A stretch of 54,357 bases of DNA from an uncultured Lachnospiraceae bacterium (GTDB lineage: Bacteria; Bacillota; Clostridia; Lachnospirales; Lachnospiraceae). Within the stretch, counting starts at the first letter, position 1; each line of letters starts with the position of its first letter. Positions 1-54,357 of this stretch are shown here, in pieces. The notes beneath the pieces were generated by a model. That model did no database searches. It was given only the letters and a program-made list of their open reading frames with translations, and was not told where the DNA came from. Both the position numbers and the translations under genes were made by a program. The stretch is from positions 1 through 54,357 of the forward strand of contig CANSTU010000014.1 in assembly GCA_947650005.1 (NCBI GenBank), in the 5' to 3' direction.

Positions 1-85
1 TGCCTGGCGGGCGAAATCCTGCAGGGGTGCGGGCTGAAACCGTTGAAATGACGTTGGCCTGTCACAAAAACCCCGGAAAATAGGC

Positions 86-114
86 TTGCATCTCTAATTT
101 TACTATGCTATAAT
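86..114 (+). promoter_or_regulatory. sigma-A promoter of rpmJ
   Basis: TTGCAT at 86-91 and TATAAT at 109-114 are separated by 17 nt, with a TG one base upstream of the -10 box (extended -10). The start codon of rpmJ is about 30 nt downstream of the -10. A promoter here means the ribosomal cluster can be transcribed from rpmJ without read-through from upstream. Confidence 0.8.
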
Positions 115-145
115 ATAGATCGGTCTTTTTGAAAGGAGGTTTCAC

Positions 146-259
146 ATGAAAGTTAGATCATCAGTAAAACCGATCTGCGAGAAATGCAAAGTAATTAAGA
201 GAAAGGGAAGCGTTCGCATCATCTGCGAGAATCCCAAACACAAACAGAGGCAGGGTTGA
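146..259 (+). CDS. rpmJ: 50S ribosomal protein L36
   Basis: This 37-residue protein is L36, a small zinc-type component of the large ribosomal subunit. The sequence begins [19 protein letters not shown] and ends KHKQRQG. The cysteines in CEKC and the later C plus H match the zinc-binding form of L36. The start is supported by AGGAGG at 134-140, six bases before the ATG. It is too short for many ORF callers. It normally precedes rpsM closely, but here 656 bp separate them. infA, its usual upstream neighbour, is not seen in the 145 bases available. Confidence 0.95.
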
Positions 260-915
260 TCTCTGCTGTTTCATTCAGGCGGCATCAGTACCGTTTAAGG
301 AAACGGTGCTTGTAGATAATTGAACGTAAGACCGTTTCGTCTCCGCAGTTTTTTCTATAACCGACGGAGGCGGAACATGCGTCCGGCTCTTGTTTTTCGA
401 ATCCACCGCCAGGTGGGGAGAATCCTGATTTGATGCCTGTGCAGGCGGAAGGCAGCGGCAATACGGGACTGGAGCAGATTTACGGGAGATTACTTTTTGA
501 TACCGAAAATTAGGATGTTTCATATCCTCAGTGCCCGGAAAACCGTTTTGCGAAGATTTTTTTGACATCGCAGACAGAATGTTGCGGCACCGAAGTATCG
601 GAAAGGCCGGATGAATGTCCGGCTGGACTTTCATGGGCGTATGCCGGAGAGTCCCAGTCAATTAGTAACTGTTTTAGTATGCACAGCGTGTGATACACCA
701 GGAGGCGTGGAAGCGCCAGGGTGGAGTCTGCCTGTGCTCATTGCGCATTTGGAAGCGTTTTTATACCATACACTTCTTAAAAGACCGCCGCTTCTAAAAA
801 CCAGGCATGAAAAAGGGTTCCCATTTTTCTGCCCGCGCAGACAAAGCGAAGCCCGGAAATACCCGCCGGGGAACGCCAGGTGCATTAGTGCACACAAAGA
901 ACGGAGGAAACGTAA
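260..915 (+). other. long spacer between rpmJ and rpsM
   Basis: No convincing gene was found in these 656 bases; open frames here lack a good ribosome binding site and family similarity. Small hairpins are visible: GCCGGA/TCCGGC at 606-623, followed by an imperfect stem at about 622-657. A weak possible copy of the dispersed hairpin element lies at 424-452. A clear AACGGAGG-type ribosome binding site for rpsM sits at 900-908. The region could be a long regulatory leader, but no known ribosomal-protein leader was recognised. Confidence 0.5.
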
Positions 916-1284
916 ATGGCTCGTATTGCAGGTGTTGACTTACCAAGAGAGAAACGAATCGAAATCGGACTCACCTATATTTATGGGATCGGCAGACCCA
1001 GCGCAACAAAGATCTGCGCCCAGGCGGATGTGAATCCGGATACACGCGTGAGGGAGCTGACCGACGACGAGGTCAGGAGGCTCAGCGCGGTGATCGATGA
1101 TACCATGATGGTGGAAGGCGATCTGAGAAGAGAGGTTGCCCTGAACATCAAGAGATTGCAGGAAATCGGATGCTACAGGGGCATCCGCCACAGGAAAGGC
1201 CTGCCGGTTCGCGGACAGAACACCAAGAACAACGCAAGGACAAGGAAGGGCCCGAAGAGAACAGTTGCAAATAAGAAGAAATAA
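916..1284 (+). CDS. rpsM: 30S ribosomal protein S13
   Basis: S13 (122 residues) sits in the head of the small subunit and contacts the P-site tRNA and the large subunit. The N-terminus [20 protein letters not shown], the helix-two-turn-helix segment around [11 protein letters not shown] and the basic tail ending [13 protein letters not shown] are typical. The family length is about 120, so the gene is complete. The ATG follows an ACGGAGGAAACG ribosome binding site. It is followed after 33 nt by rpsK, as in the standard cluster. Confidence 0.97.
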
Positions 1285-1317
1285 TTTCAATTGAAAAAGG
1301 AAAGTAGGTTAGTTTAA

Positions 1318-1713
1318 ATGGCTAAGAAAGTTGCGAAAAAAGTAACAAAGAAACGTGTCAGAAAAAACGTTGAACGCGGACAGGCACACATTCAGTCTTC
1401 CTTCAATAACACCATCGTTACCCTGACGGATACTGAAGGTAATGCCATAAGCTGGGCGAGCGCCGGCGGTCTGGGCTTTAGAGGTTCAAGGAAATCTACT
1501 CCCTACGCAGCACAGATGGCTGCTGAAACAGCGACGAAAGCGGCCCTGCCCCATGGCCTGAAAACGGTAGACGTATTCGTGAAAGGCCCCGGCTCTGGAC
1601 GTGAAGCTGCGATCCGTGCCCTTTCGGCCTGCGGCCTGGAAGTGACCAGCATCAAGGACGTGACTCCGGTTCCTCATAACGGATGCCGCCCGCCCAAGCG
1701 CCGCAGGGTATGA
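1318..1713 (+). CDS. rpsK: 30S ribosomal protein S11
   Basis: S11 (131 residues) is part of the platform of the small subunit. Recognised by the core motifs [32 protein letters not shown] and the C-terminal [16 protein letters not shown]. The N-terminal lysine-rich extension [18 protein letters not shown] is common in Clostridia. Length fits the family. The spacing to rpsM is short and co-transcription is expected; the spacing to rpsD is 196 nt. Confidence 0.97.
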
Positions 1714-1909
1714 CCTGGCTGTATCGGTGCGCTATCCCTTTGCGAGAGCCTTCCGGTATGGGAATCGATTGAAATGAAAAACGTTGGATGAAAGTGTGCG
1801 GCCTCAGATGGCCGGGCACTGTAAACAATATTTTAGAGGAAGCGGCTTCCTATGTGTAGATTTCGCAGGACGGAGGCCGGAACCCCTCTTTTTGAGAAAG
1901 GAGCCAGAT

Positions 1910-2503
1910 ATGGCAGTCAACAGAACCCCTGTTTTAAAGAGATGCAGAGCGCTCGGCCTGGAGCCGATGTACTTGGGATATGACAAGAAGTCCAACCGGA
2001 CGAATGCGAGAGCCGGCAAGAAGGTCAGCGAATATGGCCTGCAGCTGCGCGAAAAGCAGAAAGCAAAATTTATTTACGGCGTGCTGGAGAAACCCTTCCG
2101 GAACTATTACAAAAAGGCTGACCGCATGAAAGGAATGACCGGTACGAACCTGATGATCCTTTTGGAAAGCAGGTTGGATAACGTGGTGTTCCGTATGGGA
2201 TTTGCGAGGACAAGAAGGGAAGCGAGGCAGGTTGTCGGCCATAAGCATGTTCTTGTAAACGGCAAGAAGGTGAACATTCCTTCCTACCTGATCAAAGCCG
2301 GAGACGTGATTGAGATCACGGAAAAGGCAAAAGGAATGCAGAGATACAAAGATATCCTCGAAGTTACCGCAGGACGGCTCGTTCCGGAGTGGATGGATGT
2401 GGATCAGGAAAACTTCAAGGGAACGATCAAGGAGCTTCCTTCCAGAGAAATGATCGATGTGCCCGTGGACGAAATGCTCATCGTCGAGTTATACTCCAAA
2501 TAA
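1910..2503 (+). CDS. rpsD: 30S ribosomal protein S4
   Basis: S4 (197 residues) is a primary 16S rRNA binding protein and in many bacteria a translational repressor of its own operon. The frame is open upstream to 1784, but the residues before 1910 do not resemble S4. The ATG at 1910 begins [19 protein letters not shown] and is preceded by GAAAGGAG at 1896-1902. The C-terminal S4 RNA-binding domain is visible around [20 protein letters not shown] and [19 protein letters not shown]. The 196-bp leader in front of it may carry control signals, but no known S4 pseudoknot could be assigned by eye. Confidence 0.96.
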
Positions 2504-2566
2504 TTTCCGGTAGCTTGAGAGAACGTTTCAGTAACTGATTTTCGTTCATAAAGGAGGGTATTTGCA

Positions 2567-3535
2567 GTGTTTGATTTTGAAAGGCCCAATATTGAGGTTT
2601 CTGAAATCTCTGAGGATAAGAAATACGGCAAATTCGTTGTGGAACCGCTGGAAAGAGGTTACGGCATTACCCTGGGAAATTCCCTGAGAAGGATTATGCT
2701 TTCTTCTCTTCCGGGTGCCGCCGTCAGCCAGGTCAAGATCGAAGGCGTACTGCATGAGTTCAGCTCTATTCCCGGCGTCAAAGAGGATGTGACTGAAATC
2801 ATCATGAACATTAAGAGTCTGGCGATCAGGAATAACAGCGAGACCGGTGAACCGAAGACGGCTTATATTGAATTCGAGGGCGAAGGTGTCGTAAGGGCTT
2901 CAGATATTCAGGCAGACCAGGATATTGAGATCCTAAACCCCGACCTTGTGATCGCAACATTGAGCGGCGGTAAGGAAAGCAAGCTATATATGGAGCTGAC
3001 CATTACCAAAGGACGCGGATATGTCAGTGCGGAAAAGAACAAGAGCGAAGATCTGCCCATCGGTGTGATTGCCATCGATTCCATCTATACGCCGGTGGAA
3101 AGAGTGAACATGTCTGTGACCAATACCCGTGTGGGACAGGTGACGGATTTTGACAAGCTGACTTTGGATGTATACACCAACGGAACGCTGGCCCCTGACG
3201 AAGCGGTCAGCCTTGCTGCAAAGGTGCTCAGCGAGCATTTATGCCTTTTCATCGATCTGTCCGAAAATGCCAGGACTGCGGAAGTCATGGTGGAAAAGGA
3301 AGATGACGAAAAGGAAAAGGTGCTGGAGATGAGCATTGACGAGCTTGAACTTTCAGTCCGTTCCTATAACTGTTTAAAGCGCGCCGGTATCAATACGGTG
3401 GAAGAACTGACGAATAAGACTTCTGAGGATATGATGAAAGTCCGTAACCTGGGCCGGAAATCCCTGGAGGAGGTCCTTCAGAAGTTAAAGGAGCTTGGCC
3501 TGCAGCTGAATCCTAGCGATGAAGTGAATGCATAA
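2567..3535 (+). CDS. rpoA: DNA-directed RNA polymerase alpha subunit
   Basis: The alpha subunit (322 residues) dimerises to nucleate RNA polymerase assembly. Its C-terminal domain binds UP elements and activators. The N-terminal domain is recognised by [20 protein letters not shown], and the alpha-CTD by the helix-hairpin-helix region around [16 protein letters not shown] and [12 protein letters not shown]. The start is GTG at 2567, with AAGGAGGG at 2551-2557 nine bases upstream. No better ATG exists in frame before the conserved FDFERP N-terminus. It is flanked by rpsD and rplQ, the standard order. Confidence 0.97.
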
Positions 3536-3685
3536 AATCCGAAATTAGGAAGCCGGGCACGGCGGTGCCCCCGATAAGTCCGAAGAGCGCGGGGATGCCG
3601 GAGCAACCTGTGGAAAGATTCATTCGGTGAGTAAGTCCGAAGAGCGTGGCCGGATGTACCATCAAGGAAAGTGAGAAAATAGAAA
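3536..3685 (+). repeat. rpoA-rplQ spacer with a duplicated 15-mer
   Basis: The 15-mer TAAGTCCGAAGAGCG occurs at 3575-3589 and again at 3632-3646. A small hairpin GGGCAC/GTGCCC lies at 3554-3569. No gene is present. The duplication could be a remnant of a repeat or part of an L17 leader; neither can be decided here. Confidence 0.55.
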
Positions 3686-4222
3686 ATGGCTAAATACAGA
3701 AAATTAGGTAGAACATCGAGCCAGAGAAAAGCGCTGCTCAGAAACCAGGTAACCAATCTGCTCTACCATGGCAAGATCATTACCACAGAAGCGAGAGCCA
3801 AGGAAGTGCGTAAGATCGCAGAAGGCATTATCGCTATGGGCGTAAAGGAGAAGGACAACTTTGAAACCGTCAAGGTGACTGCCAAGGTTGCCAGAAAAGA
3901 CAAGGATGGCAAGCGTGTGAAGGAAGTTGTGGACGGGAAGAAAGTGACCGTGTACGACGAAGTGGAAAAGGAGATCAAGAAGGATATGCCAAGCAGGCTT
4001 CATGCCAGAAGGCAGATGCTGAGGGTTCTCTATCCCATTACAGAGGTTCCCACCGAGCATGCAGGCCGGAAGCGTAACACCAAAAAGGTGGATATGCCCG
4101 CTAAGATTTTCGATGAAATCGCTCCCAAGTATGTCAACCGTAAGGGCGGTTATACCCGTATCATCAAGATCGGCCAGAGAAAGGGCGACGGAGCAATGGA
4201 AGTTGTCCTTGAGCTGGTGTAA
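3686..4222 (+). CDS. rplQ: 50S ribosomal protein L17, long clostridial form
   Basis: L17 lies near the exit of the large-subunit tunnel. The N-terminal half (MAKYRKLGRTSSQRKALLRN, LYHGKIITTEARAKEVRKIAE) and the C-terminal end (YTRIIKIGQRKGDGAMEVVLELV) are canonical. Between them lies a lysine-rich insertion of about 50-60 residues (roughly 54-110, including VARKDKDGKRVKEVVDGKK). This makes the protein 178 residues, against about 120 in E. coli. To my knowledge such insertions are a recurring feature of Lachnospiraceae-type L17. The gene ends the ribosomal cluster and is followed by a terminator. Confidence 0.95.
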   Translation: MAKYRKLGRTSSQRKALLRNQVTNLLYHGKIITTEARAKEVRKIAEGIIAMGVKEKDNFETVKVTAKVARKDKDGKRVKEVVDGKKVTVYDEVEKEIKKDMPSRLHARRQMLRVLYPITEVPTEHAGRKRNTKKVDMPAKIFDEIAPKYVNRKGGYTRIIKIGQRKGDGAMEVVLELV

Positions 4223-4320
4223 AAGGAACAGGTTTGAAATTTCGTTTAAACTCCCTGACTGACGTTGTATCACGGTTCTGATACCTGCGATATACACACA
4301 GGGGGCGGAAAGAAATGGAT

Positions 4321-4363
4321 AGGGTGGAATGGCTGTATAAGGGCTGTTCCACCCTGTTTTATT
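4321..4363 (+). terminator. intrinsic terminator after rplQ
   Basis: AGGGTGGAA at 4321-4329 pairs with TTCCACCCT at 4347-4355 across a short loop and is followed by GTTTTATT. This closes the rpmJ-rplQ transcription unit about 100 nt after the rplQ stop. Confidence 0.8.
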
Positions 4364-4461
4364 ATAGCAAGAATGTTCGATGGTTCCCATTTCGTGTCCC
4401 GTGCTGCGTCTGCTTGTTGGGGTCACAGAGGGTGCCATCTCCCCAATGCCGCTTGGCACAG

Positions 4462-4498
4462 TGTGGTCAGCTTAAGGACAAGCCTTAAGCTGACCACA
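4462..4498. repeat. perfect 16-bp inverted repeat
   Basis: TGTGGTCAGCTTAAGG (4462-4477) and its exact complement CCTTAAGCTGACCACA (4483-4498) flank a 5-nt loop. No U-tract follows, so it does not look like an intrinsic terminator. It lies in the 466-bp gap between rplQ and the acetyltransferase gene, which otherwise holds only the terminator and the next gene's ribosome binding site. Confidence 0.7.
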
Positions 4499-4688
4499 TC
4501 AGGTTCTTAGCAGGGATATAAAAAAGGATACGATTGTATTAGAAATGCGGATGATTGTGTTAGAAAAAATGGGAATTTCATATTATGATGAAATCATTCG
4601 GAGCGTTTCCGGCGGTGGTTTTCTGTCGGAACGCCGTACCGTATAAAACTGGACAGTGAAACGAAAAAATACGTCAAGGAGGCCAACA

Positions 4689-5324
4689 ATGGACAATATT
4701 GAGCGCAGAGACAGAGAAATGGTTTACATTTCGGACGGAGAGGTGTTCAAGGAACAGTGTGTGACCAGAAAGATCCTGCAGAGGCTGAATACAACGGATG
4801 TTTCCGATTTTGAAGGGATCGGGAAGATCGTGAAGGAGCTTCTGGGGAAATCGGAGGGCGCATTCATCAATCCGCCTTTTTATTGTGACTACGGTTCCCA
4901 TATCGAGGTGGGAAAGAATTTCTTTGCCAACTATAATTGCACAATTATCGATGTGGCAAAGGTGAAAATTGGGGATTACTGCCAGATGGCGCCCAATGTG
5001 GCCATTTATACCGCAGGACATCCTGTACATCCGGATTCCCGCAATTCCGCCTATGAATATGGTATCGGCGTGACGATCGGAGATAACGTGTGGATCGGAG
5101 GAAATACGGTGATTCTGCCCGGTGTCCATATTGGGAGCAACACGGTAATCGGCGCAGGCAGCGTGGTGACCAAGGATATCCCGGATTGGGTGATCGCCTG
5201 TGGAAATCCCTGTAAGGTGGTTCGCCAGATTACGGAGGAGGATCGGAAATTCTATTATAAGGACAGGCAATTTGACGAGGAAGCCTGGGAAAATGTGAGA
5301 AAGATGGGGCTGGCTGGAGAATAA
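4689..5324 (+). CDS. maltose/galactoside O-acetyltransferase-like enzyme
   Basis: This 211-residue cytoplasmic enzyme belongs to the LacA/Maa/NodL group of left-handed beta-helix acetyltransferases, which use acetyl-CoA to acetylate sugar hydroxyls. An N-terminal Mac domain (about 1-55) precedes hexapeptide repeats such as IGDNVWIGGNTVILPGVHIG. The active-site segment APNVAIYTAGHPVHPDSR contains the catalytic His of GHPVHP. The frame is open to 4656, but AAGGAGG at 4677-4683 sets the ATG at 4689. A paralogue lies at 28045. The sugar substrate cannot be read from the sequence. Confidence 0.85.
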   Translation: MDNIERRDREMVYISDGEVFKEQCVTRKILQRLNTTDVSDFEGIGKIVKELLGKSEGAFINPPFYCDYGSHIEVGKNFFANYNCTIIDVAKVKIGDYCQMAPNVAIYTAGHPVHPDSRNSAYEYGIGVTIGDNVWIGGNTVILPGVHIGSNTVIGAGSVVTKDIPDWVIACGNPCKVVRQITEEDRKFYYKDRQFDEEAWENVRKMGLAGE

Positions 5325-5360
5325 ATTGAAAAATGCCTTTGCAGCCATGTTTCAACCATG

Positions 5361-5394
5361 AATTGATGCCTGCTGAAGCAGGCATGGCGGTTAG
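5361..5394 (+). repeat. dispersed NAAR-hairpin element, copy 1
   Basis: TGCCTGC-TGAA-GCAGGCA forms a perfect 7-bp stem at 5367-5384 after ATTGA, and is followed by TGGCGGTTAG instead of the usual GANGGGAGTNA. Compared with other copies, the fifth stem pair is T-A rather than C-G, a compensatory change. It lies downstream of the acetyltransferase gene, about 250 nt before the VTC-domain gene. Confidence 0.7.
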
Positions 5395-5404
5395 GATCTT
5401 GAGG

Positions 5405-5438
5405 AAAACGTCGTGGGGAATGCCCTGCGGCGTTTTTC
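5405..5438 (+). terminator. probable terminator after the acetyltransferase gene
   Basis: AAACGTCGTGGG pairs imperfectly (with G-T pairs) with CCCTGCGGCGTTT around a short loop and runs into TTTTTCT. The rest of the gap to 5641 shows no gene. Confidence 0.65.
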
Positions 5439-5641
5439 TATGTTTAGGCCTGCACACAGGACATACAATCCACAAGGCGACATGCGGGCTGAGCGGCGAG
5501 CAGGGAAATCGTCGGAGGCAGCGTGCGAGACGCCTTTTCACAAAATCTTCATGGCATTTTTCAGGTTCATTTCAGGAAGGGCCGTTATACTCTGTTCATA
5601 GCGCGGGCCTGTGGAAGAAGAAAACGATGCGGGAGAGAACT

Positions 5642-6331
5642 ATGGGAAACGGAAAGTATCGTCATGAACTAAAGTATAGCATTACATATGCACAGTATTT
5701 GCTGCTGCGTTCCCGTCTGATACCAGTGATGAGGCAGGACGGGAATGTGGACCATAAAGGACAGTATCTGATCCGGAGTATTTATTTTGACAATTATCGG
5801 GACAGGGCGCTTCGGGAAAAGATCAATGGAGTAGCTATGCGGGAGAAATTCCGTATTCGCTATTACAATGATGATCTGTCGTTTCTGAAGCTGGAGAAAA
5901 AGAGGAAAGCGGGTGACCTGTGTATGAAACTGGATGCCCGGATTGAGGAAGCGGAATGCAGAAGGCTTTTGGCAGGCGATACGGGGTGGATGCTTGACCA
6001 TGCTGCCGAACTGGTGCAGGAATTGTATATAAAGATGAAGAGCGAGCAGCTACGTCCCCGCGTCCTGGTTTCCTATCTGCGGGAGCCTTATGTGTGCAAG
6101 GCCGGGAACGTGCGGATCACCTTTGATTCTAATATCCGCAGTACTCTTTTCCATCAGGAATTTCTGGAAGCTGTTCCTGTGGATGTGGATATTTCCGATG
6201 AGCCGGGGCGTATGATCCTGGAAGTAAAATACGATGAATTTCTTCCGGATGTAATCGCGGGACTGATCCAATTGGGCGACTGCCGCCGTCAGGCTTTTTC
6301 CAAATATGCGGCTTGCAGGAGGTTTGGATAA
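5642..6331 (+). CDS. VTC-domain polyphosphate polymerase-like protein
   Basis: This 229-residue protein has the VTC domain, the catalytic fold of the yeast vacuolar polyphosphate polymerase within the CYTH/triphosphate-tunnel group. Visible hallmarks are YRHELKYSI near the N-terminus, IRSIYFDNYRDRALREK, REKFRIRYYND, LKLEKKRKAGDLCMKL and MILEVKYDEFLPD. These supply the alternating basic and acidic residues that line the tunnel. The frame is open upstream to 5333, but GGGAG at 5631-5635 places the start at ATG 5642. It is followed by a DUF4956 membrane protein and a CotH protein, a combination I know from other Firmicutes. Bacterial activity on polyphosphate is an inference. Confidence 0.85.
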   Translation: MGNGKYRHELKYSITYAQYLLLRSRLIPVMRQDGNVDHKGQYLIRSIYFDNYRDRALREKINGVAMREKFRIRYYNDDLSFLKLEKKRKAGDLCMKLDARIEEAECRRLLAGDTGWMLDHAAELVQELYIKMKSEQLRPRVLVSYLREPYVCKAGNVRITFDSNIRSTLFHQEFLEAVPVDVDISDEPGRMILEVKYDEFLPDVIAGLIQLGDCRRQAFSKYAACRRFG

Positions 6332-6430
6332 GAAGTTTTTTGGGAGCCGCAAAAATGTGACATATTTGTTGCCGTATAAAGTTGCCTTGAAGTAAGAGAC
6401 ACCTGCAGACGGCAGAATGGTGGTTAACGA

Positions 6431-6820
6431 GAAAGCAGCTGATTTCCCGATCAAGATTGGAGTGCCTGCTAAGGCGGGCAGATAGGAGTAAATGTGAAAA
6501 CGGCCAATTTCCCGATCGCGATTGGAATGCCCGCAAAGGCGGGCAGACGGGAATAAACGAGAAAACAGCCGATTTCCCGATCAAGATTGGAGTGCCTGCT
6601 AAGGCGGGCAGATAGGAGTAAACGTGAAAACGGCCAATTTCCTGATTGCGATTGGAATGCCCGCAAAGGCGGGCAGACGGGAATAAACGAGAAAACGGCC
6701 AATTTCCCGATCGCGATTGGAATGCCCGCAAAGGCGGGCAGACGGGAGTAAACGAGAAAACAGCCGATTTCCCGATCGTGATTGGAGTGCCCGCAAAGGC
6801 GGGCAGATGGGAGTTAAGAT
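6431..6820 (+). repeat. six exact-length 65-bp tandem repeats carrying the hairpin element
   Basis: Units begin at 6431, 6496, 6561, 6626, 6691 and 6756, each exactly 65 nt. Each unit has GATTTCCC or AATTTCCC-type sequence, a GATTGGA lead, a 7-bp hairpin (TGCCYGC-NAAG-GCGGGCA) and GANRGGARTNAA. Units 1 and 3 are nearly identical, as are 2 and 4, so a two-unit block was duplicated. The last unit supplies GGGAG at 6809-6813 for the DUF4956 start codon at 6819. A degenerate seventh unit seems to precede the array at about 6390-6430. The remainder of the 487-bp gap holds nothing else recognisable. Confidence 0.9.
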
Positions 6821-7490
6821 GACATTTAATGATATTTTTAAATCGAGTTTTTTGGAGAGTGTGTCGGAGTTTTCCATATTGGACACTTTGCTGGGTATGA
6901 TTTTTGCCTGTATATTGGGCCTTTTTATTTTTCTTATTTATAAGAAAACATGTTCCGGTGTGATGTATTCCACGGGTTTTGCCCTCACGCTGCCCGGCCT
7001 GTCTTTGGTAACCACGCTGGTGATCATGGCCGTGACATCTAACGTGGTTCTGTCTTTGGGTATGGTAGGTGCGCTGTCCATTGTACGTTTCCGCGCAGCG
7101 ATCAAAGAACCTATGGAGATCTTCTATCTGTTCTGGGCCTTGGCGGTGGGAATCGTGATCGGAGCGGGAATGATTCCCTTGGCAGTAATGGGTTCTTTAT
7201 TCATTGGGCTCATCCTTCTGCTTTTTGCAAACCGAAAAACGCATGTAAATCCCTATCTGGCCGTGTTAACCTGTAAGGATGAAAAGACGGAGGAGCAGGC
7301 GTTCGTTCTGCTCGGGCAGAGTGTGGATAAATATGTGGTGAAGACGAAAACCGTAGGGCAGGGCGGCATTGAAGTTACGGCAGAACTGCGCATGAAGGAT
7401 GCATCCACTTCCTTTGTCAATCGGCTTTGTGAAATAGACGGGGTGGAGAACGTGGTGCTCGTAAGCTACAACGGGGAATATATGTCATGA
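6819..7490 (+). CDS. DUF4956 integral membrane protein
   Basis: The protein has 223 residues. About four hydrophobic segments occupy residues 15-135, including LLGMIFACILGLFIFLIY and GIVIGAGMIPLAVMGSL. A conserved loop VGALSIVRFRAAIKEP follows the third segment, and a soluble C-terminal domain of about 85 residues contains VDKYVVKTKTVG. This matches DUF4956, whose biochemical role is unknown. In many genomes it sits between VTC-domain and CotH genes, as here, suggesting a membrane partner of the polymerase. The start at 6819 is set by GGGAG five bases upstream, provided by the last 65-bp repeat; an in-frame ATG at 6807 lacks such a site. Confidence 0.85.
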   Translation: MTFNDIFKSSFLESVSEFSILDTLLGMIFACILGLFIFLIYKKTCSGVMYSTGFALTLPGLSLVTTLVIMAVTSNVVLSLGMVGALSIVRFRAAIKEPMEIFYLFWALAVGIVIGAGMIPLAVMGSLFIGLILLLFANRKTHVNPYLAVLTCKDEKTEEQAFVLLGQSVDKYVVKTKTVGQGGIEVTAELRMKDASTSFVNRLCEIDGVENVVLVSYNGEYMS

Positions 7491-7526
7491 ATCGGATATG
7501 CCTTAGGGCGGATTGGAGTTGCGGGT
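7490..7526 (+). repeat. degenerate hairpin element before the CotH gene
   Basis: ATGCC-TTA-GGGCGGAT followed by TGGAGTTGCGGGT just before the ATG resembles the dispersed element with a shortened stem. GGAG at 7515-7518 serves as the ribosome binding site. The call rests on position and partial sequence match only. Confidence 0.4.
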
Positions 7527-9452
7527 ATGATTGCGAACAGGCATGTGACAAAAATTGTGGCAGTACTTATGGCGGCGGCAGTCCTTTCCTGTTTGATGGC
7601 CATGGCCTTTTCTGAACAGGTAGTGGAGGTAATGGGAGGAGGAAGGGTATTAGCAGCATATGAATCGGGCCTGTTTAATCAGGATAGGATCCTTCAGATT
7701 GAGATCCTGATGGAAGAAGAGGACTGGAAAGACATGCTGGAGCATGCAATGGAGGAATCCTATTATCAGTGCGATGTGATTATAGACGGAGAACGGCTGT
7801 ATCAGGTGGGAATACGGACTAAGGGGAATACGAGCCTGTCTTCTATCGCTGCCGATCCGGAGACCGATAGATATAGCTTCAAGCTGGAGTTTGACCATTA
7901 TGTGGAAGGTCAGACCTGTCAAGGACTGGATAAGCTGATTCTGAATAATAATTTCGCGGATGCTACCAATATGAAGGAAGCGGTGGTATATGATATGTAC
8001 CGTTTCCTGGATGTGGATGCCTCCTTGTATCATTATGCTAAAATCTCGGTAAACGGCAGCTATTGGGGCGTATATTTGGCTCTGGAGGCGGTGGAAGAAA
8101 GTTTCCTGCTGCGCAATTATGGAGTGGAAAACGGGAAGCTTTATAAACCGGAAGGGATGGATATGGGCCGGGGTGGGCCGGAGGAAGCGGGAATGCATTT
8201 CGATGGAGATACGGCGTTTGCGAATGGGAATCCTTTCGAGGACAGGCGTTCTTCTGAGGCCGCAAATGCTTCGGTGGACGGGCCTTTTTCCGAAAACGGG
8301 AAGTCATTCGAATCTGGGAATCCTTCGGCGGACGGAACCTTTTCTGAGACTGGGAAGCCTTCCGGATCTGGGAATCCTTCGGCGGACGGGACCTTTTCTG
8401 AGACTGGAAAGCCTTCCGGATCTGGAACTCCTTCGGCGGATGGAACCTTTTCTGAGACTGGGAAGCCTTCCGGATCTGGAACTCCTTTGGCGGACGGAAC
8501 CTTTTCTGAGACTGGAAAGCCTTCCGGATCTGGGAATCCTTCGGCGGACGGAATGTTCTCTGAGGCCGGTAGACGCTCTGACAATATGAAACCGCCTGAC
8601 ATGGAATTGCCGGAAGGAGGAAGAGAAGGGATGCCTCCCGGTTTTCCCGGTGGATTCTCCATGGGCAGCGGTGGGGCGAATCTGAATTATGTGGATGAAG
8701 ATCCGGACAGCTATTCCACCATTTGGGAAGGAAGCGTGGGAAAAAGCTCCCAGAAAGACCATGCCAGGGTGGTGGAAGCCCTAAAAAAGGCCAGTGAAGG
8801 GGAAGAGCTGGAAAATTATATGGATGTGGACAATTTGCTCCGCTATATGGCGGTTCATTCCTTTGTGGTCAATGAGGACAGTTTAAGCGGTTCTATGGCC
8901 CATAACTATTATCTGTATGAATGCGGTGGAAAATTGAACATCCTACCTTGGGATTACAATCTATCCTTTGGCGGTATGTCCGTAGGAGGAGGGAGAGGAG
9001 AAGAGGGGGATGCTTCCGCAATGATCAATGATCCTGTGGACGATCCTTTTTCCGGTACGCAGTTCTTCGATGCCCTTTTGGAAAACGAAACATATTTGGA
9101 ACAATACCACAGCTATTACAGACAGCTTGTGGAAGAATATGTTTTCGGAGGGAAGTTTGAGCAGACCTATGAGCGTATCCGCAGCCAGATAGACGAACTG
9201 GTAAAGACGGATCCCAACGCCATGTATTCCTATGAAGAATACGATGAAGGAGCCAGGATGCTGTATGATACCGTGATGCTTCGGGCGGAAAGCGTCAAGG
9301 GGCAGCTGGAGGGGACGATTCCCTCCACACAAGAGGAACAGAAGGAAAATCCGGAAGCCCTGGTGGATGCTTCGGCCATCCGGATTGACGTGATGGGCAC
9401 CTTTTCGGGGGGAGGAAAACCGGATTCCCGAAGGCGCGGGCTTAGAGAATGA
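7527..9452 (+). CDS. CotH-kinase family secreted or membrane-anchored protein with 18-aa repeats
   Basis: The 641-residue protein begins with one hydrophobic segment (about 10-30, VAVLMAAAVLSCLMAMAF), then a CotH domain split by a low-complexity insert. CotH proteins are atypical kinases; the Bacillus spore-coat member phosphorylates coat proteins. The motifs RTKGNTS (about 96-102), LNNNFADATNMKEAV and NILPWDYNLSFGG match the family's nucleotide and metal-binding segments. Residues about 245-349 are an imperfect 18-aa repeat rich in Ser, Gly, Pro and Glu. Start ATG 7527 has GGAG at 7515-7518. The 3' end overlaps the convergent histidine kinase gene by 11 bp. It is the third gene of the VTC/DUF4956/CotH module; its substrate is unknown. 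Confidence 0.85.
   Translation: MIANRHVTKIVAVLMAAAVLSCLMAMAFSEQVVEVMGGGRVLAAYESGLFNQDRILQIEILMEEEDWKDMLEHAMEESYYQCDVIIDGERLYQVGIRTKGNTSLSSIAADPETDRYSFKLEFDHYVEGQTCQGLDKLILNNNFADATNMKEAVVYDMYRFLDVDASLYHYAKISVNGSYWGVYLALEAVEESFLLRNYGVENGKLYKPEGMDMGRGGPEEAGMHFDGDTAFANGNPFEDRRSSEAANASVDGPFSENGKSFESGNPSADGTFSETGKPSGSGNPSADGTFSETGKPSGSGTPSADGTFSETGKPSGSGTPLADGTFSETGKPSGSGNPSADGMFSEAGRRSDNMKPPDMELPEGGREGMPPGFPGGFSMGSGGANLNYVDEDPDSYSTIWEGSVGKSSQKDHARVVEALKKASEGEELENYMDVDNLLRYMAVHSFVVNEDSLSGSMAHNYYLYECGGKLNILPWDYNLSFGGMSVGGGRGEEGDASAMINDPVDDPFSGTQFFDALLENETYLEQYHSYYRQLVEEYVFGGKFEQTYERIRSQIDELVKTDPNAMYSYEEYDEGARMLYDTVMLRAESVKGQLEGTIPSTQEEQKENPEALVDASAIRIDVMGTFSGGGKPDSRRRGLRE
8259..8574 (+). repeat. 54-bp in-frame tandem repeats inside the CotH gene
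   Basis: Units start at 8313, 8367, 8421, 8475 and 8529, a spacing of exactly 54 nt, preceded by a degenerate unit from about 8259. Each encodes 18 residues of the type GNPSADGTFSETGKPSGS. Near-identity between units indicates recent slippage or recombination, so copy number probably varies between strains. Confidence 0.9.
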
Positions 9453-10653
9453 TGGTGAAGCAGATGGAATTCCCATCCCGGCTTTTGACCGTAATCTCTC
9501 CGCCGTGCGCCCTGGCTATGCCTCTGGCGATGGATAGGCCAACGCCCGTTCCGCCCGTTTTACTGGCGCGGGATCGGTCTATCCGGTAAAACCGTTCAAA
9601 CAGCCGATTCAGGTCTTTCGTATCTATTTTTTCACAGGTATTGAAAAAATCCAAATGGATTTTTTTCCTCATATGCCGGGCGGTTAAGCGAATCGAACCG
9701 CCGGGATCGGAATACCGCAGCGCATTGTCCAGCAGTAGGGAAGCCATCTGACGGATTGCGGCCGGATCGCCATGCAGGCGCATCCCGTCTTCCAGATCGA
9801 TTTCCAGGCGCTTTCCCTCCGCCTTTGCCACGGAAAGAAAAGGCTCCGCGCTTTCCCATAGAATGTCGTCCAGCGGGAAATCCTCCTTTTCTGGAATTGG
9901 CAGCTCCTCGTCCAGGCGAGAGAGCGTGACCAAGTTGGTCACAAGGCGGGACAGACGTTCTGTCTGGCGCCGGATGTTTGCAGCCCATTCGTTCTCGCCG
10001 TCCTCCAAGAGGAGCATATCGGCGCTGGTGGAAAGGGAAGTGAGCGGCGTTTTCAGTTCATGGCTGGCGTCTGTGATGAAACGTTTCTGGGCCTCCATAT
10101 TTCGTACATAGGGCCGGACGGCCCATTTTGCCAGGAAGGAAACGAGGAAGAACAGAAACAGAAGGCTTCCCAAGGCGATGAGTAGGGAAAGCAGCAGCAG
10201 TGTTTTCATAAACTGCAGCTGATTGCTGCTGTTGAGAAAGATTTGCAGGGTTCCTGTGCCATCCTGACACACATAGTATCGATATTCCCCGCAATATCCG
10301 GAATACCGTCCGGTTTCTCTTATCCTGCGAGAATAGGCTTCAGCCTCCCAGGCCGTAACGGAAGAGATATGCTCTAGGAAAAGATCGGTGATGTCGCCGT
10401 TTTCATCCAGACGTATCACGAAAAAACGCAGCATAGCGTTGGCTTCCGGAGAAGGGGGCGCTCCCAGAGGCTCCTTGGGTAGCCGTGGAGGGAAGGGATG
10501 TCTGTTGGCGGCAATAGCGTGGAGGATGCGATCCTGTCTGTCGGTGGAAACCCAGTAATTGGCCAGGTTGATTCCGGAAAGCAGAAGAAACAGAACCACA
10601 GACAGGGCGGACATGGATATCAAGATGAATTTATGTCTCAGAGTTTTGGGCAT
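9442..10653 (-). CDS. sensor histidine kinase
   Basis: This 403-residue membrane kinase has two transmembrane segments (about 9-31 and 150-174) enclosing an extracytoplasmic sensor region of about 115 residues. Next come HisKA with the phospho-accepting His198 in DASHELKTPLTSL, and an HATPase domain with N-box LLDNALRYSDPGG and G-box GGTGVGLSIARGIARAHGG. The order is that of a class I kinase. Its partner is the upstream response regulator gene on the same strand, but the two are separated by a 381-bp gap filled with a giant hairpin. The signal sensed is unknown. Confidence 0.92.
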   Translation of the reverse strand: MPKTLRHKFILISMSALSVVLFLLLSGINLANYWVSTDRQDRILHAIAANRHPFPPRLPKEPLGAPPSPEANAMLRFFVIRLDENGDITDLFLEHISSVTAWEAEAYSRRIRETGRYSGYCGEYRYYVCQDGTGTLQIFLNSSNQLQFMKTLLLLSLLIALGSLLFLFFLVSFLAKWAVRPYVRNMEAQKRFITDASHELKTPLTSLSTSADMLLLEDGENEWAANIRRQTERLSRLVTNLVTLSRLDEELPIPEKEDFPLDDILWESAEPFLSVAKAEGKRLEIDLEDGMRLHGDPAAIRQMASLLLDNALRYSDPGGSIRLTARHMRKKIHLDFFNTCEKIDTKDLNRLFERFYRIDRSRASKTGGTGVGLSIARGIARAHGGEITVKSRDGNSICFTIIL

Positions 10654-10716
10654 ACGTTCCTCCCTACGGGCCTGCAGCGGATGCAGGACTTAAATCCATT
10701 GCAGTCAACTTACGGA

Positions 10717-11011
10717 CATGGTATCTTTCCGGTCTGGGCCCTTCCCGGGCTGTGGGCGAAAGAGGCGGGCTGCGATCCCGACAGGGAGGGGGAAGGCCAT
10801 TGGATCCTTTTCAGGCGCGCTCATGCCAGACATTCCGAGGAGCCCTGGACGCTTCCCAGTCGGGGTGTGTCCCTTCTGGGAAGCAGGTCTCCTCTTCATG
10901 GCATGATAGGCGCCTGAAAAGGATCCAATGGCCTTCCCCCTCCCTGTCGGAATCGCAGCCCGCCTCTTTCGCCCGCAGCCCGGGAAGGGCCCAGACTGGA
11001 AAGATACCATG
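10717..11011. repeat. giant hairpin element A: 102-bp arms around a 91-nt conserved core
   Basis: Left arm 10717-10818 and right arm 10910-11011 are inverted complements over 102 positions: 99 Watson-Crick pairs, two G-T pairs (10731/10997, 10753/10975) and one C-A mismatch (10777/10951). Weaker complementarity continues outward to about 10684 and 11037, reaching the stop of the response regulator gene. The core 10819-10909 folds into nested stems: TCATGCC/GGCATGA, GAGGAG/CTCCTC, GCTTCCCAG/CTGGGAAGC and GGG/CCC. Internal loops hold GACATTCC, CCCTGGAC and AGGT. The core is shared with element B. No gene lies in this gap. Confidence 0.9.
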
Positions 11012-11034
11012 GCCTTAAATGACTGCATTGAGTC

Positions 11035-11718
11035 TTAAATCCGCGGCCGCGATTCTTCTAATGTATATCCTGCGCCACGGACGGTACACAGCTGTACGTC
11101 AGATTCCAGGTGTTTTAGCTTTTTCCTTAGAAAAGCAATATAGGTCCAGACCACATCCATGCCAGATTCGGAATCATATCCCCAGACCCGTTCCATGAGG
11201 CAGGATGCGGAGAAAATATTACGGGGATTGCGCAGGAAAAGTTCCATCATCTGAAATTCTTTATTGTTCAACCGAATGGATCCGGACGGGCCGGACAGGA
11301 GAAAGGAATTACAGTCAAGGGACAGGTTTCCCAGGGTGATCACCTGGGGGGTGAAGCTTTGGGCCCGCCGCGCCAAGGCTTTGACGCGGGCCACGAATTC
11401 ACTTCCGGCAAAGGGCTTTGTGAGATAGTCGTCTGCTCCTGCGTCTAAGCCTATTACCCGATCTTCGATCTCGCTTTTGGAGGTTAAGAGAAGAACCGGA
11501 AGAGAGTGGCCCTGCGTCCGGATATGTCCGAGAACCTCCAGGCCGTCCATTTTGGGCATCATAATATCCAGCACGGCCACGTCGTACTTTCCTCCGGTAA
11601 GGTAATCTAGGGCGTCCCTGCCATTGTCCACTGTATCCACGGCAAAGTGGCTGCGTTCCAGCATGATTTTCAGCGCTTTGGCTACTTCGGGTTCGTCTTC
11701 TGCGATGAGTATGCGCAT
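11035..11718 (-). CDS. OmpR/PhoB-family response regulator
   Basis: The 227-residue regulator has a receiver domain with acidic pocket E7/D8, phospho-acceptor Asp51 in VLDIMMPKMDG, the conserved Thr in LLLTSK and the Lys in LTKPF. The C-terminal winged-helix DNA-binding domain (about 125-225) includes RLNNKEFQMMELFLRNP and VWTYIAFLRKKL. It is transcribed on the minus strand ahead of the histidine kinase gene and divergently from the iron-sulfur/ABC operon. The targets are not visible, though the adjacent divergent operon is an obvious candidate. Confidence 0.92.
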   Translation of the reverse strand: MRILIAEDEPEVAKALKIMLERSHFAVDTVDNGRDALDYLTGGKYDVAVLDIMMPKMDGLEVLGHIRTQGHSLPVLLLTSKSEIEDRVIGLDAGADDYLTKPFAGSEFVARVKALARRAQSFTPQVITLGNLSLDCNSFLLSGPSGSIRLNNKEFQMMELFLRNPRNIFSASCLMERVWGYDSESGMDVVWTYIAFLRKKLKHLESDVQLCTVRGAGYTLEESRPRI

Positions 11719-12055
11719 GGCGGGGCTCCTTTCCGGCAGAATAAGCCTTCTGGCGTTTTTCCTATTCTATCATTGTGGCGGAGAATGTGCCACCCTTTTG
11801 TTGTGGTGCAGCAGAGCAAACGCATGAATGTGCGGTTTATTGGAGAGGAGGGGGCGTTGCTTTTCCCGACCTTGTTAGGATAGTGACCGGAGAGGAGTAT
11901 TAGGGGAAAAAGAGGAAGCAGGATCGGAGAACTGAGCAGAAAGAGTACAGGAGCATGAATAAAATAAAAGAGTTTAAAAAGTTTTATGTTGACTTCTGTT
12001 GAGGAATATGATAGCATAAAATAAATTAATATTTTAAATTAATTAATATTTAAAT
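11719..12055. other. AT-rich intergenic region upstream of the iron-sulfur operon
   Basis: No gene was recognised between the response regulator start and the promoter at 12056. The right-hand part (about 11990-12055) is very AT-rich, with a near-direct repeat of AATTAATATTTTAAATT at 12023-12039 and 12040-12056. A weak additional promoter, TTGACT at 11989 with TAGCAT 17 nt on, is possible. Confidence 0.5.
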
Positions 12056-12115
12056 TTGACCGCTTGGCTCGTATTTTTATAATATATAAATTAATAAAGC
12101 AAATTAATTTATATA
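12056..12115 (+). promoter_or_regulatory. promoter with a 13-bp inverted-repeat operator
   Basis: TTGACC at 12056-12061 and TATAAT at 12078-12083 are 16 nt apart. A perfect inverted repeat with 13-nt arms (12083-12095 and 12103-12115, core ATAAATTAA/TTAATTTAT, 7-nt spacer) starts at the last base of the -10 box and covers the expected transcription start. This is the classic position for a repressor operator. The protein that binds it cannot be named. Confidence 0.65.
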
Positions 12116-12213
12116 AACACATACACCGAGATAACCACCGACCGGGTAGCGTTTGCTGGATTTATGAGGGGTTGGCAGTTTTCAATCAGATTGGAGAGAA
12201 AGGAGTACGATGT

Positions 12214-13419
12214 ATGGAACAGGAACTTAGAGATCAGGTAAACCGAATACTGCAAAGGGAGCTGGATGACGTCTACTTTTCTGTGGCAGAAAAGATTCTG
12301 AATGATCATCCAAAATCACGCTATGTACCCTGTATGCTGGCGCATAAGATGTCACCGGAAGAGGCCCGGGTAATCGATGCACTTCCAGATCGGGACTGGA
12401 CGCCAGAGATTGGCGAATTAAAGGTATCAGACGCTTTTGCTCAGAAGCTGGGAATGGATAAGTATGAGGTTGACGCACAGATCATGGATCGTTTTTTCAG
12501 TGCCGATATCATGCCGGATCCAGAGGTCGGTCCTAAAGTCCGGACAGATCCGGTACAATGGATGGATCTGCAGCACAGCCCAGTGTGGAGGGAACGAAAT
12601 GGACGGGCTTATTATATTGTGCTGCAGATGTTTTTGGAAAATGAGCTGGCACCCCGGATGGAGGCTTCGACGGAGGCGTCCAGAGTGGGCAATCCGGACT
12701 GGGTAAACCCCTCCGGAGGCAGGATCCTGCCCCGCTATGATGCGGTAAAAGATTTCCCGGAGCTGCTGCCCATCGAAAATTATAAAACGGTGTTGCAGTC
12801 CTGTGAATTGTTAACGATTATAGATTGTCCCTGTCGATTCCGCCATCCGGATACGGAAAAGAACCCCTTTGTTTGTGTGGAAGCGAATGATGCAGCAAAG
12901 CTGTTAATCGATATGGGATTTTCCCGGCAGTACTCCTGGAAGGAAGTTTTCGATATCGTGCAGAAGGCAGGGAAAAAGGAGCCTTTTGTACATACTGCAC
13001 GGAACAATGATATGATGGATGAAACCAATACCAGGATCACATCTTATTCCGACGTTCTGTGCAACTGTAATGTGACAGCCTGCGGCGTTCTTTCCAATAT
13101 GCACAATTATGGGAGCACCCAGAAGCCCTGGGATTATTATACTAAGTCCCGTTTCAGGGCGCAGCTCGATCCGGACAAGTGCATAGACTGTGGTCTGTGC
13201 GAGAAATCCCGGTGTATGTTCGGCGCAATTCAGACCAGATATTATGTGGAAAAAGGGCTCCATGGGAGATGTGTCAACGAGACTCAGTGCATGGGCTGTG
13301 GTTGTTGCGTGGAAACCTGTCCTTCAGGCGCTCTGACCATGAAGCTCGTGGATCCTCCGGAGAGTCTATTGGGCTATCATCCCACGGGCGGCAGACAGCC
13401 TGGAAAAGAAGGACAATAA
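12214..13419 (+). CDS. iron-sulfur protein of unknown function, paralogue 1
   Basis: The 401-residue soluble protein has an N-terminal helical domain of about 190 residues carrying LAHKMSPEEARVIDALP. A central region holds Cys205-x-Cys207 with Cys221, and Cys283-x-Cys285-x4-Cys290. The C-terminal two-cluster ferredoxin domain has C323-x2-C326-x2-C329-x4-C334 and C359-x2-C362-x2-C365-x3-C369-P. At least two [4Fe-4S] clusters are expected, and the central cysteines may hold a third. The frame is open to 12064, but AAGGAG at 12200-12205 supports ATG 12214. The next gene is a full-length paralogue. I recognise the ferredoxin fold but not the reaction. Confidence 0.7.
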   Translation: MEQELRDQVNRILQRELDDVYFSVAEKILNDHPKSRYVPCMLAHKMSPEEARVIDALPDRDWTPEIGELKVSDAFAQKLGMDKYEVDAQIMDRFFSADIMPDPEVGPKVRTDPVQWMDLQHSPVWRERNGRAYYIVLQMFLENELAPRMEASTEASRVGNPDWVNPSGGRILPRYDAVKDFPELLPIENYKTVLQSCELLTIIDCPCRFRHPDTEKNPFVCVEANDAAKLLIDMGFSRQYSWKEVFDIVQKAGKKEPFVHTARNNDMMDETNTRITSYSDVLCNCNVTACGVLSNMHNYGSTQKPWDYYTKSRFRAQLDPDKCIDCGLCEKSRCMFGAIQTRYYVEKGLHGRCVNETQCMGCGCCVETCPSGALTMKLVDPPESLLGYHPTGGRQPGKEGQ

Positions 13420-13492
13420 TTTATTCTGCCAGCAGTTTTTAAGAAATGGCTGATGGGAGTTGGCATAAGGCCGAAGCTTTTGCGATCCTAAG

Positions 13493-13528
13493 TTGAGTGT
13501 CCGCCAGGGCGGGAAAATGGAGGTTAGC
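13493..13528 (+). repeat. dispersed hairpin element, degenerate copy
   Basis: TTGAGTGTCCGCC-AG-GGCGG followed by GAAAATGGAGGTTAG matches the element layout with a 5-bp stem. It lies about 80 nt upstream of a better copy in front of the second iron-sulfur gene. Confidence 0.6.
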
Positions 13529-13570
13529 GCAATACCCAGCGGTTTCACGGAAAAAGAAGTTTCCTTTGCC

Positions 13571-13610
13571 TGAATTGAGCGCCCGCCAAAGCGGGCAGAT
13601 GGGAGTTAGT
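13571..13610 (+). repeat. dispersed hairpin element supplying the SD of the second iron-sulfur gene
   Basis: After TTGAG, GCCCGC-CAAA-GCGGGC (13581-13596) forms a 6-bp stem with an NAAR-like loop. It is followed by AGATGGGAGTTAGT. GGGAG at 13601-13605 is five bases from the ATG at 13611 and is the only plausible ribosome binding site. Confidence 0.85.
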
Positions 13611-14846
13611 ATGAATACAGATTACACCAATACGGAACCGGAATTGTTAAAGGAACTCAATCAAATATTAAACAAAGAAATCGACCCCTCTTATATAGAA
13701 TTGGCCCGCAGGATAGAACCTCGTATTGAAAACCCGCGTTATATGCCGTGGCTTCTGGCCCATAAGATGAGCCCGGAGTGCGTAAAAATACTGCTTGCGC
13801 TGCCGGATCCGGAATGGACGCCGCAACTGGGGGATCATATGGTTTCCGATACTTTTATTGAGACGCTGGGTATGGACAAGGAATTTGTACGTAGGCAATT
13901 GGAAGACCGATATTTTAGCGGAGATATTTTTTATGATAAATTCACAGGAGAACCTATCGTGACGCCCGGCGGTGCTCTTTGGGCGGATCTGCAGAACAAT
14001 CCGGACTGGATGATAAAGAACGGCCCGGCCTATTACAAGGGTGTAGCCATGTTTCATGAATATGATTTTGCTGCCTGCATTGAGGAAACCATGCATGAAT
14101 TGATGGAAAAGGGAATACATGGGTTGAATCAGATCTGCCCGCGCTATGATTCCGTCAAAGACTGCCCAGAGCTTCTTCCAGTGGAGAATTATAAAGAGAT
14201 CCTCAGGAGCAAAAAGAAACTGACGCAGAATCAATGTGCTTGCCGTACCCGCTATCCGGAGTATTGCCAGGATGACCATGTCTGCATCTCAGCGGATGAA
14301 ACCGCAGACTTTATGATTGCGCATAACCTGGGAAAAGAGGTCTCATTTGAGGAAATGTTCGACTACATCCAGAAGTCGGGAAAACGGGTTCCCCATGTCC
14401 ATGTGGTGGCACATACTATGGATCTGGAGGAAATTGGCACGATTCTATGCAGTTGTAATGTGAATACCTGCTCCGGTCTGCGCCATATCACGGCAACTGG
14501 AGGAAAATACCACTATCGGGAGATATACAATAAATCCAGATTTCGGGCCGTCCTGGATCCGGAGAAGTGTACGGACTGCGGTCTATGCTACAAAAGGCGT
14601 TGTATGTTCGACGCAATACATAGAAAATTTGACCCGGATTATGGCGATGAAGCGTTGTTTGTCAATCCTTCTTCCTGTATGGGATGCGGCTGCTGCGTGG
14701 AAACCTGCCCTGCAGGGGCGTTATCCATGAAGCTTGTAGATCCTCCTGAAGCGCTCCTGGGATGGAATGTCGTGGACGGAAAGGCTATAGATCCGGAGAC
14801 CCTCCATAGAAAAGAAGGGAAGGAGCCGGATATCGCTTTTTATTAA
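13611..14846 (+). CDS. iron-sulfur protein of unknown function, paralogue 2
   Basis: This 411-residue paralogue of the preceding gene has the same order: N-terminal domain with LAHKMSPECVKILLALP, central cysteines (C209-x-C211, C219, C225; C280-x-C282-x4-C287) and a C-terminal ferredoxin domain (C320, C323, C326, C331; C356, C359, C362, C366). The shared ending is KLVDPPEALLGW. Conservation of the central cysteines in both copies argues that they bind a cluster or metal. The two proteins may form a heterodimer. The start is fixed by the element-borne GGGAG. It is followed after 4 nt by a methyltransferase, so the two are probably co-translated. Function not assigned. Confidence 0.7.
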   Translation: MNTDYTNTEPELLKELNQILNKEIDPSYIELARRIEPRIENPRYMPWLLAHKMSPECVKILLALPDPEWTPQLGDHMVSDTFIETLGMDKEFVRRQLEDRYFSGDIFYDKFTGEPIVTPGGALWADLQNNPDWMIKNGPAYYKGVAMFHEYDFAACIEETMHELMEKGIHGLNQICPRYDSVKDCPELLPVENYKEILRSKKKLTQNQCACRTRYPEYCQDDHVCISADETADFMIAHNLGKEVSFEEMFDYIQKSGKRVPHVHVVAHTMDLEEIGTILCSCNVNTCSGLRHITATGGKYHYREIYNKSRFRAVLDPEKCTDCGLCYKRRCMFDAIHRKFDPDYGDEALFVNPSSCMGCGCCVETCPAGALSMKLVDPPEALLGWNVVDGKAIDPETLHRKEGKEPDIAFY

Positions 14847-14850
14847 AGCG

Positions 14851-15513
14851 ATGTCAATCCGCCGGGAAAGATTGAGGTCACTTTGGAAGGATGAAAAGGG
14901 AGGTTTACTTCAGGGAATGTCAACGGAGGAAATAGGTTCTTATTTTAACGAGATTGCAGACCGGTGGGATGGCATGAATCATTGCAGCGGCGAAAAACTC
15001 AGGCGGATTGTGGCTTTGGCCGGTATTCAAAAAGGCGACAAGGTATTGGATCTGGCCTGCGGAACGGGGGTATTGACGGGGTATCTCCTGGAAGCGACGC
15101 CCCATGTAACAGGCTTGGACCTGGCGGAAAATATGGTGGCGCTCGCACGGAAAAAATATGCCGATACCTCAGCCTGCTTTCTATGTGGCGATTTTTATTC
15201 CTTTCAGGGGAAATGCTTTGATGCGATTATCCTGCATAACGCTTATCCCCATTTCGAGGATAAAGAAAAGCTGGTTCTTTGTTTGGCAAGGGCGCTGGAA
15301 AGAGGAGGAAGGCTGGTGGTGGCGCATTCCCTGGGAAAGGATCATCTGAACCGGGTACATCAGGGACGGGTTGGGAATCTATGTAGGGCTCTACGGGCCG
15401 TAGAAGTGGAAGCAGATTTGTTTAAGGATGCATTTTCCATCGATTATATGGCAGATGAAGAGGACTTTTATGCTTTCTCCGGCACGAAGATAGGAAAATT
15501 TATAAGGCGTTGA
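14851..15513 (+). CDS. class I SAM-dependent methyltransferase
   Basis: The 220-residue enzyme has SAM-binding motif I VLDLACGTG followed by GLDLAENMVALARKKY, DAIILHNAYPHF and GGRLVVAHS, the order of class I methyltransferases of the UbiE/MenG type. Start 14851 lies four bases after the preceding stop and has only a weak ribosome binding site. ATG 14917 (MSTEEIGSYF) has AGGGAGG about 13 nt upstream and is an alternative, because the family usually begins close to YFNEIADRWD. It lies between the iron-sulfur pair and the sugar importer. The methyl acceptor is unknown. Confidence 0.75.
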   Translation: MSIRRERLRSLWKDEKGGLLQGMSTEEIGSYFNEIADRWDGMNHCSGEKLRRIVALAGIQKGDKVLDLACGTGVLTGYLLEATPHVTGLDLAENMVALARKKYADTSACFLCGDFYSFQGKCFDAIILHNAYPHFEDKEKLVLCLARALERGGRLVVAHSLGKDHLNRVHQGRVGNLCRALRAVEVEADLFKDAFSIDYMADEEDFYAFSGTKIGKFIRR

Positions 15514-15540
15514 AGAGAAAGAATGGGTTGTTTCCATTCC

Positions 15541-15580
15541 GAGTTGGATGCCTGATAAGACAGGCAGAAGGGAGTCTGAA
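15541..15580 (+). repeat. dispersed hairpin element supplying the SD of the ABC binding protein
   Basis: TGCCTG (15549-15554) and CAGGCA (15561-15566) pair across ATAAGA. AGAAGGGAGTCTGAA follows, with GGGAG at 15570-15574 six bases from ATG 15581. Relative to the array copies, the fifth pair has changed from C-G to T-A on both sides. Confidence 0.85.
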
Positions 15581-16930
15581 ATGAAACGGATTATTAGTTT
15601 GTTTTTGGCGTTGGCTTTGGTATTATCCATGGCTGCATGCGGAAACGGAAAAGAGAAAGCCCCTGCGGATACACCGGATGAGGGCAATGCACAGTTGGAA
15701 CAGTCTGCCGGAGAAGAAGAGGAGGCGGACGGTGAGGCTGTAGAGATCACATTTGCCACCTGGGCCATGGAAAACGAGATGAATAAAATGGTAGAGCTTT
15801 ACAATGCTTCCCAGGACAAAGTACATGTGTCGCTACAGGTAACACCGTTGTCCGAATACGGAACTTTGATGAATGCTGTTTTGGGCACTTCAGAAGGTCC
15901 GGATGTCCTCTGGGCAGGGCTGCAGACACGGCTGTGGGGAAATGCCGGAAAGCTGGCTGAACTCCAGGAGAGGGCGGCGCAGGATAATTTGGATTTTGGT
16001 GTATTTCTGGAATATCCGTTAAAACAAAATTATGTGGGAGATAAGCTCTACGGTCTTCCATGCTATACGGATTCTTATGCGATCTGCTACAACAAGGCTA
16101 TTTTCGATAAATATGCGGTGGAGTATCCCAAAGAAGGCTGGAGCTGGAACGATTATGAGGCCATTGCGGAAGAGCTGAATACCAAGATCAAGGCCGAGGG
16201 AGGCAGTGAATTTGCATCTGCCTTTTCCATCAACGAACCCGCTCATGGCACGTTGCTCCTGCTCACCGGAAATGGAGCCAAACTGTATAATGAGGATGTT
16301 ACTGCATGTGCCCTCAATGTACCGGAATCCGTTGAAATGTTGGAAATGATGCGAAGGATGATCGCCAGCGGTGCGCAGGCCGACTATGATACCCTTGTGG
16401 AGACGAGCCCAACGTCCCTTTTCATATCTGGCCTGGCGGCAATGATCGTGGTATGCCCTGATCCTGGAGCCAACGGGCTCTTTGAGGGAACGGCCGTCAA
16501 GGATTCGTTGGAATACATCGCGTTCCCCAACGGACCCACATCCGGCACGAATTATCTGTCTACCGTTACCATGAATAACCTGGTGATCAATAGCGGTACA
16601 GAAAAATTTGACGCGGCATGGGACTTTGTGACCTGGTATACCATGGATCAAAAGGCGATGGAGACATTCGCACAGATCGAATGGCATCTGCCCACAAATG
16701 TCAACGCGTTCGATGCCTGGAAGGCCTTCCATGATTATGCGCAGGTTTATGCAAAAGAGGCGGAAAGAGTGGTGACAATATGGGACGTTCCGCTGTGCAA
16801 TTATTCCTGCCTGGGACAGATCAGCCCGAACCTGATCCCCGTATTCAACGGTGAGATCAGCGCAGAAGAAGGACTGGCGAACCTGGAGACAGCCATCAAT
16901 GAGCTGATCGCTGAAGAGCAGGGAAATTAG
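15581..16930 (+). CDS. ABC transporter solute-binding lipoprotein (family 1, sugar type)
   Basis: The 449-residue extracellular lipoprotein captures a solute for the two permeases encoded next. A signal peptide with lipobox LSMAAC and lipidated Cys20 is followed by an acidic linker and a MalE-like family 1 binding fold (ITFATWAMENEMNKMVELYN, YGLPCYTDSYAICYNKAIFD, WSWNDYEAIAEELN). The frame extends upstream to 15548, but the signal peptide and element-borne SD fix the start at 15581. No ATPase gene is present in the operon, which is common because a shared MsmK-type ATPase serves several such importers. An oligosaccharide or glycoside is likely; the exact sugar is not evident. Confidence 0.88.
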   Translation: MKRIISLFLALALVLSMAACGNGKEKAPADTPDEGNAQLEQSAGEEEEADGEAVEITFATWAMENEMNKMVELYNASQDKVHVSLQVTPLSEYGTLMNAVLGTSEGPDVLWAGLQTRLWGNAGKLAELQERAAQDNLDFGVFLEYPLKQNYVGDKLYGLPCYTDSYAICYNKAIFDKYAVEYPKEGWSWNDYEAIAEELNTKIKAEGGSEFASAFSINEPAHGTLLLLTGNGAKLYNEDVTACALNVPESVEMLEMMRRMIASGAQADYDTLVETSPTSLFISGLAAMIVVCPDPGANGLFEGTAVKDSLEYIAFPNGPTSGTNYLSTVTMNNLVINSGTEKFDAAWDFVTWYTMDQKAMETFAQIEWHLPTNVNAFDAWKAFHDYAQVYAKEAERVVTIWDVPLCNYSCLGQISPNLIPVFNGEISAEEGLANLETAINELIAEEQGN

Positions 16931-16950
16931 ATCTTGAGATCCCAAGAGGA

Positions 16951-17056
16951 TGCAGAGGCTGTTGCAATTGATAGCAATACAGCAATATGCGGTTGTGCCA
17001 TTCAAAATAGAGATGCCGTATATTGAATTATTCTATTTCTTAAAACAGCCTCTGCA
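16951..17056 (+). promoter_or_regulatory. large intercistronic hairpin between binding protein and permease
   Basis: TGCAGAGGCTGTT at 16951-16963 pairs exactly with AACAGCCTCTGCA at 17044-17056. Inside, CAATATGCGG pairs with CCGTATATTG with one G-T pair. No U-run follows, so it is more likely an mRNA-stabilising or attenuating hairpin. Such a structure would leave the binding protein expressed above the permeases, as known for malE-malF in enteric bacteria (inference). Confidence 0.65.
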
Positions 17057-17094
17057 CTATCTTGATTAGGCCGAATCTGTAAAAGGAGGGACTT

Positions 17095-18012
17095 ATGGAA
17101 AAACGCAAAATGGGCAGAAGGAGGAAAAAGGAGATTATAACCGGATACTTATTTATTCTGCCGTTGTTCCTGGGGCTTGGTGTATTCCATTTTTACGCAT
17201 TTTTCAATAATATCTGGATTAGCCTTACGGATCGCAAGGCTTTATCGGAGGGAAAGTTTATCGGACTGAAAAATTACATAAAAGTATTTCAGGACGACAA
17301 TTTCCGCCAGTCTCTTGGAAATACCGTCCTATACGTCCTGATCTGCGTCCCCTGCATTCTGGTAATCGCAACGGTTTTGGCGGTAATGTTGAATAGCCGG
17401 ATTCGGGGAAAGGGTATTTTCCGGACACTGATCTTTTTCCCGCTGGTGACGGCCCCATCGGCCATCGCGTTGACCTGGAGGTGGCTGCTCAATACACGTT
17501 ATGGCATGATTAACAGCATTCTTAGGGCCTTTGGGAGAGGGGAAGTGGATTGGCTGATCGACAAACACTATACATTATATTCCTGTGCAGTGGTTATCAT
17601 ATGGGCGGCGATCGGGTACCAGGTTATCGTCATCCTTGCGGGACTTCAGAATATTTCTGTTACCTACTATGAGGCGGCGAGGATAGACGGTGCAGGCGGC
17701 GTGAAACAGTTTTTCTATATCACTCTGCCACTGCTCACTCCTACCCTGTATTTCGTACTGACCCTTGCCGTGATCTCCATGTTTAAAGAATTCGAGATCG
17801 TTTATATGCTGATCCCTTCCACCCAGTATAACACATCATCACCTGCCATCGATTCGTCCAGAACGGTGGTACGTTACTTCTATGATTTAACGTTTCGGGG
17901 AGAATTCAATGAAGGTTATGGTTCTGCAATTTCCGTATGTCTTTTCCTGATCATCTTGGCAGTTACTTTGATCCAGAACAAATTGCAGAAAAAGTGGGTA
18001 TTTTATGCCTGA
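17095..18012 (+). CDS. sugar ABC transporter permease, MalF type
   Basis: The 305-residue inner-membrane subunit has about six transmembrane segments. The cytoplasmic EAA loop YYEAARIDGAGGVKQFFYIT contacts the ATPase. The N-terminal arginine/lysine stretch before the first membrane segment (FILPLFLGLGVFHFYAF) fits a cytoplasmic N-terminus. AAAGGAGGG at about 17082-17090 supports ATG 17095. The end overlaps the reading frame of the second permease, whose real start is a little downstream. It forms the channel together with that permease. Confidence 0.9.
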   Translation: MEKRKMGRRRKKEIITGYLFILPLFLGLGVFHFYAFFNNIWISLTDRKALSEGKFIGLKNYIKVFQDDNFRQSLGNTVLYVLICVPCILVIATVLAVMLNSRIRGKGIFRTLIFFPLVTAPSAIALTWRWLLNTRYGMINSILRAFGRGEVDWLIDKHYTLYSCAVVIIWAAIGYQVIVILAGLQNISVTYYEAARIDGAGGVKQFFYITLPLLTPTLYFVLTLAVISMFKEFEIVYMLIPSTQYNTSSPAIDSSRTVVRYFYDLTFRGEFNEGYGSAISVCLFLIILAVTLIQNKLQKKWVFYA

Positions 18013-18034
18013 ATTGGGAGGAGGAGAGTCTCAC

Positions 18035-18850
18035 ATGAGAAGAAAAAAATGGGTAATTTACCTCGTGCTGTCCATTGCCGTGGCGGTGATGGTGATACCG
18101 TTCGTCTGGATGCTTCTGACCTCCTTCAAGACATTTGAAGACTCCACAAGGATCCCGCTTCAGATCCTGCCGGAACAATGGATTCTCACTAATTATAGAG
18201 AGATCCTGGAAGTATTCCCTGTGGCACAATGGTTTTTAAATTCCCTGTTATCCGTAGCAATATCCATTTTGGGACAGGTGCTTTTGGGCTCGCTGGCTGC
18301 ATACGCGTTTGCTCGGCTGCGGTTTCCGGGCAAAGAAGCGCTGTTTATGCTTTGCCTTTCCATCATGATGGTCCCGGAGCAGATTTTTATTATTCCACGC
18401 TATAATACGCTGGCTGCCATCGGACTGACCAATACCCGGACGGCTTTGTGGATCGTAAGGCTCTTCTCCGTTTTTGCGGTGTTTCTGATGAGGCAATTCA
18501 TCCTTTCTGTTCCGCGCGAATTGGATGAAGCGGCGATGATGGACGGCGCCGGGCATTTTCGAATCTATGCCACGATTATTCTTCCCGTTCTGAAAGCGCC
18601 TGTGGTTTCCCTTGCAATCCTTTCCGGCCTGACCACCTGGAAGGATATGATGTGGCCTTTAATCGTAATTCGCGACAGGGATAAAGTACCTGTGGTTTCC
18701 GGGCTTTCGACCCTGGCAGATTATTTCGCCAACCGTTTTCCCCATCAAATGGCAGGCGGTGTGCTCTGTTCCGTTCCGGTGATCCTTTTTTTCTTCATTC
18801 TCCAGAAACATTTTGTGGCGGGCATTGCATCCCAGGGGATTAAAGAATAA
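18035..18850 (+). CDS. sugar ABC transporter permease, MalG type
   Basis: This 271-residue second channel subunit starts MRRKKWVIYLVLSIAVAVMV and carries the EAA loop ELDEAAMMDGAGHFRIYATI. It has about six membrane segments. The open frame begins at 18005, inside the previous gene, but the GGGAGGAGGAG stretch at 18017-18027 places the start at ATG 18035. The operon appears to end here, with the next promoter 10 nt after the stop. Confidence 0.9.
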   Translation: MRRKKWVIYLVLSIAVAVMVIPFVWMLLTSFKTFEDSTRIPLQILPEQWILTNYREILEVFPVAQWFLNSLLSVAISILGQVLLGSLAAYAFARLRFPGKEALFMLCLSIMMVPEQIFIIPRYNTLAAIGLTNTRTALWIVRLFSVFAVFLMRQFILSVPRELDEAAMMDGAGHFRIYATIILPVLKAPVVSLAILSGLTTWKDMMWPLIVIRDRDKVPVVSGLSTLADYFANRFPHQMAGGVLCSVPVILFFFILQKHFVAGIASQGIKE

Positions 18851-18859
18851 GGATAAATG

Positions 18860-18889
18860 TTGACATATTTTGGAAAAGTCTTATATACT
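18860..18889 (+). promoter_or_regulatory. promoter of the ROK regulator gene
   Basis: TTGACA at 18860-18865 is followed by overlapping -10 options TATATA (18882-18887, 16-nt spacer) and TATACT (18884-18889, 18-nt spacer). It lies immediately after the permease stop, so the regulator has its own transcription start. Confidence 0.7.
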
Positions 18890-18968
18890 GAAAACGTATA
18901 AACTGATACTCCTGCAATGAGCAGAAGCGATGTGTCGAAGTGAATACAGTAGCGGAGAGGATGGAAAC

Positions 18969-20192
18969 ATGTTATGTGGAACCAATATGACCGACATCAA
19001 GATAGCCAATCGAAGCGCTATTTTGCGTCTGCTGCACGAATCGGGAGGGATGTCACGCAAACAGATCGCGGCCCGGCTGAAACTGACGCCCGCGACGATT
19101 ACTGTTATTATCAATGAATTGATGAGTGAAGGCATTCTGGAGGAAGGGATCAGCATACCGAATGCCGGTTCTGCGGGAAGAAGAGAGGTGCTGGTGGAGA
19201 TCAGCCGTTCAAAGCATGTAGCGCTTGGCCTGGCCCTTGGTGTCGGTCAGGCCAAGTTTGCTGCCGTGAATCTGCATGGAGAAAAAATTTATGAGGAGAC
19301 GATTTGTCTCCCGCAGGATTTGACTTTGCAATATGTGGTAGAGGAAGTTGCCGGGAGAATCCGTGCGGTGATAGAGCATCAGAGTTATTCGGAAGAATAT
19401 ATCATTGGATTGGGAATTACCGTCTGCGGTGTGGTGGATTGCGCCAACGGCATTATCCTCGATAGCGGCGGTCTCTGGGACGACAAAAATGTCCCGATTG
19501 TGGATAAACTGAGAGATGTATTTTCATTTCCCGTGATCGCTGCCAATAGCGTGCGTAGTTTCGCTAATGCGTATATTTTTTTGCAGCGTGACCAAAAGGC
19601 GCAGAACATGTTGTTTATACGTAATGAGGCTACCATGGGGGTGACCCTTTTTTTGGATGGCCAGTTTTACGGCGGTAACAGAGAGGTGTTTGATGGTATT
19701 GCGCATTATACGGTTATCCCGGACGGTCGCCTGTGTTCTTGCGGGAAACGGGGATGTCTCAGCACGGTCGCGACGCAGGACGGGATGATGGAGAGTCTCA
19801 GAGAGCGTTTCGGGAAGGAGAGTACGCCGCTTTTGTATAGACAGACGGAGGGTGTGTTTTCGCGTTTGACGTTTCCCATGTTCGTGGATGCCGCTTGTAA
19901 TGGAGATAAAGGAGCCTTAGAGATACTTGAGAATGCCCAAGAGGCATTTGCCAATGCGGTCACATTTTCCATTCGGCTCCTGAGCGTGCAGGAAGTCGTT
20001 TTTTATGGAGAAATGTTTGAGAAGGAACCATTTTTTCTCATGCTGAAGGAAAAATTAGTGAAAAAAACAGGAGCGAGCTATAAGGACAATATTTACAGAG
20101 CGGTCCCCCATTCAATGCAGCTGGAATGGAATGCTGCCCCGATTATGGCGGTAACCTCATTTTTCGGTGAAGGAGGGCATAAGGATTATTAA
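18969..20192 (+). CDS. ROK-family transcriptional regulator
   Basis: The 407-residue protein has an N-terminal winged helix-turn-helix (about 8-65, NRSAILRLLHESGGMSRKQI and LTPATITVIINELMSEG) fused to a ROK sugar-kinase-like domain. GLGITVCGVVDCANG and the zinc motif CSCGKRGC are present. Members such as NagC and XylR repress sugar operons and bind a sugar effector. ATG 18969 has GAGAGG eight bases upstream; an ATG at 18930 has no such site. It follows the ABC importer operon directly and probably controls it, with the 13-bp inverted repeat at 12083-12115 as a candidate operator (inference). Confidence 0.88.
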   Translation: MLCGTNMTDIKIANRSAILRLLHESGGMSRKQIAARLKLTPATITVIINELMSEGILEEGISIPNAGSAGRREVLVEISRSKHVALGLALGVGQAKFAAVNLHGEKIYEETICLPQDLTLQYVVEEVAGRIRAVIEHQSYSEEYIIGLGITVCGVVDCANGIILDSGGLWDDKNVPIVDKLRDVFSFPVIAANSVRSFANAYIFLQRDQKAQNMLFIRNEATMGVTLFLDGQFYGGNREVFDGIAHYTVIPDGRLCSCGKRGCLSTVATQDGMMESLRERFGKESTPLLYRQTEGVFSRLTFPMFVDAACNGDKGALEILENAQEAFANAVTFSIRLLSVQEVVFYGEMFEKEPFFLMLKEKLVKKTGASYKDNIYRAVPHSMQLEWNAAPIMAVTSFFGEGGHKDY

Positions 20193-20249
20193 ATCCTGAC
20201 GCATCCTTTTGCGGTTCATCTTTTCATGGTTTTCTATGTAAATTATCTG

Positions 20250-20280
20250 AACTTCTGCCGGATGACGGCAGAAGTTTTTG
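20250..20280 (+). terminator. intrinsic terminator after the ROK gene
   Basis: ACTTCTGCCG at 20251-20260 pairs exactly with CGGCAGAAGT at 20266-20275 and runs into TTTTG. It separates the accessory block from the ecfA operon. Confidence 0.85.
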
Positions 20281-20446
20281 TCTTGTAATTCCCAGAGGAA
20301 TCCTTTACAATAGGAAAGTAGCGCACAGACGGAGCGGCGGGACAAACGGTGTAAAGGTATCAAAACGGAACGGCTGCCCCGATTGAATCGCTCCCCGTGT
20401 ACGCCGAACGGGAGCAAAAGGAATTGAACAGGATGAAAGAAAAGCG

Positions 20447-21319
20447 ATGGAACGGGCAATCATAGAGACGGACAAGCTGGTATATGAATATGTGAAGCGG
20501 GACGAAGAGGGCAACGAGATGGGATCCACCCGGGCGGTGGACGCTGTGAGCCTTCAGGTGGGCCAGGGAGATTTCATTGCAATTCTGGGCCATAACGGTT
20601 CCGGGAAATCCACGCTGGCCAAGCACATCAATGCGCTGTTGGTGCCGACAGCAGGGACGGTATGGGTGGACGGAAAGGACACATCCCAGGAATCAAATGC
20701 CTGGGATGTGAGGCAGACGGCCGGAATGGTCTTCCAGAATCCGGACAACCAGATCATAGGCCAGGTGGTGGAAGAGGATGTGGGATTCGGTCCGGAGAAT
20801 ATGGGCGTTCCCACGAAGGAAATCTGGGAACGTGTGGAAGAAAGCCTGAAGGCCGTAGGGATGTATGAATTCCGCAAATATTCCCCCAATAAGCTTTCCG
20901 GAGGGCAGAAACAGCGGGTTTCCATAGCGGGAGTACTGGCCATGCATCCCAAATGCATTGTGCTGGACGAACCCACGGCCATGTTGGATCCCAACGGCCG
21001 CAGGGAGGTGATCCGGGCGGCGCGGGCATTGAATGATGTGGAAAATGTGACCATCCTCCTGATCACCCATTATATGGAAGAAGTGATTCATGCGGACAGA
21101 GTATTTGTGATGGACGCTGGAAAAGTGGTGATGCAGGGAACGCCCCGGGAGATTTTCTCTCAGGTGGAAAGGCTGAAATCCCTGCGCCTGGACGTGCCCC
21201 AGGCCACGCTTCTGGCCTATGAACTGAAGAAGAACGGCCTGCCTCTTCCGGACGGGATCCTGACGGCGGAAGAACTGCGGGACGCGCTGTGCGAGCTGGA
21301 GGGAAGCAAAGGGGCCTAG
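20447..21319 (+). CDS. ecfA1: energy-coupling factor transporter ATPase EcfA1
   Basis: EcfA1 (290 residues) is one of the two ATPases that power vitamin and metal uptake by ECF transporters. Visible are Walker [11 protein letters not shown]-loop [18 protein letters not shown], signature [13 protein letters not shown] and Walker [14 protein letters not shown]. The NPDNQ sequence after the Q-loop is typical of EcfA. ATG 20447 has only a weak ribosome binding site. With ecfA2, ecfT and truA it keeps the order usual in Firmicutes after rplQ. No substrate-binding S component is encoded in this window, so the module is presumably shared. Confidence 0.93.
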
Positions 21320-21455
21320 AGCCAAAGAGGGGTAAAGGGAGACGCCCAATCGGTCATGCAGTTGCCCTGGGATCAGAAGGATGTAAGGAAAAGGCAGGTG
21401 AGATGGCGCGGCATATTTTTGCCGTCCCCGGAAATAAGAAAGAGGTTGAATTGCC

Positions 21456-22343
21456 ATGGCAATGGATCTGGAGCATGTGAATTATGTATACGGCGCGGAT
21501 ACGGAGCTGTCCGTGGCCGCTTTAAAGGATATCTGCCTGCATATAGACGACGGGGAGTTCATTGGCCTGATCGGGCATACCGGTTCCGGGAAGTCCACGC
21601 TGGTGCAGCATTTAAACGGTCTGATCCGTGCAACCAGCGGCATGGTTTCCTATAACGGGGCGAATATTTACGATAAGGACTACGACAGAAGGCAGCTGCG
21701 CAGCCGGGTAGGGCTCGTTTTTCAATATCCGGAACATCAGCTCTTTGAAATAGACGTTTTTTCCGATGTGTGTTTTGGCCCGAAGAACCTGGGGCTGGGA
21801 AAGGAAGAGACTCAGGCGTGTGCCAGGGAGGCGCTGCAGCTCGTGGGGATCGGAGAGGAATATTACGCCCAGTCGCCATTCGACCTATCCGGAGGGCAGA
21901 AAAGGCGAGTGGCCATTGCCGGCGTTCTGGCTATGAAACCGGATATGCTGGTGCTGGACGAACCCACGGCAGGGTTGGATCCTAGAGGCAGGGACGAGAT
22001 CCTGGGGGAGATTTCCCAATTGCGGGAAAAAACGGGCATGACTATTGTGCTGGTGTCCCACAGCATGGAGGATGTGGCCAATTATGTGGATCGAATCGTG
22101 GTGATGAATAAGGGAAGTATCCTTTTCGACGACACGCCCAGGGAGGTATTCCGCCACGTGCGCACGCTGGAGGAGGTGGGGCTTGCGGCTCCCCAGGTGA
22201 CCTATATTATGAATACGTTGAAGGATGCAGGCTTGAAGGTGGATACGGATGTGACGACGTTAAAAGAGGCTTGCGCGAATATTTTGAAAGCAGTGGAACT
22301 GCCGGGACGGAAAGACTGCCGGGAAGGAAAAACGGTATGTTAA
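21456..22343 (+). CDS. ecfA2: energy-coupling factor transporter ATPase EcfA2
   Basis: This 295-residue second ATPase has Walker A GHTGSGKST, Q-loop LVFQYPEHQLFEIDVFSDV, signature LSGGQKRRVAIAG and Walker B MLVLDEPTAGLDP. It pairs with EcfA1 and docks on EcfT. ATG 21456 and ATG 21462 are both possible starts. Its last codons overlap the start of ecfT by 7 nt, indicating translational coupling. Confidence 0.93.
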   Translation: MAMDLEHVNYVYGADTELSVAALKDICLHIDDGEFIGLIGHTGSGKSTLVQHLNGLIRATSGMVSYNGANIYDKDYDRRQLRSRVGLVFQYPEHQLFEIDVFSDVCFGPKNLGLGKEETQACAREALQLVGIGEEYYAQSPFDLSGGQKRRVAIAGVLAMKPDMLVLDEPTAGLDPRGRDEILGEISQLREKTGMTIVLVSHSMEDVANYVDRIVVMNKGSILFDDTPREVFRHVRTLEEVGLAAPQVTYIMNTLKDAGLKVDTDVTTLKEACANILKAVELPGRKDCREGKTVC

Positions 22344-23140
22344 GAGATATCACTTTGGGCCAATATTACCAGACGGATTCGGTGATCCACAGGCTGGATC
22401 CCCGGGTAAAGCTGACGGCCACAATCGTTTTCATCATCGGCCTTTTTGTGGTGGATAATATATGGGGATATGTGCTGGCGGCGCTGTTCCTTGCCTGTAT
22501 CATCCGCCTTTCTCACGTGCCGTTTCGGTTTATGGTAAAGGGGATGAAGGCCATTGTGTTCCTTTTGGTTCTTACCGTGGTTTTCAACCTGTTCCTGACG
22601 CCGGGGGAACCGCTGTTTTCCCTCTGGAAGCTGACCATAACGAAGGAAGGGCTCAGGACGGCTATTTTTATGGCTGTTCGTTTGAGCTTTCTGATCATCG
22701 GCTCCTCTGTGATGACGCTGACCACCACGCCGAACAATTTAACGGACGGGATGGAAAGCTTATTGAACCCGTTGAAAAAGCTGAAAGTACCGGTGCATGA
22801 GATTTCCATGATGATGTCCATTGCCCTGCGTTTTATTCCCATATTGATGGAAGAGACGGATAAGATCATGAAGGCGCAGATCGCAAGGGGAGCGGATTTT
22901 GAGAGCGGCAGCCTGATACGGAAGGCGAGAAGCCTGGTTCCCCTCCTGGTCCCCTTGTTCATTTCCGCATTTCGCAGGGCTAACGACCTGGCGATGGCCA
23001 TGGAGGCGCGCTGCTACAGAGGAGGCGAGGGCAGGACGAAGATGAAGCCGCTCGTCTACAAACAAAGGGATTATATGGCTTATGTGGTTCTGGCCGTGTA
23101 TTTCGCTTCCTGTGTGGTGGTGGGGAACCTGTTGTTTTGA
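22337..23140 (+). CDS. ecfT: energy-coupling factor transporter transmembrane protein EcfT
   Basis: The scaffold subunit (267 residues) links the ATPases to the vitamin-specific S subunit. It has several membrane segments, starting MLRDITLGQYYQTDSVIHRL, and two coupling helices with ARG-type motifs seen as QIARGADFESG and AMEARCYRGGEGRTK. The frame is open to 22271, inside ecfA2, but GGGAAGG at 22321-22327 and family length favour ATG 22337. truA follows 26 nt later. Confidence 0.92.
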   Translation: MLRDITLGQYYQTDSVIHRLDPRVKLTATIVFIIGLFVVDNIWGYVLAALFLACIIRLSHVPFRFMVKGMKAIVFLLVLTVVFNLFLTPGEPLFSLWKLTITKEGLRTAIFMAVRLSFLIIGSSVMTLTTTPNNLTDGMESLLNPLKKLKVPVHEISMMMSIALRFIPILMEETDKIMKAQIARGADFESGSLIRKARSLVPLLVPLFISAFRRANDLAMAMEARCYRGGEGRTKMKPLVYKQRDYMAYVVLAVYFASCVVVGNLLF

Positions 23141-23148
23141 CGAGAATG

Positions 23149-23166
23149 ATCAGATGGGAGCCAAAT
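23149..23166 (+). repeat. half of the dispersed element before truA
   Basis: ATCAGATGGGAGCCAAAT keeps the 3' half of the element (AGATGGGAG) without its hairpin. GGGAG at 23156-23160 is six bases from ATG 23167. It could be a remnant, or simply a similar ribosome binding site. Confidence 0.35.
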
Positions 23167-23940
23167 ATGCAAAGAGTCATGTTAACGGTGGCGTATGATG
23201 GCACACACTATCATGGGTGGCAGATCCAGCCTGGGAGAACCACCATAGAAGGGGTGCTAAATGAATGCTTAAGTGGGCTTCTTTCGGAAAAAACGGCTGT
23301 TATCGGCGCGAGCCGGACGGATTCAGGCGTACACGCCCTGGGGAATGTGGCTGTATTCGATACTTGTGCACGTATTCCAGCCAAGAAGTTTTCTTATGCT
23401 TTGAATCAGCGTTTGCCAGAGGATATCCGTATTCGCGGTTCCAGGGAGGTACCGCCTTCTTTTCATCCCAGAAAAACGTCCAGTATTAAGACATACGAAT
23501 ACCGCATTTTAAATGAGGAGTTTCCCGATCCGGTAAAACGTCTGTACAGCTATTTTACCTATCGGGCGCTCGATGAAGAGAGGATGCGGTTAGCTGCGGC
23601 CTATTTGGTGGGGGAACATGATTTTGCCAGCTTCTGCAGCGCAGGAGCGCAGACTGATACGACGGTGCGGACGATCTATGCCTGCCAGGTGGTGCGCAAG
23701 GGTACGGAGATTGTGATACGGATATCAGGCTCCGGTTTTCTGTACAATATGGTACGCATCATCGCAGGAACACTGATGGAGGTGGGAAAGGGAAATCTGG
23801 CCCCAGAAGCCATGGAAGGGATCCTGAAAGCCGTGGACCGCCGGGCAGCGGGCCCCACTGCGCCGCCAAAGGGACTGATTCTGCTCTCGTATCGTTTCCC
23901 GGAACTGGAGGAAGGGACGGGGAAAACAACATTTTCGTGA
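23167..23940 (+). CDS. truA: tRNA pseudouridine(38-40) synthase
   Basis: TruA (257 residues) converts uridines 38, 39 and 40 of the tRNA anticodon arm to pseudouridine. The catalytic Asp52 lies in GASRTDSGVHALGN. FLYNMVRIIAGTLMEVGKG and the terminal PPKGLILLSYRF are also family marks. A TTG-started frame runs from 23137, but ATG 23167 has GGGAG six bases upstream and matches the family start (MQRVMLTVAYDGTHYHGWQ). The stop is 29 nt before giant hairpin element B. Confidence 0.95.
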   Translation: MQRVMLTVAYDGTHYHGWQIQPGRTTIEGVLNECLSGLLSEKTAVIGASRTDSGVHALGNVAVFDTCARIPAKKFSYALNQRLPEDIRIRGSREVPPSFHPRKTSSIKTYEYRILNEEFPDPVKRLYSYFTYRALDEERMRLAAAYLVGEHDFASFCSAGAQTDTTVRTIYACQVVRKGTEIVIRISGSGFLYNMVRIIAGTLMEVGKGNLAPEAMEGILKAVDRRAAGPTAPPKGLILLSYRFPELEEGTGKTTFS

Positions 23941-23968
23941 CGCTCCAGGCGGAACCGTACATTTTCCG

Positions 23969-24227
23969 TTCCTTTTCACGCCCCGCCAGGATGCTGCCCA
24001 AAGAGGAACGCCCCAGGGGGAGCGGCGGAAGCCGTCTCATGTTCCCGCGCGCCGTCGCGCCGGACATTCCGATGAGCCCTGGACGCTTCCCAGTCGGGCA
24101 ACGGCCCTCCTGGGAAGCAGGTCTCATCTGCATGGCGCGAAATGCGCGCGGGAACATGAGACGGCTTCCGCCGCTCCCCCTGGGGCGTTCCTCTTTGGGC
24201 AGCATCCTGGCGGGGCGTGAAAAGGAA
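23969..24227. repeat. giant hairpin element B: 84-bp perfect arms around a 91-nt conserved core
   Basis: Arms 23969-24052 and 24144-24227 are exact reverse complements over 84 nt. The core 24053-24143 is 91 nt, as in element A, and aligns to it without gaps. Shared stretches include GACATTCCGA, GAGCCCTGGACGCTTCCCAG, TCGGG, CTGGGAAGCAGGTCTC and TCTxCATGGC. The stems are TCGCGCC/GGCGCGA, GATGAG/CTCATC, GCTTCCCAG/CTGGGAAGC and GGGC/GCCC. Arm sequence is unrelated to element A. It fills the gap between truA and the rplM promoter and may also stop transcription from the ecf operon. Confidence 0.92.
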
Positions 24228-24268
24228 TCATTTTCTGCGAAAATAAGGAAAAATGGCGGAAAAAGTTA

Positions 24269-24297
24269 TTGACACGCCTGGGGGCGTATAATATAAT
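24269..24297 (+). promoter_or_regulatory. sigma-A promoter of rplM-rpsI
   Basis: TTGACA at 24269-24274 and TATAAT at 24292-24297 are exactly 17 nt apart, a consensus promoter. It starts 42 nt after the giant hairpin and gives a leader of about 260 nt. Confidence 0.9.
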
Positions 24298-24304
24298 TAT
24301 CCAA

Positions 24305-24564
24305 TGTGATGAAGTGAAAAAATGCCTTACCAAAGCCCCGGAAAGGTATTTTTGAATAGAAGCATCCAGGTGGGCGGTTCCAATTCCCAGGGCTGTCCGC
24401 ATCAGCAATCCATAGGGGTCTGCCATACGCAGGTATGCCCCGGTTGAGCCAATCAATGGAGATAGCAGGGTGGAAGGCATCTGGGCTTTCACTCCCCAAG
24501 TTTGTGCCTGCGCTGTGTCCACAAACTTGAGATGCGCATAAACAGTGCAGAAATGAGGTAAGCG
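24305..24564 (+). promoter_or_regulatory. rplM leader with hairpins
   Basis: No gene was recognised in these 260 bases. A 10-bp stem CAAGTTTGTG/CACAAACTTG lies at 24497-24529, about 35 nt before the rplM start. L13 leaders are known autoregulatory sites in Firmicutes. Whether this one belongs to that class was not established. Confidence 0.5.
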
Positions 24565-24993
24565 ATGAAAACATTTATGGCGAATCCGGCTAAAATTGAT
24601 AGAAAATGGTATGTGATCGATGCAGAAGGCCAGACACTGGGCCGCCTTGCATCTGAAGTTGCCAAGATTCTGAGAGGAAAGAACAAACCGCAGTTCACGC
24701 CCCATATTGATACGGGGGATTATGTGATCATCGTCAATGCGGAGAAGGTTGCCGTAACGGGCAGAAAGCTGGATCAAAAGATTTATTATCATCATTCCGA
24801 TTACGTGGGCGGGATGAAAGAAACTACTCTGAGAGACAAAATGGCGAAGAAGCCGGAGCAGGTAATCGAACTGGCCGTTAAGGGTATGCTCCCGAAAGGA
24901 CCTTTAGGAAGACAGATGTACAGCAAGCTTCACGTATATGCAGGACCGGAGCATAAGCATGAGGCCCAGAAACCGGAAGTACTGGCACTTTAA
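24565..24993 (+). CDS. rplM: 50S ribosomal protein L13
   Basis: L13 (142 residues) is an early assembly protein of the large subunit. Recognised by [40 protein letters not shown], the core [16 protein letters not shown] and [24 protein letters not shown] 24565 is preceded by a GAGGTAAGCG ribosome binding site. It is co-transcribed with rpsI 32 nt downstream. Confidence 0.97.
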
Positions 24994-25025
24994 TCCGAAG
25001 GATTCTATAGAGGAGGAAATAGAAA

Positions 25026-25421
25026 ATGGCTAACGCAGCAAGATATTATGGAACTGGCAGAAGGAAGAAATCCATCGCGAGAGTTTATCTGGTACCCGGA
25101 ACCGGAACCATTACCATCAATAAAAGACCCATGGACGATTATTTTGGCCTTGAGACGTTGAAGGTGATCGTCCGTCAGCCCCTGGTTGCAACGGATACGG
25201 ATGGAAAATTCGATATCAAAGTAAACGTAAAAGGCGGCGGCTATACCGGACAGGCAGGCGCTATCAGGCATGGCGTTGCAAGGGCGCTTCTGGAGGCGGA
25301 TGCGGATTTCCGCCCTATTCTGAAGAAGGCTGGATATCTGACCCGTGACCCTCGTATGAAAGAAAGAAAGAAATACGGCCTCAAAGCTGCAAGGCGTGCG
25401 CCTCAGTTCTCCAAGAGATAA
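25026..25421 (+). CDS. rpsI: 30S ribosomal protein S9
   Basis: S9 (131 residues) has a C-terminal tail that reaches the P-site tRNA anticodon. It starts [20 protein letters not shown], contains [19 protein letters not shown], and ends in the invariant QFSKR. A strong GGAGGAAAT ribosome binding site precedes it. It closes the conserved ecf-truA-rplM-rpsI block and is followed by a terminator. Confidence 0.97.
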
Positions 25422-25451
25422 TCAATTACCAGCGAACAAAAAGTATATGGA

Positions 25452-25485
25452 AAACCCACAGACAGCGTTTGTCTGTGGGTTTTTA
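25452..25485. terminator. terminator between rpsI and the AraC gene
   Basis: ACCCACAGACA pairs exactly with TGTCTGTGGGT over a 5-nt loop and is followed by TTTTA; AAAA precedes it. The flanking A and T runs suit termination from both sides, matching the convergent genes. Confidence 0.88.
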
Positions 25486-25510
25486 TGATTGCCATGACAA
25501 TTTCCTGAAT

Positions 25511-26422
25511 TTACTCCGGGAATCGCAGAGCGCGGTATCGGGCAGGCGTATGACCAAAGGCCCGGCTGAACATGCGGATATAATAGCTGGTATTGGAGAA
25601 ACCGCACATATAGGCAATTTCCGTGACGGAAAATGTGGTGGTGCACAATAGCTCCATGCTCCGCTCCAGTCGATAGTCCATCAGAAAAGCAAAGGGTGTT
25701 TTATGGAGAAGGCCGCGGAAGGTTTTGCAGCAGCTACTGCGGCAGACATGTCCCGAGGCCGCAATTTGTGATAGGGTGATCTTTTCCGCATAATGGGACT
25801 GGATGTAACCGACCATGTGCCGCAGTTCCTGAAGCTGCTGGAGCGTTTGGGCGGAGCAGGAGCGTTCTATGCTGCTAAGATGCAGATAAAGCTGCTGCCA
25901 GATGGAGGAGAAAAGTCCCAAGATACCCAGTTCGAATCCGTCCTCCTGGCTGCAACAGAGAGAAAAGATGCTCCGCAGCCAGTCCAGGACGGAAAGCTGC
26001 CAGGGAACGGACGGGTCCAGAAGAACTCCGGGGCCGGCATTGGTTAAAACCGGATGAATACAGGAGGCGAGGAGCCTGTGCGAATTTCCCAGCAGAGAAG
26101 GCAGGAGGAGAAAACACAGAAATTCACAGTCCGCGCCGTCCACATCGTGACCATAGTGAAGTTGGTCTGCATTCACGAAAATTCCCTGTCCCTTCTGGAG
26201 CAAATACTCCTCACCATTGATGAAATACCCCATCTGTCCATTCAGGACAACAATAAATTCCACATCGTTATGCCAATGGCTCGCAGCTCGCATGCCGGGA
26301 TAATGGGAAAGATATCCCACCCTGGCATAGACCGGAAAATCCGTAAAATTATATTTAACCACTTCCGAACTATCCTCCCTCATTTCAGCAGGGCATTGCG
26401 CGGGGGTGATGAAAATGTCCAT
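25511..26422 (-). CDS. AraC-family transcriptional regulator
   Basis: The 303-residue protein has an N-terminal cupin sensor (about 30-110, with SHWHNDVEFIVVLNGQMGYF) and a C-terminal double helix-turn-helix (about 200-300). The latter includes ITLSQIAASGHVCRSSCCKT, the SVTEIAYMCGFSNTSYYIRM segment and FGHTPARYR. A minus-strand GGAG precedes the ATG. It is divergent from the MATE pump gene 161 nt away, so control of that pump is plausible. The effector is unknown. Confidence 0.9.
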   Translation of the reverse strand: MDIFITPAQCPAEMREDSSEVVKYNFTDFPVYARVGYLSHYPGMRAASHWHNDVEFIVVLNGQMGYFINGEEYLLQKGQGIFVNADQLHYGHDVDGADCEFLCFLLLPSLLGNSHRLLASCIHPVLTNAGPGVLLDPSVPWQLSVLDWLRSIFSLCCSQEDGFELGILGLFSSIWQQLYLHLSSIERSCSAQTLQQLQELRHMVGYIQSHYAEKITLSQIAASGHVCRSSCCKTFRGLLHKTPFAFLMDYRLERSMELLCTTTFSVTEIAYMCGFSNTSYYIRMFSRAFGHTPARYRALRFPE

Positions 26423-26583
26423 GGCGTCTCCTTCTTAACATGTTAGAAGAACCGTTTGCGCGGTGGCTGAGAAAAGGCCATCGAAACATAGAAAAATACG
26501 ATTCTGTTATCCATATGCCTAAAAATGATATTTGAATCTTTTTTTATCTTCTATAATCCTATCAGAAAGGGGTTGGAAAGTCT

Positions 26584-27933
26584 ATGAGGAAAAAGGAAGG
26601 AAATTCGAGATTATATGCCGAGGTGGCATCTCTGTCGCTTCCTTTGGCCCTTCAGAATATATTTCAGACCGCGGTGAGTTCGGCTGACGTAATTATGGTG
26701 GGAAATGTGAGCCAGGATGCCCTTTCCGCGGTATCTCTGGCAGGACAGATTCAGTTCGTCCTGAACCTGATTTTCGTGGGATTGACGCTGGGAACGAGCG
26801 TGTTGGCCGCGCAGTATTGGGGAAAGGGGGACGGGGATGCGGTGGAACGTATCTTAGGGCTGTCTTTGAAAACAGGGATGCTGATTGCCGGAGTTTTCAC
26901 AGGCTTTGCCTGCCTGTTTCCGGGGCTTTTGATGCGCGCTTTCACTGGGGATGAGATCTTGATTGGCTATGGCGTGCGCTATCTTCGTATGGTGGGGGTA
27001 TCTTACCTGTTCATGGCCCTTTCCTCCGTGTACCAGTCTGTGATGAAGGCGGCGGGTAAAGTGAGAAAAAGTACCTTGATCGCGTCTTCTGCCCTGATTT
27101 TAAATGTGCTGCTCAATGCTCTATTTCTGTTCGGCTGGCTGGGAATCCCCCGCATGGGTGTGGTTGGCGTGGCCCTGGGAACGCTTCTGGCTAGGCTGGT
27201 GGAACTGGTCTGGTGTATTGCTGAGTCCCTGTCCGAAGGAGGGATTCGGATCTGTCCGGGATATATGAACTTTCGGGACAGAGAGCTGGTAAAGGATTTT
27301 TGGAAGTATGCCCTTCCCATCACGCTGAACGGGTTGAGCTGGGGCAGCGCCTTTGCCATGTACTCTGTGATCATGGGCCATTTAGGGAGCGATGTGGTGG
27401 CAGCCAATTCTCTGGCGAGTGTAGCGCGGAATTTCGCTATGGTGGGATGCGGAGGGCTGGCTGGCGGGGGAGGAATCTACCTGGGTACGTTGATGGGAAA
27501 AGGGGAGCTTGACGAGGCGAAGAAGGCCGCGCCGCTCATTGTGCGTATGACGCTGTTATTGGCGGTTTTGGGAGGACTGCTGATTTTGGCAGCAAGCCCG
27601 TTCATGAGGCTGACAGCGGATTTAAGTCCTGCTGCGGAAAAGTATCTGCTCGTTATGTTGTGGATCAATTCCTACTATGTGGTGGGAAAGGCGTTAAACT
27701 GTGTTGCAAACAACGGAATTTTCTGTGCGGGAGGAGATACCGGATTCGGCCTGATATGTGATACCATAGATATGTGGTTTTTCGCAGTCCCGTTGGGATT
27801 TATCTGCGCCTTTGTGCTGCATCTGCCGCCCATGGCTGTGTATTTTGTGATCTGTCTGGATGAATTTGTAAAATTGCCCTTTGTCTACAGGCGGTATAAG
27901 AGCTATAAGTGGCTGCGAAACATTACGCGCTAG
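26584..27933 (+). CDS. MATE-family efflux transporter
   Basis: The 449-residue membrane protein has about 12 transmembrane segments in two homologous halves. The first shows LPLALQNIFQTAVSSADVIMVG, and the second restarts near LVKDFWKYALPITLNGLSWG. MATE proteins export drugs or metabolites using H+ or Na+ gradients. ATG 26584 follows a GAAAGGGG stretch. It is divergent from an AraC regulator and followed by an acetyltransferase. A second MATE gene lies at 44215. The substrate cannot be predicted. Confidence 0.9.
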   Translation: MRKKEGNSRLYAEVASLSLPLALQNIFQTAVSSADVIMVGNVSQDALSAVSLAGQIQFVLNLIFVGLTLGTSVLAAQYWGKGDGDAVERILGLSLKTGMLIAGVFTGFACLFPGLLMRAFTGDEILIGYGVRYLRMVGVSYLFMALSSVYQSVMKAAGKVRKSTLIASSALILNVLLNALFLFGWLGIPRMGVVGVALGTLLARLVELVWCIAESLSEGGIRICPGYMNFRDRELVKDFWKYALPITLNGLSWGSAFAMYSVIMGHLGSDVVAANSLASVARNFAMVGCGGLAGGGGIYLGTLMGKGELDEAKKAAPLIVRMTLLLAVLGGLLILAASPFMRLTADLSPAAEKYLLVMLWINSYYVVGKALNCVANNGIFCAGGDTGFGLICDTIDMWFFAVPLGFICAFVLHLPPMAVYFVICLDEFVKLPFVYRRYKSYKWLRNITR

Positions 27934-28044
27934 ACCCTAATCCGGACTTTGGCAGCAGGAAAAACGGAAGATAGGCGGAAGGAAGTATGAGGTTTTCACG
28001 GATCTGAAAGGCCGATATGACGGCGGAAAGGAAGGCGGAAGAAA

Positions 28045-28641
28045 ATGACAATGGAAGAGAGGATGGAAAAAGGGTTTCTGTGGACGGATACCGGAGCGTA
28101 TATCGAGGAGCAGACAAGAGCCAAAGCGTTGATGTATGAATTTAACATGCTGCATCCTTCTAAACGGGAGAAAAGGATAGAACTGCTGCATGAAATCTTT
28201 GCCAGTGTGGGAGAAAATGTCTGGATGGAGCCGCCTCTTACCGTGGCCAGAGGGAAAACGGTTACTATAGGAAATAACTGTTATTTCAACGCAAATCTAA
28301 TTCTGGTGGACGATTATAAGATCACCATCGGAAATGGCGTGCTGGTAGCCCCTAACGTAACGATAGCCACCACAGGCCATCCGGTACACCCGGCCCTTAG
28401 GCCCAATGGAGAGATGTATTCTTTTCCTGTAGTGATAGAGGACAACGTATGGATCGGATGCAACGTGGCGATCATGCCGGGCGTGACCATCGGAGAAAAT
28501 TCCGTGGTGGGTGCCGGAAGCGTAGTAACAAAGGATGTGCCGCCCAATGTGGTTGCGGTCGGCAACCCCTGCCGCGTCCTGCGGCCGATCACGGATAGAG
28601 ATTTGGAATATTACTATAAGAACAGAAAAGTAAATCCCTGA
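28045..28641 (+). CDS. sugar O-acetyltransferase (LacA/Maa/NodL group)
   Basis: The 198-residue hexapeptide-repeat acetyltransferase is a paralogue of the gene at 4689. It has an N-terminal Mac domain (TRAKALMYEFNMLHPSKREKR), the active-site segment APNVTIATTGHPVHPALRPN with catalytic His, and the coenzyme-A loop IGCNVAIMPGVTIGENSVVG. GGAAGGCGGAAG precedes ATG 28045; ATG 28051 is a possible alternative. It probably acetylates a mono- or disaccharide in the cytoplasm; the role next to a MATE pump is unclear. Confidence 0.87.
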   Translation: MTMEERMEKGFLWTDTGAYIEEQTRAKALMYEFNMLHPSKREKRIELLHEIFASVGENVWMEPPLTVARGKTVTIGNNCYFNANLILVDDYKITIGNGVLVAPNVTIATTGHPVHPALRPNGEMYSFPVVIEDNVWIGCNVAIMPGVTIGENSVVGAGSVVTKDVPPNVVAVGNPCRVLRPITDRDLEYYYKNRKVNP

Positions 28642-28683
28642 ACAGCTCAAATGCTGTTTGATCCATCCATATAAATCAGCCTA

Positions 28684-28715
28684 AAGGCCCGCGCCGGAAC
28701 ACGGATGCGGGCCTT
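28684..28715. terminator. hairpin between convergent acetyltransferase and MarR genes
   Basis: AAGGCCCGC (28684-28692) pairs exactly with GCGGGCCTT (28707-28715). It is followed on the plus strand by GTTGT and on the minus strand by only a short T run. Its position between two convergent stops suggests a shared terminator, though the U-tract is poor. Confidence 0.6.
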
Positions 28716-28727
28716 GTTGTCATAAAA

Positions 28728-29183
28728 TCATTCGGGTTTCCGAAGCGCTTCATATTCCTGGGAAAAAGCCTCGTATATTTTATCAAAGGTTTTGAAAAAC
28801 TGTTCCAGTTCTTTGCTGTCGATATGGGAGAGCGCTTTGTTGATAAAGGCGGACAGAATTTTAACCGCTTCCTGGAAGGCGGCTTCTCCCTGGCGGGTTA
28901 TTCCGACACAGGTATTCCGTCGGTCATTGGCGACGGGATATTTGCGGATCAGTCCTTTTTCTTCCAGCTTTATGAGCCGCCTGGAGATGGTAGGTACGGC
29001 TACCTGCTGAATCTGGGCAATGGAAGAGATCAGGGTGGAATCAACGCCCTTTTCATGGTTCAGATCGCGGATGATGGAGAGAGTGACCATTTCCGTTTCC
29101 GGAAGGGGAAGAGGGAAAGCGCTGATCTGGAATCTGTGAAATTTGTGAACTAACCTGAGGGTGGATTTGTCCGCATCGAACAT
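28728..29183 (-). CDS. MarR-family transcriptional regulator
   Basis: The 151-residue winged-helix dimeric regulator carries IAQIQQVAVPTISRRLIKLE as recognition helix and the wing GLIRKYPVANDRRNTCVGIT with the D-R-R-x3 signature. The reading frame is open for 79 more codons upstream, but the minus-strand GCGGAGG eight bases before the ATG at 29183 and family length favour the short form. The sigma-A promoter 65 nt upstream also agrees. It may control itself or the large surface protein gene transcribed divergently. Confidence 0.87.
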   Translation of the reverse strand: MFDADKSTLRLVHKFHRFQISAFPLPLPETEMVTLSIIRDLNHEKGVDSTLISSIAQIQQVAVPTISRRLIKLEEKGLIRKYPVANDRRNTCVGITRQGEAAFQEAVKILSAFINKALSHIDSKELEQFFKTFDKIYEAFSQEYEALRKPE

Positions 29184-29245
29184 GGAAGCTTCCTCCGCCT
29201 GATGACAGCCTTTACGGCTGGAAAAAGAATGTGCTTGTTTTATGT

Positions 29246-29274
29246 AGTATAGCATGGACGAGGGGAAAATGCAA
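29246..29274 (-). promoter_or_regulatory. promoter of the MarR gene
   Basis: Read on the minus strand, TTGCAT (29274-29269) and TATACT (29251-29246) are 17 nt apart with an extended -10 TG. It lies just upstream of the chosen MarR start, supporting that start. Confidence 0.8.
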
Positions 29275-29334
29275 AAGGTGTTGCAGGCATGGCCGCAAAC
29301 CGAACGATTTAATAATTTATTTAGAATTGTGGGA

Positions 29335-29363
29335 TTGATTTCCATAAAATCGGCTGTTATAAT
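29335..29363 (+). promoter_or_regulatory. promoter upstream of the Ig-repeat protein gene
   Basis: TTGATT at 29335-29340 and TATAAT at 29358-29363 are 17 nt apart with an extended -10 TG. The untranslated leader to 29699 would be about 330 nt. No gene was recognised in it; it is AT-rich in the middle, with a GC-rich stretch near 29610-29650. Confidence 0.75.
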
Positions 29364-29698
29364 GAGGACATCTTCATTTTCACAGAGATTTTGGATGGCT
29401 CTTGTCCGTTGTTGCGCCAAGATGATTCAAATAGGGTGCGACGATGCTTCGTTGGGGAATTCTTCCCCTTTGATTTCCACATATTTATGAGATAATTCAA
29501 TAATTTATTTTTCTTGTCTTTTCAATCTTTATCTTTTCCGTTTCAGGAAAAAATCAGCGGGTTATAAAAGGGCATTTTCAGACATTTCGGTTTAGAAGGC
29601 AGGCTAGGCTGCGGGCCGCGTTGTGGCATGGTGCGTGCACGGCGTCCGGGATTCTCTGTGGAGAATGAGAATACTATTAGGAAAACAGGAGGGATTTC

Positions 29699-32600
29699 AT
29701 GAAAGTAGGATCGGGAATAAGGACGCTGCAGGTTGCTTTGGCGGGTGCAGGGTGTCTGGGGCTTTTGATGGGCAGCTTCGGAGGCGCAGGCTCGTCTGTC
29801 TGGGCGGAGGAAGCGGGGCGGGTATCCGTTTCCATCCGGCACCATCATGAGGGAACGAAGGAGGATGGAGGCGGATGTTACCGGGACGTCTATCATCAGC
29901 ATTCGAGGGAGGAAAACTGTTATCAGGCAGGTACATGCACAATACAGACAAGCGGTATGGGCGGATTCTGGAGCGGGGATTTGGATCAGTTCTGCGGATG
30001 CCACGGAAATGTGCATACCGTGTTTCAGAACGTGAAGAGGACGCATAGCAGCTGCGGCGCCGAGGAGGGATATGGGACGATCAGTTTTACGGAGTATCAT
30101 GGGCCGGGCACATCGGAATTCAATGGATATGACAGCTATACACACGAATATAGTACGCTGAATTGTTCCAGAGAAGGAGAAGTGGATGGGCATGAGCTGG
30201 ATTGCGGAGAGGAAGAAGGGGCGGAGGTTGCCGTATTTACCCTTACGCCCAGCACTCGAGGATGGGCCCGGGAATTGACGTTGACGGCTGCCTGTGAAGT
30301 GAAGGGGAATATTACCCTGGATGGGGCGCCTTATATCTGGAACGAGGGTTCGCCCAGCGCCCAGGCGGTTTTTCCGGTGGAGCGAAACGGTATCTATACC
30401 TGCAGGCTGAATGCGGGCGGGAATAATAATGCGCAACAGACTCCTGTCCGTATATCGATCAACAATATAGACAGGACGGGGCCGGAAATAACGGGGATTG
30501 ACTTTTCCCGGGAATGGACTTCCGGGAATGTGACGGTAAGCGTGGCAGGAAAAGATCTTCAGGAGGACGGAAGTGCAGGGTGCGGACTGGCCGGGCAGGC
30601 GTTCAGCTTTGACGCAGGCGGCACCTGGAAGGGAAATTCCCACACTTATACGGAAAACGGCACTTATATTATTAAAGTGCGGGATGCGCTGGGAAACGTA
30701 GGGGAGAAAAGCGTGGTGATCGCAAACATTGACCGTACGGCGCCTGCTCTCCATGCATCCATGGATCAGAGGGCAAATGTACGGAGCAACACGATAACCC
30801 TGTCGGCGCAGGACTTACAGCCTGATGGAAGCGGAGGAAGCGGCTTGGCGGATGCGCCCTGGTCCTTTGACGGCGGGAAAACCTGGGGGAAGGTTCACGA
30901 GTTGGAGGTGAGGGCGAATGCTGTGATCACGGCGGCGGTAAGGGACGCTATGGGAAATGTGGCTAGAACGGAACTGACCGTTAATAACATCGACACCACG
31001 CCTCCGGAATTCACCCTTTCCCTGGAACCCGAGGAATGGGCGCCGGAAACCTCGATCCTGGTGAAGGCAGGAGACAAAAACGACGCTGGAATGCAGGGGA
31101 TCGGCGTGGATCAGTATTCCTATGACGGAGGAAAGAGCTGGAAAAAGGAAAGCAGCCAGAAGATAACGGAGAACGGAACTTACCAGATCCGGGTAAAAGA
31201 TGCCCTGGGAAATATGGCGGAGGATACCATAACCGTGACGCGGGTGGATTATACAGCGCCGGAAGTTGCCATTACATATAATACAAATACGGCCAGCGAA
31301 GTGAGGATTGTTGTTACGGCAAAGGATCCGCAGCCTGACGGGAGCGCGGGAAGTGGCCTGGCAAATCGTCCTTATTCCTTTGATGGGGGTGTGGGCTGGA
31401 CGTCCAATCATACCCATTGGGTGGATGAGAATGGGGATTATCCAGTCTGGGTCAAGGATCGTGCGGGAAATATCCGAAAGGAAACCGTACATATCACGAA
31501 TATGGATCATACGGGCCCTACGCTGATCATCCGAAAGACGCCGGACGACGGAGATTGGACGACGGGCGAGGTCACGGTGCAGATTGCAGCCACAGACAGC
31601 CGGGACGACGGGACATTTGGCGCCGGTTTGGCAGAATATCCCTACTCCTATGATGAAGGGAAGACGTGGGAGCAAAAGACGGAACTGATTTTAGGAGAGA
31701 ACGGGGATTATCCAGTCTGGGTAAAAGACCAGTATGGGAACATCACGAAAGAAACCGTTGCAATCCGCAACATAGACGTGACGCCGCCCCTGATTAGGCG
31801 GGTGGTATGCGATGAGGGAAACAATCTGCCCAGGGCAAACGTCCGGGTGGAAGCGGAGGATGTGCAGCCGGATGGAAGCAAAGGCAGTGGCCTGGCGGAG
31901 AAGGCATATTCCTTTGACGGAGGAAAGGCTTGGACGGATCAGAATACCCATATCCATGAAGAGAACGGAACCTATGAAGTATTGGTACGCGACAGGGTGG
32001 GAAATGTGGCGCGCAGGCAGTATTCCGTCGGCAACATTGACGAGTATCCGCCCGATGCGGAGAAGATGGAAGTCATCCGGCAGCCAGAGGGATGGACGCG
32101 GGAGAACGTGATACTCATCTTTTCGGCGGAAGACAGAAATCCGGACGGAAGCGAAGGGAGCGGCTTGGCGGATGAACCCTGGTCTTATGATGGGGGAGAG
32201 ACATGGCAGGAAGAAAACCAATGCGTGGCAGAGGAAAACGGCGTATACCGGATTCTGGTGAGGGACCGGTGCGGCAATACCGCTGTAAAAGAGGTGGAGG
32301 TATCTAATATAGACCGGATGGGACCGGAAGTAATCCTGCGTCAGAAACCGCTGATCTGGCTGCTGGGGGAGGCTACGATCAACATAGAAGCGAAGGATAT
32401 CCAGCCAAATGGAAAGGAGGGATGCGGCCTCGCCAAGGAGGCCTATTCCCAGGATGGAGAGAACTGGTCTGCGGCCGCGGAATATCAGGTGACGCAGCCT
32501 GGCGACTATACCTGCTATGTACGGGATCAACTGGGCAACGTTACAGAGGCATCCATCACAGTAAAACGCGCAGCACTGCCCGGAGGTCAGACCACGGAAG

Positions 32601-33406
32601 GCGGCAAAAATCCGGATGGTTCAAAGGATGAGGGTGGTTCCGACAATTCCGGTGATTCCGGAAACACAGGAGGAAGCGGAAATCCGGATAATACCGGTTC
32701 CGGCGGACGGCCTGACGGCATCCTTGTACTGCCTGTCCCCTATCCGGGAACGGGAGATGGGACGAAACTGTCTGAGGAGCCTGCGACGAAGGAGCAGAGG
32801 AGATACAGTCGGAAGACGGATAAGGCGAACCGGAAAGAGGATGAGAGCCGGGAGGAGCGTTCCGACGAGGCGGACGGTATTCTGAAAAGCCGTACGGAGC
32901 AAAGGCGCCTGGAAATACGGGAGGAGGAAGCGGATCTAAAGGGCGACATCGGGGAAATGCAGCAGGAGGAATGCATTTGTAGAACACATTGTGAGAAAAA
33001 TGGAAGGGAAGATTGTCCTGTCTGCCGGGAGCGCCCGGAGGACTGCCAGGGAAAGGAAAACGGAAAAACAGGATTTCTGCCCGGCTGGATATTGGCGTGT
33101 ATGGGGGCGGGAATTGTTTTATTGGCCCTGATCTTGCTGCCAATTTTTCTGGGACTTGCTATCCTGTTCGGAACGGATGAGGACGGGGCGCACTACCTTC
33201 TGGCGTGGAAGCGTATACGAAGGGAAGACGGAAAAAACCGGATGGATCTGAAAACGAGAGAGTGTGAAAACGATGAGACTGGAGAATATCTGTTGTGGTG
33301 CGGCCTGTGGGGAAGGCTCCATGAAGGAGAGATTCTGGAAATATGGCTGGAAAATCGGGTGATCAGTGAAGCGATCATTGAAATAAAGACAGGAATCCGT
33401 CTTTAA
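29699..33406 (+). CDS. large surface protein with Cys/His-rich head, eight Ig-like repeats and C-terminal membrane anchor
   Basis: The 1235-residue protein has a signal peptide (about 1-37), then a Cys/His-rich domain (about 45-180, with RHHHEG, CYRDVYHQHSREENC and CGCHGNVH) that could bind metal. Eight Ig-like repeats of 80-90 residues follow (about 255-955), each with PDGSxGSGLA, SFDGGKTW, ENGxYxVxVRDxxGN and NIDxTxP. Next come a Gly/Asn/Ser linker, a charged stretch, a Cys cluster (CICRTHCEKNGREDCPVC), one transmembrane segment (about 1128-1160) and a cytoplasmic tail of about 75 residues. No LPXTG signal is seen. GGAGGG precedes ATG 29699. The parts suggest adhesion or signalling; no function is proven. 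Confidence 0.75.
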   Translation: MKVGSGIRTLQVALAGAGCLGLLMGSFGGAGSSVWAEEAGRVSVSIRHHHEGTKEDGGGCYRDVYHQHSREENCYQAGTCTIQTSGMGGFWSGDLDQFCGCHGNVHTVFQNVKRTHSSCGAEEGYGTISFTEYHGPGTSEFNGYDSYTHEYSTLNCSREGEVDGHELDCGEEEGAEVAVFTLTPSTRGWARELTLTAACEVKGNITLDGAPYIWNEGSPSAQAVFPVERNGIYTCRLNAGGNNNAQQTPVRISINNIDRTGPEITGIDFSREWTSGNVTVSVAGKDLQEDGSAGCGLAGQAFSFDAGGTWKGNSHTYTENGTYIIKVRDALGNVGEKSVVIANIDRTAPALHASMDQRANVRSNTITLSAQDLQPDGSGGSGLADAPWSFDGGKTWGKVHELEVRANAVITAAVRDAMGNVARTELTVNNIDTTPPEFTLSLEPEEWAPETSILVKAGDKNDAGMQGIGVDQYSYDGGKSWKKESSQKITENGTYQIRVKDALGNMAEDTITVTRVDYTAPEVAITYNTNTASEVRIVVTAKDPQPDGSAGSGLANRPYSFDGGVGWTSNHTHWVDENGDYPVWVKDRAGNIRKETVHITNMDHTGPTLIIRKTPDDGDWTTGEVTVQIAATDSRDDGTFGAGLAEYPYSYDEGKTWEQKTELILGENGDYPVWVKDQYGNITKETVAIRNIDVTPPLIRRVVCDEGNNLPRANVRVEAEDVQPDGSKGSGLAEKAYSFDGGKAWTDQNTHIHEENGTYEVLVRDRVGNVARRQYSVGNIDEYPPDAEKMEVIRQPEGWTRENVILIFSAEDRNPDGSEGSGLADEPWSYDGGETWQEENQCVAEENGVYRILVRDRCGNTAVKEVEVSNIDRMGPEVILRQKPLIWLLGEATINIEAKDIQPNGKEGCGLAKEAYSQDGENWSAAAEYQVTQPGDYTCYVRDQLGNVTEASITVKRAALPGGQTTEGGKNPDGSKDEGGSDNSGDSGNTGGSGNPDNTGSGGRPDGILVLPVPYPGTGDGTKLSEEPATKEQRRYSRKTDKANRKEDESREERSDEADGILKSRTEQRRLEIREEEADLKGDIGEMQQEECICRTHCEKNGREDCPVCRERPEDCQGKENGKTGFLPGWILACMGAGIVLLALILLPIFLGLAILFGTDEDGAHYLLAWKRIRREDGKNRMDLKTRECENDETGEYLLWCGLWGRLHEGEILEIWLENRVISEAIIEIKTGIRL

Positions 33407-33520
33407 ACGGTGTAGATATCCAAGAGAGGGGAAATCCGTCCGGAGAGAGCGCCTAGAACTGCTGTGATGTGCGGACTTTACCGCAATACACATCGCACTA
33501 TGTGAGGCTGCCCACATGGA

Positions 33521-33550
33521 AAAAGGCGGCCGCATGGAAACGGCCGCCTT
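33521..33550 (-). terminator. terminator of the ptb-buk operon
   Basis: GGCGGCCG pairs with CGGCCGCC. Read on the minus strand the hairpin is followed by TTTTT. It lies 9 nt beyond the buk stop codon and also separates it from the convergent surface-protein gene. Confidence 0.85.
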
Positions 33551-33558
33551 CCGACGCT

Positions 33559-34626
33559 CTAGTAAGTCTGGGCCTCTTCCTCGCCCTTAATCACGCGTAG
33601 TCCGCCCTGAGCCAGGGCCAGAAGCTCATCTTCGCCGGGATAGACCACAATGTCAGCGATCCAGCCTATGCGGCCCTTTAAGTCTTCACAGGTCTGTTTG
33701 GAATAGGCAATTCCGCCGGTGAGGATGATTTTATCCACTTTTCCGTTTAAGACGGTGGCCATGGCTCCCACGTCCTTGGCAAGCTGATAATGGAACGCAT
33801 CCAGCACATTTTTATATTCGGCAATCCCTTCTGCCGCTTTATTTTCCACGATACGGGCATCGTTGGTTCCCACGTAGCCGTTGAAGCCACCGCCGCCCAC
33901 CATTTTCTTATAGATTTCTTTCTCCGTATATTTTCCGGAAAAGCACAACTTTATCAAATCGCCCACGGGCACGGTCCCGGCCCGCTCGGGCGAGAAGGCG
34001 CCTTCCCCGTCCAGGATATTGTTCACATCCACGATCCGGCCGCCGCTATGCGCGCCCACGGAACAGCCGCCGCCCATGTGAACCACGATCAGATTCAGCT
34101 GTTCATAAGGAATGCCGGATTCCTTGGCATATCTTCTGGCAACCGCTTTCTGATTCAGGGCATGGAATACGCTCCTTCTGGGGAGTTCGGGGCAGCCGGA
34201 ATATCTGGCGATGGGAGCCAGTTCGTCCACCACCACGGGATCCACGATGAAGGAAGGTACGCCGATAGAATCGCCGATCTCTCTTGCCAGGATACCGCCC
34301 AGGTTGGAGGCATGCTGTCCTTGATAGCCGATGGTGAGGTCATGAAGGAGAGCATCGCTCACCTTATAGGTGCCGCCCTGGATGGGCTTGAGCATTCCAC
34401 CGCGCCCCACGACGAAATCCAGGGAATTGATGTCGAAGTCCTTTTCTTTCAGAAGATTTGTAATGATTTCCCTGCGGAAGTCCTTCTGATCGATGATGGA
34501 AGCATACTGGGAAATTTCCTCCGTGGAATGTCTCAGGGTTTCTTCAAAAAGAAGAGTCTCGTCTTCAAATACGCCGATCTTGGTGGAGGTGGAGCCAGGA
34601 TTGATAATTAAACTTTTATAGGACAT
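33559..34626 (-). CDS. buk: butyrate kinase
   Basis: Butyrate kinase (355 residues, cytoplasmic) converts butyryl phosphate and ADP to butyrate and ATP, the last energy-yielding step of butyrate fermentation. The N-terminal [17 protein letters not shown] phosphate-binding loop, [37 protein letters not shown] and the LTGGIAYSK motif identify the acetate/butyrate kinase family. Features such as the PIQGGTY segment indicate Buk rather than AckA. It lies 26 nt downstream of ptb in one operon. Confidence 0.95.
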
Positions 34627-34652
34627 GATGATTTCTCCTTTCCGCTGTCTGC

Positions 34653-35570
34653 CTATTTACGCAGGCCCTCTGCCACCACAGCGGCCAGGGCGATGGAATT
34701 TACTTTGGTTTCAAAGGTATCGGAACGGCTGGTGAGGATGGCCGGAACACTGGTTCCCGTAAGGATACATCCGTTCTTCACGCCATCAACCATGTGGACG
34801 ATGGCTTTGTAAACCAGATTCCCGGCATGGATATCCGGGAAGAGAAGGATATCGGCATCTCCCTGGATTTTCCGTCCCGTAGCCCCTTTGTGCAGGGCTG
34901 CTTCCGGGTCAATGGCCAGATCCAGGGAAAGAGGGCCGTCCACGATGCATCCGGTGATGGCTCCCTCGGCGTTCATTTCGGTCAGCTTTGCTGCTTCCAC
35001 GGTGGCAGGCATCTTGGGATTGACCACCTCTACGGCGGCCAGAGGGGCTACCTTGGGAGTGGGGATGCCGCAGGCATGGGCCACCTTTACCGTATTTTCA
35101 ATGATATGTACCTTGTCTTCCAGCGTGGGGTATGTCATGAATGCAACGTCCGTGAGGAAAAGGAGCTGTTCAATGCCGGGAACATCAAATACACAGACAT
35201 GGGAAAGGGGATTTCCGGTCCGAAGTCCCACTTCCTTGTCCAAGATGCTCTTGAGGAACGTTTTCGTCTCAAGAAGACCCTTCATATACATGTCAACTTT
35301 TCCGTCATGAGCAAGCTTTACTGCAGTCAGGGCTGCGGTCCACTCGTCGGGTTCATGGATGATCTCAAAATCGGAGATATCGACGTGATCCTGCACGGCT
35401 ACTGCTTTGATCTTCTCCTCGTCTCCCACCAATACGGCATTGGCAATCCCGCGATCCTTGGCGGCCCTCACGGCTTCCAGCACGGCGCTGTCCTGTGCCA
35501 CCGCAACGGAAACGGTCTTAAGCCCGCACTCTTTTACCTTGGAAATCAATCCTTCAAAACTTGTACTCAT
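34653..35570 (-). CDS. ptb: phosphate butyryltransferase
   Basis: Ptb (305 residues) exchanges CoA of butyryl-CoA for phosphate and feeds butyrate kinase. Recognised by [44 protein letters not shown] and [16 protein letters not shown]. Length fits the family. The operon order ptb-buk indicates that the organism can make butyrate by the kinase route rather than only by butyryl-CoA:acetate CoA-transferase. Upstream butyryl-CoA genes are not in the window. Confidence 0.94.
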
Positions 35571-35662
35571 CTGTCTGCACCTCTTTTAGAATATGATATG
35601 TCGCTTTTCGGTTCACCAGGCGGGAAAAAGAGCCTTGGGAGGCCTTTCGCGCCATTGTTAAA

Positions 35663-35691
35663 ATTGTAACACTTCTGTCGGTAATGGTCAA
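35663..35691 (-). promoter_or_regulatory. promoter of ptb-buk
   Basis: On the minus strand TTGACC (35691-35686) and TACAAT (35668-35663) are 17 nt apart, about 95 nt before the ptb start. Confidence 0.8.
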
Positions 35692-35797
35692 GCCGCGGTT
35701 TAAAGGCTGGGGCCAGCATAAAACCATGGCGCCTTACGGCATGGCGTGGGAGAAAAGGGACGGCTGGAATGTTCGAGCGTTTGGCGTCTAAAGGCTG

Positions 35798-36868
35798 TTA
35801 TGTCGTCTCACCAGGCCAAATATCTTCCGATCTGGCATTGTGCTTCCGATATTCCAGGGGGGTCATACCGTATTTCTCCTGAAAGATCCGGTAGAAATAG
35901 GTACGGTTGACGTATCCGGCTTCCTGGATGATGTGTCCGATACCTTTGTCCGTATGGATGAGCATGTCCGCTGCTTCCTCCAGGCAGATCTGTTGCCCCA
36001 GCTCCACCAGCGTCATGCCAGAACGTTTCTTGACAACCCGGTTCAGATAGTCGCGGGTATAGTTCATGGCTTTTTCCAATTTTGCATAATCGACCCTGCC
36101 ATGGTTCTCCAACAGATAGAGATGGATGCGGTTGAAAAGGAACTCTTCCTTGGAACTCTTTAAATTCTGGCGCTTCATCCGGTAGACGGAAGGGTCCGAT
36201 AACAGAGAAAAGAGCCTGGCGAGCTGGCCGGATACGATGGATAGAAATCCCGGTTCCTGGAGCCGCGTTTCCAGGAGGATGGAAGCGAAGATGCGCTGCG
36301 CCCTGTCGCGTACCGCTGCCGGTTCCTGTTTTGGAATGAAATCCAGATACTCTTTTTTAAAAAAGGATTCCTGCTTCTGGAATTCCAGCAGGGCTTGGTA
36401 TAGAAAGTTGGCGCGGACCTGCCGCTGTTGGTGGTTGGGATAATAAAAGTCTTCTTCGATGGCTTTTCTGATGAATTGATCCGAAATCAGGAGGAAAACA
36501 GCTTCAAAATCGGAGGAACAGATTTCAACGTGTTTCATATTTTTATTCAGGATACAGCATCCGCCTTCCATGTAGGTAGTTTGGAAATCTTCGATTTGCT
36601 GGGTCATCTGTCCTTTGAGGATATAGACAAGTTCTATGTATTTATGCTGATGGGGAGGACGCATGGAGGGAAGGAGGGAACCGACGGCACAGGAACGGGA
36701 GAGATAATAGCCGGGGGTCGCAAGAGTGTGATAGAGTAATTGTCTGTCCGCATCGCAAGACTCCAGAGTGATCATATACAGGCTGTCCAGATCAAAATAT
36801 TCTCCCTCCCGGTTTCCCGGGTTGCGGATGTTTAAGGGGGATTGCGCGGGGAATTGCTGTGTTGTCAT
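35798..36868 (-). CDS. AraC-family transcriptional regulator
   Basis: The 356-residue regulator has an N-terminal cupin-like sensor (PPHQHKYIELVYILKGQMTQ) and a C-terminal AraC DNA-binding domain (about 255-350). The latter includes KAMNYTRDYLNRVVKKRSGM, GIGHIIQEAGYVNRTYFYRI and YGMTPLEYRKH. The frame runs up to 36925, but AAAGGAG on the minus strand eight bases before the ATG at 36868 supports the shorter form. It is divergent from the GH2 glycosidase gene 308 nt away and very likely controls it. Confidence 0.88.
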   Translation of the reverse strand: MTTQQFPAQSPLNIRNPGNREGEYFDLDSLYMITLESCDADRQLLYHTLATPGYYLSRSCAVGSLLPSMRPPHQHKYIELVYILKGQMTQQIEDFQTTYMEGGCCILNKNMKHVEICSSDFEAVFLLISDQFIRKAIEEDFYYPNHQQRQVRANFLYQALLEFQKQESFFKKEYLDFIPKQEPAAVRDRAQRIFASILLETRLQEPGFLSIVSGQLARLFSLLSDPSVYRMKRQNLKSSKEEFLFNRIHLYLLENHGRVDYAKLEKAMNYTRDYLNRVVKKRSGMTLVELGQQICLEEAADMLIHTDKGIGHIIQEAGYVNRTYFYRIFQEKYGMTPLEYRKHNARSEDIWPGETT

Positions 36869-36934
36869 AGATGGGCTCCTTTCCGGGGAGGCTGCAGTCC
36901 TTGTGCCCGACATGGTTTGTTTCAAGTTATGGCC

Positions 36935-37001
36935 GCACCCCGTCGGGGTCTGAACATGGCGCTTTCACAGAAAAATCGTGCAAGCCATGGCAGGTGCCAT
37001 G
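36935..37001. promoter_or_regulatory. palindromes in the AraC-GH2 intergenic region
   Basis: ACCCC-GTC-GGGGT lies near 36936-36948 and CATGGCA-GG-TGCCATG at 36986-37001. The second is a perfect 7-bp inverted repeat about 90 nt upstream of the GH2 promoter. Either could be a regulator site; nothing else is seen in the gap. Confidence 0.45.
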
Positions 37002-37087
37002 ATCTGAGACAGACCACCTTGATCCCCTGCGCCAAAACATCTGTCCGGTTTAAGATACAAAGAGCGAAGGACGCCCGATAGACGATA

Positions 37088-37116
37088 TTGATGTGCGACG
37101 GTAAAATCCCTATAAT
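37088..37116 (+). promoter_or_regulatory. promoter of the GH2 gene
   Basis: TTGATG at 37088-37093 and TATAAT at 37111-37116 are 17 nt apart, 60 nt before the GH2 start codon. Confidence 0.8.
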
Positions 37117-37176
37117 TTTAAATATAGTATACAGGAGTGGGATGTTTTTTTCAAATTGTAGTAGGGAGGTATTTCA

Positions 37177-39666
37177 ATGCTGAGAGAAAGATGGAACGGC
37201 GGATGGTCCTTTTTAGCGGGGAAGGGGGAGGGATTCTTTCCGACCGGACAGGAGCAGGATCAGGAAACGGTTACGCTGCCCCATGATGCCATGATTCATG
37301 AAACCAGGGATCCGGCGTGCAAGAGCGGTGGGCAGACGGGATTTTTCCCAGGGAATGTGTATACTTATGTGAAAAAATTCCAGGCGCCTGCGCACTGGGA
37401 GGATAAGACGGCCATCCTGGAGTTTGAGGGGGTCAATACCCACGCCATGGTCTATGTAAACGGCGACTATGCGGGCGGACAGATGTATGGGTATTCCAAT
37501 TTCTATATCTGTATGGACGATATGCTCCGCTACGGGGAAGAGAACGAGGTGAAGGTGGTTGCAAACAGCCTGGATCAAAGCAGCCGTTGGTATCCTGGGG
37601 CAGGTATCTATCGGGACGTGAACCTGATGGTGGCTGACAGACTACATATTGTTACAGACGGCGTACGTGTTTCCACCCCGGATGTGGAGGCGGATTATGC
37701 GGTAGCGTCGGTGGACATCCGGATCCGAAACCAGTCCGTTAAAAAGAGACGCATCGATGTGGTGACGGAAATCCTTGACGGGGATGGGAAAACGGCGGGA
37801 ATATACAGTACGCCTTTAACTGCCTATGCGGGGAAGGAATTTTCCGTAAGGCAGAGGTTAGCCCTTGAGAATGTGAAACGTTGGAGCTGTGAATCCCCCT
37901 ATCTGTACACCTGCCGGGTACGGCTGATGGAAGCAGGGCAGCGCATCGACGAAACGGTGGAATCCTTTGGCGTTCGGAAGCTTCAGTTGGATGCAATGAG
38001 GGGCCTTCGCATCAATGGGGAGCCGGTAAAGCTGCGGGGAACTTGTATCCACCATGACAACGGTCTGATCGGCGCCTGTACCCTGTACCGGGCGGAGGAG
38101 CGAAGATGCTTGCAGTTGAAGGAGGCAGGCTTTAACTGTATCAGGAGCGCTCACCATCCCATGGGAAAGGCCATGCTGGAGGCCTGCGACAGACACGGGA
38201 TGCTGGTCATGGACGAGCTGTGGGATATGTGGACGAGAACGAAGAATCCCAACGATTATGCCAATCATTTTTCCAAGCATTGGGAAGAGGACGTGGAGAA
38301 ACTAGTGGCAAAGGATTTTAATCACCCCTGCGTGATCCTCTACAGTATGGGAAATGAAATCCAGGAGGTAGGAACGGCCCAGGGCGCCTGTTTAAACCGG
38401 AAAATCCAAAACAAACTCAACAGCCTGGACGATACTCGTTTTACCACCAATGCTCTCAACGGACTGCTGGCCGGTATGGCCCATATGGGGGAAATCCTAC
38501 AGGAGGCCACTGGAAAGAGCATGGAAGAACTGCTTGGCGGCGGGGATGGCGGGAATACAGAAGCGGGTTCAGAGGAAGGCAGTAACCTGTTAAACGGCAT
38601 TATGGCTCTTCTGTCGTCCGGGCCAGTGGCGGACGGGATGGCCGTAAGCCCGATCCTATCAGATCTGATGGACGAGTACGCCAGCGGCATGGACGTGACC
38701 GGATACAATTATTTAACGGCGCTGCACGAAAAGGAAAAGGAACTGCATCCCAACCGGGTGGTGCTGGGTTCCGAAACCTATCCGGCGGATATTGTCCGGC
38801 TTTGGGACATCGTGGAGCGCAATCCCCACGTGATCGGGGATATGACCTGGACGGGCTATGACTACCTGGGAGAGGCGGGCTGCGGGATTTTCTATTATGA
38901 CGGAAAAATGAATTTCGGTTCAAACTGGCCTGATATCGCCGCCTATATCGGGGATATCGACCTGATTGGATACCGGAAACCCATCAGTTATTTGCGTCAG
39001 ATCGTCTTCGGGCTGAGAAAGGATCCCTATGTGGCGGTGCTGCGGATGGATCGTGACCCGTCTAAATCCTCTAAGACGCCCTGGATGTGGAAGGACAACA
39101 TTGCGAGCTGGACCTGGCCTGGCTACGAAGGAAAAGACGCTTCCGTGGACGTCTACGCCTGCGGAGACGAAGCGGAACTGTTCCTGAACGGCGAAAGTTT
39201 GGGAAAAAAGAGGATGGAAGGTTATACAGCAACCTTCCGGGTTCCCTATGCGCCGGGGGTGCTTCGGGCGGTGAATTACCAAGACGGCCAGGAATTGGGC
39301 AGTTTTGAACTGCATACGGCGGAGATGGACGTGGAGCTGGCCGTTATGGCAGATCGGACCGAACTGGCCGCTGATGGAGCAGATCTGTCGTATATCACGG
39401 TGGGATTTGCGGACAAGGCCGGAAGGAAAAACCTTCGGGTACAGAAGGAAGTGCATGTCTTTGTGGAAGGAAGCGGAACCCTGCAGGGTTTCGGCAGCGC
39501 CAACCCGCAGCCGGAGGGAAATTACGACGGGACGTCCTGCCCTTCTTTTGATGGATTTGTTATGGCAGTGGTTCGGGCGGGATCGCAGCCTGGAGAAATT
39601 CGGGTTAGGATCCAAGCCGAAGGCTGTGAAGACCGAGAAGTCATCATTGCGGTAAAGGCAGATTGA
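37177..39666 (+). CDS. glycoside hydrolase family 2 protein (beta-galactosidase-like)
   Basis: The 829-residue enzyme has a GH2 sugar-binding jelly roll (about 1-165), an Ig-like domain, a TIM-barrel catalytic domain and C-terminal beta domains. SSRWYPGAGIYRDV and IRSAHHPMGKAMLEACDRHG are family marks. Glu394 in YSMGNE is the expected acid/base and Glu533 in LGSETYP the nucleophile. No signal peptide is seen, so it should act in the cytoplasm on an imported disaccharide. A stretch rich in Gly, Glu and Ser at about 445-465 interrupts the barrel region. GGGAGG precedes the ATG. The family also holds beta-glucuronidases and others, so specificity is open. Confidence 0.85.
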   Translation: MLRERWNGGWSFLAGKGEGFFPTGQEQDQETVTLPHDAMIHETRDPACKSGGQTGFFPGNVYTYVKKFQAPAHWEDKTAILEFEGVNTHAMVYVNGDYAGGQMYGYSNFYICMDDMLRYGEENEVKVVANSLDQSSRWYPGAGIYRDVNLMVADRLHIVTDGVRVSTPDVEADYAVASVDIRIRNQSVKKRRIDVVTEILDGDGKTAGIYSTPLTAYAGKEFSVRQRLALENVKRWSCESPYLYTCRVRLMEAGQRIDETVESFGVRKLQLDAMRGLRINGEPVKLRGTCIHHDNGLIGACTLYRAEERRCLQLKEAGFNCIRSAHHPMGKAMLEACDRHGMLVMDELWDMWTRTKNPNDYANHFSKHWEEDVEKLVAKDFNHPCVILYSMGNEIQEVGTAQGACLNRKIQNKLNSLDDTRFTTNALNGLLAGMAHMGEILQEATGKSMEELLGGGDGGNTEAGSEEGSNLLNGIMALLSSGPVADGMAVSPILSDLMDEYASGMDVTGYNYLTALHEKEKELHPNRVVLGSETYPADIVRLWDIVERNPHVIGDMTWTGYDYLGEAGCGIFYYDGKMNFGSNWPDIAAYIGDIDLIGYRKPISYLRQIVFGLRKDPYVAVLRMDRDPSKSSKTPWMWKDNIASWTWPGYEGKDASVDVYACGDEAELFLNGESLGKKRMEGYTATFRVPYAPGVLRAVNYQDGQELGSFELHTAEMDVELAVMADRTELAADGADLSYITVGFADKAGRKNLRVQKEVHVFVEGSGTLQGFGSANPQPEGNYDGTSCPSFDGFVMAVVRAGSQPGEIRVRIQAEGCEDREVIIAVKAD

Positions 39667-39687
39667 TATTGATTTGAAAAGGGATTG

Positions 39688-39791
39688 TAGAGGAAAGGAT
39701 ATATGCCATAGGAATCGGATGAGGCAGCATGGATAGGGGGCGCAAGGACGTTCGTACGCTTTGCGCGGGCTGCGCCCTCTCCTTTCCTCTA
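39688..39791 (+). repeat. nested inverted repeats downstream of the GH2 gene
   Basis: TAGAGGAAAGGA (39688-39699) pairs exactly with TCCTTTCCTCTA (39780-39791). Inside, GGGCGCA (39738-39744) pairs with TGCGCCC (39771-39777). There is no U-run. The rest of the gap to the secA promoter at 40084 is AT-rich, with no gene recognised. Confidence 0.65.
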
Positions 39792-40083
39792 TATGAGTCC
39801 CCCAAACACCACTTGGGTTATTCCTATATCCCTGCATGTCACGGGCTTTGTCTGCGATACTGCCATCAAAAAAAACAAATTTTTAAACTTGCTTCTCTCC
39901 GTGTGCAAAGGTTGCATTCCTATCAGGGAGATTAAAACTTATATTTTTAAGCTTGCTCCCATATGAGTACAAGACACACTCAAATCAAATGGCATAAAAT
40001 TAATATTTTTCATCTTTTCTTCCTGATTTTCCAGCCTAAATCCCCATTTTACATAAATTTTAGAACTGCATGTGCGATAAAAG

Positions 40084-40125
40084 TTGAATAAAACTCGTAT
40101 TTCTGCTAAAATAAACACTAGTGTT
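40084..40125 (+). promoter_or_regulatory. secA promoter with a palindrome at the start site
   Basis: TTGAAT (40084-40089) and TAAAAT (40107-40112) are 17 nt apart with an extended -10 TG. The perfect 12-bp palindrome AACACTAGTGTT at 40114-40125 covers the expected transcription start, a place where a bound protein would block initiation. Confidence 0.7.
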
Positions 40126-40210
40126 CAAATGTCGGCCATACAGACAGGAAGAGGCCGGGGCCGCCTTTGGCGGGACCGAGGAGGAAAGATCGAAAACTTT
40201 CAATCTATCT

Positions 40211-40314
40211 GATTTGTATGCGTGCCAAGGCGCGCGGATGGGAACAGGATTGATAATAAACTTTCGATCTCTCTGATTTTTGAGTGTGTGCTCTGCATGC
40301 AGATGGAAGTAAAC
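40211..40314 (+). repeat. two dispersed hairpin elements in the secA leader
   Basis: First copy: TGCGTGC-CAAG-GCGCGCG at 40219-40236, then GATGGGAACA. Here the fourth stem pair is G-C instead of C-G, a compensatory change. Second copy: TGTGTGC-TCT-GCATGCA at 40285-40301, then GATGGAAGTAAA. Both are preceded by TTTCNATCTNTCTGATTT, so the pair is a tandem duplication of about 65 nt. They end 50 nt before the secA start and do not supply its ribosome binding site. Confidence 0.85.
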
Positions 40315-40364
40315 ATAAAAGGCCGACGCCATTTAGCGGACAAAACGATTGGAGCGAATACGAA

Positions 40365-42929
40365 ATGAATGTAATTCAGAAGGTTTTCGGTACGCACAGC
40401 GAAAGGGAACTGAAACGGATCAAGCCCATTGTGGACAAAATCGAAGCCATGAGGCCGGAAATGACGGCCCTTAGCGACGAGGAATTGAAGGGGAAGACGA
40501 AGGAATATAAGAAACGTCTGGCGGATGGAGAGACCCTGGACGACCTGCTGCCGGAGGCATATGCTACGGTGCGGGAAGCGGCCAGAAGAGTATTGAATAT
40601 GGAACCCTTCCGTGTACAGCTGATCGGCGGGATTATTCTTCATCAGGGCCGTATCTCGGAGATGAAGACAGGAGAAGGTAAGACCCTGGTCTCCACCCTG
40701 CCAGCTTATCTGAATGCGTTGGAGGGAAAGGGCGTGCATGTGGTCACGGTCAACGATTATCTGGCCAGCCGTGACGCAGCCTGGATGGGTGCGGTGCATG
40801 AATTCTTGGGCCTGGAGGTGGGATGTGTCCTAAACGGTATGAAGTCTGAGGAACGTCGGGTAGAATACGCCAAGGACATCACCTATGTGACCAACAATGA
40901 ACTGGGTTTTGACTATCTGCGGGACAACATGGTCATCTATAAGGAACAGCTGGTGTTGCGGGATCTGCATTATGCCATCATTGACGAGGTGGACTCGGTG
41001 CTGATCGATGAGGCCAGAACCCCCCTGATCATTTCCGGGCAGAGCGGAAAGTCTACCAAATTGTATGAGGCCTGCGATATTCTGGCCAAGCAGATGGAGC
41101 GGGGCGCGGACATGGAAGACCTCTCTAAGTTGGATGCCATCATGGGCGTGGAACGGGAGGAAAGCGGGGATTTCATCGTCAACGAGAAGGACAAGGTGGT
41201 GAACTTAACCGAGCGCGGCGTGGGAAAGGTGGAGCGTTTCTTCCAGATTGAAAATCTGGCCGATCCGGAAAACTTGGAGATTCAGCACAATATTATTCTG
41301 GCTCTGCGGGCGAACAACCTGATGTTCCGGGATAAAGACTATGTGGTAAAAGACGACCAGGTGCTGATTGTGGACGAGTTCACGGGACGTATCATGCCTG
41401 GACGGCGTTATTCGGACGGACTGCATCAAGCCATTGAGGCAAAGGAGCATGTGAAGGTGAAGCGGGAGAGCAAGACGCTGGCCACCATCACATTCCAGAA
41501 CTTTTTCAATAAATTCGAGAAAAAAGCGGGTATGACCGGTACGGCTCTGACGGAAGAAAAGGAATTCCGGGATATCTATGGTATGGATGTGGTCGAGATC
41601 CCTACCAATAAGCCGGTGCAGCGTAAGGATCTGCAGGATGCGGTTTATAAGACCAGGAAAGAGAAGCTGCGCGCCATTGTGAACGCTGTGGCGGATGCCC
41701 ATGAGAAGGGGCAGCCCGTACTGGTGGGCACGATCACTATTGAGGCGTCGGAGGAGCTGAGCGGGCTTTTGAAGCGCAAGGGGATTCCGCACAAGGTATT
41801 GAATGCCAAGTTCCATGAACTGGAGGCGGAGATCGTGGCGGATGCCGGCGTGCAAGGCGCGGTGACTATTGCCACCAATATGGCGGGCCGCGGTACGGAT
41901 ATCAAACTGGATGAATCGTCTAGGGAGGCCGGCGGGCTAAAGATCATCGGTACGGAACGGCATGAATCGAGGCGAATCGATAATCAGCTGCGGGGCCGAA
42001 GCGGCCGTCAGGGAGATCCAGGGGAATCCAAGTTCTATATTTCCCTGGAAGACGATCTGATGCGTCTGTTCGGTTCGGAACGCCTGATCAATATGTTCAA
42101 TGCCATGGGAATTCCGGAGGATCAGGAAATCGAGCATAAGATGCTCAGCAATGCCATTGAATCCGCTCAGAAGAAGATCGAGGGCAACAACTTTGGCGTG
42201 AGAAAAAACCTGCTGGAATACGATCAGGTCATGAACGAGCAGCGTGAGATCATCTATGCCGAGCGGCGCCGGGTTCTGGACGGCGAAAGCATGCGCGACG
42301 TGATCTATAAGATGATTACGGACATCGTGGACAATACGGTGGACATGGTGATCGGAGAAGATACGGATCCAGCGGAATGGAATTACAAAGAGCTGAATAC
42401 CCTCCTGCTGCCCATCATCCCTTTGGCGCCGGTTGGAAGGGAACGGGTGAATCAGCCCAAGAAGAATGGACTGAAGCAGCAGCTGAAGGAAGAGGCCGTG
42501 AAGCTGTATGAAAGCAAAGAAGCTGAATTTCCCCAGGCTGAGGCTATCCGGGAACTGGAACGGGTGATTCTGCTGAAGGTGATCGACAATAAATGGATGG
42601 CCCATATTGACGATATGGATCAGCTCCGTCAGGGAATCGGATTGCAGGCCTACGGCCAGAGGGATCCTCTCGTGGAATATAAGATGAGCGGTTATGAGAT
42701 GTTCGACGCCATGACTGCCAGCATCAGGGAAGATACCATTCGCCTGCTTCTGCATGTGCGGGTGGAACAGAAGGTAGAGAGGGAGCAGGTGGCCAAGGTG
42801 ACGGGAACCAACAAGGACGATTCCCTGGCGAAGGCCCCGTCAAAGCGGGCTGTGGCCAAGATCTATCCCAACGATCCCTGTCCCTGCGGCAGCGGAAAGA
42901 AATACAAGAACTGCTGCGGAAGAAAGTAG
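40365..42929 (+). CDS. secA: preprotein translocase ATPase SecA
   Basis: SecA (854 residues) is the motor that pushes unfolded precursors through SecYEG. Walker [10 protein letters not shown] is near residue 100 and Walker [18 protein letters not shown] near 205. The preprotein cross-linking domain, helicase domain 2 ([23 protein letters not shown]) and C-terminal zinc segment [14 protein letters not shown] follow in order. The frame is open to 40284, but [19 protein letters not shown] at ATG 40365 is the family start and has TTGGAG upstream. The leader carries two hairpin elements. prfB follows after 115 nt, a common arrangement in Firmicutes. Confidence 0.97.
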
Positions 42930-43044
42930 CATCCCGCAGCGGCCATCTGGCCGCCGCTTGGAGCATAGAGGTAACCGATCATCTGGCCGGGGCGTTTTGT
43001 GAATCCTCCGGCGCATCAGGAAATGAAAAAGGTGGTGAGCGTTA

Positions 43045-44167
43045 GTGGTCATTTTGGATCAAATGAAACAGGAATTACAGGCTTACAAAACTCCATTAGC
43101 GGAAGTGAGGGATTCACTTTAACCTCGCTGAAAAGACGAAACGGATCGAAGAACTGGAGCGGGAGATGGAAGCTCCCGGTTTCTGGGACAATCCGGATTA
43201 TTCCAACAAGCGGATGAAGGAGTTAAAGAACCTCAAGGATACCGTGGAGCAGATCAATCATCTGGGAACCCAGTATGAGGACATTGATATGCTGATCGAA
43301 ATGGGGAATGAGGAAGAGGATGAGAGCATGGCGGAGGAGATCCGCGGGGAGCTGGATTCCTTTGCCGAAGAATTGGAAACGCTGCGCATCAGCACGCTGC
43401 TCACGGGAGAGTACGACAAGAACGATGCGATCCTGAAGCTGAACGCTGGGGCTGGCGGTACGGAAAGCTGTGATTGGTGCAGTATGCTGTACCGTATGTA
43501 CACCAGATGGGCCGAGCGGAAGGGATTCAGCGTGGAAGTGCTGGACTATCTGGACGGGGACGAAGCGGGCATCAAATCCGTTACCTTCCAGGTGAACGGA
43601 GAAAACGCCTATGGTTATCTGAAATCGGAAAAGGGCGTGCACAGGCTTGTGCGCATCTCTCCTTTCAATGCCCAGGGAAAACGGCAGACTTCCTTTGTTT
43701 CCCTGGATGTAATGCCGGATATAGAGGAAGATTTGGATATCGAGATCAATGAAGAAGAGCTGCGTATCGATACCTACCGGAGCAGCGGCGCGGGTGGGCA
43801 GCATATCAATAAGACGTCCTCCGCAATCCGCATTACCCATCTTCCCACCGGGATCGTGGTTCAGTGCCAGAATGAGCGGTCTCAGTTCCAGAACAAGGAT
43901 AAGGCCATGCAGATGCTGAAAGCCAAGCTGTATCTGCTCCGGCAGGAGGAGAATGCCCAGAAGCTGTCCGGTATCCGCGGGGAAGTGAAGGAAATTGGAT
44001 GGGGCAATCAGATTCGCTCTTATGTCTTCCAGCCCTATACCATGGTGAAGGATCATCGGACCAGCTATGAGACGGGGAATGTGGATTCCGTCATGGACGG
44101 AGAACTGGACGGTTTTATCAACGCCTATCTGAAATGGATCGGAAACGACGGGAAAGAAGAGGAATAA
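43045..44167 (+). CDS. prfB: peptide chain release factor 2, with +1 programmed frameshift
   Basis: RF2 ends translation at UGA and UAA. Reading starts at GTG 43045 (VVILDQMKQELQAYKTPLAE) and meets an in-frame TAA at 43120-43122 right after CTT (43117-43119). A +1 shift continues as NLAEKTKRIEELEREMEAPG in the frame ending at 44167, giving about 373 residues, the normal RF2 length. The slip codon CTT plus T and the upstream GTGAGGG stretch match the autoregulatory prfB site, but the stop is UAA rather than the nearly universal UGA. The SPF tripeptide (about 205) and GGQ motif in GAGGQHINKTSSA (about 247) are intact. Coding segments are 43045-43119 and 43121-44167. Confidence 0.93.
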
Positions 44168-44190
44168 TAGAATATCTGATAGACGTAAAG

Positions 44191-44236
44191 GCGCCGGTAT
44201 CCCCGGTTAGATGATCAGGGGGTACCGGCATCTTTG
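44191..44236. terminator. hairpin between convergent prfB and MATE genes
   Basis: GCCGGTATCCCC pairs with GGGGGTACCGGC with one mismatch-type position. The U-tracts on both sides are poor (TCTTTG on plus). It overlaps the stop of the minus-strand MATE gene and probably serves both genes. Confidence 0.5.
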
Positions 44237-45624
44237 ATTTGAAATTTCTTTTTCCAGGAGCCGGAAAAGAAGCGGAGGGAGAGCAGGAGGCAGCGGGTGA
44301 TGTTGTCGCAGATCATACAGATCCAGACGCTTTCCAGCCCGCCGTGGAGGACGAAGAGACAGAAGCAGGTGCCCAGGATACGGACGCCCCACATGGAGAC
44401 GATGGAAAAAAAGAAGGGAACCTTTGTGTCTCCGATGCCGTTGAATACGCCTTCCAGGATGATGAGGGCGGCGAACATAGGCTCGGATATGGCCACGATA
44501 CGAAGGACGCTGATCCCGCGGGCAATCACATCTACGTCCATAGTAAAGATGGACATGAGAGGGCCGGGGAAAAGGAAGAGGAGCGCTCCTGAGGCGGTCA
44601 TCATCAATATGGCAAAAAAGGCAATAATACCCGTCACTTTCCGGAATTTGCGGGGATCTCCTTCTCCTAGGGAGTTACCCGCAAGAGTGGAGGCGGCTGC
44701 CTGCATCCCATAGCCGGGGATATAGAAAGCCTGCTCCGCGGTGATGGCAATGGAATGGGTGGCCAGGGAAAGAGTGCCGAGCCTGGTGACCAAGGAGGTG
44801 AAGACCACCTGTCCCAGGCAGGCGCTGACGCGTTCCAGAGCCACGGGAAAGGCGATCCGCAGGCAGCGTCCGGCCAGGGAAGCGTCGTATTTCAGGCAGC
44901 GGCCTTTGGGGGAAAGCTGTGGATTCCTGTAGTACATGAGGAACATGAAAAGGCCGCCCACACAATAGGATGCGGCCGTGGCCAGTGCAGCGCCGGTCAC
45001 CTTCAGCCCTGCTCCGGGAATGAAGAGGGAGCGGGAACCGACGGTCACAACCCGGGGATCATAGATTAGAAAGAAGTTCAGAACCACATTGGTGATGTTC
45101 ATCATCACATTGGCGTACATAGGGTGTCTGGTATCCCCGGACCCGCGCAGGGCAGCGCCCAGGATGATGGTGGAAGCGCGGAAAATCATAGGGGTACAGA
45201 TAATGGAGAAATAGAGGGACGCATCATGCCGTATCTCCGGATCGGCCCCCAGCCAGGAGGACAGGAGGGGGCTGATGGAGAGCGTCAGCACGCCTAGCAG
45301 GAGGCCGATTCCTAGAACAAAATAGAGAGCCTGCACGGCAATACTGCCGGCCAGCTCTTCTCTATGCGCGCCGATGGATTCCGCAATACAGGCCAGAACG
45401 CCGATCCCAAGCGCTCCCATGGGGCTGCCCACCAGCCAGGTCATAGTGGTGGTCAAACCGATGGCAGCGGAAGCCTGAGGGCTGATCCTGCCCACCATGG
45501 CGGTATCCGTATACTGTACGATTGTCTGAAGCAGTTGTTCCAATATGGCGGGCCATGCTAGAAGATAAATGGTCCTCAGCAGGGAACGATCCTGGGTGGA
45601 CAATCCTTTCTGCCGGAAATTCAT
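44215..45624 (-). CDS. MATE-family efflux transporter
   Basis: The 469-residue membrane protein has about 12 transmembrane segments. The N-terminal half has LAWPAILEQLLQTIVQYTDTAMVG and the internal GAALRGSGDTRHPM motif; the second half begins near RCLRIAFPVALERVSACLGQ. The frame is open to 45693, but AGGGGG on the minus strand just before the ATG at 45624 supports MNFRQKGLSTQDRSLL as the start. It differs clearly from the MATE protein at 26584. The substrate is unknown. Confidence 0.9.
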   Translation of the reverse strand: MNFRQKGLSTQDRSLLRTIYLLAWPAILEQLLQTIVQYTDTAMVGRISPQASAAIGLTTTMTWLVGSPMGALGIGVLACIAESIGAHREELAGSIAVQALYFVLGIGLLLGVLTLSISPLLSSWLGADPEIRHDASLYFSIICTPMIFRASTIILGAALRGSGDTRHPMYANVMMNITNVVLNFFLIYDPRVVTVGSRSLFIPGAGLKVTGAALATAASYCVGGLFMFLMYYRNPQLSPKGRCLKYDASLAGRCLRIAFPVALERVSACLGQVVFTSLVTRLGTLSLATHSIAITAEQAFYIPGYGMQAAASTLAGNSLGEGDPRKFRKVTGIIAFFAILMMTASGALLFLFPGPLMSIFTMDVDVIARGISVLRIVAISEPMFAALIILEGVFNGIGDTKVPFFFSIVSMWGVRILGTCFCLFVLHGGLESVWICMICDNITRCLLLSLRFFSGSWKKKFQIKDAGTP

Positions 45625-45720
45625 AATAATCCCCCTGCCTTTCCGTAACCTGCAGGCTTCAGTGCGTGCAAGGACACGCCATGCCGCAGGCATAATATGA
45701 GCCGGACGAACGGTTAGAAC

Positions 45721-46461
45721 TTACGTTCCGCCAGCCCCCTGCCGATTCCGGTAAAGCATCAATTCTAGATAAAAACAGGTATTAGCAGCATTGAAATAGG
45801 GAATGATGAACACAAAACCGATACAGCAGGTACATAGGCCGAGCAGATATATGGGCAGAAAACTCACGTTCAGATAAAACAGCCGTGCCTTATTTCCCTT
45901 CATGACCTCACGGCTGAACCGCAGGCACTGTAAGGCGGTGAACTCCGGAAAATCCAGCAGAATATAAAAACTCTGGGAGTACTGTAGGCTCAGAACGACT
46001 GTACCCGTCAGTCCGATGCAGAAAGCGAGGGAAAGGGGAATCATTAAAACGACAGGAGAATCCATTGCCGCCCATAGACCCATGCAGATGAAAAATGGGA
46101 TAAAATAGGCCAAGCAGAGCAACAACTGCAAAAGCTGAATCAAAATGGCCCTGTCAGGATGATGGGTGAAACCGTAAAACACATCGCTGACGCTGATTTT
46201 CCCGCCGCAGGCAACATTCAGATATAAAAAAGTCTGCCCGGCCAGAAAGATTCCTGCAAAAAGCTGCAACAGAAACTCGATGACAAACTGAAAGGTGAGA
46301 CCGGAGAGCGTCCGGGTATCCAGGGAAAAGGTGGTCAATGTGGACAGCAGAAGCATACAGCCCTCCACCACAAGAAGAGCGGGGATAAGCGTACCGTATT
46401 TCCCTAAAAGCTGGCTTCTGGCCCGGGCCTTCAGCTGGGCCGAAGATTCGTGTTTTTCCAT
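45721..46461 (-). CDS. DUF975-family integral membrane protein
   Basis: The 246-residue protein starts with a short basic region (SSAQLKARARSQLLGKYG), followed by about six hydrophobic segments and the FYILLDFPEFTALQCLRFSREVMKGNK segment between them, in line with DUF975. The role is unknown. The start ATG has GGGAG six bases upstream, supplied by a minus-strand copy of the dispersed hairpin element. A second membrane protein gene (DUF4190) lies upstream in the same direction. Confidence 0.8.
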   Translation of the reverse strand: MEKHESSAQLKARARSQLLGKYGTLIPALLVVEGCMLLLSTLTTFSLDTRTLSGLTFQFVIEFLLQLFAGIFLAGQTFLYLNVACGGKISVSDVFYGFTHHPDRAILIQLLQLLLCLAYFIPFFICMGLWAAMDSPVVLMIPLSLAFCIGLTGTVVLSLQYSQSFYILLDFPEFTALQCLRFSREVMKGNKARLFYLNVSFLPIYLLGLCTCCIGFVFIIPYFNAANTCFYLELMLYRNRQGAGGT

Positions 46462-46505
46462 ATATGGCTCCCATCTGCGCGCTTTGGCGCGCGTATAAAT
46501 CAGGG
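46462..46505 (-). repeat. dispersed hairpin element on the minus strand supplying the DUF975 SD
   Basis: Read on the minus strand: CTGATTTATA, then CGCGCGC-CAAA-GCGCGCA (46493-46476), then GATGGGAGCCATAT and the ATG at 46461. GGGAG (46472-46468) is six bases from the start codon. This copy shows the element follows the direction of its gene. Stem pairs four and five differ from the plus-strand copies with complementarity kept. Confidence 0.88.
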
Positions 46506-46581
46506 GAAGCGAAAGCGTTGAGAAATCTTTCGCTCTTCGTCTCTCTTTTCGTTTCTATTTGGACTTCTATCCTCCAAGCGC

Positions 46582-47037
46582 TTATTCGCCTCCAAACCCT
46601 TCCCAGAATCCCTGACGGATCTCTTCCAGGGCGTCATCAAAACTTTCGCCGTAGAGACGCTCATAATAGACGTTCATCTGATCATGGAACGCCTGATTCG
46701 CCTCAGGATTGGTAAAAAGAAGGATGAGAGTGCTCGCCACCACAAGGATATTGATCACAAAACCCAGGAGGGCGGTAAGGAGGCCCACCTTGGCATTGGG
46801 CAGAAGAGTCCTGTCGCTTCCCCGGGACAGCAGTCCCAGCAGAAGGGCGAGCCCGGAAAAAATAATGGGAAAATAGACCGTCCCGATAAAAGCAAAAGGG
46901 ATGGAAAGGATCCCGAGTACAAGGGCCGCAGTGGCAAATCCACTACCCGGATGCTTGGCGGGCGGAGGATAGGGAGGCGGATATCCGGGATTTCCGTTTT
47001 GATAAGGTTGCAAAGGATTATTATTATAGTTATCCAT
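46582..47037 (-). CDS. DUF4190-domain membrane protein
   Basis: The 151-residue protein has an Asn/Pro/Tyr-rich N-terminus (NPGYPPPYPPPAKHPG), two hydrophobic segments (about 38-62 and 75-105; the start GFATAALVLGILSIPFAF is typical of DUF4190) and an acidic C-terminal tail (FDDALEEIRQGFWEGFGG). The frame extends upstream to 47139, but AAGAG nine bases before the ATG at 47037 favours MDNYNNNPLQPYQ as the start. Function unknown; probably co-transcribed with the DUF975 gene. Confidence 0.75.
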   Translation of the reverse strand: MDNYNNNPLQPYQNGNPGYPPPYPPPAKHPGSGFATAALVLGILSIPFAFIGTVYFPIIFSGLALLLGLLSRGSDRTLLPNAKVGLLTALLGFVINILVVASTLILLFTNPEANQAFHDQMNVYYERLYGESFDDALEEIRQGFWEGFGGE

Positions 47038-47536
47038 AGAAATCATCTCTTTTCCGACTAAATAAATAGCAGCAACATGCGATACGTCCGCCGGTGCAGA
47101 CTGTATGGACGCGGACAGCAAAAGGGCTGCATTTATCATATCACTTTTTGAAGGGGGTTACAAGCTAATATCCTTTCTGGTTTATACCACGATAAACGTT
47201 ACGGTGCAGGTATCCAGCACAGCCCCGGCCGGGCAGAAGAGTCCCGGGGCAGAAACAGGGCGGCATCCAGCCGTCCCTTGTTCCCACGCGCCGTTGCGCC
47301 CAGCATTCCTCTCGGCCAGGTGCAAACTTGTCTTCCGATCCGATTCGTGTTATGTTTAATTCAAAATGGAGTGATCATTCCCGTTTTCAGAAAGATTTTA
47401 TATAAAAACCTTCATGCGGGAATTGTGCGGAAGCAACCCAAACCTTTGCTGCACTTGGCAGCAGCAGAACGAAAACCTTTGTGCGGCAGCACGGTTATCC
47501 GGATACGCGGGATGGCGAAATAGGAGAAAGAAGAAA
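47038..47536. other. intergenic region with a truncated copy of the giant hairpin element
   Basis: No gene was recognised. At about 47262-47309 the sequence AGCCGTCCCTTGTTCCCACG and onward matches the left arm and start of the core of element B (24032-24070) at roughly 25 of the 30 bases from GTTCCC to CATTCC. The likeness then fades, and there is no right arm. A GCCCCGG/CCGGGGC hairpin precedes it at 47222-47250. The GNAT-APH gene's AGGAGA site lies at 47522-47527. Confidence 0.55.
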
Positions 47537-48838
47537 ATGAATCTGCGACTGGTGAAATTGGATGAAGGTTATACGACCCAACTGGCCGATATGATGGATG
47601 AATGGTATGCCAGCGGCGAGAAAATCGTTCCTGCGGCGATCAGAAAAGAAGATTATCACGATTTTGACCGTTATAAGGATAGCCTGGAGGTCAAAGAAGG
47701 AAAGGGCGATTTGGTGCCGGACTCCACTTTCTTTTGTCTGGATGAGGAGCGGGGCATCTTTGTGGGAGCGGTGAATATCAGGCATCGGCTGAACGAAGGG
47801 CTGCTGCTTGGAGGCGGCCATATCGGGGATGGCGTCCGGCCTTCGGAGAGGCGGAAGGGAATAGCCACGCGCATGATCGCGCTGGCACTGTTGGAGTGTG
47901 AGAAGCTGGGGATCCTCAAGGTTTTGATGGTATGCGATAAAAGCTATGTTGGCTCGGCGAAAAGCATACAGTATAACGGCGGTATATTGGAAAATGAAGT
48001 GGAAGTGGGGGGCGTCATGAATCAGCGGTTCTGGATCGAAATTGGCTGGTTGAGAAGCATGCCGGCTCAGGTGAAGGATTCGTTTATAGGAAGGCCGTAC
48101 CGGATGGACCAGGTGGGGATGTCCGGTTCCCATGTGCTGCTTTTTGAAGATAGGGTCCTGAAAATACAGCCGGCAGGAGAGGAAGCGGCGAATGAATACC
48201 TGATCATGAAATGGCTGGAAGGCAGTTCGGTCGTGCCCAGAGTGTTGGCCCATGCAAAGAGGGATGGGCTGAGCTATATGATGATGTCCAGGATGCGGGG
48301 AAGGTTTTCCTGTGACGAAGCCTATCTGGAAGAACCGGAAGTTTTACTCAGGATTCTCACGGAAGGCCTGCGGATGCTGTGGAGTATGGATGTGACGGAT
48401 TGTCCCTGTGACAATACGCTGGACGAAAAACTCCGTCGGGCCAGGCATAACGTGGACGCGGGCCTGGTGGATATGGACAATGTGGATCCGGAAACCTTTT
48501 CAAAAGAGGGGTTCCGGGATCCGGACGATCTGTGGGAATGGCTGGACGCAAACCGGCCGGAGGAAGAGATCGTCGTATCCCATGGGGACTACTGCCTGCC
48601 AAATATTTTTGGGGAGGATGGCCATTTTAGCGGCTTTATTGATCTGGGGAGGATGGGAATGGCGGATAAGTGGCAGGACATCGCGTTGTGTTATAGGAGC
48701 TTTCGGGATAACTGTGCGGGGGTCTACGGCAAAGATGTCTATGGGGAAGTCGAACCGTCCCTATTGTTTGACCGTCTTGGAATCGAACCGGACTGGGAGA
48801 AAATCAGATATTATATTTTATTGGATGAACTTTTTTAA
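47537..48838 (+). CDS. GNAT acetyltransferase fused to APH(3')-like aminoglycoside phosphotransferase
   Basis: The 433-residue fusion has an N-terminal GNAT domain (about 1-165) with the acetyl-CoA loop ERRKGIATRM near 105, then an APH(3') domain (about 185-433). In the latter HGD (349-351) with catalytic Asp351, Asn356 and metal-binding Asp369 in GFIDLGR keep the exact APH(3') spacing. ADKWQDIALCYRS follows, and the end DWEKIRYYILLDELF closely matches my recollection of APH(3')-IIIa. The P-loop side has VLKIQ and a Glu in ANEYLIMKWLEG. AGGAGA at 47522 sets ATG 47537. No mobile genes flank it. Activity on aminoglycosides, and the substrate of the GNAT part, are inferred. Confidence 0.8.
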   Translation: MNLRLVKLDEGYTTQLADMMDEWYASGEKIVPAAIRKEDYHDFDRYKDSLEVKEGKGDLVPDSTFFCLDEERGIFVGAVNIRHRLNEGLLLGGGHIGDGVRPSERRKGIATRMIALALLECEKLGILKVLMVCDKSYVGSAKSIQYNGGILENEVEVGGVMNQRFWIEIGWLRSMPAQVKDSFIGRPYRMDQVGMSGSHVLLFEDRVLKIQPAGEEAANEYLIMKWLEGSSVVPRVLAHAKRDGLSYMMMSRMRGRFSCDEAYLEEPEVLLRILTEGLRMLWSMDVTDCPCDNTLDEKLRRARHNVDAGLVDMDNVDPETFSKEGFRDPDDLWEWLDANRPEEEIVVSHGDYCLPNIFGEDGHFSGFIDLGRMGMADKWQDIALCYRSFRDNCAGVYGKDVYGEVEPSLLFDRLGIEPDWEKIRYYILLDELF

Positions 48839-48855
48839 GGAACATCCCGTATGGG

Positions 48856-48884
48856 TTGAAATGGGAAGCGGTATCCCTTATAAT
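48856..48884 (+). promoter_or_regulatory. promoter of tex
   Basis: TTGAAA (48856-48861) and TATAAT (48879-48884) are 17 nt apart, 45 nt before the tex start codon and just after the APH stop. Confidence 0.82.
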
Positions 48885-48928
48885 ACAAACAGCTTAAAAG
48901 GAACAGAAGTGAGAGGAAAACGGAAAGT

Positions 48929-51340
48929 ATGGATATCATCGGAAAGCTGGCAGAAGAATTGAAGGTGCACAGGTGGCAGGTGGAAGCGGCCGTGAAGTTG
49001 ATCGATGAAGGGAACACGATTCCCTTCATTTCCCGTTACCGGAAGGAGGCGACGGGGGAACTCAACGACGAACAGCTCCGCGATCTATATGACAGATTGA
49101 ATTATCTGAGAAACCTGGAGGAGAAGAAGGAACAGGTGCTCGCCAGCATCAAGGAACAGGGGAAACTGGATGAGGAATTAAAGGCCAGAATATTGGAAGC
49201 GCAGACCTTGGTGGTGGTGGAGGATCTCTACCGTCCCTATCGTCCTAAGCGGAAGACACGGGCCAGCGTGGCCAGGGAAAAGGGGCTGGATGGCCTGGCG
49301 GAATGGATCCTGGCGCAGGAGGCGGACAAACCGGCTCTGGAGGAGGCAGCCCGTTATGTGAGCGAGGAAAAGGGTGTGGAGTCCGCAGAAGCGGCGCTGC
49401 AGGGGGCGAAGGATATTTTGGCGGAGTCCATTTCGGACGAGGCTGATTACCGTATTTATATCCGCGGTATCACCATGGAAGAAGGAAAGATCGTCAGTAC
49501 GGCAAAGGACGAGAAGGCAGCCAGCGTATATGAGATGTATTACGCTTATGAGGAGCCTTTAAAGAAAGCGGCGGGGCATCGGATCCTGGCATTGAACCGG
49601 GGCGAAAAGGAGAAATTCCTTTCGGTAAAGGTGGAGGCGCCCGTGGAACGGATTCTGCGTTATCTGGAAAAGAAGACGATTACAAAGGAAAATCCTATTA
49701 CGACTCCTATTCTGCAGGATGTGGTTGAGGATAGTTATACCCGTCTGATCTCACCTGCCATTGAACGGGAAATCCGCGGAGAACTGACGGAGATGGCGGA
49801 GGACGGCGCAATTTTGGTTTTCGGTAAGAATTTGGAACAGCTTCTGATGCAGCCTCCCATTGCGGGCAAGGTGGTGCTGGGCTGGGATCCGGCCTTCCGA
49901 ACAGGCTGTAAGCTGGCCGTAGTGGACGCTACGGGTAAGGTGCTGGATACCAAGGTAATTTACCCTACGGCGCCCCAGAACAAGGTGGAGGAAGCCAAAA
50001 GGGAACTAAAAAGGCTGATCAAAAAATATGCGGTATCCCTGATTTCTGTGGGGAACGGAACCGCTTCCAGGGAATCGGAGCAGGTGATCGTGGAGCTGCT
50101 GCGGGAACTGGATACGCCAGTCCAGTATGTGATTGTCAATGAGGCAGGGGCATCTGTCTATTCTGCAAGCAAGCTGGCTACAGAGGAATTTCCGGAATTC
50201 GATGTGGGTCAGCGTAGCGCAGCATCCATCGCCAGACGGCTTCAGGATCCGTTGGCGGAGCTGGTGAAAATCGATCCCCGCTCCATAGGCGTGGGACAGT
50301 ACCAGCACGACATGAACCAGAAAAAGCTGGGAGAGGCGTTGGGCGGCGTGGTGGAAGACTGCGTGAACCGGGTGGGCGTGGATCTGAATACAGCCTCCGC
50401 CTCCCTGTTGGAATATATTTCAGGCATTTCCAAGACCATTGCGAAGAACATCGTGGAATACCGGGAGACAAACGGCAGGTTTACGGATCGGAAACAGCTT
50501 TTGAAGGTGGCGAAACTGGGGCCGAAGGCTTATGAGCAATGCGCGGGATTCCTGCGCATTACGGACGGGAACAATCCGCTGGATGCCACCAGTGTGCATC
50601 CGGAATCCTATGAGGCTACCGGAAAGCTTCTCGATTACCTGCAATTGTCTATGGAAGATGTGAAGAAGCTGCAGGCGGAAGCCAAAACGGCTAAAGCATC
50701 TGTAAAGCAGGCAAAAGAAAAGGCGGACAGACCAAAAAAACAACAGGTTCCAGTGATCCGTAATACGAATACGGCCATGGGGAAGGCTCTGGCGGCGGCC
50801 ATGGGAGGCCTTGCATTGGAAGCGGAAGATGGCGGCGCCCCGGGCCGAAGCGGACGGATTGGGGATGACAGAGGAACACATTTGCAGGCAAAGGGCCCAG
50901 GCGGAGAGCAGAAGGACAGATCCGCAGGTAATTCCGGCGGGCTGGAGCGCAGAGTGAGGGATAAGAAGAAGCTGGCGGAAGAACTGGGTATCGGGGAGAT
51001 TACCTTGACGGATATTTTGAAAGAACTGGAAAAACCCGCCAGAGATCCCAGGGAAGATATGCCGGCCCCTATTTTGCGCAGCGATGTGCTGGACATGAAG
51101 GATTTAAAGCCCGGGATGATCCTGAAGGGAACGGTACGCAATGTGATCGATTTCGGCGCGTTTGTGGATATCGGCGTGCATCAGGACGGGCTTGTGCATA
51201 TCTCCCGAATTACGGACCGCTTTATTAAGCATCCTCTGGAAGCTGTGAGCGTGGGGGATATCGTGGATGTGAAGGTATTGGAGGTGGACTTAGCGAAGAA
51301 GAGAATTTCCCTTACCATGCGACTTGACCGGGATAAATAG
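48929..51340 (+). CDS. tex: Tex-family RNA-binding S1 protein
   Basis: Tex (803 residues) is a conserved nucleic-acid-binding factor related to eukaryotic Spt6, linked to transcription. The N-terminal helical domain (VHRWQVEAAVKLIDEGNTIP, ISRYRKEATGELND) is followed by the YqgF-like nuclease fold (VVLGWDPAFRTGCKLAVVDA), helix-hairpin-helix region (LNTASASLLEYISGISKTIA) and C-terminal S1 domain (about 725-800, VRNVIDFGAFVDIGVHQDG). Between the helix-hairpin-helix part and S1, residues about 590-670 form a Lys/Ala/Gly-rich insert not seen in the roughly 720-residue usual form. An AGAGG-type site precedes the ATG. Confidence 0.93.
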   Translation: MDIIGKLAEELKVHRWQVEAAVKLIDEGNTIPFISRYRKEATGELNDEQLRDLYDRLNYLRNLEEKKEQVLASIKEQGKLDEELKARILEAQTLVVVEDLYRPYRPKRKTRASVAREKGLDGLAEWILAQEADKPALEEAARYVSEEKGVESAEAALQGAKDILAESISDEADYRIYIRGITMEEGKIVSTAKDEKAASVYEMYYAYEEPLKKAAGHRILALNRGEKEKFLSVKVEAPVERILRYLEKKTITKENPITTPILQDVVEDSYTRLISPAIEREIRGELTEMAEDGAILVFGKNLEQLLMQPPIAGKVVLGWDPAFRTGCKLAVVDATGKVLDTKVIYPTAPQNKVEEAKRELKRLIKKYAVSLISVGNGTASRESEQVIVELLRELDTPVQYVIVNEAGASVYSASKLATEEFPEFDVGQRSAASIARRLQDPLAELVKIDPRSIGVGQYQHDMNQKKLGEALGGVVEDCVNRVGVDLNTASASLLEYISGISKTIAKNIVEYRETNGRFTDRKQLLKVAKLGPKAYEQCAGFLRITDGNNPLDATSVHPESYEATGKLLDYLQLSMEDVKKLQAEAKTAKASVKQAKEKADRPKKQQVPVIRNTNTAMGKALAAAMGGLALEAEDGGAPGRSGRIGDDRGTHLQAKGPGGEQKDRSAGNSGGLERRVRDKKKLAEELGIGEITLTDILKELEKPARDPREDMPAPILRSDVLDMKDLKPGMILKGTVRNVIDFGAFVDIGVHQDGLVHISRITDRFIKHPLEAVSVGDIVDVKVLEVDLAKKRISLTMRLDRDK

Positions 51341-51432
51341 ATGTTAGATTTAACATAGAAGATTTCACGATCCGGATTTGGTTGCCGCGTCGCGGCAAAA
51401 TGTTGGTTAGCTTGAAATATTCAAGTTTCCAG

Positions 51433-51466
51433 AAAACGAGGGCTCCTAGGAAACGAGGGCTCCTAG
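51433..51466 (+). repeat. 17-bp direct repeat
   Basis: AAACGAGGGCTCCTAGG occurs twice back to back (51433-51449, 51450-51466), followed by a partial third copy AAATGAGAG. It lies in the tex to hybrid-kinase gap. Confidence 0.75.
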
Positions 51467-51483
51467 GAAATGAGAGTTTCCTT

Positions 51484-51524
51484 TGATCGACATCTGCACG
51501 CCTTGGTGGGCAGATGGAGGCCAG
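51484..51524 (+). repeat. dispersed hairpin element, degenerate copy before the hybrid kinase
   Basis: TGCACGC-CTTG-GTGGGCA (51495-51512) gives a weakened stem, followed by GATGGAGGCCAGT. It ends about 48 nt before the kinase start and does not provide its ribosome binding site. Confidence 0.6.
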
Positions 51525-51571
51525 TGGGGAAATTGGGCAGGCCTCATGGGGAGGCATGGAAGGTGGCGTCT

Positions 51572-53794
51572 ATGGATGAAGAAAGGCAGGATGTGTTAAG
51601 AGGTACACCAGAATCCGCGCGCCGGAAGCGGGAAAGAGGATTGTCTATCATAGCGGTGGCCCTTCTGGCAGTGCTGGCAGCAATCAGTACATTGATCTTT
51701 TATCGATATATGGATGGTACACTCTTTGCGGAGCGCAATTCCAATTTTATAGAAATATCCGATAAGGTGACAGGGATTATTGAACTGGTGGTGGGGCATT
51801 ATGAGAAGGCTTCCTGCACTGCGGAAAATCTTCTGAATCGTGCCGATTTGTCCAAAACGGAGGAGATTCCGGACAGTCTGGAAGAAATCAGACTCTGCCT
51901 GGGGGTTGAAAAAGGAGTGGTGCTGGCCTTTGATGAACAAGCCCGGTTCTATGCTTCGGACGGAACGGTCCGCAACTGGCGGGAGACAGCCGTACTTTCC
52001 AATGGGGATGAGATACAGGAACTGGCAATGATGTTGGATTACCGGGAGGACGATGTAACCCATATTCTTTTTATCAAGAAACTGGGCGAGCCTATAGAAG
52101 TGGAAGGAAGATGCCTCACCCATGTGGGGCTGGCGGTGGATATTTCCGTTTTTCAGGAGGCTTTTGACCCGGATATGTTCCAAAATCAAAGTCATGTCTA
52201 TGTGGTAAGTCCTGACGGCAGCAGGCTCTTTCGTCATGTATGTGAAGGCGGTTTTATTGACAGCTATAATCTTATGTCCGTGCTGGAATCCTGCGAATTC
52301 ATCCATGGCGGGACGGTGGATGATCTTCATAAAAACCTGCAGGAGCGCAGCAGCGCGGGGTATGAAATCATGTATGAGAAAGAACGTTATTTTGTTGCGA
52401 CGTCGTCGGTAGCGCATACGAATTGGGCTGTGTTAACCTTTGTCCCCATGGAGGTGTTGGGAGCGGGGACTTCGGCTTTTCTGAATACTGCAATTCTCTA
52501 TGTGTCTGCCATTGCGGCACTGGTGGTGTTGATGATGGGGCTGGCCATGTTCACTTTGCTTTCCAAGCGCAGCGACCGGCGGATTATCGAGCATCAGAGA
52601 CAATTAAATGAGCTGTTAAAAGATGCGGCTGATGCGGCCAATGCGGCCAATGTGGCCAAGAGCGATTTCCTTTCCCACATGTCTCATGATATCCGTACCC
52701 CCATTAACGGCATCATGGGTATGACGGATATAGCGCTGAAAAATTTGGACGACCGGGCTAAAACGTTGGATTGTCTGAAAAAGATCGAGGGCTCCTCCGG
52801 CCATCTGCTGAGTCTGGTGAACGACGTGCTGGATATGTCGCGTATCGAAAGCGGAAAAACGCAGATCAGTCATGAGCCCATGCATCTTGCCCAGGTAATA
52901 GAACGCTGCATTTCCATCATCGGAGGCCAGCTTCTGGGGCGGGATGTGGAACTGGTGGAGGAGATTTCTCTTCTGGAGCATCCCAGAGTGCTTGGGGACG
53001 AACTGCATCTGCGGCAGGTTCTTATCAATATTCTGGGCAATGCGGTAAAGTTCACCCCGGACGGGGGAAAAATTTATTTTCGGATACAGGAATTGGGAGT
53101 ATTGAAAAGTACGGCTCGTTTCCGCCTGGAGGTGGAGGATACGGGTATCGGTATGAAACCCGAATTTCTACCCCATATTTTTGAAGCCTTCGCTCAGGAG
53201 GAAGGCGGCAACCGCAGCACCTATAAGGGAACCGGCCTGGGTATGGCTATAACGAAAAAATTCGTGGACTTAATGGGCGGTACGATTACGGTGGACAGCC
53301 AGCTGAATGTGGGAACCCGTTTCGTGCTAGAATTTCCGATGGAAATAGATCAAAGGCAACCAGAGGAGCAGGAGTCGGACGTGCGGCAGACGGAACTGGC
53401 TGGTACGCGGCTTTTGGTGGCGGAGGACAACGAGCTGAATTTGGAAATCGCCCAATATGTCCTGGAGGATAAGGGGATTGAAGTCGTTCCTGCAATGGAC
53501 GGACAGGAGGCTTTGGATGTCTTTTCCGCCAGTCAGCCCGGGTTTTTTGACGGGATTCTCATGGATGTGATGATGCCGGTGATGGATGGCCTGGCCGCCA
53601 CTCGAGCCATTCGTGCCCTGGAACGCGGCGATGCAAAGACGATTCCCATTATCGCCATGACGGCAAACGCCTATGATGAGGATAGACGCAAGTGTCTGGA
53701 GGCGGGAATGAACGCGCATGTGGCGAAACCCATCGATGAGGAGACGCTTTTCCAGGTTCTGTCGCATTATATCGGCGCGGTGCATACGGGATGA
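51572..53794 (+). CDS. hybrid sensor histidine kinase with C-terminal receiver domain
   Basis: The 740-residue membrane kinase has two transmembrane segments (about 23-47 and 303-331) that enclose a large extracytoplasmic sensor of about 255 residues. A short coiled linker rich in DAANAAN precedes HisKA with phospho-accepting His372 in SHMSHDIRTPING. The HATPase domain has ILGNAVKFTPDGG, EDTGIGMKPEF and GTGLGMAITKKF. The C-terminal receiver has Asp665 in LMDVMMPVMDG and the AKPID lysine. The frame is open to 51470, but AAGGTGGC just before ATG 51572 supports the shorter start. The output partner is not encoded nearby within the window. Confidence 0.9.
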   Translation: MDEERQDVLRGTPESARRKRERGLSIIAVALLAVLAAISTLIFYRYMDGTLFAERNSNFIEISDKVTGIIELVVGHYEKASCTAENLLNRADLSKTEEIPDSLEEIRLCLGVEKGVVLAFDEQARFYASDGTVRNWRETAVLSNGDEIQELAMMLDYREDDVTHILFIKKLGEPIEVEGRCLTHVGLAVDISVFQEAFDPDMFQNQSHVYVVSPDGSRLFRHVCEGGFIDSYNLMSVLESCEFIHGGTVDDLHKNLQERSSAGYEIMYEKERYFVATSSVAHTNWAVLTFVPMEVLGAGTSAFLNTAILYVSAIAALVVLMMGLAMFTLLSKRSDRRIIEHQRQLNELLKDAADAANAANVAKSDFLSHMSHDIRTPINGIMGMTDIALKNLDDRAKTLDCLKKIEGSSGHLLSLVNDVLDMSRIESGKTQISHEPMHLAQVIERCISIIGGQLLGRDVELVEEISLLEHPRVLGDELHLRQVLINILGNAVKFTPDGGKIYFRIQELGVLKSTARFRLEVEDTGIGMKPEFLPHIFEAFAQEEGGNRSTYKGTGLGMAITKKFVDLMGGTITVDSQLNVGTRFVLEFPMEIDQRQPEEQESDVRQTELAGTRLLVAEDNELNLEIAQYVLEDKGIEVVPAMDGQEALDVFSASQPGFFDGILMDVMMPVMDGLAATRAIRALERGDAKTIPIIAMTANAYDEDRRKCLEAGMNAHVAKPIDEETLFQVLSHYIGAVHTG

Positions 53795-54130
53795 AGTTCT
53801 TTGGGATATAGAGAGAAAAAGAACAAAATTGCCTGAAGGTGGCTGTTCACCGGTTTTCGCAAACAGTGGATTCTTAAATCATGGAGTGGTATAGTTTGCC
53901 CGATTCGGTTTCGGGAGGTTTCTGGAGAAACGCATGCTCTTGGATGCGCTTTGGTTGTCAGGAAATCTTCGGGGACTGGATCGGGCATTTTGCTGTAAGA
54001 GTAGAAGGAAGGGTGGGTTGGGGATATGTCTTTTGGTTTGCAGCCTGGGAGGGCTTAGCGCGAGAAAGGTCATGGGCCTATATCATATTGAGAAAAGGGG
54101 GATAAGAAGGAAAATGGCCCCTTTGCACGC
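53795..54130. other. intergenic region after the hybrid kinase
   Basis: No convincing gene was recognised. Short open frames at 53881-54134 lack a good ribosome binding site and family likeness. The region leads into a hairpin element and a promoter for a gene outside the window. Confidence 0.45.
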
Positions 54131-54169
54131 TTGATTTGAGTGTGTGCTAAAGCACGCAGGCGGGATCAA
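54131..54169 (+). repeat. dispersed hairpin element, last copy
   Basis: TTGATTTGAG is followed by TGTGTGC-TAAA-GCACGCA (54141-54158), a 7-bp stem with one G-T pair, then GGCGGGATCAAA. Pairs three and five differ from the array copies with pairing kept. It lies upstream of the promoter at 54201. Confidence 0.8.
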
Positions 54170-54200
54170 AAAGAATGATAGATAAAAAAGCAACAGGCGC

Positions 54201-54250
54201 TTGACATTTATATAGATGACCTATATACTTGTATATAGATAATCTATATA
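54201..54250 (+). promoter_or_regulatory. promoter with two TATATAG-type operator palindromes
   Basis: TTGACA (54201-54206) and TATACT (54224-54229) are 17 nt apart. One palindrome, TATATAG-N5-CTATATA, spans roughly 54209-54227 and overlaps the spacer and -10. A second, TATATAGAT-A-ATCTATATA at 54232-54250, covers the start site. Such AT-rich TATA palindromes resemble sites of GntR/YtrA-like repressors, so the next gene is probably an autoregulated repressor or transporter (inference). Confidence 0.7.
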
Positions 54251-54295
54251 AATACAATAAATTGTCAGGCCAAGCCGGGTGGCATTTAGACAGAA

Positions 54296-54357
54296 GGGAT
54301 TCAAGGGATTCAAGGGATTCAAGGGATTCAAGGGATTCAAGGGATTCAAGGGATTCA
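54296..54357 (+). repeat. 9-bp tandem repeat at the window edge
   Basis: The unit GGGATTCAA repeats 6.9 times without change from 54296 to the last base and may continue beyond. It lies about 65 nt downstream of the -10 box of the last promoter. Confidence 0.9.

Follow-up and report, generated by a model that had tools for sequence, protein, structure and literature searches.

Elements A and B of the window, by which we mean the whole 54,357-nt stretch of Lachnospiraceae DNA that was analysed, are probably copies of a MITE-like, non-coding palindromic transposable element, found in gut bacteria, whose arms are kept near-perfect by arm-to-arm copying. The literature gives arm homogenisation combined with spacer inversion as the signature of template switching between inverted repeats, and both are found in this family, which argues that the element is kept near-perfect in this way.

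Elements A and B and their relatives

The features of the two elements are given below. The flanking duplications are candidates, as repeats of such kind are only in modest excess in the genome from which the window comes (G000, hereafter the own genome). Scores are from R1, a covariance model trained on 26 own-genome cores.

10689..10697, + strand: left copy, CTTAAATCC, of the candidate target-site duplication of A, a 9-bp direct repeat near the outer arm ends
10717..10818, + strand: left arm of A, 99 of 102 positions complementary
10819..10909, sense strand +: conserved 91-nt core of A, with its 5' internal loop at 10829-10836; 103.8 bits, not independent because A is among the R1 training rows
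10910..11011, + strand: right arm of A, inverted-repeat partner of 10717..10818
11034..11042, + strand: right copy, CTTAAATCC, of the candidate 9-bp direct repeat of A
23960..23966, + strand: left copy, CATTTTC, of the candidate 7-bp target-site duplication of B
23969..24052, + strand: left arm of B, 84 of 84 positions complementary
24053..24143, sense strand +: conserved 91-nt core of B, with its 5' internal loop at 24063-24070; 116.5 bits, not independent because B (as L001) is among the R1 training rows
24144..24227, + strand: right arm of B, inverted-repeat partner of 23969..24052
24229..24235, + strand: right copy, CATTTTC, of the candidate 7-bp target-site duplication of B

Element A lies between a response-regulator gene and a histidine-kinase gene, and element B between the genes for a tRNA pseudouridine synthase and ribosomal protein L13. 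CATTTTC is also present at 23930.

The giant hairpins described in the earlier note are real. The 102-bp arms of A contain one G-T, one T-G and one C-A, and the 84-bp arms of B have no mismatch, as claimed. The two cores align over 91 columns with no gaps, and core pairs 5/86, 6/85 and 21/74 differ between A and B on both sides. Both cores fold better than 200 of 200 shuffles (z -5.0 and -5.4). The window holds six inverted repeats of at least 30 nt within 2 kb, and the four besides A and B are only 71-77% complementary. Searching the window with the Rfam covariance models returned the S4-Clostridia leader only, with no match to A or B. The same models gave two matches, both far below the gathering score, in five loci of another genome, G403.

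A 76-nt core query scored 40 places in the own genome, and R1 gave 113 rows at E <=0.01, antisense double matches included, with 150 candidates scored. By cmsearch of the fetched loci these correspond to 80 distinct sense places of at least 41 bits; a further place (C6:86002-86051, 53.9 bits) lies outside the fetched 80. Contig ends truncate 15 of the 80 places, so that two of these may at times be halves of a single copy; the assembly evidently breaks at hairpins. Our analysis covers 69 places, i.e., 65 uncut and four weaker ones; arms are present in 60, six are without arms in register and three lie too near a contig end.

Five of the 13 genomes of the genus contain matches, with about 80 copies in G000, 42 in G006, 11 in G004, 9 in G012 and 2 in G007; the other 8 have none. 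Across the family Lachnospiraceae, where up to 10 candidates were scored in each genome, 17 of 397 genomes and 14 of 334 genera (the window's own among them) have matches. At class level a second model, R2, matched 3 of 391 genomes, the own genome among them, and all belong to the same family. A strict pattern search of genome_contigs returned one true relative, while that of viral_contigs found nothing. One relative, L032, comes from a Lachnospiraceae MAG. A Deltaproteobacterial pattern match (L031) has no covariance-model match and was dismissed as chance.

The own-genome copies are mostly intergenic and stand beside varied genes, as judged from mechanical ORFs. By the same ORFs, the facing end of the gene lies between -10 and +41 nt from the element in 38 of 56 neighbours that turn their 3' side to it, compared to 4 of 60 that turn their 5' side. 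Neighbour orientations are about even (16, 14, 14 and 12). This placement behind genes fits tolerated insertions, or a taste for terminators. An apparent shared neighbour gene of about 450 aa was an artefact of the 1.4-kb cut.

Concerted change of the arms and inversion of the core

The arms of A and B were earlier said to have no visible likeness, which does not hold for the family. Among the 60 own-genome copies, arms are homologous in 129 match pairs, with 70-88% arm-to-arm identity in the 50 pairs listed, and an arm of A is 75% identical to that of copy L115 over 111 nt. On these alignments, the arms of different copies are diverged homologues and not unrelated sequences. Pooled over the 60 copies, the arms contain 5729 matched positions, 107 G-T, 77 A-C, 63 other mismatches and 40 gapped positions, and 16 copies have perfect arms of 83-119 bp. 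Identity within a copy is thus far above identity between copies, which means that each hairpin evolves in concert. As the left arms span 31-155 nt, length changes must also be mostly matched on the opposite arm.

The course of this change can be followed in G006, a one-contig genome with a contamination estimate of 10%. Here 41 of the 42 matches were listed and fetched, and 38 were analysed (L236-L238 were left out). Between the members of 14 disjoint closest pairs we counted 50 paired Watson-Crick arm changes, 43 single-sided changes and 1 other, whereas only about 6.2 paired changes are expected by coincidence. The suggestion of the earlier note that arms are kept paired by continual correction is therefore borne out. 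A tree-based count gave 87 paired, 113 single and 7 other double changes, with 8.4 expected. Paired and single changes number 6 and 13 in the six pairs below 5% distance, and 33 and 21 in the five pairs near 10%. Such a shift would be expected if single mutations are in time either copied across or copied away. Additionally, the flanks of 3 of the 11 G006 copies scored without a 7-bp duplication (a count that includes L235, which has an 8-bp one) are palindromic for 5-6 nt beyond the element end, as if copying had overrun it. None of 20000 permutations reaches the observed value, at a threshold chosen after seeing these palindromes.

The spacer also inverts. In the sister genomes G024 and G348, the loci L097 and L098 have flanks that are 97.2 and 96.3% identical, while the hairpin between them aligns on the opposite strand. 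The cores are identical at 95 of 96 positions in opposite orientation at the same site, and when the hairpin is reversed, 263 of 288 aligned positions are identical, up from 229 of 315 before. The core flip rests on this one clear case. Other shared sites, L221/L009 (inverted) and L234/L064, L032/L135 and L213/L093 (same orientation), were not counted, as they may be independent insertions.

The arms might instead be homogenised by RecA-type homologous recombination, with gene conversion of the arms and crossover inverting the core, and not by template switching during replication. This is a possible reading, albeit a somewhat unlikely one. Recombination would yield arm conversion and core inversion alike, and arms of about 100 bp may in our judgement suffice for it. 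However, two stumps of 43 bp (L262 and L264) have paired departures from the usual end, and we judge this length to be short for recombination, although these departures could come from longer parents. Survival of the hairpins is not generally explained by loss of SbcD. This protein has a match in 20 of 21 genomes, of which 16 are over the cut-off, including all five positive genomes of the genus. Among the 12 hairpin-bearing genomes queried, G094, G108 and G187 are below the cut-off and G209 has no match; among the 9 others, one is below it.

The conserved core

The core alignment comprises 52 relatives (51 distinct) and was fitted to the tested structure, which favours that structure; in it, 96.2% of 1455 stem cells are paired and 27 of 29 stem pairs change on both sides. 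The further paired substitutions to be expected of a structured family are therefore plentiful. None of 500 shuffles matches the observed values of pairing, double change or covariation, 6 of 500 equal the number of pair types, and slid structures pair only 34-43%. The stems contain few G-U pairs: with one mostly G-U pair set aside, G-U fills 17 of about 1349 standard cells. The loop words, called unchanged between A and B, are so only in part: GRCATT-C and TCTCCATGG mostly persist across the 52 relatives, but CCCTGGAC turns into CCCGAAGG, CCCAGGGG and others. The cores of own-genome copies are on average 82% alike (1378 pairs), and the same core occurs under different ends in different genera. 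We suggest that the core could be a cis-acting structured signal, based on loop letters that are kept across genera whose ends differ.

There is some correspondence between the core and the state of the arms. In the own genome, arm mismatch and core score are negatively correlated (Spearman -0.42, 60 copies, p 0.001), with a median arm mismatch of 1.3% in the 46 copies of at least 95 bits and 14.7% in the 10 copies below 90 bits, and the cores of all 16 perfect-arm copies score at least 98.5 bits, although age confounds this relation and high-scoring copies were the ones used to build the model. It is doubtful, though conceivable, that the core itself is the active site, i.e., a folded DNA or RNA signal that drives arm copying, flipping or mobility. 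If true, the element would be a self-repairing palindromic transposon.

The paired changes were earlier taken to indicate selection on a folded RNA or DNA. The structured family is real, but paired changes alone do not show RNA selection. If the hairpin were transcribed and selection on the RNA restored its pairing by compensatory mutations, the family would be a structured RNA. The extent of pairing and of both-side changes agrees with this, as do the loop words mostly kept across genera. The own-genome arms also have more G-T than A-C, both overall (107 vs 77, p 0.03) and in copies with at most three mismatches (23 vs 10, p 0.035), which may reflect some RNA-level selection. In G006, however, the arms have no G-T preference (G-T 38 vs A-C 32, p 0.55), and together with the rare G-U in the stems this may point to DNA copying. 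Paired changes moreover occur even between the very close copies L212 and L218, whose arms show one paired but no single-sided change, pairing extends into flanking DNA in three copies, and the window elements have no Rfam match. We thus regard a structured RNA as an unlikely explanation.

Insertion as a unit

The G006 element is about 256 bp long and has terminal inverted repeats. CTCAAACTTCGCAGG-like ends, with at most 4 of 15 mismatches allowed, are present on both sides in 31 of the 38 copies, and the end pattern occurs 68/61 times compared to 3/2 for the control. Exact adjacent duplications flank 17 of these 31 copies (7 bp in 16 copies, 8 bp in one); in four further copies the duplication has one mismatch. 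Of the 7-bp duplications, 15 of 16 read TNNNNNA. The terminal inverted repeats and flanking 7-bp duplications indicate that the element inserted as a unit, and L212-L215 and L218 are nearly identical and therefore recent copies. The earlier idea of a hairpin-tip mobile element is right about mobility, as seen in G006, but it is the whole hairpin with its ends that moves and not a core hopping into tips. In the own genome a repeat of at least 7 is found at 12 of 59 copies compared to about 4 in shuffles, and several of the 12 are misplaced for a duplication.

Some loci lack the core. G006 contains stumps of 28-80 bp, and the stretches examined in G403 contain six stumps of 64-66 bp; all keep the ends and lack the core, and some core-less stumps have adjoining duplications. 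Loci with arms only, held in the earlier note to speak against a structured family, thus do occur, but paired substitutions are plentiful all the same. The G403 ends are CAGGCAATTGCGAAAC or near, and by eye the two clearest duplications there measure 10 and 12 bp (L302 and L314). Since termini differ and duplications look longer in other genera, one enzyme for all is unlikely.

Empty sites were sought in related genomes. The nearest relative, G007, is 80-91% alike in long matches over this stretch, and its site of B is empty, with about 65 bp between the flank matches compared to 320 in the window; its intergenic letters are too diverged to display the joined target. At the site of A in G007 the element is absent, with unrelated repeats instead. 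The site of a recent G006 copy was of no use in G012, where the left flank is not syntenic.

The stretches examined, which in G006 cover the first ~100 of 129 end sites and in G187 the sites listed, yielded no mobilising enzyme and no transposase gene between matching ends. One lone 15/15 end in G006 lies ~80 nt upstream of a gene that we take to be Rpn-like. This is probably chance: other lone ends adjoin unrelated sequence, and at E 1e-5 PF12784 is matched 6 times in G006 but not at all in G000, so an Rpn nuclease was rejected as mobiliser. A 1.85-kb pair of ends in G403, between which lie what look like a MutS-like ATPase and an RNase H-like protein, was also read as chance.

That each hairpin is newly born, from host DNA captured and copied once at insertion and never corrected later, would suit the perfect arms of 16 of 60 own copies and the large differences between copies, but is highly improbable because the arms of different copies are homologous and close G006 copies have a common arm sequence and differ by paired changes.

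We therefore return to a mobile palindrome with arm-to-arm copying. The element would here be about 260-340 bp and almost wholly one palindrome, with ~100-bp arms around a 91-nt folded core, and would be mobilised by an enzyme whose gene lies at another place in the genome. Once the element has inserted, one arm would be copied onto the other by template switching between them, or by recombination, a process that would preserve the near-perfect hairpin and occasionally flip the core. Deletions that remove the core would leave the short stumps. Least certain is the part of the core, which may be a cis-acting structured signal needed for spread, acting more likely as a folded DNA strand than as RNA.

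This bears on the old question of how the pairing of long stems survives drift in their sequence. A genome can here offer dozens of natural replicates whose arms measure ~80-130 bp, which makes rates, direction and tract lengths measurable; among these replicates paired changes accumulate, single-sided ones persist for a time, and a core has been inverted at its site. They also warn that strong covariation need not mean RNA selection, and the conserved core is a motif that recurs in many genera. No account of the hairpin family was found among the best-ranked matches of a literature search outside of which most subscription journals fall.

Among known systems, REP/BIME, ERIC and Rickettsia palindromic elements are likewise dispersed bacterial palindromic repeats, compared here by description only. 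Their hairpins are shorter or less perfect. REP, ERIC and RPE are named in a review that also shows QMITE2 of Coxiella (PMC10969869). As far as the consulted parts of that review describe them, bacterial MITEs are similarly small, non-coding and intergenic, with many copies, terminal inverted repeats and short flanking duplications; those of QMITE2 are 7-9 bp, and its transcript is predicted as one long stem-loop. Unlike such MITEs, the inverted repeat of the hairpin spans nearly the whole element, its arms change in concert, and its folded core is conserved in many genera despite differing ends; no autonomous parent was found in the stretches examined.

Quasipalindrome correction, or template switching between inverted repeats (PMC8604942 and PMC8794818, in the parts consulted; see also PMC7202029), is alike in that arms become identical and spacers flip. 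Arm homogenisation and spacer inversion are the two products of template switching between inverted repeats given in PMC8604942, in whose introduction homogenisation of long repeats is also cited. The yeast cases in the portion of that paper used here have arms of 7-16 bp, whereas the present hairpins have ~80-130 bp around ~90 nt and occur in dozens of copies per genome. Template switching has been proposed for the upkeep of RNA stems in PMC8794818, where the passages drawn on call the strongest evidence for it in short stems circumstantial. According to the same passages, priming in the loop would fix the stem but leave the loop as it is, in keeping with the conserved core of the hairpins. 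Collectively, copying between arms has been described before, and what is new here is the family, the scale and the core.

Core variants and a nested arrangement

Two hairpin copies of the genus mate G006 (L234 and L235) carry an identical 16-nt insertion at the 3' side of the core, and this insertion is an inverted repeat in its own right. Core matches at two loci of genome G746 (L327 and L329) span 54 nt, and are apparently copies of the core with a shortened tip. At locus L026, a 127-bp arm pair flanks the core; the arrangement resembles two nested hairpins, the inner one sitting at the tip of the outer, with two ends resembling inner arms in succession on each side.

The site of element A in the nearest relative

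On contig C194 of G007 (locus L172), the place of element A is taken by a tandem array of another short repeat, one that bears a hairpin and reads CCCATGCCCGC...GCGGGCATAAATTCAATAG.

Neighboring features

The window holds one leader RNA:

601-662, +, S4-Clostridia ribosomal protein leader (Rfam RF03140, 40.8 bits)

At locus L245, an element end lies about 80 nt upstream of the start of a protein gene:

4559-5488, -, presumably an Rpn-like PD-(D/E)XK protein
5567-5581, element end, perfect over 15 nt
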